A DNA stretch of 34,956 bases. Origin: a virus. Made by a program: the position numbers and the translations under genes. The stretch covers positions 1 through 34,956 of IMG/VR virus record IMGVR_UViG_3300021368_001352; one strand, 5' to 3'. Shown here piece by piece: positions 1 to 34,956 of this stretch (positions are counted from its first letter, which is position 1; the number at the start of each line of letters is the position of its first letter). The notes below the pieces were generated by a model, which was not told the origin of the DNA, ran no database searches, and was given only the letters and a program-made list of their open reading frames with translations.

Positions 1-542
1 GCGAATACTCGGTGTGGTGACAAGAAGCCAAGCTTTGTGAGTTGCTCGACGGATGGCCCGGAGACGAGGGTTGAGAAATGGCTTCCAAGGCCGCGGCCGT
101 CGAGTCGACTTGGTGTTGCGGTGACACCGATGATTTTTGCGTCCGAAAAGTGGCCGATAATTTTGTCCCATGAGCCAGCAACGGCGTGGTGGGCTTCATC
201 AATGATGATCAGATCTGGTGTGAATGAGCCTGTCTTAAGCCTTCTTATTAGTGTCTGCACCGAGGCAACTTGCACTGGGTGTTCTGAAGGGTCAAAGCCT
301 GCAGCAATGATGCCGTGTTTAACACCTGCTTTTGTGAGCTTGTCTGAGGCCTGGGTGACTAGTTCACGGCGGTGAACAAGGATCAGGACTTTCTTGCCTT
401 TGTCGTTTGCAAGGCGGCAGATCTCACTAAAAACGACTGTCTTGCCGGAACCTGTGGGCATTACAAGCAAAGCCCTGTCGGCCTGCATGACAGCGATGCG
501 AGTGCTGGCGATGGCTTGTAACTGATAAGAACGTAATTGCAC
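1..542 (-). CDS. Superfamily 2 DEAD/DEAH-box helicase, N-terminal part (cut by window edge)
   Basis: About 180 residues are visible and the frame stays open through position 1, so the C-terminal RecA domain lies outside the window. In order I see a Q-motif-like region (QLRSYQLQAI, residues 2-11), Walker A PTGSGKT (29-35), the DEAH box (115-118) and motif III TATP (141-144). These mark an ATP-dependent SF2 DNA or RNA helicase. The GTG at 542 is the only plausible start that keeps the Q motif, because a TAA sits six codons upstream in frame. The next ATG is at about 488 and would delete the Q motif. It is divergent from the RecE-like nuclease at 603 across 60 nt, consistent with a phage replication/recombination role. 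Substrate and polarity cannot be inferred. Confidence 0.9.
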   Translation of the reverse strand, partial: MQLRSYQLQAIASTRIAVMQADRALLVMPTGSGKTVVFSEICRLANDKGKKVLILVHRRELVTQASDKLTKAGVKHGIIAAGFDPSEHPVQVASVQTLIRRLKTGSFTPDLIIIDEAHHAVAGSWDKIIGHFSDAKIIGVTATPSRLDGRGLGSHFSTLVSGPSVEQLTKLGFLSPHRVF

Positions 543-602
543 CGAGGGGTTGCAGAACGCTTAAGCAGGCTATAGCATGCGCAAGCACGCAGCAACACGC
601 TT

Positions 603-1448
603 ATGAGCCTCGGTGTCGAGATGACCAACGCGGAGTACCACGCGCACAAGGCCATCTCAAAGAGCAAGCTCGACGCTGCTCGCAAGAGCGGCCGGCACCT
701 GTACGACATGCTGTACGGCCCGGACCGCGAGTCGACTGCTGCCTTCGACATGGGCACGGTGCTGCACGCATCTGCATTGCCAGGTGAAGACGCAGACGAG
801 ATCGCAGTCCGCATGCCGGAAGGCATGAAGAAGACCACCAAGGAGGGCAAAGCCTTCGTGGCTGAGCATCAGGGCAAGATCATCCTCAACCCATCGGACG
901 CTTATGTCGTTGATCAGATGATGCTGTCGCTGCGCGAGCATCCGTTCAGCGCCAGCCTGGTCAACGGTGAGCTGAAGGGCAAAGCAGAGCAGAGCTTCTT
1001 CTGCACTGATAAGGAGACCGGCCTTGAGCTGAAGGCTCGTCCTGACTTCATCCTTGATGATTACTCGCTGATTCTCGACTTGAAGACCACGGTTGATGCA
1101 TCACCTAAGGGCTTTCAGCGCAGCGTTGCTAACTATCGGTACTTCGTGCAGGCGTCTCATTATTTAGATGTCGTCGAGGGCGCGACAGGCACTCGGCCAC
1201 AAGCGTTCCTCTTTATCGCCGTGGAAAAAGCTCGACCTTTCTCGACAGCTGTGTACATGGCCGACCAGGCCATGATTGATCTTGGCAAGCAGCAAGCTCG
1301 CGAAGATCTGAACAACATCGCGCAGTGGATCGCCGACAACAAGTTCCCTGGCTACTCCGAGCGGGTGGAGGAGATCTCTCTGCCTAAGTGGATGCTGCCG
1401 AAGGAAGACGGCACCCCTGCTGATCATCAACCTATTGAACTTTACTAA
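603..1448 (+). CDS. RecE-like PD-(D/E)XK exonuclease (exodeoxyribonuclease VIII type)
   Basis: 281 residues. It has the core of the PD-(D/E)XK nuclease fold as found in phage RecE/YqaJ-type exonucleases: GTVLH (51-55), E129, the PD motif at 147-148 (KARPDF), the DLK motif at 159-161 (ILDLKTT) and a downstream QASHY (183-187) typical of RecB/RecE-like nucleases. The likely role is metal-dependent 5'-3' resection of double-stranded DNA ends, giving 3' single strands for the annealase encoded at 2360. It opens the plus-strand early operon. A related Cas4-like nuclease is less likely because no cysteine cluster is present. The start ATG is taken as the first in frame; no strong ribosome site is seen. 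Confidence 0.88.
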   Translation: MSLGVEMTNAEYHAHKAISKSKLDAARKSGRHLYDMLYGPDRESTAAFDMGTVLHASALPGEDADEIAVRMPEGMKKTTKEGKAFVAEHQGKIILNPSDAYVVDQMMLSLREHPFSASLVNGELKGKAEQSFFCTDKETGLELKARPDFILDDYSLILDLKTTVDASPKGFQRSVANYRYFVQASHYLDVVEGATGTRPQAFLFIAVEKARPFSTAVYMADQAMIDLGKQQAREDLNNIAQWIADNKFPGYSERVEEISLPKWMLPKEDGTPADHQPIELY

Positions 1449-1460
1449 TTGCCTTAGACC

Positions 1461-1730
1461 ATGAAACTCAACATCGAATGCAGCGCAGCCGATCTTTACT
1501 TGATCGCAAAAGCTTTCCAGCTTGCGGAAATGCAGGCCGATCGCAATATGAATGCCAACAAGCCAAGGCGTTCTTATAGGACAACAGTTAGCGCCGGGAT
1601 GGATCGTAAGCGCAAAGACACTTACGAGTATCAAAAGGAGTTGTATGGCAGCTTGCATGACATGTTTTTGGATGCAATCCCTCAAAAAGGCTTCAAGCTT
1701 TCGGTTGAGCCTGATGCTGATGACTGTTAA
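1461..1730 (+). CDS. Hypothetical phage protein (89 aa)
   Basis: Not recognised. It is a soluble, mixed-charge protein rich in Lys, Arg and Asp with an acidic C-terminus, and no membrane segment. It lies 12 nt after the RecE-like nuclease and ends TAATG, so its stop overlaps the start of the next small gene. This supports translation as part of the same operon. A role near recombination is possible from position only. Confidence 0.75.
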   Translation: MKLNIECSAADLYLIAKAFQLAEMQADRNMNANKPRRSYRTTVSAGMDRKRKDTYEYQKELYGSLHDMFLDAIPQKGFKLSVEPDADDC

Positions 1731-1873
1731 TGGCCAGCCCACATTGGGGCACTCGGCCCCAAGACGTTATTGCTGCAGCAAAGGCCCGCGCCAGAGCTGC
1801 ACTTAACGAAAAAGACCCAAAACTTACTCATCTAGAGCGAGCGTTCTATGACCTTTACCGCAAGCAATTATGA
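1730..1873 (+). CDS. Small hypothetical protein (47 aa)
   Basis: A 47-codon reading frame beginning MASPHWGTRPQDV and ending DLYRKQL. It starts in a TAATG overlap with the gene before and ends in an ATGA overlap with the gene after. It fills what would otherwise be a 140-nt gap in a tightly packed operon. The central part (AAAKARARAAL) looks helical and basic. No family recognised. The double overlap is the main evidence that it is translated. Confidence 0.6.
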   Translation: MASPHWGTRPQDVIAAAKARARAALNEKDPKLTHLERAFYDLYRKQL

Positions 1874-2052
1874 CCCGACCAACTAAATCACCTGAAGGGA
1901 CTATGTGGATGGATACAAGTACAGACACCATGTACATCAGCAAAGGTGTTTATTGGCATGTGATTGGCGGAATCCAACAGCCTGCGATTGAGAAGCCACG
2001 ACTTTCTTGGTGGCAAAGGCTTGTGGCTCGTATTCGATCTCTATTTCGTTGA
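1870..2052 (+). CDS. Small hypothetical protein (60 aa)
   Basis: Starts by an ATGA overlap with the preceding gene. The N-terminal half (residues 1-35) resembles a short beta-rich module, with EGTMWMDTSTDTMYI then KGVYWHVIGG. The C-terminal 17 residues (SWWQRLVARIRSLFR) form a basic amphipathic helix that could bind membrane or nucleic acid. Function unknown. It is followed by 65 nt without a gene, holding only a weak inverted repeat (CCGGG/CCCGG). Confidence 0.65.
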   Translation: MTRPTKSPEGTMWMDTSTDTMYISKGVYWHVIGGIQQPAIEKPRLSWWQRLVARIRSLFR

Positions 2053-2117
2053 CCACCGGGCATCCTTTCTCCCCCGACAAGGTGTAAGTCCCGGACTTTT
2101 CTCTCTACCTGTTAGCC

Positions 2118-2363
2118 ATGTCCCGTCAACCTGGGAGTAAGAACAAGACCCGCATCGAGATGGCTTTGTCGTCTTGGTACGGCGAAAAAATTAAAGAGCT
2201 TCGTGTTGATTCTGGCTTTGAGTCGGACCAACTTTTTGCTGCTTGGCTGCTGAAGAACACCGTGCAAATCTTGTGCGGTCAACGCGAACCAACCAACCAA
2301 AAGCTTGGCGACCTTCGTCTTCGCATGGAGCAAGCTCTTCCTGCCCCTCAAGGTGACTCATGA
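2118..2363 (+). CDS. Hypothetical protein upstream of the annealase (81 aa)
   Basis: Soluble, basic N-terminus (MSRQPGSKNKTR), mostly helical after residue 20. Its stop overlaps the start of the RecT-like gene (ATGA), so the two are probably translationally coupled. No family recognised. The basic tip could contact DNA, but this is speculative. Confidence 0.75.
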   Translation: MSRQPGSKNKTRIEMALSSWYGEKIKELRVDSGFESDQLFAAWLLKNTVQILCGQREPTNQKLGDLRLRMEQALPAPQGDS

Positions 2364-3040
2364 GTGATCAATCTGCGTTAACGACCACTTCAACCAAGTC
2401 GGTTTACAGCAGCATTCAGTCGTTCGAGTCGGCGCAGCGTATCGCTGCGTCTCTCGCCGACAGTGCTCTGGTTCCAAATGCTTATCGGGGCCAGCAAGGG
2501 CTGCCGAACTGCATCGTGGCGATTGAGATTGCAAACCGGATGGGCATGTCGCCTTTCCAGGTGATGCAGAACCTCAACGTGATTCACGGTCGCCCCAGCT
2601 GGAGCAGCCAATTCATCATTGGCTTGATTCAAGGTTGCGGCCGCTTCGAGGGCTTCACCTACAGCGAGACAGCTGATTCCTGTCAGTGCTTTGCCACCCT
2701 TAAAACCACAGGCGAGCAAGTCTCTGGCCCCAAGATCACATTGGACATGGCCAAGAAAGAAGGTTGGACCAAGAACACGAAGTGGAGCACGATGCCACAG
2801 ACGATGCTGCGTTACCGCGCTGCATCAGCCTTTGGTCGCTTCCACATTCCTGATTTGATCCTCGGCATTCAGTCTGTTGAGGAGAATGAGGTGATCGAGG
2901 CTGAAGTCACGGTTGCCCCTGAGCCTGCAGAAAGCAAGCTCGACAAGGTCAGCGAGATTTTGGCCCCTAAAACCGAACCTCAGCATGTCCCTGCCCCTGA
3001 GCCACCAGCTGTAGTAGAGGTCGATGACTTCTTCGATTAA
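2360..3040 (+). CDS. RecT-like single-strand annealing recombinase
   Basis: 226 residues. The segment from about residue 40 to 175 carries the pattern of phage RecT-family annealases of the 'MQNL..VHG.PSWSSQF' type: NCIVAIEIANRMGMSPF, VMQNLNVIHGRPSWSSQF, ITLDMAKKEGW, MPQTMLRYRAASAFGR and a C-terminal GIQSVEE. After residue 180 it becomes a Glu/Pro-rich acidic tail ending VDDFFD, a shape often used to bind partner proteins. With the RecE-like nuclease 0.9 kb upstream it forms a resection/annealing pair for phage recombination or replication. It overlaps its neighbours by 4 nt (ATGA) upstream and 1 nt (TAATG) downstream. Confidence 0.85.
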   Translation: MSDQSALTTTSTKSVYSSIQSFESAQRIAASLADSALVPNAYRGQQGLPNCIVAIEIANRMGMSPFQVMQNLNVIHGRPSWSSQFIIGLIQGCGRFEGFTYSETADSCQCFATLKTTGEQVSGPKITLDMAKKEGWTKNTKWSTMPQTMLRYRAASAFGRFHIPDLILGIQSVEENEVIEAEVTVAPEPAESKLDKVSEILAPKTEPQHVPAPEPPAVVEVDDFFD

Positions 3041-3231
3041 TGGACAACTCACAGTTTCTAGACACCTACCAGTTGGCCAAGCGTTGGGGCATGCACCCGC
3101 AGACGCTGGCTAGGTGGAGGCGCAATGAATCTGGGCCTAAGTTCATCAAGGCTCAGCACCCTGTTCGTGTTCTCTATCCAATCCTTGAGGTTGAGAGCTA
3201 CGAGCAACAAAACCCTTTCCTGAAAAAGTGA
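3040..3231 (+). CDS. Small helix-turn-helix DNA-binding protein (excisionase/MerR-like)
   Basis: 63 residues. DTYQLAKRWGMHPQTLARWRR (residues 8-28) reads as a helix-turn-helix, followed by a GPKFIK...VRVLYPI wing and an EVESYE helix. This is the layout of HTH_17/Xis-type small regulators, which use the wing for minor-groove contacts. Such proteins act as excisionases, repressors or activators, and no integrase is visible to decide between them. It starts by TAATG coupling to the annealase gene. Confidence 0.75.
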   Translation: MDNSQFLDTYQLAKRWGMHPQTLARWRRNESGPKFIKAQHPVRVLYPILEVESYEQQNPFLKK

Positions 3232-3233
3232 CC

Positions 3234-3683
3234 ATGGAGTTCAAGTTCAACTCAAACATCTTCAAGAACAGTCCTGAAGACCAACAGCGCCTGTATGGGG
3301 ACAAGTATGACCCCAACAAGAACTATCCAGTTTTCACAGGCACTGCCAGCATCCCTAAGAAAGAACTTGCAGCCCTAGTTGAGTACCTGCACTGGGCCCT
3401 GCGCACTGAGCTGAAAACCGACTCTTATTTGGACGATGTTGTCGTTCCAGTCAAGATTTCTGGCTGGCAGAAAGAATCAAAAACCGGCAAGAAGTTCTTG
3501 AGCCTGGCTTATTCGCCTGACTACAAGACGATGATGGCTGCGCGGGAGGCTAAAGAAGCCGCAGAGCTTACGGATGCGCAAGAAATCATGCAGCATCAGC
3601 AGAACCTGGACAAAGCCGCCGCTAGCCTTGCTCAAGGCACTGCCGGCAGTGTGGTGAAGCCTGACCAAGAGGACATCTTCTGA
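3234..3683 (+). CDS. Hypothetical protein, possibly ssDNA-binding-like
   Basis: About 149 residues. The first 100 (VFTGTASIPKKEL, a central helix, then VVVPVKISGWQKES and KKFLSLAYSPDYK) suggest strand-rich OB-like content. The C-terminal third is helical and Gln/Ala-rich, ending in an acidic tip (DQEDIF). The acidic aromatic tip and the position after RecE/RecT resemble phage SSB-type proteins, but no diagnostic motif is present, so this is inference. Two starts are possible: ATG 3234 or GTG 3228, which would overlap the previous stop by 4 nt (GTGA). Confidence 0.7.
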   Translation: MEFKFNSNIFKNSPEDQQRLYGDKYDPNKNYPVFTGTASIPKKELAALVEYLHWALRTELKTDSYLDDVVVPVKISGWQKESKTGKKFLSLAYSPDYKTMMAAREAKEAAELTDAQEIMQHQQNLDKAAASLAQGTAGSVVKPDQEDIF

Positions 3684-3874
3684 TGGACATCCCCGACTCT
3701 CCGCTGCAGATGCAACGTGAGTGGATCATTGAGAGGCTTGACGAGCTGCCGGAGGGTTCGGTGGTGACTTTGCCGATCGAGGAGTATCGCGCAATGGTCA
3801 TGCGGCAGCTTCAGCTGCATGACCTGATTGCAAGCCAGCAAAGACTTTTGGAGGAACATGTCCCGGACTATTGA
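3683..3874 (+). CDS. Small hypothetical protein (63 aa)
   Basis: Starts by TGATG coupling to the previous gene. Predicted helical and acidic, with RLDELPEGSVVTLPIEEYRAM in the middle, a pattern that recalls short phage regulatory or antitoxin-like strand-helix modules but without a clear family. Its last 17 nt overlap the next gene, whose ribosome site lies inside it. Function unknown. Confidence 0.65.
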   Translation: MDIPDSPLQMQREWIIERLDELPEGSVVTLPIEEYRAMVMRQLQLHDLIASQQRLLEEHVPDY

Positions 3875-4094
3875 GAACATTGGCCTCACCATGCTCCGGT
3901 GGGGCAGCAAGCGCCCTGTGCTGCTGCAACGTCCACCGAGCTGGACAGTGCAATATCTGCGGCCTCTGCCTGCAGATAAGCCACCAATCAATGTCACGCC
4001 GCTCGGTCTGGCTGGCATTTGGCTAATGAGAAGAGCCAACCCGCTTTCTTACGTCAACGCAAACGGCAGTGCCATCAAGGTCACTTTGCCTTAA
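3858..4094 (+). CDS. Hypothetical protein (78 aa)
   Basis: Start chosen at ATG 3858 because GGAGG at about 3850-3854 lies at an ideal distance. A longer reading from 3828 would skip this site. The protein is Pro/Leu/Arg-rich (MSRTIENIGLTMLRWGSKRP at the N-terminus) with a hydrophobic stretch PLGLAGIWLM. Not recognised. It overlaps the end of the preceding gene by 17 nt. Confidence 0.6.
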   Translation: MSRTIENIGLTMLRWGSKRPVLLQRPPSWTVQYLRPLPADKPPINVTPLGLAGIWLMRRANPLSYVNANGSAIKVTLP

Positions 4095-4118
4095 AATTGC
4101 ACCTTACACTTTTTACCA

Positions 4119-4505
4119 ATGCGGAACGTTTTTTACGACAGCAGTTCTTTAGGCAAAGCTATTTATATCGCAGACGTTCAGTCTCTCACGCGGAATGATC
4201 TAAACGTATTAGAGCGTGAGCTTAACTTGGCGATTGAGAATATGAGAGTAAAAATGCATGAGGAGAGAGACACTACTGAGCTTGATTGGCTGCATAAGCT
4301 CAGCGTAAAGCTAAAAATCTGCGAGCAATTTACTACTCGAATCAAGCAGGTAAAAGAAAACGACCTTTCAAAGGTCGAGTCTTACCACCTTTCTTATTTC
4401 AGGCAGGCAGTGTCTGCCTTGATCGGCCCGCTTCAGGCTGATCAGCTTTACGAAAAGGCGCGTCAAGATGCGCTTTTCCAAATCGGCAAGGAGTCAAACT
4501 CTTGA
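4119..4505 (+). CDS. Hypothetical helical protein (128 aa)
   Basis: Soluble and almost entirely helical, with heptad-like segments at about residues 25-50 and 55-85, so it may be a coiled coil. It has no motif I recognise. It sits 24 nt after the previous gene and overlaps the next by 4 nt (TTGA). The codon choice is slightly more A/T-rich than its neighbours, which may hint at a separate origin. Confidence 0.75.
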   Translation: MRNVFYDSSSLGKAIYIADVQSLTRNDLNVLERELNLAIENMRVKMHEERDTTELDWLHKLSVKLKICEQFTTRIKQVKENDLSKVESYHLSYFRQAVSALIGPLQADQLYEKARQDALFQIGKESNS

Positions 4506-4720
4506 ACAAGTTCCAGTGGGATGACAATCACCCCCAAGCTCAATATGGCGATGGCATCAGCCATCCCAGGAAAGGATCTAAGACCAAGCTGTACAAGCTC
4601 TTGGTCCGAAATGCGCAGATGGCTGCGATGAGGGTTGAGCTGAAGGCAGAGACCAAGCAGGACGCAATGCGCTACGGCAAGGCGCGTTGGCCTGGAGCTG
4701 CCATTGAAGTGGTCAAGTGA
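4502..4720 (+). CDS. Small basic hypothetical protein (72 aa), TTG start
   Basis: The start is TTG at 4502, supported by AAGGAG about 9 nt upstream and a 4-nt overlap with the previous stop. The next in-frame ATG would remove half the protein. It is basic (HPRKGSKTKLYKLLVRNAQM) with a compact C-terminus (KQDAMRYGKARWPGAAIEVV) resembling a small strand-helix-strand fold. Function unknown. Confidence 0.65.
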   Translation: MNKFQWDDNHPQAQYGDGISHPRKGSKTKLYKLLVRNAQMAAMRVELKAETKQDAMRYGKARWPGAAIEVVK

Positions 4721-4792
4721 TTACTTCTTGCCGCCCTTCTTGCTGCCGCCTTTTTTGGTGCCCTTCTTTTTGTCGTCGTAGTGGTAAGGCAT
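4721..4792 (-). CDS. Antisense micro-ORF encoding a Lys/Gly-rich peptide (23 aa)
   Basis: Read on the minus strand, the 70-nt gap between two plus genes is a complete frame: MPYHYDD followed by alternating lysine and Gly/Ser/Thr-rich steps, ending GGKK. Nothing is encoded here on the plus strand. The composition (about 10 Lys in 23) is very biased, like small basic peptides of cyanophages that may bind nucleic acid. Its ATG and the ATG of the gene at 4791 share the palindrome CATG. No clear ribosome site is seen, so expression is uncertain. Confidence 0.4.
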   Translation of the reverse strand: MPYHYDDKKKGTKKGGSKKGGKK

Positions 4793-5015
4793 GACCAAGC
4801 GTGTATCGCGTCTTGACCTTAGCTCTGGAGTTGCGCTGGAGGATGCACTTGACCTTCTATATCGAGGGAAGGCAAACGCCGTGAAACTGGCTGCTGCTGC
4901 TGGTGTGTCTAAAACCGAGCTGCAGCGAGTCTTCGGCGACTACGTCTCATCACGCGGCCTTGAGCCTGACGCTTGGCAAAAAGATGATGAGATTTCCTGG
5001 CCCTACATCACCTAG
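4791..5015 (+). CDS. Small protein with possible helix-turn-helix (74 aa)
   Basis: Residues about 28-50 (NAVKLAAAAGVSKTELQRVF) fit the spacing of a helix-turn-helix, with AAAAGVSKTEL at the turn. This suggests a DNA-binding regulator or accessory protein. The C-terminus is acidic and aromatic (DDEISWPYIT). Its start lies in a CATG shared with the antisense micro-ORF. The 117 nt after it hold no gene that I can support. Confidence 0.65.
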   Translation: MTKRVSRLDLSSGVALEDALDLLYRGKANAVKLAAAAGVSKTELQRVFGDYVSSRGLEPDAWQKDDEISWPYIT

Positions 5016-5132
5016 GCCACACAATTGGTTGCGGACTAGGACAGGCTCACGCGCCTTACGCCCCTCACACCTGATCCGCTGCAGGTGACTTGTCCTTCAG
5101 CCATTTCAGGGTGAAGAGTTCGAATCATAGCC

Positions 5133-5297
5133 ATGCGTCAACCAAATTCAGTTGGAGTTCACCTCGTGACACTTGGAATCATGCCTCTGTTCAAGCCTTG
5201 GTTTTTTGATGGCTCAATCGTCTACTGGGGCGAGCCGTGCCCAACACATAGCGCAGCACTTGAAGCGGCTGAGATACTTAGAGCTATATACCAGTAA
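5133..5297 (+). CDS. Small hypothetical protein (54 aa)
   Basis: A 54-codon frame starting MRQPNSVGVHLVTLG and ending LRAIYQ. An internal ATG at 5181 (MPLFKPWFFDGS) is an alternative start, preceded by CTTGGA. The core pattern, aromatic strand (PWFFDGSIVYWGE) then helix (HSAALEAAEILRAI), is a common small phage strand-helix module. It ends 3 nt before the next gene, which supports an operon link. Function unknown. Confidence 0.5.
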   Translation: MRQPNSVGVHLVTLGIMPLFKPWFFDGSIVYWGEPCPTHSAALEAAEILRAIYQ

Positions 5298-5300
5298 ATA

Positions 5301-5612
5301 ATGCCATCTTTGCGCTATCACGCCGGACGAATGGTCCTTAGCGAGGATGGCGATGGATGGCGGGTCAAGATAAAAACCAAGACAGACAAAGTCTCTTACA
5401 GGCTTTCTGCGACTGAGCTTGAGCAAGCAGTTCTAGAGGCCGAGCAACTGTATGCAGATGCAAGGGCTATCAACAATTCTCAGCCACGTTGTATGAACTG
5501 CATACACTGGGAGATAGTAAAAGCCAACTGCAATGTCGGCTGTCCTGAAGGGAGGATGACTGGTGGAACCTTCGCCAAAGACTGCGCCTACTTCTGGCAG
5601 CATCCCGACTGA
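5301..5612 (+). CDS. Hypothetical protein with C-terminal cysteine cluster (103 aa)
   Basis: The first half is strand-rich then helical (GDGWRVKIKTKTDKVSYRLS, then ELEQAVLEAEQLYADARA). The second half has five cysteines (CMNC, then CNVGC and a single C near DCAYFW), a spacing that could bind zinc. I do not recognise the family. It directly follows a 3-nt gap from the preceding gene and is one of a run of small unknown early genes. Confidence 0.7.
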   Translation: MPSLRYHAGRMVLSEDGDGWRVKIKTKTDKVSYRLSATELEQAVLEAEQLYADARAINNSQPRCMNCIHWEIVKANCNVGCPEGRMTGGTFAKDCAYFWQHPD

Positions 5613-5616
5613 TGCG

Positions 5617-5778
5617 ATGGACTATGGCGATGGCTTTTACATCACACAAGGTGTTGAGCCTATAGGCGAGCCTCGATACTGCAGTTGCGGTCCTGACGGT
5701 CAAAAGCAGTTTTCTAATGACCTTTGGCAAGCCGACATTTACATCCAGCACATGAAGAATGCCAAAACCAACGATTGA
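5617..5778 (+). CDS. Small hypothetical protein (53 aa)
   Basis: MDYGDGFYITQGVEPIGEPR followed by a CSCG pair and a helix with DLWQADIYIQHM. Two starts compete: ATG 5617 gives a compact protein, while GTG 5563 has a good GGAGG seven nt upstream but adds 18 low-complexity Pro/Ser residues and a 50-nt overlap with the previous gene. I prefer 5617 with modest confidence. Its end overlaps the next gene by 20 nt. Confidence 0.55.
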   Translation: MDYGDGFYITQGVEPIGEPRYCSCGPDGQKQFSNDLWQADIYIQHMKNAKTND

Positions 5779-5941
5779 GCTTGTTCTTGAAGGTGAATAT
5801 GCTGTCTGGCTTGTTCAATACGGCGGCATGGCACGCCACTTCCCGGAGTCAAAGGACTGGGCAGCAAAGCAATTCCTTGAAGCCGTGACTCTTGCCTACA
5901 GCCCCATGGCTGCGTCTGACGCATCAAGCTCTGCAATGTGA
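5759..5941 (+). CDS. Small hypothetical protein (60 aa), end of plus operon
   Basis: Strand-like start (IELVLEGEYAVWLVQYGGMARHF) then a helix (WAAKQFLEAVTLAY). Not recognised. Its last 46 nt are antisense to the end of the minus gene at 5896, making this the convergence point of the early plus operon and the minus block. No terminator hairpin is visible between them. Confidence 0.55.
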   Translation: MPKPTIELVLEGEYAVWLVQYGGMARHFPESKDWAAKQFLEAVTLAYSPMAASDASSSAM

Positions 5942-6135
5942 CCTACAGCCTGCTGAAGCAGCTTCGCTTGGTGCCAGTTAGTCCGCACCAAAGAGACGCA
6001 CATGGTTCGCAGCGCATCGCCATCGTCGCAACTTTGAACGTCGCGGACGTTTTTCTCTAATTCGAGTTCCTCCTCAAGGCTTTGGTTGATGACCATCCAG
6101 TCAGCCCAGCCCATAGCCTTGAAGATTCTTCTCAA
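5896..6135 (-). CDS. Hypothetical protein downstream of dCTP deaminase (79 aa)
   Basis: TTG at 6135 follows the dCTP deaminase stop by one nucleotide. The first in-frame ATG is at 6114 with AAGG just upstream and may be the true start (72 aa). The product is acidic and helical (QSLEEELELEKNVRDV) with no membrane segment. Probably co-transcribed with the deaminase; function unknown. Confidence 0.55.
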   Translation of the reverse strand: MRRIFKAMGWADWMVINQSLEEELELEKNVRDVQSCDDGDALRTMCVSLVRTNWHQAKLLQQAVGHIAELDASDAAMGL

Positions 6136-6136
6136 T

Positions 6137-6655
6137 TCATGCCACAGAGGGCATGACTGTCAAGTGGTTGTTGTAATGGCCTGTCTCTGCGTACGAGTGC
6201 ATCGGCGTGTTTGACATGGCGTGAAACACCATCTGACCGATCTTCAAGCCGGGATACAGCGCAATTGCATGATGCAGCCTTTCGTTCTTCAGTTCGAGCG
6301 TGAGCTTGCTTCCGTGCCAGCCTGGATCGCACCAGCCAGCGAGAAGGTGATTAACGCCATCTCTTGCACGGCTTGATTTGAGTACAAATTGGCAGCTGAT
6401 GTCGTTGGGCAGGTTAAACAGCTCAAGTGTCTCAGCCAAGCAAAACTCGCCGGGCTGAAGCATGAACGGCTCATCTTCTGTCCTGTCTGAGATGTCGATA
6501 CGAATCAGCTCAGGGCTATAGATGCTCTCGATCATCAAGTGATCGCCCAAACGCACATCCAAGCTGGCTGGATTTAACAGCTCTGGGTTGAAGGGAACGA
6601 CCATGTCGCCTTTGCGGCAACGAGCTTGGATTTCCCAGTCACACAGAACCGCCAT
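6137..6655 (-). CDS. dcd: dCTP deaminase (Dcd/dUTPase superfamily)
   Basis: 172 residues. NPASLDVRLG (28-37) matches the conserved motif near the N-terminus of Dcd, where E. coli has a PxSxDLRLG-like sequence. KSSRARDG (93-100) matches the phosphate-binding RSS/R region. GWCDPGW (107-113) with LEL around E121 matches the segment holding the catalytic glutamate, and GHYNNH is in the place of the C-terminal KYRNQ-like motif. The enzyme converts dCTP to dUTP, or to dUMP in the bifunctional form, to feed dTTP synthesis for replication. It heads a minus-strand pair with the 79-aa gene. Length is slightly short of bacterial Dcd, as expected for phage forms. Confidence 0.85.
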   Translation of the reverse strand: MAVLCDWEIQARCRKGDMVVPFNPELLNPASLDVRLGDHLMIESIYSPELIRIDISDRTEDEPFMLQPGEFCLAETLELFNLPNDISCQFVLKSSRARDGVNHLLAGWCDPGWHGSKLTLELKNERLHHAIALYPGLKIGQMVFHAMSNTPMHSYAETGHYNNHLTVMPSVA

Positions 6656-6677
6656 TCGAGCAACGCAAAGCGCAAGT

Positions 6678-6875
6678 CTACTTAGGTTCTTTCAACAGGG
6701 TCTTTTCGTTGTAATAAGGGCCTTTTTCATGCATTTCGACCACATCACGCACCCACGGCACTAGCCAATCATTGACTTGTGAGCATTGATCCCAGTTAAC
6801 AGGCTTGGCGCACTGCACAACCACAGTCGTCCAAAAAGCGCTGATGAAAGCCCAAGCCGTATACAACTCACTCAC
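6678..6875 (-). CDS. Small membrane-associated protein (65 aa)
   Basis: Starts GTG at 6875, overlapping the end of the C39 peptidase gene by 8 nt. Residues 6-22 (TAWAFISAFWTTVVVQC) are hydrophobic and could be a membrane anchor or uncleaved signal. A cysteine at 22 recalls a lipoprotein, but the preceding VVQ is not a good lipobox. The rest is soluble, Trp-rich and basic at the end. Its place in the lysis block suggests a lysis accessory or spanin-like role, which is inference. Confidence 0.6.
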   Translation of the reverse strand: MSELYTAWAFISAFWTTVVVQCAKPVNWDQCSQVNDWLVPWVRDVVEMHEKGPYYNEKTLLKEPK

Positions 6876-7611
6876 GGACCAAAATCACCCAGCCAGTCTT
6901 AGGGCCATCAGCTTGCCACCGCTGATGGAACGCAGCCTGCCTCACTCGCACATTCCGTCCCAAGTGCGGGTTGCTGTGGCCTCCCTTTTCCATTTCGGGA
7001 TAGCCGCGTGGGTCTTGCATGATCCACTCAGGGTCGCTGCTGTTCTTGCCTGCATATCCGCTAATCACGGAATAGTGCCCGCATCCCAAGCCATTACACA
7101 TAGGAGGCTCACCAAGCAGCATGTTTCCGGCATGAAGCCAGCCAACGATGACTGGCCTGCCGTGCTCAACCTCATGCTCAACTAAAGCAGCATCACCGTC
7201 CTCTCGAAACTCAGCGTGCAAGCCAAGGCTGCGTAATGCTGCCAGTTGAGCCTCTACGGACGTGGTGTCTCCGTACTTGGCGCGGATCTTGTTGTACTCA
7301 TCATCTGTTTCAACTTTCTTGTAATAGGCAGCCACCATGGCTGCGGCTGAGCTGAAGCATTCCCGATAGCCAGTGCCTGACTTGTTATCGAGTTGCTTGA
7401 AGTAGGGCATATAGATCTGCTGGTCATAGCCGCTCTCCTTCCAAGCTTGGAACCAGTCTGTGTCTTCCTCCAGTAGTCCCTTTGGCACTGACTCCTCAAG
7501 CTGTTTAATTGCAGCCAGCTGATGGGGCGTACCACGGAAAAACTGGAAGAACGGCAACAGAGCAAGGCCCATGGCCATAAACAGCAGGGTCAGTTGGATG
7601 ATGCCGGACAC
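6868..7611 (-). CDS. Membrane-anchored C39-type (papain-like) cysteine peptidase
   Basis: 247 residues. An N-terminal hydrophobic helix (about 4-25) forms a signal anchor, placing the rest in the periplasm. The catalytic domain has the peptidase C39_2 pattern: Q73 in MPYFKQLDN, nucleophile C85 in RECFSSAAAMVAAYY, H179 in CGHYSVISGY and D200 in MQDPRGY. Such peptidases cleave peptides; here the target may be peptidoglycan cross-links or an envelope protein. No lysozyme-, amidase- or endopeptidase-type endolysin is visible elsewhere in the window, and small membrane proteins flank it, so it may be the lysis enzyme. Start is GTG at 7611, two codons after the upstream stop. Substrate unproven. 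Confidence 0.8.
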   Translation of the reverse strand: MSGIIQLTLLFMAMGLALLPFFQFFRGTPHQLAAIKQLEESVPKGLLEEDTDWFQAWKESGYDQQIYMPYFKQLDNKSGTGYRECFSSAAAMVAAYYKKVETDDEYNKIRAKYGDTTSVEAQLAALRSLGLHAEFREDGDAALVEHEVEHGRPVIVGWLHAGNMLLGEPPMCNGLGCGHYSVISGYAGKNSSDPEWIMQDPRGYPEMEKGGHSNPHLGRNVRVRQAAFHQRWQADGPKTGWVILVRE

Positions 7612-7614
7612 GAC

Positions 7615-7788
7615 CTAGTGGTCAACTCTTGTGTCAGGCAACAGCATCTCGCGCACATGCTTGACCGCCAGGTCATCAAGGTCGTTGTCAGTCCTTGCGA
7701 CGATTTTTTCCAGCATCGCCACGATCAACTCTTTGAATGACCGTGATTTCCATGCGGTCATCAAGATTGGCTTGAGGATTAAAAGCAT
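7615..7788 (-). CDS. Small hypothetical protein (57 aa) in lysis block
   Basis: A frame not longer than 57 codons, from ATG 7788 (MLLILKPILMTAWKSRSF) to TAG 7615. It has a hydrophobic N-terminus followed by a helix (KELIVAMLEKIVARTDNDLDD) and an acidic-basic end (HVREMLLPDTR). It fills the gap between the C39 peptidase and the 84-aa membrane protein. Small proteins of this shape (hydrophobic tip, then DNDLDDLAV-like helix) occur near lysis genes of cyanophages as I recall, with no known function. Confidence 0.6.
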   Translation of the reverse strand: MLLILKPILMTAWKSRSFKELIVAMLEKIVARTDNDLDDLAVKHVREMLLPDTRVDH

Positions 7789-7815
7789 CAGACTGTTTTC
7801 AACAGCATCAATACC

Positions 7816-8070
7816 TTAGTTCCTATTGCTATGTCCTTCCAATCGCGCCACTGACTGCTCCAGATTCGCCAGTCGCGCAAAAATCTCTTGATCGCGAGTC
7901 CTGATGTCTGCGTGGAGCACATCAAGTCGGCTGGCTAAGTTGTCGACAGCGGTCGTAAGCCGTATCAGGGAGTCACGGCCCTGCTGGTTTTGACGGCTCA
8001 TGCCCGTCAATCCTGCAGACGCCACGCCCACAGACGCTCCAGCCACAGCAGCCCAGACTTCAACCACCAT
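7816..8070 (-). CDS. Membrane protein with coiled coil, holin/spanin-like (84 aa)
   Basis: Residues 5-24 form one hydrophobic Ala/Val/Gly-rich helix (VWAAVAGASVGVASAGLTG). Residues 35-80 form a heptad-patterned coiled coil (SLIRLTTAVDNLASRLDVL ... IFARLANLEQSVARLEG). One membrane helix plus a coiled coil fits class III holins, holin-associated hemolysin-XhlA-like proteins or inner-membrane spanins. It is divergent from the holin-like gene at 8094 with only 23 nt between the start codons. Confidence 0.65.
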   Translation of the reverse strand: MVVEVWAAVAGASVGVASAGLTGMSRQNQQGRDSLIRLTTAVDNLASRLDVLHADIRTRDQEIFARLANLEQSVARLEGHSNRN

Positions 8071-8093
8071 TCGACCTCTAGCGTCAAACCATC

Positions 8094-8375
8094 ATGGCAG
8101 AAAGCAAGGAAGCGCAAGGCCAAGAGCAAGAAGACCACAGCAATAGCTGGTTAGGCGACTTTGTCCGCCTGACGATCATGATTTGGGCGATGGGCGTGAT
8201 TACTGCTAATTATTTGGGCATTTTTAAGCAGTCAATAGACGTGACTTTCAGCGCGAGTTTGCTGAGTTCAACGGCAGCAAGCTACGGCTTATCGGTAGGC
8301 CGTAACGGCCAGAAGAAGAAAGAGGAGAAGAGCGTTAGCCTTGAAAGCAAAACCACCACTTCAGCCACCAAATGA
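8094..8375 (+). CDS. Holin-like membrane protein (93 aa)
   Basis: Acidic, Gln/Glu-rich N-terminus (1-18), hydrophobic helix 21-42 (FVRLTIMIWAMGVITANYLG), a second moderately hydrophobic segment 49-67 (VTFSASLLSSTAASYGLSVG) and a highly charged Lys/Glu tail. Two membrane segments with a charged tail fit class II holins, which form lesions that release or activate the lysis enzyme. It leads the plus operon of secreted proteins, overlapping the next gene by 4 nt (ATGA). The holin role is inferred from topology and position. Confidence 0.65.
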   Translation: MAESKEAQGQEQEDHSNSWLGDFVRLTIMIWAMGVITANYLGIFKQSIDVTFSASLLSSTAASYGLSVGRNGQKKKEEKSVSLESKTTTSATK

Positions 8376-8863
8376 AGCGAACACTTTTGGTATTGGGCAT
8401 CACATTAGCGGCTGCAATGCCAGCCAAAGCTGATATGACCCACAAAATTATGTCTTCAATTTCACTGCAGGTTGGTGGTGCGGTGACCAGCGCAGATCGA
8501 ATTGGTTCTTCCTTTGCGATCAGCGGCAGCGGTGTGGATACGACCGACGGCACCACAGCAAACACCATTTCAGCCGGGACCATCACTTCTGGCATCTACG
8601 CACCGGGGACGATTGCAGCCACGCAGGACACCCCAGGCGAAGCCTTCTCGTTTAGCCAGAGCTACACGCAAGGTGATGCTGTCCCGACATCAGCCGTGAC
8701 GACTGGTGCTGCCGCTAATTTTGGCAGCATTGTCAGTACTGCACATGGCGTGGCAGGCGACCTAGCAGGCACCATCGCCTCAGATGGAACCATGACCATC
8801 ACAGCCGGTGGAGCTAACACCTTGGCAATCGGTCAACTCACTACAGAGATCACAATCAAATGA
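8372..8863 (+). CDS. Secreted protein of unknown function (163 aa)
   Basis: Clear Sec signal peptide: MKRTLLVLGITLAAAMPAKA with a likely cut after AKA (residue 20). The mature part is Gly/Ser/Thr/Ala-rich with no charged clusters or cysteines, and a strand-rich, repeat-like pattern (SAGTITSG, SYTQGD, TITAGGANT). It could be a periplasmic or surface beta protein. First of three secreted proteins joined by 4-nt overlaps, which implies coordinated expression. Not a recognised virion component. Confidence 0.75.
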   Translation: MKRTLLVLGITLAAAMPAKADMTHKIMSSISLQVGGAVTSADRIGSSFAISGSGVDTTDGTTANTISAGTITSGIYAPGTIAATQDTPGEAFSFSQSYTQGDAVPTSAVTTGAAANFGSIVSTAHGVAGDLAGTIASDGTMTITAGGANTLAIGQLTTEITIK

Positions 8864-9279
8864 TCGTATTGCTGTTGTTGTTGATCGCCGCCCCAGCTGC
8901 GGCGATTCCTGTGGTGCCTAACTTCCAACAAGGCACCCTTAAGTCCACAACAACGACAAAGACCAAGGTCAATGAGGTCATCAACTCTTATGAGTACCGC
9001 ACTGGCTATGAGCTAAGCGTGTCTGGCACCAATATCAAGCCAGACACATCCATCGCTCCAATGGGTCTGACCACAACCACCAACAATCTCAACGGTGTCT
9101 CTAGTGTTTGGCGCGGTCTCGATCCAGCGTCTAAACCTTCCTGGAGCATTGTTGAGGAAGGTGGTTCTTTCCAGCTGGTAGAAACTTTAAACGGACCTGG
9201 CCTCGTTAACCACACAATTATCAACCGCGAAACTGACATCGAGTCCATCACTGAGACCACAAGTACCTTTACCCAATGA
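8860..9279 (+). CDS. Secreted protein of unknown function (139 aa)
   Basis: Signal peptide MIVLLLLLIAAPAAA with a likely cut near residue 15. The mature region is Thr/Ser/Asn-rich (KSTTTTKTKVNEVINSYEY, then LSVSGTNIKPDTSIAP and RETDIESITETTSTF) and strand-like, with no cysteine. Starts by ATGA overlap with the previous gene and ends by ATGA overlap with the next. Function unknown; the Thr-rich composition would suit a surface-exposed or adhesin-like protein. Confidence 0.75.
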   Translation: MIVLLLLLIAAPAAAIPVVPNFQQGTLKSTTTTKTKVNEVINSYEYRTGYELSVSGTNIKPDTSIAPMGLTTTTNNLNGVSSVWRGLDPASKPSWSIVEEGGSFQLVETLNGPGLVNHTIINRETDIESITETTSTFTQ

Positions 9280-10034
9280 AGCGAGTCGTCGCAGCATTAC
9301 TGCTACTTTCTGCTCCAGCTCAAGCCCAAGTTTCAAGCACCGCTGCACCAGTAGCCAACAGCTCTGGTTCGGTGACCAATCAAGCTGTGCAGGTGGTTCC
9401 GAGCCGTCAATTTACTAATACTTACGGTGGAGGGATTAGCTGCCAAGGTGCAACGCTAAACATCAATCCCTTCTTCAGTACAACAACTAGCTGGGCTAGG
9501 CCGTATGAGTCGCACTACAACGAGCCGGTCTACGACAATCTCGATATCACTGGCGCGTTTGATTCGGAAGGCAACCCCATCCCCGATGGCAACCCCGATA
9601 ATCCGGGTTCTGTCCTCTTCTATCAACCTGTTCGCACAGGTCAAAAAGATAACTTCTCGATCAATGGCGGCATTACAGCAACGATTTCCGTTCCACTAGA
9701 TCGACACCACGTCAGAACTTGCCGTGCAGCAGCAGAGAAACAAGTAGCACTGCTTGATACCAAGATTGCCGAGCAAAGGCTCATCTACGAGATCAAGCGG
9801 ATCAAGAACTGCGCTGACCTGTTGAAAGATGGCATCATCGTGCGTGGTGTTTACGCCCAGATCTGCAAAGACGTATCACTGACTAATCCGCCTGGAGTCC
9901 TGCCGCCCCACAAGCACCCAATCACTTTCCCAAAGCCCGCCTCAGATCGCGAATGGCTTGATTCCGGTGACGCTGCGAAGCCCTCCGCTGCTGTAAGGAT
10001 TCCAGTTTCTCCTTACGGCCAAGCTTCTGATTGA
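9276..10034 (+). CDS. Secreted protein of unknown function (252 aa)
   Basis: Signal peptide MKRVVAALLLLSAPAQAQ with a likely cut after AQA. The mature protein has four cysteines and is strand-rich to about residue 140 (GGGISCQGATLNINPFF, NFSINGGITATISVPLD). A long helix follows (RTCRAAAEKQVALLDTKIAE to YEIKRIKNC), then a proline-rich linker (NPPGVLPPHKHPITFPKP). The last 37 residues are encoded opposite the minus gene at 9922. The strand domain plus helical arm suggests an envelope protein or assembly partner of the two preceding secreted proteins. No family recognised. Confidence 0.75.
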   Translation: MKRVVAALLLLSAPAQAQVSSTAAPVANSSGSVTNQAVQVVPSRQFTNTYGGGISCQGATLNINPFFSTTTSWARPYESHYNEPVYDNLDITGAFDSEGNPIPDGNPDNPGSVLFYQPVRTGQKDNFSINGGITATISVPLDRHHVRTCRAAAEKQVALLDTKIAEQRLIYEIKRIKNCADLLKDGIIVRGVYAQICKDVSLTNPPGVLPPHKHPITFPKPASDREWLDSGDAAKPSAAVRIPVSPYGQASD

Positions 10035-10716
10035 TCTTCTTCACCACCTTCTTCGTCAAAGGCTTGGCGATCTTCTGCAGGATTGACGCGACTGGCTTGG
10101 CAAAGATTGCGGCAGTCGTCGCAAATGCAGCTGTCATTGCAATCGAAACCGTTGGTGCAGCGTCAGGAATGTAGTTGTTCAGCACTTGTCCAACGGGCAC
10201 GGGATCCCAAAGCTTCACGCACTTGCCATCCTGCAGCTCATATCCCGCAAGTACCTTTGTCCCTAATTTGTTAAACGATCCGATTTCTTTCGCTCCAAAA
10301 GGTGGACAGGGTGGATCTTTTGGCAAGTTTGGAACGTCGGGACTCACACCTGACGCATTCGGGAGAGCTGCTTGAGCCGGACGTGAGACACCCGGCTCTT
10401 TTATGACATCAGGGTCAATCTTTGGTGCTGGTGGTGTCCCTTTGATTGCTGTGCCTGCTGTGATGCTTGGTGCGTTGAACGAAGGCATGTTGCCGCCACA
10501 CACCACGAAATTGCCTCGTGGGTCAGTGTCATAAGCATCGGCATTGCCTGGTTGCGAATCGCGTGTCTCTACACAGCCCGGTATCTCTGCGACAGGAAAA
10601 CCGAGAAGCAGCGTGACTGGTGGCGCACTTGGAATACTCTGTGGTGGCATTATTTGCCACGACGGAATCTCTGGTACGGAGACTGTCCGTTGTTGGATCT
10701 CAGGAATCTCCGGCAT
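9922..10716 (-). CDS. Proline-rich membrane protein with basic C-terminal tail (264 aa)
   Basis: Residues 1-160 are rich in Pro, Ser, Ala and Asp, with four or five cysteines (near 48, 73, 127 and 146) and little predicted structure. About 187-212 is a hydrophobic Ala/Thr-rich helix (SIAMTAAFATTAAIFAK). About 213-264 is a strongly basic helical tail (KKVVKKINQKLGRKEKL ... RRALGK). This points to an extended domain on one side of a membrane and a positively charged anchor on the other. Its 3' end is antisense to the secreted protein gene by 113 nt. Its ATG shares CATG with the plus gene at 10715. Function unknown. Confidence 0.65.
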   Translation of the reverse strand: MPEIPEIQQRTVSVPEIPSWQIMPPQSIPSAPPVTLLLGFPVAEIPGCVETRDSQPGNADAYDTDPRGNFVVCGGNMPSFNAPSITAGTAIKGTPPAPKIDPDVIKEPGVSRPAQAALPNASGVSPDVPNLPKDPPCPPFGAKEIGSFNKLGTKVLAGYELQDGKCVKLWDPVPVGQVLNNYIPDAAPTVSIAMTAAFATTAAIFAKPVASILQKIAKPLTKKVVKKINQKLGRKEKLESLQQRRASQRHRNQAIRDLRRALGK

Positions 10717-11029
10717 GAAGTCAGAACGGTTTACAGCAGGTCAGCTCTGGATTGAACGTAACCGCAGACGCGAAGGGCCGCCTGTTGTTTACACCGTATT
10801 GTGCGGCAAATCTGCCAGGCCGTTTACCGACCCAAAAGCGATCCTCAAATGGGTCAAATGGCCCAAAGGTACGCCAACTGGTGATGCCTTACGCGAATGG
10901 CTTGCGTCGTTTGAGCAGAAAGCTGAGACACCCGCGCCAGAACTTGATATGGCAAAAATCAAGGCTGAAGGTTTCGGGCCTGAAGCTCATGACGACGATC
11001 CAACCGCCAACACCAAGATGGTGACATGA
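10715..11029 (+). CDS. Hypothetical protein (104 aa)
   Basis: Start chosen at ATG 10715 (MKSERFTAGQLWIERNRRRE), with AGGA about 8 nt upstream. A longer in-frame reading from 10544 lies wholly antisense to the 264-aa gene and looks artefactual. Soluble, with an N-terminal strand region (PPVVYTVLCG), then DPKAILKWVKWPKGTPTGDALREW, and an acidic disordered end. Not recognised. Its start is divergent from, and overlaps by two nt, the start of the 264-aa gene. Confidence 0.65.
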   Translation: MKSERFTAGQLWIERNRRREGPPVVYTVLCGKSARPFTDPKAILKWVKWPKGTPTGDALREWLASFEQKAETPAPELDMAKIKAEGFGPEAHDDDPTANTKMVT

Positions 11030-11136
11030 TTTTGTCCGTGCTATAAAAGGCATATCTGAGCCTTGGATGACATGTCCAAGGGGTCTTCGGATTAGGGATC
11101 GAGTAACTGGCCAGGCTCGGTAACGAACTCAGTGCT

Positions 11137-11325
11137 CTACGGAGCGGCTATCGCTAGACCTAGTTCCCAAGCTGTTAGATCAGCCTCTGTTCTGCTAGAG
11201 CGTCGGCGTTGTTGAGCGGGAGTCCTTTTGCTAGACAATCGGCGCTGCTCACCCCGAATAATCATCGGGTTTGGCCTGATCAGCCCTTGAGAACCTCCGG
11301 GACGCCGGGGGTTTTCTTGTGTCAA
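11137..11325 (-). CDS. Doubtful small Arg-rich ORF (62 aa)
   Basis: A TTG-initiated frame overlapping the end of the 77-aa membrane protein gene by 4 nt (TTGA). It encodes MTQENPRRPGGSQGL, then two 12-residue Arg/Ser repeats (QRRLSS and QRRRSS cores) and ends LTAWELGLAIAAP. In favour: the overlap and the in-frame repeat. Against: codon use (AGA, AGG, CTA, ATA) unlike the neighbours, and an intrinsic-terminator-like hairpin on the opposite strand covering its first codons. Otherwise the 292 nt from 11030 to 11321 hold no gene. Confidence 0.3.
   Translation of the reverse strand: MTQENPRRPGGSQGLIRPNPMIIRGEQRRLSSKRTPAQQRRRSSRTEADLTAWELGLAIAAP
11294..11318 (+). terminator. Rho-independent terminator, plus strand
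   Basis: CCTCCGG, loop GACG, CCGGGGG (7 bp including one G-T pair, extendable by two A-T pairs), followed by TTTTCTT. Read on the plus strand it would end transcripts from the gene at 10715, whose stop is 265 nt upstream. That leaves a long 3' UTR or a separate small RNA between 11030 and 11293. Confidence 0.6.
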
Positions 11326-11555
11326 GGCAGCTTGAACGGCACAGCCGGTCCAGTGCTGGTTGGCAACTCTGGCATGATGTCGTCGACCTGACCAGGCAAC
11401 ATGTTGGTCAGCGTTTCTGTCAGCTCTAGCTTCAGCTCGCTGATGTACTTGCTGGTTAGCGCAGGAATACGGGTGTAGAGCAGCGCCGATCCAGCAACCA
11501 TGCCCGCTGACATCACAAAGGACGCCACGGACATCACATTAAAAAGTTTTTGCAT
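11322..11555 (-). CDS. Small membrane protein (77 aa)
   Basis: Start chosen at ATG 11555 (MQKLFNVMSVASFVMSAGMV); an in-frame GTG at 11570 would overlap the upstream gene. Residues about 5-30 form one hydrophobic helix. A soluble helical/acidic tail follows, with a pattern SKYISELKLELTETLTNMLPGQVDDIMPELP. I recall similar proteins in marine cyanophages without known function. It is the last confident gene of the minus late block. Confidence 0.7.
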   Translation of the reverse strand: MQKLFNVMSVASFVMSAGMVAGSALLYTRIPALTSKYISELKLELTETLTNMLPGQVDDIMPELPTSTGPAVPFKLP

Positions 11556-11560
11556 GGGTC

Positions 11561-11755
11561 TTAAATGCACTCCTCCATGCTACGTCGCTCGTAATAGCGC
11601 TTCAATTTGTCGCATTCCCTAGCTTTGCTGTGTTGCCCAAACTGATCAAACAACACTGCTCGTGCCTGCTCATAGCGAATAGCAGTTGGCAGCAGTTCTG
11701 TTGGGACTCGACTGCCCATCGGAGAAAATCTGTTGCCGTTGAGTTTGGTGCTCAT
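11561..11755 (-). CDS. Small hypothetical protein (64 aa)
   Basis: Basic, helical, soluble: after a flexible start (MSTKLNGNRFSPMGSRVPT) it has PTAIRYEQARAVLFDQFGQH and a charged end (RECDKLKRYYERRSMEECI). Two C-terminal cysteines. Located just after a terminator and 5 nt before the small membrane protein gene, so these two genes need read-through or their own promoter. Function unknown. Confidence 0.65.
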   Translation of the reverse strand: MSTKLNGNRFSPMGSRVPTELLPTAIRYEQARAVLFDQFGQHSKARECDKLKRYYERRSMEECI

Positions 11756-11766
11756 GGTAAATAGAT

Positions 11767-11793
11767 AAACAAAAGGCCCCCAAACGGGAGCCT
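11767..11793 (-). terminator. Rho-independent terminator, minus strand
   Basis: On the minus strand: AGGCTCCC, loop GTTT, GGGGGCCT (8 bp with one G-T pair), then TTTTGTTT. It lies 38 nt after the stop of the porin-like gene and closes the operon that runs down from the fibre genes. Confidence 0.8.
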
Positions 11794-11830
11794 CCTGCTG
11801 ACCTGTGTGAAGAGTCGACTGAGTTATAGC

Positions 11831-12193
11831 TCAGAAGCTGTACTTCAGGCCAAGCTTCGTGCCAACTGAAAGCTCATCACCAGTGATGCCGCTCAGCTCG
11901 CCGTAGACAGACACATTGTCGGATGCTTGAATCGCACCACCAAACTTGCCAGCAAACTCAAGCTCGCTTTCAGCACCGTTGGGCATCACAATCGCAGGGC
12001 CGCCCTGGATGTAATAGCTGTAGGCACCGGAAGAACCTTCAAAGCCGACATCCAGATTGAGCGTTCCACCCAGATAGTCGTCGCCGTAGGAACCGCCGTT
12101 GAACTCAGGGTTGACGTAGACGTTGGCGAGTGCAGAGGAAGGAACCAATGCAACTGCCCCAGCGGCTGCACCAAAAACAAGACGCTTGATCAT
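11831..12193 (-). CDS. Porin-like / outer membrane beta-barrel secreted protein (120 aa)
   Basis: Signal peptide MIKRLVFGAAAGAVALVPSSALA (cut after about residue 23). The mature part is alternating strand-like Gly/Tyr/Ser-rich sequence (NPEFNGGSYGDDYLGGTLNL, SYYIQGGPAIV, VSVYGELSG) ending TKLGLKYSF. A C-terminal aromatic Phe after alternating residues is the outer-membrane barrel signature recognised by the BAM machinery. At about 97 mature residues it is small for a full barrel and may oligomerise or be a truncated relative of host proteins. It resembles secreted proteins I recall from marine cyanophages. It lies at the distal end of the late operon, directly before a terminator. Confidence 0.75.
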   Translation of the reverse strand: MIKRLVFGAAAGAVALVPSSALANVYVNPEFNGGSYGDDYLGGTLNLDVGFEGSSGAYSYYIQGGPAIVMPNGAESELEFAGKFGGAIQASDNVSVYGELSGITGDELSVGTKLGLKYSF

Positions 12194-12201
12194 TGGAAGA
12201 A

Positions 12202-12327
12202 TTAGCGTTTTCCCTGACCACGGTACTTCTTTCGCCCACTTTTGGGGCGTGAATGTTGTCCATTCCCTTGTCTGGTCTTCTTAGGTTTACCTTGGACAAA
12301 ACTTTGCCCACTAAGTGACTTCGCCAT
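12202..12327 (-). CDS. Small very basic protein (41 aa)
   Basis: MAKSLSGQSFVQGKPKKTRQ then a Gly/His/Arg/Lys-rich half ending KYRGQGKR. Around a third of residues are Lys or Arg and no hydrophobic core exists, so it is probably disordered and nucleic-acid binding. The MAKS-SGQSF start and KPKKTRQG core resemble short basic proteins of marine cyanophages as I recall. It starts by TGATG coupling to the previous gene and ends 8 nt before the porin-like gene. Confidence 0.7.
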   Translation of the reverse strand: MAKSLSGQSFVQGKPKKTRQGNGQHSRPKSGRKKYRGQGKR

Positions 12328-12518
12328 CAGATCCCGTCAGTTGAATCCAAGTTCTGATACTTCAAAGCCAAACCAGTAAACAGACCGTGCATTGGATGTG
12401 AGATCTGATCGCGGCCATCCAGGAAGAACAATTCCTCAAGCCACAGCGCCCTAGCCGCCATGGCCTGTACGTCTTGCGCTCCAGGCTTGCCCGCGATCAT
12501 TGGGTCAGGACGCTTCAT
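12327..12518 (-). CDS. Small hypothetical protein (63 aa)
   Basis: MKRPDPMIAGKPGAQDVQAM then a helix (AARALWLEELFFLDGRD) and a His/Gly region (PMHGLFTGLALKYQ). It sits between the tail assembly chaperone and the basic peptide with stop/start overlaps on both sides. Small proteins of this sort accompany cyanophage fibre genes; role unknown. Confidence 0.65.
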   Translation of the reverse strand: MKRPDPMIAGKPGAQDVQAMAARALWLEELFFLDGRDQISHPMHGLFTGLALKYQNLDSTDGI

Positions 12519-13009
12519 CAGGAAGGCTCAGTCGGCCACTCCATCGTATGGGGGAAACCCTCTGCTGCACTGATGTCTCGCAATGCTGTCCGATAGGTTT
12601 TCCACTCTGTTTTCTTAGCCGTCGTCAACGGGCTATCAGTCAGAACGGTCCAGTCACAGGCAGCCAGTTTGCGGTTACGTTCTGCACGAACGTTGGCAGC
12701 AACTTGGTTGTCGATCTTGGTGCGGTAGGCGGCTTCTTGCTCAGCAGCAGTTGCCTCCGCGTTGTCGGTGAACTCTGGGCCGACAATGAATCGAGTAAAC
12801 CACTGACCATTAATCAGCTCAACACCATCACGAGTGCTGACTTCATACGGTCCAGACACTGTTGCAGCAGGTCCATTCAGCACAGGGTCATAGCCAAACC
12901 CATCAAGGATGTCGGCTGTGAGCTGCTTAGGGAACGACGTTCCAGGGTTGTCAGCACGGAACTGACTGTCGGTGACGATGGCACCAGTGGCGCGATTGCG
13001 GATTTCCAT
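12518..13009 (-). CDS. Tail fibre / tail assembly chaperone-like protein (163 aa)
   Basis: The C-terminal 55 residues carry the Phage_tail_APC-like pattern: RAERNRKLAACDWTVL, DSPLT, KKTEWKTYRTALRDI and GFPHTMEWP. Proteins with this end follow fibre genes in many phages and help fold or attach fibres. The N-terminal 110 residues are specific to this fibre system, including a short domain with GQWFTRFIVGPEF. It starts 2 nt after the 669-residue fibre gene, as expected for a dedicated chaperone. Confidence 0.75.
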   Translation of the reverse strand: MEIRNRATGAIVTDSQFRADNPGTSFPKQLTADILDGFGYDPVLNGPAATVSGPYEVSTRDGVELINGQWFTRFIVGPEFTDNAEATAAEQEAAYRTKIDNQVAANVRAERNRKLAACDWTVLTDSPLTTAKKTEWKTYRTALRDISAAEGFPHTMEWPTEPS

Positions 13010-13011
13010 GG

Positions 13012-15021
13012 TCAGGCGATGGCGAAAAAGATGTAGACAGCGCCGGAACCATTGGTCCCAGCATCACCAGATGCAAGTGTAAATCCAGAGTTTAATGGGT
13101 CTATGAAATCATTACTAGTAATCTGAGTGGCGCTCAAGTCTAGACGTAAATAAGGGTCGGCACCGCTGTTAATACCTTGTGTTGTATCAAACAAGTGCCA
13201 GTTGTCAGCGGCATCACAACGTTTAATAAGTACAAACCTTGCTCCATTCGTAAATCCGCAGTCAATATTTTGGGTACTACCTGTGCCGGTATAGGTGCCA
13301 ATTTTTGAAATCCCATCAAGAGAGGCAAAAAGGTAGGCAACTAGCTTTGCACTGTTGTCATTCGTGCCACCGGTATCTCCAACCCTGAAATGAGTCGCTG
13401 TTGGATGTGTGTGGTCCCAACTGCCACTTGCGCTAAATGTAGCGTCTGAATCCTCATCCAGATAAAGCCTTGCAGGATTATTTCCAAGGCTGTCAGGATC
13501 AGATCCATAAACACTTAAATAGGTAATGCCACTTACATAAGTGTGAAAATTAGTACCGGCTTCTCTGTTTTTAACAATCATTAGGTCTGGCGCTACGCCA
13601 AGGTTGTGCGCGATATTGCGCCCTTGCACACTATTGCCGGTATAATGAACAACATCAAAAAATTTAGCCGCACGTTTAAACATCCATGCATAGTCAGTTG
13701 CTCTTACATAGTTGAGGTTATACGCTCCATTGCTGTAGTCAAAAACAGTATTTCCAGCATCAGACCTACTGGTCAAAGTGGTAATATTTTGTATTTCTCT
13801 AGTTAGTCTTGTTGCAAATTCGGGACTGTCTGTATTGTTTACTTGATTTCTTCTTATCAGCAAATCAACAGGAAAGTTTGATACAAAAGAAGGAGTGTTA
13901 GCGCTGTACGAGGCGTCATTCGTATCAATAGCAAATACATCCGTTGCAGCCGCAGGTGGCTTGTGGGAACGGCGAATTGCAATGTAAATGTATTTACCAC
14001 CGTTTGCATTTGCATCACCATCGGTGCCTTCTACCTGAAAACCACTTGTCGTAGGGCCTCCGTATTGATGCTCAGCACCTGCGGCATTGCTGTTTGCGTA
14101 GAGGTACTCATCCAGAACACCAACAGTATGAAAACCTCTCATTGTGTCAAACATTAGCCAGTTTCCAGTACCATTTGTCCTTTTAATCATTAACCACTGT
14201 GGTTCAAAACCTAGGTCGATAGTGTTAACAGAAGAACCGCTTGTACCGTTGCCTGTGTAGCCCCCACACTTAATAATTGATTCGTCTTCATTCTCGCCAA
14301 ACACAGGCGATTCAGACGCGAAAATATAAGCGACATAACTCATGCCACTGCCGTTAACAATACTGTTATTGCCAAGAGTAAAAACACTGCTTGTAGGAGT
14401 TGTGTCGTTCCAGTAAGCAATGCTTCCGGTAGCGTTGCCTGAGCTGTTCCAAACAGTTAGCAAATTATTTGCTGGATCAGAAAACAGACCTTGTGTGTTT
14501 TTATGGTAAACAGCCCAACCGTCTGAGGCGTCAGTTCTTTTGATAACAATGCAGCCAGGAACGCTTCCAAGGCTGTGAGCAACAGTGCGCCCCGATTGCC
14601 CGTCACCTGTATAAGTTACACAATCAAAAAATCCAGGCGCCCTGCGAAATACCCAGTCTACATAATTACTTCCAGTGCCGTTAAATTGGTTGTCAGTGCC
14701 ACCAAAGCTATATCCATTGCTATTAAAAGAGGTAACACCCCAAGTACGACCTGTCTGTGAAGCGTAATTGCTGTCAGTCGCAAATTCATCATAGTAGGTT
14801 CCTGTTTTCCCCCTCGCTGAATCACATAAACTGTGCATGTCCGTAGTATTTCGTCTTTTTGTCCAAATCATTCCGCCTTCAGCGGCTAGATCAATTCCAT
14901 TTGTAATAGTTCCCGTTGATCCAGTGCCGTCTCGAAGAGTGACGCTAAATACGTCGTCAGCATAGAGATTGCCACCTGCAGCACTACCCGCAGCGGCCAA
15001 AGCGAGTTTCTGGCTAAGCAT
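13012..15021 (-). CDS. Tail fibre / receptor-binding protein, copy 2 (669 aa)
   Basis: Four related modules mark the protein: a Tyr-Thr-Gly step followed by a strand pattern 'H/D-LG..P..(I/V)(I/L)IK(R/N)....(N/W)W..Y/F', at about residues 137, 245, 440 and 577. Between them lie longer unique segments. Gly/Asn/Ser/Thr-rich and lacking cysteine pairs, it looks like a beta-structured trimeric adhesin of the type seen in marine phages (a DUF7483-like pattern). It probably contacts a host surface receptor. It is a paralogue of the gene at 15603 and overlaps the 176-residue partner by TGATG. Confidence 0.75.
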   Translation of the reverse strand: MLSQKLALAAAGSAAGGNLYADDVFSVTLRDGTGSTGTITNGIDLAAEGGMIWTKRRNTTDMHSLCDSARGKTGTYYDEFATDSNYASQTGRTWGVTSFNSNGYSFGGTDNQFNGTGSNYVDWVFRRAPGFFDCVTYTGDGQSGRTVAHSLGSVPGCIVIKRTDASDGWAVYHKNTQGLFSDPANNLLTVWNSSGNATGSIAYWNDTTPTSSVFTLGNNSIVNGSGMSYVAYIFASESPVFGENEDESIIKCGGYTGNGTSGSSVNTIDLGFEPQWLMIKRTNGTGNWLMFDTMRGFHTVGVLDEYLYANSNAAGAEHQYGGPTTSGFQVEGTDGDANANGGKYIYIAIRRSHKPPAAATDVFAIDTNDASYSANTPSFVSNFPVDLLIRRNQVNNTDSPEFATRLTREIQNITTLTSRSDAGNTVFDYSNGAYNLNYVRATDYAWMFKRAAKFFDVVHYTGNSVQGRNIAHNLGVAPDLMIVKNREAGTNFHTYVSGITYLSVYGSDPDSLGNNPARLYLDEDSDATFSASGSWDHTHPTATHFRVGDTGGTNDNSAKLVAYLFASLDGISKIGTYTGTGSTQNIDCGFTNGARFVLIKRCDAADNWHLFDTTQGINSGADPYLRLDLSATQITSNDFIDPLNSGFTLASGDAGTNGSGAVYIFFAIA

Positions 15022-15551
15022 CAGGCGTAGCTCCCGACATACGCACCATAAAGGGTAGAGCTAATCTTCCAAAACACCAAAACGTCTTTTGCAGTCAACG
15101 TTGGAGCTGCATTGCCACTGGCGGTTGTCCAAGTAATCGTTGGCCATGTCACGGTGTTTGACGCACCAGCTTCAAGGTGCAGCACGATTGACTGGCCAGA
15201 CTCAAGCGAGTCCGTAAACGTAGGGTTTCCGGTCAGGACTGAAACCTGCACTGAACCATTGGCTGGGTCAAGCGCAATGCTGCCGCTTGTGCCAAGGGTG
15301 AAGACAGTCTCCTTAATTTCGCCAAACGTCTGCTGCGCCGAAAACGTCTGCGCTACGTCAGTCTTAGCGGTGTCAGCGTCGTATGCCTGGACGCTTGAAC
15401 CGATGTCGCTATCGACAACAACGTTAGAGCCGCCGTTCTGGAGCGTGCCCGTAAAGTTGGCTGTGCTTAGCCCCAAGGTAACCAGATCGTCTACGGTCAG
15501 CGTTTGGGTGCTGCTCGTGAGCGTGTCAACTTTTACCGTTCCAAACGCCAT
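15021..15551 (-). CDS. Short fibre/attachment protein, module 2 (176 aa)
   Basis: The N-terminus (MAFGTVKVDTLTSSTQTLTV) is a short stem typical of phage fibre attachment pieces. The C-terminal 80 residues carry a beta domain with ESGQSIVLHLEAG, NTVTWPTITW and APTLTAKDVLVFWK. The same domain (GTVTWPSSVKF, APTLTTGKTHLFFF) ends the 255-residue protein at 17499. It therefore seems to pair with the 669-residue fibre, as the 255-residue protein pairs with the 629-residue fibre. Role inferred from position. Confidence 0.65.
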   Translation of the reverse strand: MAFGTVKVDTLTSSTQTLTVDDLVTLGLSTANFTGTLQNGGSNVVVDSDIGSSVQAYDADTAKTDVAQTFSAQQTFGEIKETVFTLGTSGSIALDPANGSVQVSVLTGNPTFTDSLESGQSIVLHLEAGASNTVTWPTITWTTASGNAAPTLTAKDVLVFWKISSTLYGAYVGSYA

Positions 15552-15602
15552 CGGTTGATTAGCAGTGGGGCCGTTACATCAAGTGTACTCGCCTGGCAGG
15601 GT

Positions 15603-17492
15603 TTAGGCGATGGCGAGGTAGATAAACGTCGCGCCGCTATTGTTCGCAACGCTTCCAGTCAAGGATATGCCCGCAGTATAGGGATCAACATAGTCGCCAC
15701 TAAATTGAGCATCAGTTTCATTTAGCGGTATTCCGTAATCAGTTCCGGCGGTAATTCCCCGTTCAGTGTCAAAAAGCACCCAATTCTGAGAATCATCTGT
15801 TCTTTTGTACAGAAAAAATCTTGCGCCTGCTGTAAAACCAAAGTCAAGATTTCGCGCAGACCCTGTTCCGGTATAGCTACCAACTTTTGAAATGCCATCC
15901 ACATTGCCAAACAGGTAAGCAATATAGTCACCGCCGCTTATATTTACATAGGTGTTGGTTTCGACAGTAAAAATAGAACTTGTTGGCGCTGTATCAAAAA
16001 CGCCTGACTGGGTAATCGCAGCATCGTTACCATCTAGTTTCAAGAACTTGCCTGTTCCTGTAGGCGCAGAATAAACAGCCCAAGATCTTGTGGCATCTCG
16101 TTGCTTAACGAGTATTAGCTGAGGAACCGCGCCAAGGTTATGTGAAATTTGACGGTTTGACTGACCGTCTCCCGTGTAAGTAACTACATCAAAAAAACCG
16201 GGCGCACGTTTAAACATCCATGCGTATTGACTTGACCCCGTTCCAGTATCGGTTTGAACGCCATTATTATAATCAAACATCATCCCAGAGTTTGTAGATT
16301 CTGCGCCAGTTAAGTTGGTATGCATCTGAAGTCCTTGCGTTAACCTTGCAGAGATTTGCATACTTCCGCCTGCATAAGTTACATTTCTGTTGAACTGCAT
16401 ATCAACCGGAAAACTGCTTCGATAAGTTGGCTCATTCCCATCGCCAGTCGAGCCACGGGTATCCATTGCAAGCACATCCGTTCCAGCACTGGGCGGCTTG
16501 TTGGGACGGCGGATTGCGATGTAGATAAAGGTTCCACCACTGATCGGATAGTTATTTGTAAATCCCGTAGGTGTGGGGACTGTCCAGCCGGTAATTGTGC
16601 TTTCCGCCCCAGATCCATTTGGCTCTAAATACGCAGCGGCACTCCCGACTGGGTTGCCGCGCATTTCGTCAACAATAATCCAAGAATTATTAGCGTCTGA
16701 CCTTTTTATCAATAACCATTGCGGCTCAAACCCTAGATTGATGTCAACAACACCGCCGGTTGAATTAAAACTCCCACATTTAATAATCGCTTCGTTGCCG
16801 CCGTCGCCAAACGATTGATCGTCGTGGGCAAAGATGTAGGCAACGTAAGAATCGCCGTTGCCATTGATCATTACATCGGCATCGACAATGTCAAAACTTG
16901 TAGACGTTACATTTGCAAACTTTTGGTTAGTAGTGTAGTTAGTGGTTTTGTTGAGCCTGACATGTCCGGCAGTCCCCACAGACCGATGATATACGCACCA
17001 ATCTTCAGCAGCGCTTGTTCTTTTAATCCAAATTGAGCCTGGTGCGCTTCCTAGGTTATGAGAGATTGTTTGTCCGCTAGCACTACCATTTCCCGTATAA
17101 GTAACAACATCAAAAAATCCAGGGCACTTGCGGAACGCCCAGGAGCAAATATCTGTGTTATTTCTATTTACGCCGTCATACAAGCCTAAGGTAAAACCAG
17201 TAGAAGTAAAAGATTTTAATGTAGTAGAAATGTCATATTCTTGCTGATCTGAATTGGTAAAAATATATTTAGTTGCCCCACGCTCAGTGTCAAAAACGTA
17301 GTGATCATCATTTGCATTGTCTCTGTTTTTTATCCATACCATTCCACCCTCGCCAGACAAGTCAATGCCATTTGTAATGGTCTGATCAGCCCCAGTGCCG
17401 TCATACAGAAACGTCGAAAATACGTCGTCAACGTAAACAGGATCAGCCGCCGCTCCAGCAGCGGACATCAGCTTTGCAGTTACCGGATCCAT
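15603..17492 (-). CDS. Tail fibre / receptor-binding protein, copy 1 (629 aa)
   Basis: Same architecture as the 669-residue protein: an N-terminal piece with VYVDDVFSTFLYDGTG, then repeated YTG modules (for example FDVVTYTGNGSASGQTISHN and FFDVVTYTGDGQSNRQISHN) each followed by a (V/A)P..I.(I/V)K...W.VY step. It keeps 'AIRRPNKPP' where the paralogue has 'AIRRSHKPP', and ends in ATFIYLAIA where the paralogue ends AVYIFFAIA. The paralogues differ most between the modules, as expected for receptor-contacting loops. A 50-nt gap separates it from the 176-residue gene. Confidence 0.75.
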   Translation of the reverse strand: MDPVTAKLMSAAGAAADPVYVDDVFSTFLYDGTGADQTITNGIDLSGEGGMVWIKNRDNANDDHYVFDTERGATKYIFTNSDQQEYDISTTLKSFTSTGFTLGLYDGVNRNNTDICSWAFRKCPGFFDVVTYTGNGSASGQTISHNLGSAPGSIWIKRTSAAEDWCVYHRSVGTAGHVRLNKTTNYTTNQKFANVTSTSFDIVDADVMINGNGDSYVAYIFAHDDQSFGDGGNEAIIKCGSFNSTGGVVDINLGFEPQWLLIKRSDANNSWIIVDEMRGNPVGSAAAYLEPNGSGAESTITGWTVPTPTGFTNNYPISGGTFIYIAIRRPNKPPSAGTDVLAMDTRGSTGDGNEPTYRSSFPVDMQFNRNVTYAGGSMQISARLTQGLQMHTNLTGAESTNSGMMFDYNNGVQTDTGTGSSQYAWMFKRAPGFFDVVTYTGDGQSNRQISHNLGAVPQLILVKQRDATRSWAVYSAPTGTGKFLKLDGNDAAITQSGVFDTAPTSSIFTVETNTYVNISGGDYIAYLFGNVDGISKVGSYTGTGSARNLDFGFTAGARFFLYKRTDDSQNWVLFDTERGITAGTDYGIPLNETDAQFSGDYVDPYTAGISLTGSVANNSGATFIYLAIA

Positions 17493-17498
17493 GCTTCC

Positions 17499-18266
17499 TC
17501 AGTTGACGTAATCGACGAGTGACGCACCGCGATACCGCGTGCCGCCATCATCAGTCACAAAGAAGAATAGATGAGTTTTACCCGTGGTCAAAGTTGGCGC
17601 GGTGTCAGCAGGAAACTTGACGCTTGAAGGCCATGTCACCGTTCCAGACGTATGCGTCAGCTCAAGTACAAAGCTGCCAACCGTTCCAGAGGCTGGCGGT
17701 TGGGTGAACGTAAACGTCGAGTTACCGTTGATGGTCTTGGTGAAATAGTTGCCGGTGGAGAGATTAATCTCCAGCGCACTAACAGCCTCAGCAACTTGCT
17801 TGTAAGGCCCGTCAATAGTTATTGACGTTGGGCTAAAAGCAGATGTCCAATCAGTGACACCAGTGCCATCTGTTTTTAAGACTTGGTTTGCTGAACCTGC
17901 AGTGGCAGGCATCGTAAACGTGATGTTGCCGCTGAAGTTGCTGTGCGCTGGAGCTTTAATTGCTGCGTAATGAGCATTGCTAACTTCGCAGTACAGGCGA
18001 ACCTCTGACTGCGCACCAGAGTTCTTAACTCCAAGAATTCCACTAGAAATGAAATTGGAGTTCATATCTAGGTCGCCGCCCAGCTGAGGCGTTGTATCTG
18101 CCGAAAGTTGTGGAGCGGCAAAAGATAAATTCCCGCTGCCGTCAGTAGTCATTACTTGACCACTTGACCCATTCCCGTTGGGAAACTTCAGGGTGTTATT
18201 GCCTGCAGTCGCTGGGGCGTCCAGCTCTACATAACCGTTTGTTTGGCCGTTAAGTCGAACTCCCAT
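17499..18266 (-). CDS. Short fibre/attachment protein, module 1 (255 aa)
   Basis: Starts MGVRLNGQTNGYVELDAPAT, a short strand repeat common in the shaft start of phage fibres. A second copy of the same theme (GNITFTMPATAGSANQVLKT) follows near residue 110. The C-terminal domain matches the end of the 176-residue protein. Stop/start overlap with the 786-residue fibre (TGATG) and a 6-nt gap to the 629-residue fibre show a tight operon. Confidence 0.65.
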   Translation of the reverse strand: MGVRLNGQTNGYVELDAPATAGNNTLKFPNGNGSSGQVMTTDGSGNLSFAAPQLSADTTPQLGGDLDMNSNFISSGILGVKNSGAQSEVRLYCEVSNAHYAAIKAPAHSNFSGNITFTMPATAGSANQVLKTDGTGVTDWTSAFSPTSITIDGPYKQVAEAVSALEINLSTGNYFTKTINGNSTFTFTQPPASGTVGSFVLELTHTSGTVTWPSSVKFPADTAPTLTTGKTHLFFFVTDDGGTRYRGASLVDYVN

Positions 18267-20626
18267 CAGCTGATGACCCAGAAACTACCGCTCGGCACCG
18301 TAACTGTAGCAGCGGCATTTACAGTTAACGGTCCCGCAGAAATCACGTTTTTGCCAGTACCGATGGTGTAGCTGGTCGTAATCGTGTTGTCGTGTTCATA
18401 GGCCCACTCATCACTGCCACCACCAGTCGCTCCAGCGGCAGCATTCGCCCAAGCAATCGTTCCAGAAGCTCCACCACTTGTGAGAACTTGCCCGCTAGTG
18501 CCGTAGTTCGCTCCAGCGATGCCCACCTGCCCAGCTGGGCCAACACGGAAACGCTCACTACCCTCGGTTGTGATTTTGAAATGACCGTTAGACCCTGTAT
18601 CAACAACCTCGGCTTCACTATTGCCTTCAGTGATTTTGTCTGCATCAGCAGCTGTGCCACTTGAAGCTGCAGTAATTCGACCTTGAGCGTCAACAGTAAT
18701 GCTGCTGAGCGTGTAGTTGCCTGCGGCGACACCCGTAGTTGACATCTTCGCTGAGGTGACCGCAGCGTTAGCAATAGTCAACGCACCAGTGTTTGACAAA
18801 GTCGCATCACCAGACATCGCAACTGCTGTTGGCACGTTGCTGGTGTTGCCGACAATCATCTGACCGGCAGTCAGGTTTGCAAGCTTGGTCAGCGCAATGC
18901 TGCCAGCCAACATCCCGTTGGTGACTGTTCCGGTATCGCCTGAGGTGACCAGGGTGCCAGAAATATCGGGGAATGTGATCGTGCGATCGGCCGTAGGATT
19001 GACAAAGGCGAAGCTCAGTTCGTAGTCATCAGCCGAACTACCTTCAAATGAAAGAGTGGCAGAAGATCCAAGATGGATATTTCCGCTAAACGTTGTCGTT
19101 CCAGTGAACGTTGGGCCGGACAACGATGCTTTTTCAGTGTCAAGCTCTTGAATCGCAGCTTGAACGTTGCTCGACGAGATGCTGCCTGCAGGGGCAAAGC
19201 TGACGTTATTTGCAGCTGTAGCCGCCAACGCCGTTGACAGGTCAAGAACTTCCCAAGCTGTGCCAGTAGACAGCAAGAAGTCAGGCGGAGCCAAAGCAAC
19301 AGCTGGCGCGTTGCCCGATCCAGTACCCGACTGGCTAACGGTCAAGTAGTGATTGGAGTTGGATGCAGCTGGTGCGATCAGTGGCTGACCAACCGTCAAA
19401 CCGATGGATGTTCCCTTTGGCGTTACAGATGCAACGAGGTTTGTGCTGGCGTCATACGTTCCAGCGAGCACGATCTCGCCACTAACAATGTCGATTGACT
19501 TGAAGCTGTTCCCCGTCCAGAGGTACAAGTCATCGTGATACTCGTCATATAGGAACTGACCCTGGAACTCTGCAGTTCCAAAGTTGACGACACCTGCCGT
19601 ATCTGGTGCGCCTGCAAAACGGACAGTTGAAGAGTCCGCGAGTTTCCCACCTGTCACCGCATCGTTCGCGATGATTGATGTTCCAATAGTTCCCGAAGTC
19701 AGCTTGGCTGCGCTGATGTCTGGGATGTCAGAAGCTGACAGCGTTGTACCAGAAGTGACGTGACCACGAGTGTCAACAGTGACCTTGGGATAAGTTCCAG
19801 CGACCACGCCTGAAACATCGTGTGTCAGGGCTCCAGTGCCACTAACAGACAAAGCACCCGAAGGCACAGAAACGCCACCTTTTGCGCTGGTTGTGCTTGC
19901 AGGCAGGTCAGTGCCAGCAAGAGCTGTTGCTGCTGTGATGTGACCCTGAGCGTTAAATGTGATCCCGCTAGTCGTTCCAGCCGTAATGCTGTCGGTGTGA
20001 TTCAGCTGACCACCAGAAGTAACGCTGAGACCGCTGCCAACAGAAACGCCACCAACAACAGATGTCGTGGCCTTTGGCAGGTCACTTGCTGCAATGCTGC
20101 CAACTGCGGTGATATGGCCAGAAGCATTGACTGTGAAGCCATTTTTGGTCTGACCAGTGACACTGGACTGGTGAGAAATGACACCACTACCATCAACGTT
20201 CAGTCCAGAAGCGCTTGGAACGCTGATGCCGCCAAGAGCAGTGGTCGAAGCTGCATTAACTGAAAAGGTGCCTGAAGTAGAAGTCAGGCCATTGCCAGCT
20301 GCTGCTCCGCCAATCGCAGAGGCCGTACCGGCTGGAAGGTCAGTAGAGGCAATGACACGAGAGGTGTAACTGCCACCGGCACCAGTCGGGCCAGCAATGA
20401 ACTCCTTTGCTCCTGTACTACTGCCTAATGAACTCGGACTTATAGACGCAAGCTTGGCTGCCGGGATGCTGGCATCATCAATTAAGTCAACACCCTGCTC
20501 AACCAGCGATTTGACGGTGACCTTCTTGGTCTCGCTTGCGCTTACGTCCGCAATGGGCAGAACATCAGTTGAAGCTACGTCAGCTTCAGCCAGTTCGTTT
20601 AGGGCGGATATCTTGAGATCTGCCAT
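18266..20626 (-). CDS. Repeat-rich tail fibre shaft protein (786 aa)
   Basis: Low-complexity Ala/Ser/Thr/Gly sequence with no cysteine. Residues about 125-310 hold three imperfect 59-residue repeats, each with '(G/A).GH(I/V)TA' (at about 170, 229 and 289) and '(S/T)DLP' or 'SDIP'. A second domain (about 370-460) has a strand pattern with FLYDEYHDDLYLWTGN and NHYLTVSQSG. A third (about 480-560) carries ...NNVSFAPAG then VQAAIQELDTEKASLSG and FTGTTTFSGN, a shaft-like repeat. The C-terminal quarter ends with VTVPSGSFWVIS. This is a phage fibre or side-fibre shaft carrying receptor modules encoded downstream. Partner contacts are inferred. Confidence 0.75.
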   Translation of the reverse strand: MADLKISALNELAEADVASTDVLPIADVSASETKKVTVKSLVEQGVDLIDDASIPAAKLASISPSSLGSSTGAKEFIAGPTGAGGSYTSRVIASTDLPAGTASAIGGAAAGNGLTSTSGTFSVNAASTTALGGISVPSASGLNVDGSGVISHQSSVTGQTKNGFTVNASGHITAVGSIAASDLPKATTSVVGGVSVGSGLSVTSGGQLNHTDSITAGTTSGITFNAQGHITAATALAGTDLPASTTSAKGGVSVPSGALSVSGTGALTHDVSGVVAGTYPKVTVDTRGHVTSGTTLSASDIPDISAAKLTSGTIGTSIIANDAVTGGKLADSSTVRFAGAPDTAGVVNFGTAEFQGQFLYDEYHDDLYLWTGNSFKSIDIVSGEIVLAGTYDASTNLVASVTPKGTSIGLTVGQPLIAPAASNSNHYLTVSQSGTGSGNAPAVALAPPDFLLSTGTAWEVLDLSTALAATAANNVSFAPAGSISSSNVQAAIQELDTEKASLSGPTFTGTTTFSGNIHLGSSATLSFEGSSADDYELSFAFVNPTADRTITFPDISGTLVTSGDTGTVTNGMLAGSIALTKLANLTAGQMIVGNTSNVPTAVAMSGDATLSNTGALTIANAAVTSAKMSTTGVAAGNYTLSSITVDAQGRITAASSGTAADADKITEGNSEAEVVDTGSNGHFKITTEGSERFRVGPAGQVGIAGANYGTSGQVLTSGGASGTIAWANAAAGATGGGSDEWAYEHDNTITTSYTIGTGKNVISAGPLTVNAAATVTVPSGSFWVIS
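19697..20254 (-). repeat. Three 59-residue tandem repeats inside the 786-residue fibre
   Basis: Repeat period about 177 nt, residues about 125-310 of the fibre. The shared pattern is (T/S)..GG(I/V)SV(P/G)S, then GH(I/V)TA and (S/T)D(L/I)P. An incomplete copy precedes the first (near residues 95-120). Such units can be gained or lost by recombination and set the fibre's length. Confidence 0.6.
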
Positions 20627-20647
20627 TGCCCAAGTCCCCCTGCGGGT

Positions 20648-21553
20648 TTAGTCAGTTTCAAGTTCCAGCTTACCGCCGCCAGGCTGCTCAAGCAGGATCT
20701 TGTCGGTGTCCTCTTTCAGGACATAGTTGGTGATTACACCAAGGCCAAGCCTGGGTGAGATGGGACCTGTGGTGACAAAGTTGAAATTAGAAACAGTCAA
20801 CTGACCCACGCCAAGGTTAATCGCAGCATTAGTAACGATGCCTTTGAACTCAAAATAAAAGAAGTCATTCGTTGATTCTGCGTTTTGACCTTGATCAACG
20901 ATGTAAAGCTCGGCGTCAAATTCAGCGCCTAGCTTCTGCCGCAAAATCAACTCGTGCAAGTAGCTGGGAACATCAGTGTCTACCGATTCGCCTGCTGCGT
21001 CAGGGTCGTAATGAAATTCACAACTTACACTTCCACTCCCGCTGATTAAACCGCTTTCGTTCTTGCGAAACTCGTCGCTAAGAACAGTTACATCGACAAC
21101 TTCTCGGTCGTTATTCAGTTCAAAAGATCTAACTAAACCAAGGATGTTGTACTCGGCCTGAACGCTTCTAACTTCAATGTCAACTGAATATCCATCTGAG
21201 ACTGCAGCCAAAGCAATCTTGCCTGTGCTTTGACCGTTCAACGCATTGGCAAACGTGTCATACAGACAAATTCCACCTAGCTCGTCAACGTTGATAAACC
21301 AAGCTCCATCAGGCAATTGACTGCCACCGTCCCAGCCGGATGCGGCAATGAACTCTAGATTCTGACCGGCAGAGGCACCTGTGCTTTTAATCTGCAGACG
21401 ATCACCCGTCAGCAGCATCTCCTGTGGGAAATCAAAACTCCAACGTTTTTTGCTGACGTTGATGTCACCCTTCACAACAGTGCCAGTGAACGTGCGTTCC
21501 GGCGTGCTGCGACGGAGCCTGATGCGACCGTTATTGCCTAAAAAAACTGTCAT
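20648..21553 (-). CDS. Tube-fold-like tail protein with extra N-terminal domain (301 aa)
   Basis: The C-terminal half (about 135-280) has the pattern of a tail-tube-type beta sandwich: VRSFELNNDREVVDVTVLS, then SGSGSVSCEFHYD, FFYFEFKGIVTN and LTVSNFNFVTTG. The adjacent 138-residue protein carries the same pattern. The N-terminal 130 residues add a separate strand-rich domain. It lies between the tail tip and fibre genes, so it may be a distal tail protein or fibre-attachment ring rather than the main tube, which is encoded at 31377. Confidence 0.65.
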   Translation of the reverse strand: MTVFLGNNGRIRLRRSTPERTFTGTVVKGDINVSKKRWSFDFPQEMLLTGDRLQIKSTGASAGQNLEFIAASGWDGGSQLPDGAWFINVDELGGICLYDTFANALNGQSTGKIALAAVSDGYSVDIEVRSVQAEYNILGLVRSFELNNDREVVDVTVLSDEFRKNESGLISGSGSVSCEFHYDPDAAGESVDTDVPSYLHELILRQKLGAEFDAELYIVDQGQNAESTNDFFYFEFKGIVTNAAINLGVGQLTVSNFNFVTTGPISPRLGLGVITNYVLKEDTDKILLEQPGGGKLELETD

Positions 21554-21555
21554 TG

Positions 21556-21972
21556 CTAGTACGGCGGTTTTAGTTTTTTGTTCACGAGATCACCACTCAT
21601 GGTGAATGCAACATTGACGCGCATAACTTCTCCGACAACACATGAAAGCTCTGCACTGGTAAGAACAGCATTGAACTCAAAAAAGTTATTGCCGAAGTTT
21701 AATTTCAATAGAGCGGTTGAGCCGATAGACGCATCGGCTGCAGTGTCTTGATTGACTTGATTTATTAAGTTGACAGGAGCATCCTCGTAATACAACACAG
21801 TGCAAGAGCCACTCGCCGATCGCATTCCTGTCGTGAAAGTCCGTGCGTTTTCACTGAGAACAGTGACTTCAAGCGCCTCTGTGTTTGCGCTGAATGCCCA
21901 CTGAACAACCTTTGCGACAGCAACGCCACCAAGCTCAAGGCTGCCATCTTGACCCGCGTAGTACTTAGCCAT
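21556..21972 (-). CDS. Tube-fold-like small tail protein (138 aa)
   Basis: KVVQWAFSANTEALEVTVLS, MRSASGSCTVLYYED and FFEFNAVLTSAELS give the same strand order as the 301-residue protein's C-terminal half and resemble the major-tail-protein fold. The N-terminus (MAKYYAGQDGSLELGG) is a typical short tube-protein arm. Probably a tail-associated structural component. It starts 2 nt after the preceding stop. Confidence 0.65.
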   Translation of the reverse strand: MAKYYAGQDGSLELGGVAVAKVVQWAFSANTEALEVTVLSENARTFTTGMRSASGSCTVLYYEDAPVNLINQVNQDTAADASIGSTALLKLNFGNNFFEFNAVLTSAELSCVVGEVMRVNVAFTMSGDLVNKKLKPPY

Positions 21973-21974
21973 AA

Positions 21975-22388
21975 TCAGATGCCCTCAAGCTCACCTACGA
22001 ACTCACAACTCACTGTACTCAAACCTGGCTTAACGCTTTGAACTGACGGAGGAGATGCGTATTTCCACTTCAATGCGCTGTTTGTTTCGCTGAACCAAGG
22101 CGTTAAGACCCCAGGCTCTCCACTTGTTGTCGTCCTAGCGACATTGCTCGCCGTAAACACGACATAATCACCAGCCTTGGTCACGTTGACGTAGTTTTCC
22201 AGCACTGAATCAGCCTTGTCGTCTGTGATGTTTGAGAAAGTCAGGGTCAAACGACTGTTCGTCCTTTGGTTGCCGTAGCGGACTCGGACCACAGCACCGT
22301 TTTGAGCCTCAAACTTCGTCTCAGGAAAAACGCCTGGCTGGTAAGAGCGACTCGAAGGAACCAACGCAGGGAAGTCAACCTCAGGCAT
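21975..22388 (-). CDS. Minor tail protein (137 aa)
   Basis: FPALVPSSRSYQPGVFPETK, then VRYGNQRTNSRLTLTFSNIT and a C-terminal SVKPGLSTVSCEFVGELEGI suggest an entirely beta-structured protein with a conserved arm. The pattern resembles small minor tail proteins of lambda-like phages that sit beside the tip protein. Starts by a TGATG overlap with the tip gene. Specific role not known. Confidence 0.6.
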   Translation of the reverse strand: MPEVDFPALVPSSRSYQPGVFPETKFEAQNGAVVRVRYGNQRTNSRLTLTFSNITDDKADSVLENYVNVTKAGDYVVFTASNVARTTTSGEPGVLTPWFSETNSALKWKYASPPSVQSVKPGLSTVSCEFVGELEGI

Positions 22389-25300
22389 CAGCTCGTTACC
22401 TTGAACAACCCTTTGTTGATCCCCAGTGTAGCCAGCGCACCGCGATCATCCAAGGGCTGGTGGGTTGCACTGATGTCGACGTAGCCGTCCTCATCAATGG
22501 TCAAACTGTCGATCCTGTAGATACGCTTTGGCTCTTCTTTGATTTTAAGCGTAAAAATTGAATCAAAATACTGAGAATCGCTGGTTTTCATTGAAGCTAC
22601 TGACATTGAACCAGACAAAACATCGCTTGCGCCGGGCCGCCAATAAAAAATGTCGTAACCGTCTGCGCTAACCAAGTCAGATGTAGCTGTGATGTTGCCC
22701 TCACCGTCAATGCTTCCGTTATAAAAACGACTGGTGTGTGTAGAGATTGAAATCACCTTGATGTAATCGCCAGCTTCAAGCTCAAGGGCAGAGCTTGGCG
22801 TCGTTTTAAAGCTGATCGTGTGATCAATATGCTTTCTCAGCAATAATCGATACTTGCCGACCAGCTCTGCATGAGTCCGATTGGTACAGAATTGAGTCAT
22901 GTCGATAGACTCTTCTGGATCAGCTTCTGAGCCTCCCTCAGCATCCGAGAATCGAACTTGAATGCTTTGCTGGGAAGAGAAACCGTTCTCAACAGACTCA
23001 TCTCGATATGTAATTGTTGCCTTGAAAAGCTGCCGTTCTTCTCTCGGCAAGAACGTTAGTTGCATGTCTTTCATGTTGCCATCAGTGAACAGTGCCTTGA
23101 CCTCACTGGAACCAGTCAAGAACGAATGAGCAGTATCAATCAAATAATCTTCAATCCCAGGAGTTAAGCCAGGACTGGACTCTTTCTTTGCCTTTGCCTT
23201 ATAAGGCAGCGATGGTTTCAAGGCGAAACGACCACCCTTAATGCTGAAGTCAAGAAAGTTCAAGGCAGCAGTGTTGAAAATAAATTCACGCAGATTAGTG
23301 CGATCCTCAAGAACACCATCAAAAGTCAATTCATTGGCGTAGCAGAACCTTGCCGCCTCAACCATTGAATCCCGATCGACAATCGTGCTTGGAATTCTGC
23401 TGCCAACGCCAATGCGATCACTGGTTAACAAGTTATATACGACCTCAGCGAAGTTGTTGGTTGGGCCTGTTGCGCCCGCGCTAGCTGGCTCTCCGGAGTC
23501 TGTAATCAGTCTTTCAACCTTGATTCCTTGTTTTACATAAGCACTCAACTGGCCAAGAGAAGTCCAATCTTTACCTGCAAGCAAGCGAAGGCCAAGCAAA
23601 GAAAGATCTTGATATTTAGGGGTATTTTCAACCTCAGGACGAATCAACTCGTTGACAAACGAGATTTGATGTTCTGGGCCATCCTGATGACTAGTTTTTT
23701 CTTGATCATATTTAGGATAATCAGCAATCGCATCATAGAAATTTAAAGTTTTAAGCTCGTCAATGCTTGCTTTTTCAATCTCAGTGACTGTTATTTCCAG
23801 CTCGTAGAACGAGTTTCTTTGTTGAGTATCGTCTGGCAATTGAAAGACAACTTTGTCTCCAACTCTGTATCCAACTCCAGGATCAACAATGCCCCAGGTC
23901 CAATGCTGGTCAACCACTGAAGTGGCTGTAATTTTCAGGCCAGTCCCTAGCTCAGAGTTGGTTCTATGTTGATTGTAAGTAGCTGCTGCATATTTTAGAT
24001 CAGCCTCATCAATACTGAATTCATATTCTGCAATCGCATACAACTTCTTATCCGGAGAAAGAATTTCGGTGTAACCACCCTTTTCCACCGGCCAGTAATA
24101 TCCACCTTGCTCGTCAACAGTCCTGAATACTCTTGTTATTGCATACACCCTTGTGCCATCAGACTCAGTTCGCTGCAACGTGCCGCGAATATATTGAAAG
24201 CCAGCCTGCGACTCATCAACAGCAAGCTTGACATCGTCCCTAAGGAGTCCGTTCCAAAATCCATTTCGGATGCCAGTTACACTCTCCCAGACGCCAAAAT
24301 AAGCTGGCCTGTTGTTGACAGGGTCAAACACTGAGTCCTGGAAAATATTATCCTCAGTGACCTGGGTAAAACCAGGGATGACATCTCTTTCAGCCTGAGA
24401 CCCAGGCAGGATCTTGTATTGAGCAGAAAGATTTGTATCGTCTGGCGCTTCATACAGGCCAGGATTTAGCGCACTTGCTTTTTGTACTCCGTCAAAATAC
24501 ACATTTATCATTTCACCTGCTGAATTCGTCTGAATATATGAATCAGTCCCGTTAGGGCCTGAAGTCCGCAAAACTTGCCTGCTTTCTGTGGGCACCCATC
24601 CCCTTCTGCCTGTCACATTCCTAATTAGTAGCGGGGAGTATTGATATTCGGCTCCAAGTTTTTGTATGACATCGCCCCTGTCCCACTTGGCCTCCAACAC
24701 CTCGCCAGTATTTGCATCTATAAGCACGCCATAAATCAACTCATCTCCATCATCCTGATAGTCAGCAGCCAAGTGGCTTACCTGCTTCCAGCTCGCGCTT
24801 TCAGGAAGATCACCCTCCTCATACTTGTTAAACTTTGAAACACCACCAATCTGAGTATTGTCGTTAACTAACAAAAACTCGAACTCAGGATTTGACGCAT
24901 CTTTGTCTGTAATTTGAGCTGCAATTCCTGTGTAGCTGATACCAAATCTTTCTGTTGTGAATCTACTGCTGGTGTCAAACTGCCCAGTTAAAAGCAAAAC
25001 TCTTTCTGCTCCTATCCCAATATGGTTGTGTTGCGCCGTGCTTCCAGACACAGGGACGAATCTAAATTCGTACTGCCCCTCGTCATGATTAATCGTGATG
25101 GTGTTGTATTGAGGCTGCGAGGTGTTTCCTTTAACAGCAAAAATTCTGCCGTCAAGAATATCTACAAAGCCAGAGTCGCCACCTACACCTAAGCGCTTGG
25201 CCTCAAGCTTGAAAAAGCTATAGCGCGTTTGGAAGGTAGAGACTCGGCCCAACGCAAACGACTGGTTATCTTCTTCGTAGGACTCAAGGATAACGTTTTC

Positions 25301-26785
25301 CGGCTGAGAATTGACGTTAGAAAAGCTGTCAACACGCTTGAATACAACACTCTTAATGCCAATCTCTGTCTGATGACACTCACGATTATTGGTGACAGAA
25401 CCAATGTCAATGCGCTGCAGTTGCTGGCCAAAGTGACTATTTTGTTCATCTTCAGCCCTGACAAAGTAGCCGAATCCCGCCTCAGTGCATTTAAAACTGT
25501 ACTCTCTTGCTTCCGGGTCTCTACCAAGAGGCTCATTTCTTTTGGAAGTGCATTGAATTATGGAACTCCCAAACATGTACAAATCGCCAATATTTATAAG
25601 CGCATCTGCTTGGGATGCTCGTTGATTGATGGCAGTATTTACGTCTTGCAAGCCATGGGGAGGGAACCCTTCTGGGTCCTCACGAGTAGCTGACAGCTTG
25701 AATGTCAGCGTTTGACCTACCGCAATATCTGCTTGGCGGGGATTAGGAACGACGCCATTTAGCTCTTCCATCCCTTGGCGAGCCAGGTAAGGCCGAGAGT
25801 GACCATTGCCGTTTGGACCATTAATTTTTAAACGCTTCTGCCTTAGAGACTCTTTGTTGTCGAAAACCTGAACGATCTCGTAAGGCAAGAAATACTCCAC
25901 TCCATTTGATATTGGCGAATGGCAGCCAAAGCTTCTTTGAGAAGTAGGTGTCCTTGACCCGGAAAACATTTTCTTGAATGTATTGCTTTGCTTGTCTTTT
26001 GCCTCAAAAACGTCTGCACTTTTAGACGGGTCAATAGACTCTAAGCTCCCATCAAAAGAATTGCTTGTGTTGACCCGATACTGGTCTTCTGAAAAGCCAA
26101 TTGCTGGGCTATTTTTAAAATATGCTTCGTATCGGGTGTCCTGATAATTCCTCAGAAGTTGCTCTCCTACGGCGATACCCTCTGGATCAGGAACCGCAAA
26201 CAGCTCAGATAAACCCAGTGTTGCCAGCATTTTCAATTCTTGGTGCGAGCCTTTGCTCAGCAGCTGAGACCAAAGCATTAGTGCCTTGACTCGAACACCA
26301 CCAAATTGCTTTGGGACCTCTTGGCCGCCGCGATATTCTGTTTGCAATCTACTGTCAACTCTTTTCGTGAAAACAAGAGGGATGATTGTGCCTAAGGTCG
26401 CTAGGTCTTGAAAGCTGTCAAAGCCGAAAAGTTCAGCAAACTTTGTTTGTCCCCGAACATCAGCAGTTTGGATTGGATCACCGCCGCCTTTGGGCTCTTC
26501 TGGTTTTGGTGTAAGCAGATAAGCAGCCGCTGCAAACAACAGGCTGACTGCTATCTGCTTTAAAATTGGTACAGCAGCAGCGCCAGCTACAACGTCAGGA
26601 ATGTAGTCATACTCAGAGCCACGCTCTTTAGCCTTTTGATCCGCTAGACGGCAAAAACCCCAATATTCTTCAACCGTGATACCAAGCGCATCGATGATTT
26701 GCTGCTCTACCGGCAGTAGAGAGCGACGGGAGTAAGAGCGCTGCAGGGGATCCATGTCACCCGATGGTCCTTGAATTGCAGCCAT
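22388..26785 (-). CDS. Tail tip / host-specificity protein (gpJ-like, 1465 aa)
   Basis: The largest protein in the window, beside tape measure, gpL-like and gpK-like genes, matching lambda gene J in place. Near residue 75-95 is a hydrophobic segment (AVSLLFAAAAYLLTPKPEEP) that in such tip proteins may insert into membranes or act as a hub helix. Many strand-rich domains follow. The long central part (about 450-1000) is unlike lambda and may be the specificity region. An alternative start, ATG 26755 (MDPLQRSYSRR), removes ten residues and cuts the overlap with the upstream gpK-like gene from 79 to 49 nt. It probably forms the central tip and receptor-contacting part of the tail. Confidence 0.75.
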   Translation of the reverse strand: MAAIQGPSGDMDPLQRSYSRRSLLPVEQQIIDALGITVEEYWGFCRLADQKAKERGSEYDYIPDVVAGAAAVPILKQIAVSLLFAAAAYLLTPKPEEPKGGGDPIQTADVRGQTKFAELFGFDSFQDLATLGTIIPLVFTKRVDSRLQTEYRGGQEVPKQFGGVRVKALMLWSQLLSKGSHQELKMLATLGLSELFAVPDPEGIAVGEQLLRNYQDTRYEAYFKNSPAIGFSEDQYRVNTSNSFDGSLESIDPSKSADVFEAKDKQSNTFKKMFSGSRTPTSQRSFGCHSPISNGVEYFLPYEIVQVFDNKESLRQKRLKINGPNGNGHSRPYLARQGMEELNGVVPNPRQADIAVGQTLTFKLSATREDPEGFPPHGLQDVNTAINQRASQADALINIGDLYMFGSSIIQCTSKRNEPLGRDPEAREYSFKCTEAGFGYFVRAEDEQNSHFGQQLQRIDIGSVTNNRECHQTEIGIKSVVFKRVDSFSNVNSQPENVILESYEEDNQSFALGRVSTFQTRYSFFKLEAKRLGVGGDSGFVDILDGRIFAVKGNTSQPQYNTITINHDEGQYEFRFVPVSGSTAQHNHIGIGAERVLLLTGQFDTSSRFTTERFGISYTGIAAQITDKDASNPEFEFLLVNDNTQIGGVSKFNKYEEGDLPESASWKQVSHLAADYQDDGDELIYGVLIDANTGEVLEAKWDRGDVIQKLGAEYQYSPLLIRNVTGRRGWVPTESRQVLRTSGPNGTDSYIQTNSAGEMINVYFDGVQKASALNPGLYEAPDDTNLSAQYKILPGSQAERDVIPGFTQVTEDNIFQDSVFDPVNNRPAYFGVWESVTGIRNGFWNGLLRDDVKLAVDESQAGFQYIRGTLQRTESDGTRVYAITRVFRTVDEQGGYYWPVEKGGYTEILSPDKKLYAIAEYEFSIDEADLKYAAATYNQHRTNSELGTGLKITATSVVDQHWTWGIVDPGVGYRVGDKVVFQLPDDTQQRNSFYELEITVTEIEKASIDELKTLNFYDAIADYPKYDQEKTSHQDGPEHQISFVNELIRPEVENTPKYQDLSLLGLRLLAGKDWTSLGQLSAYVKQGIKVERLITDSGEPASAGATGPTNNFAEVVYNLLTSDRIGVGSRIPSTIVDRDSMVEAARFCYANELTFDGVLEDRTNLREFIFNTAALNFLDFSIKGGRFALKPSLPYKAKAKKESSPGLTPGIEDYLIDTAHSFLTGSSEVKALFTDGNMKDMQLTFLPREERQLFKATITYRDESVENGFSSQQSIQVRFSDAEGGSEADPEESIDMTQFCTNRTHAELVGKYRLLLRKHIDHTISFKTTPSSALELEAGDYIKVISISTHTSRFYNGSIDGEGNITATSDLVSADGYDIFYWRPGASDVLSGSMSVASMKTSDSQYFDSIFTLKIKEEPKRIYRIDSLTIDEDGYVDISATHQPLDDRGALATLGINKGLFKVTS

Positions 26786-27078
26786 CCGCCTTCATAGAAA
26801 GAAGCCAACCCATAACTGCCATCAAGGCAATGGATTAACCCGACTGTGCCCACTTTAGCGGCATCCGTCTTGACGCCCCATAGCTCAAGCTGCTCCTCAA
26901 AAATCGAATAGTCCTTTAGACGCAACCGTCGATACCAAGTCCTTGTTGGTTCGGGAGAACTGATGCCATGCCAGTGCAGCACTGCTTTAGCCAGAGTGAG
27001 GCAATCGGCAGCACCGTGCTTTTCAGGCACCGCTCCAAGCCTGTAAGGCATTCCGATGAGCTGATAGGGCTCAATCAA
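26707..27078 (-). CDS. NlpC/P60-like tail protein (gpK-like), possibly lacking the catalytic His (123 aa)
   Basis: HGAADCLTLAKAVLHWHGI (21-39) matches the Cys-helix motif of NlpC/P60 domains, with C26 as the nucleophile. Where the family normally has the catalytic histidine (H-V-G-I-Y-like), the sequence reads YGLASFYEGGW, with glycine at 90. Another histidine is at 83 (LIHC). So it may be a structural or degenerate peptidase. It lies between the gpL-like and gpJ-like genes, exactly as in lambda tails. TTG at 27078 starts it in a 4-nt overlap; the next in-frame ATG (residue 10) is an alternative. Confidence 0.75.
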   Translation of the reverse strand: MIEPYQLIGMPYRLGAVPEKHGAADCLTLAKAVLHWHGISSPEPTRTWYRRLRLKDYSIFEEQLELWGVKTDAAKVGTVGLIHCLDGSYGLASFYEGGWLQFKDHRVTWIPCSALTPVALYCR

Positions 27079-27581
27079 GCGTTGCTGATCCGAGAGGACA
27101 CCGGCAAGGCTCCAACCATTTCAGTCCTTAAGACCTTATTAGGTGTAACTGATGCAATTGCATCAATAGCGGTGCTCAAGCGCAGCTGCACACCTTCTAC
27201 GTCATAAGTCATTCCTGAAACCATCCAGCACTCAACAGTCAATGTTCTGTTGGCAGCAAAAGTTCCGGCATCCATCAAGACCGTGAACACCTCAATGCTG
27301 TAGGAGTTCTGCACGAACTCGTGAGCGCGAGACAGACTCAGCTCATTGACTGCAAGCGTCAAGAAGCTTTCTAAGTTGTCGCCAGCGTTGCTCTTGGTAG
27401 CACCGTTGTAAATAAAGGGCAGGTATGGGTATGAGAGCGAAGCAGTGCTCCCATCAAAGCAACTCGCCTCATCAGGCTGATAAGAAATATTGGCATCAGT
27501 CTTGCTGTTCTGAAACAGGTATCGCTGAACGTTGTTGGTGTCGAAGATCCTTATAAAGGTAGTGATCGCTTGAATCGTCAT
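27075..27581 (-). CDS. Minor tail protein (gpL-like, 168 aa)
   Basis: Strand-rich protein with SYPYLPFIYNGATKSNAGD, LESFLTLAVNELSL, a helix, and IEVFTVLMDAGTF before TLTVECWMVSG. The order tape measure - this - NlpC/P60-like - tip matches the L/K/J region of lambda-like tails, where gpL is a tip component. I see no Fe-S-type cysteine cluster at the end, which is present in lambda gpL. Starts by an ATGA overlap with the tape measure gene. Confidence 0.7.
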   Translation of the reverse strand: MTIQAITTFIRIFDTNNVQRYLFQNSKTDANISYQPDEASCFDGSTASLSYPYLPFIYNGATKSNAGDNLESFLTLAVNELSLSRAHEFVQNSYSIEVFTVLMDAGTFAANRTLTVECWMVSGMTYDVEGVQLRLSTAIDAIASVTPNKVLRTEMVGALPVSSRISNA

Positions 27582-30500
27582 AATGCAACCCTGCTGCGAA
27601 TGCTGCGCTTATTGACTAGGTCACTGTAGACATTACGTCGACCAAGCTCTGCGCCACGCTTGGCAGCCTGTGTCATGCCCTGCTCAAACTCAGCAGCAGT
27701 CACATAGTCAACATTATTGATGCGCTCGACGTTGTATCGCACATCTAGCTCTGCGCTGCCGCCACCCATTCCACCAGCAGCAGGCATGCCATCGGCGTCA
27801 GTCATTTGGCCCGGTGCAACACCGTTTCGTGAGTAACGAGACATCGCGGCATTCATCCGTGATGCACCAGTGTTCTCAACGCCAAGCCTTCCATCAGGAC
27901 CACGACGCAGAGGGAGAATCGCCTCTGGTCCGGCCTCGCCCATAACCCCAATATTGTTGCCCTTCATTGGGAACAACGTCGGCGCAGCGACAATCCCACC
28001 TTTGGCGTAAGGCTTGATTTGACCGCTTTGAATTACATTGCCGTCTGCGCTGGGTTTAAAAATACTGCTAATAGCATTAGCTAATGCAGCACGCATCATG
28101 ATCTTGGCAATATCTTTTAAAATTTCTGCTGCAAATTTTTTAAAGTTCGCTTGGCCAGTTGCAATCATGTCCACAAGACCGTCCGCAACGCCAGTAATTG
28201 CCTCTAAGGCAACGTTGGCCAGTTTGGGGCCAACATTCATCATGTCCTCAAGGCCCTTTTTGAAGACTTCTTGGAACTGTTCAAACTCGGTTTTTGCTTT
28301 GTCAAGGTCTGTTGTTACTTGCTCTGGGTCAACTTCTTCAGCTTCTTTGCGCTTTTTGATTAGTTCATCCAGCAAGTCAATTTCAGCCTGCGTAGCGTCC
28401 TTGCCAGCAACTCTCACCCTAAGCCCATCAATCAAAACATCCAAATGATCAAGACTCTTCTTCTTGAGCTGCTCAATTTTGACAATTTCTTTTGCTCGCT
28501 CAGGATTAATCCCTTTCTTGATTAGCTCTTCATATCTCTTGTCAGCCGCAATCTTGTCTTTTATTGCTTGCAAGCTGTCCTTGAATGGTTTCAGTGCTTT
28601 TTTGGCTAAGTCAGTGACTTTGCTTTGAAGTTGTGCGGCTAGCGCTTGACTTTGCAAAGTTTTTGCTGCACTTGTCGCTCTTACGACCTCTGCGTCTTTC
28701 CCCTTGCTTAAAAGGTCATTGATTCTTTCCTGCAAGGCCGCTCGCTGGTTATCCTGCTGAGCTAGCAGGCGGCCAATGGCTCCTTGCGCTTGACCAATTC
28801 TTAGCTGCGCTGCAGATCTCTGCTCAAGTCTTTGCGCCTGCTGAATGCGGCGAGCCAAAGACTTGTCGCCATCAGCGCTGTCAGCGTCCTCGTCTACTAC
28901 CGGGTCATACTTGAAGATGTTGCCTTCTTTGTCTTTCTTTGGAGCACGAGTAATGTCTGCAAGCTGCCCTTTTAACCTTGCAAGCTCTCTCTCTGCAGCC
29001 TGCCTTCTTCTAGCGTTTGCAGCACTAGCCCTCGCGCCGCCGCCTTCTGCATTGTTCGCAATAATTCTTTCTTGATCACTAATTTGCTGCCTAACTACTG
29101 CAATTGCCTCAGCCTTTTCATTGCCAGTTGCTCCTTTTGCGGCGCCAGCCTTTTTGACTCTTTCTAGGGCATCAGCCTGTCCATTAATTGCCTTGTTGAT
29201 TGCAACAATACCAGCAACAATGCCTCCAACAGCTGCAATGCCCAAGAAGATTGGATTTGCGGCCATTATCGCCGTCAAGGCAGCTGTTACCGAACCTGCC
29301 GCAGCTACCGCAGCTTTAAACGCCAAGATTCCTTTTACAACTGCGCCAATCACAGCTCCTGCAGCCATCCCAGCAAGAGTTGCAAGAACGACATCAAGAT
29401 TCTTAGCAACAGGCACAAGGGCCTCGGCTAATCCTTCGGCCGCTGCAATTGCTTTAGGTGTAATTTCTTCAATGAATTCACCAAATATATTTTGGAATTC
29501 AGCTCCAGTATCTTTGAGTGCGTCACCAACGCCCAATCTCATATTGTCAAAAGCAACTGTTAAGCGAGCGCCGGCCTCTTCGTTTGAAGACGCGATTTGC
29601 TTCGCTGTTCCGTCAAACTCTTCCCCAAGCTCCCTAATGAAATTCATCAGTTCATTAAGGCCAACGGTGCCAGCCTTCAAATTCTTCTGAAGCTCGGGAA
29701 GAGTCATCTTGTTCGCCTTAGCAAACAACGTCACGGCACCAGGCAAGCGCTCACCTAACTGACCTGAGAGTTCTTCAGCGCTTACCTTGCCCTTGCTGAA
29801 CACCTGCACCATCGCAGTGATGGCACCTTGCACGTCTTGTGTTGAGCCGCCAGTGGCTTTAATCGCAGCGGTGACGTTCTGGAAGGTAGTTGCTGCGTCA
29901 GCAACAGGACCACCAGCACCCGTGACAGCCGCTGTGAGTCGCGTGATGCCACGAATTGCTGCGCCTTGTGGAACGTTGTAATCCCTAGTTGATTGCGCAG
30001 CAGCGTCTAATGCCTCAGCAAAATTGGCTTGGCTTGCTGATGCACCGTCCTCAGATCGAGTAACACCTTCAAGCGCAATCCTTAGCTTGCCAATCTCTGC
30101 CGAGTATTCAGCTGCTGCACCTAACGCTTCTCTAATAGCACCAACCTGAGCACCAATAGCTGCACCAGCAAAAGCGCCCTCAACGCCTCCAAGAGCAGCG
30201 CCGCCAGCTGCACCTAAAGCGCCTTCAGGTCCACCAAAAATGCCGCCTGAAATAACAGCACCTGCAATCTGAGTTGCTTGTCGGGCGCCGCCACTGCGGC
30301 CTTGAGCCGTCTTGCCACTCTTGCCCATTTGGGTGTCGAGCTTGGCAATATCTTTTGTGAGTTGATTGAAGGCTCGACTGCCAATCTTTGCCTCATCACG
30401 CAAAGCTTTTAGAGCTGTGCTTTGCGCTTGTATGTTTGCAACGCTTTTTACGCTCGCATTTCCTTGCGCAAGTATTTCTTTTCGCAGTGACGCAATCCTA

Positions 30501-30625
30501 GGCTTTGCACCAGAAGCCCCTAACTCAAGCCTTTTCAGGCTGCCTTTTAGCTTCTCAATTACAGCTTGGCTGCCGGCATCCTTGAACTTGAGCTGGATGG
30601 AAAGCGTCTCAATTGCCTTTGCCAT
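27578..30625 (-). CDS. Tail tape measure protein (1015 aa)
   Basis: The region around residues 160-340 has the tape_meas_nterm pattern: VQGAITAMVQVFSKGKVSAE, LSGQLGERLPGAV, TLPELQKNLKAGTVGLNEL. A Gly/Ala-rich hydrophobic stretch (about 118-165) and another (about 405-470, VLATLAGMAAGAVIGAVVKG) are membrane-active. Long Lys/Gln/Ala-rich coiled coils cover about 590-840. The C-terminus has PLRRGPDGRLGVE, a common end. A tail of about 150 nm would follow from its length by the usual relation (roughly 0.15 nm per residue). Its start overlaps the end of the chaperone T frame by 17 nt. Confidence 0.9.
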   Translation of the reverse strand: MAKAIETLSIQLKFKDAGSQAVIEKLKGSLKRLELGASGAKPRIASLRKEILAQGNASVKSVANIQAQSTALKALRDEAKIGSRAFNQLTKDIAKLDTQMGKSGKTAQGRSGGARQATQIAGAVISGGIFGGPEGALGAAGGAALGGVEGAFAGAAIGAQVGAIREALGAAAEYSAEIGKLRIALEGVTRSEDGASASQANFAEALDAAAQSTRDYNVPQGAAIRGITRLTAAVTGAGGPVADAATTFQNVTAAIKATGGSTQDVQGAITAMVQVFSKGKVSAEELSGQLGERLPGAVTLFAKANKMTLPELQKNLKAGTVGLNELMNFIRELGEEFDGTAKQIASSNEEAGARLTVAFDNMRLGVGDALKDTGAEFQNIFGEFIEEITPKAIAAAEGLAEALVPVAKNLDVVLATLAGMAAGAVIGAVVKGILAFKAAVAAAGSVTAALTAIMAANPIFLGIAAVGGIVAGIVAINKAINGQADALERVKKAGAAKGATGNEKAEAIAVVRQQISDQERIIANNAEGGGARASAANARRRQAAERELARLKGQLADITRAPKKDKEGNIFKYDPVVDEDADSADGDKSLARRIQQAQRLEQRSAAQLRIGQAQGAIGRLLAQQDNQRAALQERINDLLSKGKDAEVVRATSAAKTLQSQALAAQLQSKVTDLAKKALKPFKDSLQAIKDKIAADKRYEELIKKGINPERAKEIVKIEQLKKKSLDHLDVLIDGLRVRVAGKDATQAEIDLLDELIKKRKEAEEVDPEQVTTDLDKAKTEFEQFQEVFKKGLEDMMNVGPKLANVALEAITGVADGLVDMIATGQANFKKFAAEILKDIAKIMMRAALANAISSIFKPSADGNVIQSGQIKPYAKGGIVAAPTLFPMKGNNIGVMGEAGPEAILPLRRGPDGRLGVENTGASRMNAAMSRYSRNGVAPGQMTDADGMPAAGGMGGGSAELDVRYNVERINNVDYVTAAEFEQGMTQAAKRGAELGRRNVYSDLVNKRSIRSRVAL

Positions 30626-30965
30626 CAGAGCGTTTCCTCAGTTCGGATAGGGCCGTTGCCTCCAGGATTTGAAGGCGCTCCAGCACGTCGCGGCGATCTT
30701 TCACATTGTATAGGTCAAATAAGCCGCCGGAACCCAGCAGCACCTCGTATTTCAGGCCGACATAGCCGGCCATAGACGTAGTCCACTGCGTCTGCATTCG
30801 CAGGAACATGGTGACTGCTTCCCAGTTTTCCTCCCAGACTTCAAAATTCTCTGGCTCCTCTTTCTTCTTTTTCGGCAGCTGCATCCCAAAGGCTGCAGCA
30901 TCATCGTGCGACTTGTCTTCTACTCGCTTGCCGCCAGTTGCCCAATAAATGGCGGCATCTCTCAG
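30609..30965 (-). CDS. Tail assembly chaperone, T part reached by -1 frameshift
   Basis: The frame is open from the slippery site at 30965, although an ORF starting at the first ATG would be read from 30884. Read as the downstream frame it gives RDAAIYWATGGKRVEDKSHD then PENFEVWEENWEAVTMFLRM, QTQWTTSMAGYVGLKYEV and a C-terminal helical end. The pattern resembles DUF1799-type tail chaperone sequences. Made as an extension of the gene at 30962, the fusion protein would be about 228 residues, matching the lambda gpG-T relation. It binds the tape measure and tube protein during assembly (known for the family). If internal initiation at ATG 30884 is used instead, a free 91-residue protein results. 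Confidence 0.75.
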   Translation of the reverse strand: MRDAAIYWATGGKRVEDKSHDDAAAFGMQLPKKKKEEPENFEVWEENWEAVTMFLRMQTQWTTSMAGYVGLKYEVLLGSGGLFDLYNVKDRRDVLERLQILEATALSELRKRSDGKGN

Positions 30966-30971
30966 TTTCCC
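30929..30971 (-). promoter_or_regulatory. -1 programmed ribosomal frameshift signal
   Basis: On the minus strand the zero frame reads tcG GGA AAC TGA, so GGGAAAC (30971-30965) is a canonical XXXYYYZ slippery heptamer directly before the stop of the gpG-like gene. Seven nucleotides later, TGCCGCC (30957-30951) pairs perfectly with GGCGGCA (30935-30929) around a 15-nt loop. After slipping back one base the ribosome reads AAA CTG AGA GAT and continues through the T frame. Confidence 0.85.
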
Positions 30972-31294
30972 GACTCAGCCTCGTTGTAAGTGTTGGTGTA
31001 AGCGTTGATCACGGCCTTGATCCAATACGGATCATCTGCAAACTCTTTGAGTGTTTTCTTGTCAAACACAATGGGAGTGCCATCCTCTTCTTCGATGCCC
31101 TCCCATCCGGCCAGAATCAGCTCAAGCAGCTCGTTCTCATCCTGATCGGCCATATCGGTAATTACCGATCGAGACACGCGCTTGAATACAGCGGTGAACT
31201 CATGACTATCAAATTTTCCAGGCTTCGTCTCGCTGGGCTCTTTAACTTCAACAGGCCACTTGAAGGTTTTTACCTTCTTACGAACAAAAGCCAT
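30962..31294 (-). CDS. Tail assembly chaperone, gpG-like (110 aa)
   Basis: Begins MAFVRKKVKTFKWPVEVKEP and has an acidic helical centre (DQDENELLELILAGWEGI, then DPYWIKAVINAYTNTY). Placed after the tube gene and before the tape measure, as gpG in lambda-like phages, which escorts the tape measure. It ends with AESGN and a TGA immediately after a slippery GGGAAAC, so a minority of ribosomes should extend it into the T frame. The start is the first ATG, 30 nt downstream of a minus-strand terminator hairpin. Confidence 0.8.
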   Translation of the reverse strand: MAFVRKKVKTFKWPVEVKEPSETKPGKFDSHEFTAVFKRVSRSVITDMADQDENELLELILAGWEGIEEEDGTPIVFDKKTLKEFADDPYWIKAVINAYTNTYNEAESGN

Positions 31295-31325
31295 TTGGTA
31301 ATTGGATAAGCCGGCTCAGCATACA

Positions 31326-31354
31326 CAAAAAAAGGGAGCCCGCAAAGGCTCCCT
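31326..31354 (-). terminator. Rho-independent terminator, minus strand
   Basis: Read on the minus strand: AGGGAGCC, loop TTTGCG, GGCTCCCT (perfect 8 bp), then a run of eight T including the last stem base. Located 22 nt after the stop of the tail tube gene and before the chaperone gene, so it would reduce transcription into chaperone and tape measure relative to the tube. Confidence 0.85.
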
Positions 31355-31376
31355 GTCGACGCAGCTCTTCTAGATC

Positions 31377-32315
31377 TTAGGTGTAAATCAGGTCGAACTC
31401 AGTGTTAGTTGCAGCGTCAGGGATGCAGGTGTAGGGAATCTCGAGCATCGCAATGCCGTCAGAATCACCGTAAGAGACATCTCCGATATCCACCTTGCTA
31501 GAGGTGAACTGAACGATGTTGCCTGCAGTGCTGCCGTGCGTGAACTGAAGGTTGCCCAGAGCAGCGTCATCGTCAACAGCAGCTGCGAAGTAGTCCTTCG
31601 TGCCCAGAGCAACAGCTTCAATAGAAACTGAACCAGAGGCCGCACGGTCAGTGATCAACACTTCCTTGGTGCCACCAACCAACTCGCGATAAGTGGTTGT
31701 GTTGCCAAGATCGAAGGTGAAGCTCTGAAGAGCACCCGCATAAGACAACAGCTGGAAGCTGCTGGTATTGCCGTTCTTGAACAGCAGCGGATCATCCTGG
31801 TTGGCGTAAGTCGGCGTCAAGATCGCCGTGTCGTCAGGAGCGTTGTAAATGCCGGTGAAAGTGAAATCCAAAGTAGGAATCTCACCAACATTTGCAGTCA
31901 GCGCAACGCTGCCGCGACAGCCAGTCATCTTGTGACGGACACCATCAATGTTGTAGTGAATGGTGACTGAAGAGAAGCTGGAGCTGACCGGGTCATAAGT
32001 GACTGAGGTATTGGCAACCACAGTCTCAGCAAGCCCGCAAGCTTTCAGAGCCTTGCCGTACTGAGGAGCAGTTCCTGCAGCTCCAGAACCAGCAAGCTCA
32101 ACACTGAAAGTGCATTCAACACGAGTGTTAGCCAAGAGCTGCTGAGAAGCTCCAAGGTAAGGGCGAATCAGGTCGCGACTAACAACATCACTGCTCTGTG
32201 GAGTGATGCTCAGATCCCTTACGAGAACGGCGTCTGCCCCGTCCGGAGTTGGATCCGTCCCGTAGCTTGACTCCGTCTCGATCACGATCAGGCGTTTGCG
32301 TAGTAGCAGTGCCAT
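31377..32315 (-). CDS. Major tail tube protein (312 aa)
   Basis: Starts MALLLRKRLIVIETESSYGT, the start of the Phage_tube_2-type tail tube family (acidic TD-P-G-adjacent opening). Strand-rich core with HYNIDGVRHKMTGCRGSVAL, LDFTFTGIYN, and SFTFDLGNTTTYRELVGG near 200, ending with VSIEAVAL and FEDLIY-like strands (IPYTCIPDAAT). It polymerises into the hollow tail tube. It lies before the G/T chaperones and a terminator, as expected for a highly expressed gene. Its start overlaps an out-of-frame small gene (32188-32427). Confidence 0.85.
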   Translation of the reverse strand: MALLLRKRLIVIETESSYGTDPTPDGADAVLVRDLSITPQSSDVVSRDLIRPYLGASQQLLANTRVECTFSVELAGSGAAGTAPQYGKALKACGLAETVVANTSVTYDPVSSSFSSVTIHYNIDGVRHKMTGCRGSVALTANVGEIPTLDFTFTGIYNAPDDTAILTPTYANQDDPLLFKNGNTSSFQLLSYAGALQSFTFDLGNTTTYRELVGGTKEVLITDRAASGSVSIEAVALGTKDYFAAAVDDDAALGNLQFTHGSTAGNIVQFTSSKVDIGDVSYGDSDGIAMLEIPYTCIPDAATNTEFDLIYT

Positions 32316-32427
32316 CGGATGTTCCCTGTGATGGTTGTGGTGGAAGCGTCCGCTCGATCAGAGTACGCACGCCTGTTTCAGGATCAAGGAGGTAACTCCC
32401 GCCGTGACCACTGTGTTCATCCAACAT
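32188..32427 (-). CDS. Small hypothetical tail-region protein overlapping the tube gene (79 aa)
   Basis: The first 40 residues, MLDEHSGHGGSYLLDPETGV and RTLIERTLPPQ, read like a real short protein: a Gly-Gly-Ser-Tyr/Asp-Pro-Glu-Thr-Gly pattern is common in small phage structural-region genes. The remaining 39 residues are Arg/Ser-rich and encoded within the tube gene in another frame (128-nt overlap). That half may be tolerated sequence. No ribosome site is visible. Function unknown. Confidence 0.5.
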   Translation of the reverse strand: MLDEHSGHGGSYLLDPETGVRTLIERTLPPQPSQGTSDGTATTQTPDRDRDGVKLRDGSNSGRGRRRSRKGSEHHSTEQ

Positions 32428-32470
32428 GGTAAGTGGAGGACATGGTTAGGTTCAGCGTATCTCTGGCTGA

Positions 32471-32896
32471 CTATTGAGTCAGATCAGCAACTTGCGAGCG
32501 ATAACGAATTTCGTATTCACAAAAAATCACCCCGGCAGGTTGGTCTGCTTCAAGCAACTGAAAACTTGTCTGTGCTGGCTGAATATCAATCGCCAGTCCG
32601 CCCAAAGTGAGATCTGCCATCAACTTTGAGTGCATGTCTTCAATAGTGTCATCAGCGGCTTGATCTGGAACGTCCGAACGCTCAATCACCACCACCCGAA
32701 TACGCAACGTCCAATCCAGCGTTGGCATGCTGGTGTTTTGCTCAGGAGTGTCACTGACAGGCTCGATGATCAGCGCAGGTGACTCACCGCGGCTCAATGG
32801 ATCGACTCGACTCCGATAAATGCGCGTGCCTACGCCAGCAGTCCCTGTAAGAGCCGTCTTGACGGCGGCAAGGATGCTTTCGCGTTTAGTTGTCAT
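32471..32896 (-). CDS. Tail terminator-like protein (141 aa)
   Basis: N-terminal helix MTTKRESILAAVKTALTGT, then strands (RIYRSRVDPLSRGESPALII, DWTLRIRVVVIERSDVP) and a C-terminal VIFCEYEIRYRSQ. This pattern (helix, then strand with R-S-R, then LRIRVVV and an ending with EY.(I/V)RYR) matches the gpU/tail-terminator group that caps the tube and contacts the neck. It sits right before the tube gene region. The call rests on the pattern and position. Confidence 0.7.
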   Translation of the reverse strand: MTTKRESILAAVKTALTGTAGVGTRIYRSRVDPLSRGESPALIIEPVSDTPEQNTSMPTLDWTLRIRVVVIERSDVPDQAADDTIEDMHSKLMADLTLGGLAIDIQPAQTSFQLLEADQPAGVIFCEYEIRYRSQVADLTQ

Positions 32897-32899
32897 GCC

Positions 32900-33190
32900 T
32901 TAGTCCTTCATCAACATCACACGCATTATCTTGCCGTCGTCCAACAGCATCGGCTCTCGCACCGTATAAGCAACACCATCAACAGTCATCGCGCTCCCGT
33001 TGGTGACTGCAGAGAAATCAGAAGTCTTGACCACTACTGCGTAGTCAGTCGTCAGCACGACTCCGTCAGCAATGATCTCGTTTGGCGACTCAAAGTATCC
33101 AACTCCGGTTGTCGCACCAAAAACTACTGGCACCGTGAAGCCCGGCGTATCGAAGAAAGCGTCGAGGTCTTCTTGGAAATCAAGTGCCAT
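32900..33190 (-). CDS. Head-tail joining protein (96 aa)
   Basis: Start at ATG 33190 (MALDFQEDLDAFFDT); the longer reading from 33208 would begin within a terminator hairpin. PGFTVPVVFGATTGVGYFES, then VLTTDYAVVVKTSDFSAV and a C-terminal VREPMLLDDGKIMRVMLM match the small gpFII/Gifsy-2-type head-tail attachment proteins (ATP-binding-sugar-transporter-like fold). These join the connector to the tail. It ends 3 nt before the terminator-protein gene. Confidence 0.75.
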   Translation of the reverse strand: MALDFQEDLDAFFDTPGFTVPVVFGATTGVGYFESPNEIIADGVVLTTDYAVVVKTSDFSAVTNGSAMTVDGVAYTVREPMLLDDGKIMRVMLMKD

Positions 33191-33193
33191 ATG

Positions 33194-33217
33194 AAAAAGC
33201 CCCCGCATTGCGGGGGC
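33194..33217 (-). terminator. Rho-independent terminator, minus strand, abutting a start codon
   Basis: On the minus strand: GCCCCCGC, loop AAT, GCGGGGGC (8 bp), then TTTTT. The T run ends three nt before the ATG at 33190. It lies 13 nt after the stop of the decoration-like gene. Confidence 0.8.
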
Positions 33218-33230
33218 GGCAGATCAAAGA

Positions 33231-33608
33231 TCAGTTGTACTTCTTACGACCCAGGCCGACGACGCTCACGGCACCAGCGCCAGTGCCACCAGCAACAGTG
33301 ATGACAGCACGCGCATAGCGCTTGATCTCATCAGTGTTTACAACAAGGCTCTCGACAAGAGCAGTGTTGGCAGTGGTGGTCGTAAACGCAGCACCGCTGA
33401 CATCACCAAAAGTGCTGTTGTCAGCAGAGTCTTGGATCTTGACGGCATAGGTAACGCCAGATCCGCCAGCCTCAGCATCGAGAATCAGGGTGATGTCACC
33501 CTCATAATCGAGGAGGTCAACGCCTGTTTCATTGCCAGTGGCAGTGACAACGTCGTTAGGCGCAAACGACAGGGCGGTCAAAGTCCGCCGAGTGTTGCCG
33601 ATGCTCAT
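33231..33608 (-). CDS. Probable capsid decoration-type protein (125 aa)
   Basis: MSIGNTRRTLTALSFAPND, then ATGNETGVDLLDYEGDITLI, SADNSTFGDVSGAAF and RYARAVITVAGGTG give an all-strand small protein with a pattern (YEGDITLILDAEAG...YAVKIQDSADN...RYARAVITV) seen in small phage head-region proteins. Position two genes after the capsid, with a terminator after it, fits a highly expressed capsid decoration (cement) protein. Other head-surface roles are possible. Confidence 0.6.
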   Translation of the reverse strand: MSIGNTRRTLTALSFAPNDVVTATGNETGVDLLDYEGDITLILDAEAGGSGVTYAVKIQDSADNSTFGDVSGAAFTTTTANTALVESLVVNTDEIKRYARAVITVAGGTGAGAVSVVGLGRKKYN

Positions 33609-33820
33609 GATTCCTTAGTCCTCTTGCGAGTGGTGGTCTTTTTAGGAGCAGGCTCAGGAGCCTTTTCCTCAGCAACAGGCTCAGGAGCCTCTGCTTTGTG
33701 CTCAACAGCCTTGCCGAGTCCCATAAGAGTCACGGCATCACTGTCCTCGACTTCCAAAATGGAGCCCGCAGCAGCGGGCTCACCGGAAATCATTACTGCC
33801 CTCAGAATTTCAATCTTCAT
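33605..33820 (-). CDS. Small head-region protein (71 aa)
   Basis: The first 40 residues, MKIEILRAVMISGEPAAAGS plus ILEVEDSDAVTLMGLGKAV, form a small strand-helix fold seen beside capsid genes of many phages. The tail is a Pro/Glu/Lys/Thr-rich disordered end (PEPAPKKTTTRKRTKES). Its stop overlaps the next start by 4 nt (ATGA). Function not known; it may aid capsid or neck assembly. Confidence 0.7.
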   Translation of the reverse strand: MKIEILRAVMISGEPAAAGSILEVEDSDAVTLMGLGKAVEHKAEAPEPVAEEKAPEPAPKKTTTRKRTKES

Positions 33821-33851
33821 GAGTCAGAAACGATGTGACAAATCACCTGGA

Positions 33852-34956
33852 TCAGGTGCCGTAGCAGAAGGCGCCAGGCTGCTTGACAGCGAAGTCAACA
33901 TCTTGCAGAGCAATGATGCGGACGGTGCCAGCGGTTGCACCTGCATAAGGATCGACGGTCAGATCCAGACCAGACCACATGGCCATGATCAGCTGTGAGA
34001 AGTCACCGAACAGAGCGTCGTTGTTGGCGAGCTGGTTGGTGACGGTCACGGGGTAACCGTTGATTTCGTCGTTCTCGTAGACGAACATGCCAGTGTTGCT
34101 GGCTTTCTCGGTGCTCTTCAGAGCGCCGCGAGCAGATGCGTTGATGATGTAACGCAGAGCGCCAGCGTCAGCGTTAGCCACTGCCACGTCGGTTTCCATG
34201 CCGATGTACTCGGCAAAGGTTCCGAAGGTGGTGATGGTCTGAGTGCCGATGCCGGTAGTGTTGATGATGCCGAGAGGCTGGTTGGAAGAACCAGAGCCAT
34301 TCAGGCCAACACGATCCAGCTCAAGAGCCAGCACGCGAGCCAGGTCATCACGGACCATTTGCTCAACGTCGATGCTGGACTGAAGCAGCAGCTTGCGTGA
34401 GTAGTCAACAAAAGCACCACAGGTCTTGGGGCTGAGGTTGATCTGCTCGATGGTTTGCTGGGACTCGGTGGGAGAAGAACCCTCACCAACCCAGTAAGCG
34501 GTTGCGGACGAACCCTGCTTCGGAATTGAGATGTTGCCGTTGATTCCGCTAAGAGTGGTCATGCCGGCGTCAGCCAGTGCAAGACGGTTGCGGAGCAGGT
34601 CGATGAAGCTGCCAGACAGCAGAACATCGTCAACGAGGTTACCGCCAGCGGTGGCAGTACCAACGTTCAAGTCACGACGCAGCACCTCGTTAGGCACCAC
34701 AATGCCGTTGGAGGAACGCTCGTACTGCTTAGAAGCAGCGTTGCCGACTTCAATCTCAAACTCGGCTTCACGACGAGCAGATTGATCGCCGGGGTTGGCC
34801 AGATAGTTCAGAGCGCGGACAAAGCTGAAGCGCTTGATCTCTTTCTGAGAAAGGCCGACATCGTTGGAAGTGACATCGGCAGAACGGATGGGTTGTTCCA
34901 CTTGACGGGTTCCGAGTTTTTCGAGGAATGCAGCACGAGCCTCATCAATGGAGTTG
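33852..34956 (-). CDS. Major capsid protein, HK97 fold (N-terminus cut by window edge)
   Basis: About 368 residues are visible, and the frame is open through the right edge, so the N-terminal delta/scaffold domain lies outside. A first start-like GTG at 34901 is internal, since upstream codons read SIDEARAAFLEKLGTRQ, typical of HK97 capsid N-terminal helices. Motifs in Phage_capsid order: VPNEVLRRDLNVGTATAGG, FIDLLRNRLALADAGM, ISIPKQGSSATAYWVGEG, LDRVGLNGSGSSNQPLGIIN and a C-terminal VTVTNQLAN and VDFAVKQPGAF. It forms the icosahedral shell. A protease is probably encoded beyond the edge. Confidence 0.92.
   Translation of the reverse strand, partial: NSIDEARAAFLEKLGTRQVEQPIRSADVTSNDVGLSQKEIKRFSFVRALNYLANPGDQSARREAEFEIEVGNAASKQYERSSNGIVVPNEVLRRDLNVGTATAGGNLVDDVLLSGSFIDLLRNRLALADAGMTTLSGINGNISIPKQGSSATAYWVGEGSSPTESQQTIEQINLSPKTCGAFVDYSRKLLLQSSIDVEQMVRDDLARVLALELDRVGLNGSGSSNQPLGIINTTGIGTQTITTFGTFAEYIGMETDVAVANADAGALRYIINASARGALKSTEKASNTGMFVYENDEINGYPVTVTNQLANNDALFGDFSQLIMAMWSGLDLTVDPYAGATAGTVRIIALQDVDFAVKQPGAFCYGT

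Follow-up and report, generated by a model that had tools for sequence, protein, structure and literature searches.

The window, that is, the whole stretch of DNA analysed here, is a virus contig of 34,956 bases. Its major capsid protein has its nearest relatives, at ~50% identity, in the cyanosiphoviruses S-CBS3, S-LBS1 and S-CBS1. The contig contains a cassette of five genes (DUF6450, p564, p650, p848 and p570), which lies among several neighbours as follows:

6868..7611 (-): C39-family peptidase with an N-terminal hydrophobic segment, endolysin-like (phrog_10051 'endolysin', E=4e-59; Peptidase_C39_2, E=8e-7)
7615..7788 (-): s57, a small protein of 57 aa (phrog_2738)
7816..8070 (-): cc84, 84 aa, with an N-terminal hydrophobic stretch and a coiled-coil-like C-terminus, divergent from DUF6450 (phrog_26178, E=5e-25)
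8094..8375 (+): DUF6450, small holin-like membrane protein leading the operon (phrog_721; Pfam E=8e-13, PHROG E=4e-15, hydropathy)
8372..8863 (+): p564, Syn9 gp167 family (phrog_564, E=3e-58), Sec-exported, predicted all-beta in a low-confidence model
8860..9279 (+): p650, Syn9 gp166 family (phrog_650, E=1e-47; DUF6322, Pfam E=1e-34), Sec-exported
9276..10034 (+): p848, Syn9 gp165 family (phrog_848, E=3e-77), Sec-exported, with four invariant Cys (alignment, model)
9922..10716 (-): p570, Syn9 gp164 family (phrog_570, E=2e-54), with a proline-rich N-domain, one C-terminal transmembrane (TM) segment and a basic tail
11322..11570 (-): 82-aa protein with a TM stretch (phrog_568, 'plasmid stability'), kept as a neighbour beside p570
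11831..12193 (-): cyanophage OMP-like beta-barrel (PF24653, Pfam E=1e-32), Sec-exported, a conserved neighbour

Both the profile matches of p564, p650, p848 and p570 to phrog_564, 650, 848 and 570 and the order p564-p650-p848 with p570 adjacent assign the block to the Syn9 gp164-gp167 cassette. All three junctions between the plus-strand genes (DUF6450/p564, p564/p650 and p650/p848) are ATGA four-base overlaps, confirming the three ORFs and the operon with 4-nt joints described in an earlier, sequence-only reading, whose holin-like leader is identified by the Pfam match to DUF6450 (E=8e-13). The DUF6450/p564 overlap is found in 130/130 loci; the joints stand as a description of the window, but the one between p650 and p848 proved peculiar to its own clade. 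The fifth member, p570, is encoded on the opposite strand and was outside the set recognised in that reading; it shares 113 nt with p848 in a tail-to-tail overlap (9922-10034). Such an overlap is present in 108/108 loci, the commonest lengths in relatives being 53, 80 and 113 nt.

The arrangement C39(-) s57(-) cc84(-) / DUF6450 p564 p650 p848(+) / p570(-) recurs with little change in 150 loci, mostly from IMG/VR, and in 121 of these 150 the C39 peptidase gene is a neighbour of the cassette. Its match to an endolysin PHROG (E=4e-59) bears out the closeness to lysis genes previously noticed in the window. cc84 has a weak match to the Rz-like spanin family phrog_89 (E=0.026), and the podovirus homologues of s57 lie within the cassette or adjoin it. 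In the podovirus P-GSP1, a single ORF (3806-4534 of the examined stretch) looks like a fusion, its N-terminal part matching p848 and its C-terminal end s57. On the other side of the cassette, a plus-strand ORF (10544-11029, phrog_37139), conserved in 105/150 loci, faces p570; an ATG near 10715 is its likely true start. Given the TM stretch of the phrog_568 neighbour, its name, 'plasmid stability', is doubtful. The porin-like PF24653 protein is distantly related (27%) to S-SZBM1_90, a member of DUF680/PhCOG173 that has been detected among the proteins of purified virions of S-SZBM1.

In a simple scan of the 48 window genes, the best four signal-peptide scores belonged to p564, p650, p848 and the beta-barrel protein at 11831-12193. 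Relatives of p564 (135/145), p650 (100/142) and p848 (at least 97/128, a lower limit since some starts are mis-assigned) have an AxA site following the hydrophobic stretch, so the clear Sec signal peptides proposed for all three products extend to their relatives. A lipobox search among relatives of p564, p650 and window-type p848 found none, against two in 156 presequences of the overlap-type p848 described below, and a search for a lipoprotein ORF across the window was likewise negative. Sec signals without lipoboxes support the earlier view of an envelope-directed exported set, and export and envelope targeting of the three proteins are well supported and highly probable. The mature regions had also been described as Gly/Thr-rich, which does not hold for p848: it is not mainly so, contains four Cys that are invariant in the alignment of relatives, and is predicted at low confidence to comprise a disordered N-terminus, strands forming a beta region and then a 42-residue helix. 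p564, called 'OMP1 protein' in part of the records, is predicted to be all-beta, also at low confidence. The proline-rich N-domain, single C-terminal TM segment and basic tail of p570 are present in 248/248 sequences and suggest, by the positive-inside rule, an N-out/C-in topology; the N-domains mostly contain 2 or 4 Cys. DUF6450 (93 aa) has one clear TM segment in the window; hydropathy gives two for its podovirus homologues, as does the P-SSP7 record. The class II holin criterion used here was two TM segments in fewer than about 95 aa.

The low-confidence AlphaFold2 models gave no significant fold match in the PDB, and a comparison with viral models yielded p848 relatives as its recognisable matches. 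No profile or fold match connected the cassette proteins with any membrane-active protein. A TolC/OEP or curli/CsgG identity for p848 was discarded, with no such match in Pfam, PDB sequences or Foldseek, as was a chance-level match of p564 to a spore-appendage (Ena) protein (E=0.11). In cyanobacteria the Sec pathway also serves the thylakoid lumen, and the exported proteins might act there or in the periplasm during infection, for example on photosynthetic membranes. The four invariant Cys of p848 and the 2 or 4 of most p570 N-domains would suit an oxidising compartment, and the genes are restricted to phages of cyanobacteria; as a rule, however, they have no link to photosynthesis genes, and in podo- and siphoviruses they lie near lysis and terminase genes, which makes such a role quite unlikely.

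The cassette is not peculiar to this phage. It is a block long catalogued among hypothetical cyanophage genes, represented in Kyanoviridae by Syn9 gp164-gp167 and P-SSM4 T4-GC 234-237, and the search for synteny in related phages that the sequence-only reading had proposed found the order largely kept across 150 loci and the genes in ~400 cyanophage records. The phage records matched numbered 397 for p564, 410 for p650, 443 for p848 and 397 for p570, essentially all of them from cyanophages, and S-TIM5 and MED4-117 also contain cassette genes. DUF6450, p650, p848 and p570 are present in all three tail types, that is, in myoviruses, siphoviruses and T7-like podoviruses. In the T7-like cyanopodoviruses, profile searches located these four genes between the tail fibres and the small terminase gene and found p564 missing from those examined. 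The cassette was not found in Syn5, P60, S-CBP1 or S-CBS3, and no p564, p650, p848 or p570 was found in S-SZBM1 or in the examined part of S-CREM2. A scan of 84,980 prokaryote genomes matched 9 contigs, all with other cassette genes and probably phage sequence; a host origin was rejected on these grounds, and no cellular homologue was found.

The same distribution bears on whether the products are structural. That myo-, sipho- and podoviruses share these genes although their virions are unrelated speaks against a virion component, in keeping with the earlier view that they are not structural. Minor virion-associated or assembly-related proteins, despite their signal peptides, are improbable, more so than a thylakoid or periplasmic role. 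Several cyanophage virion proteomes do contain many hypothetical proteins, among which p848, missing from some annotations, could have been overlooked in searches of annotated ORFs. Against this, these genes carry no such label in the records of S-TIM5 and Syn9, where structural proteins are marked, and the p848 of P-SCSP1h has no match among the deposited P-SCSP1u virion chains, whereas the P-SCSP1h fibre does. The virion proteomes of S-SZBM1 and S-CREM2 were set aside as deciding evidence, as no p564, p650, p848 or p570 was found in these phages (S-CREM2 having been examined in part).

The start of p848 differs between the window's clade, which forms one group in the tree (support 100/100), and most relatives. 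In 167 of the 294 loci having both p650 and p848, no ATG, GTG or TTG for p848 occurs near the p650 stop; in 166 of these 167, an ATG lies inside p650 in another frame, at -166, -169 or -172 from the p650 stop. The sequences share ancestry, so that neither this count nor those that follow are independent. The p848 frame from -172 to the p650 stop is free of stop codons in 129/129 unique sequences, for which synonymous recoding of p650 gives an expectation of about 11%, and stops are common just upstream. In the group with an ATGA start, which includes the window's clade, the frame is open in 11/104 sequences, and in 0/115 after a cleaner regrouping. What creates the hidden ATG is the third position of a p650 codon that a conserved Trp follows. 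Seven different amino acids are encoded by this codon, and yet its third base is A in 138/138 unique overlap-type sequences (a group that, unlike the 166/167 count, was defined by the ATG); in the window's clade it is A in 0/91. A Shine-Dalgarno-like match of at least 4 bases at a fitting distance precedes 66 of the 138 hidden starts, compared with about 10% of control positions. The relatives thus appear mostly to start p848 at a conserved ATG 166-172 nt inside p650, in another frame. A programmed frameshift or non-AUG start was also considered, and the conserved ATG and open frame fit the data better. The extension precedes the conserved signal-peptide core and cleavage site, so mature p848 should be much alike in both groups. 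No strong constraint on protein sequence was found in the p650/p848 overlap by synonymous diversity, which is clearly lower only near the hidden start (0.38 versus 0.52 in the window's clade). The S-SCSM1 and S-SCSM2R records lack p848; a hidden start implies that gp165 is misannotated or unannotated in some public genomes and can be missed by proteomics against annotated ORFs.

In T4-like phages, the cassette lies among replication genes and not next to lysis genes. An ATAAATA late element was found in 34 of 68 T4-like upstream regions, nearly always at -27 to -34 from p564. In the Syn9 stretch examined, this element precedes several structural genes and no replication gene, and gp167 has none; over 48 kb of Syn9, gp165-gp167 (25211-26858) are the sole minus-strand genes. 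At the site that the cassette occupies in podoviruses, P60 carries an annotated endolysin, S-CBP1 carries a C39 lysozyme and T7 has its holin. A late-type promoter fits poorly with surface remodelling or superinfection exclusion, in which the exported proteins would coat or alter the outer membrane and block adsorption or injection of related phages. p564, p650 and p848 are also well conserved, whereas exclusion genes usually vary fast. Such a role nevertheless agrees with the export and probable envelope location of the proteins, with the beta-barrel OMP gene alongside in many loci and with the wide sharing of the cassette by phages competing for the same hosts; it is unlikely, and ranks next after outer-membrane disruption at lysis, which appears the best supported of the functions first considered.

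We infer late timing, the p570 topology, an interaction of the parts and a role in lysis. The cassette would act on the host envelope late in infection, with DUF6450 as a putative holin and the C39 protein as a candidate endolysin. p570 would sit in the inner membrane, oriented (N-out, C-in) so that its proline-rich domain faces the periplasm. After export by Sec, p848, p650 and p564 would attach to the outer membrane or the cell wall and interact with p570. The outer-membrane step would then most likely be performed by the cassette, as it is by spanins in other phages. We give a probability of roughly 0.35 to the cassette being an outer-membrane disruption set that does the spanins' job. A survey of spanins lists marine cyanophages as the largest spanin-less group and mentions, as a possible alternative, an N-out/C-in inner-membrane protein acting with an OMP (PMC6139136). 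One or more cassette genes were found in 15 of the 17 spanin-less phages examined (P-HM1, P-HM2, P-RSM4, P-SSM2, P-SSM4, P-SSM7, Syn1, Syn33, S-RSM4, S-ShM2, S-SM2, S-SSM7, Syn19, Syn9 and P-SSP7), the other two being Syn5 and P60, with no matches, and S-PM2, S-SM1, S-SSM5, S-CBS4 and P-SS2 having been left out.

Besides this coincidence and the lack of a lipoprotein ORF in the window, the lysis model is favoured by Sec signals without a lipobox, by the cassette being divergent, in most loci, from the genes for the C39 endolysin-like protein, s57 and cc84, by the podovirus site, by the late element in half of the T4-like loci, by the constancy of the p570 features, and by the sharing of cassette genes among three tail types with no cellular homologue. 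It is weakened by the phages in which the cassette was not found (the spanin-less Syn5 and P60, S-CBP1, S-CBS3, S-SZBM1 and the examined part of S-CREM2), by the lack of p564 in the podoviruses examined, by the absence of a fold or profile match to a membrane-active protein, by the position among replication genes in T4-like phages, by Syn9 gp167 lacking ATAAATA and by a p570 topology that is predicted only. The broader proposal is more tentative still: marine picocyanophages of three tail types may have in common a lipoprotein-free machine for outer-membrane disruption, in which a proline-rich protein of the inner membrane (N-out/C-in) works with exported partners, one of them encoded by a hidden-start gene.

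The families themselves have long been known as hypothetical cyanophage genes; the hidden start, the spread of four of the five families over all three tail types and the connection with spanin-less phages were not found in the literature searched. The cassette genes are among the most widely shared genes without an assigned function in phages killing Prochlorococcus and Synechococcus. The published literature leaves open how these phages breach the outer membrane when no spanin can be recognised (PMC6139136), and the cassette offers a small candidate gene set for how phages without known outer-membrane lysis genes break out.

Compared with known systems, the window resembles Syn9 gp164-gp167 and P-SSM4 T4-GC 234-237 in families, in the order p564-p650-p848 and in having p570 next to p848. 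It differs in having DUF6450 in front, where Syn9 has it elsewhere or on the other strand, and in its p650/p848 ATGA joint, p848 of Syn9 starting 166 nt inside p650. The uncultured podovirus MedDCM-OCT-S37-C6 and the cyanosiphovirus MED4-117 share with it DUF6450-p564-p650-p848 followed by an opposite-strand p570; the former, however, belongs to Autographiviridae and has other replication and virion genes, and the latter contains distant homologues, with p848 starting 139 nt inside p650. The cassette is not a spanin by membership. The lipobox of an o-spanin is absent from p564, p650 and window-type p848, and the i-spanin features of an N-terminal TM segment and a periplasmic coiled coil are lacking, p570 having its TM segment at the C-terminus with a basic tail and p848 a signal peptide with a cleavage motif in place of the N-terminal TM. 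Although the cassette has no sequence relation to the lambda Rz/Rz1 spanins, both have genes that overlap and lie close to lysis genes, a component rich in proline, and an inner-membrane component with exported partners.
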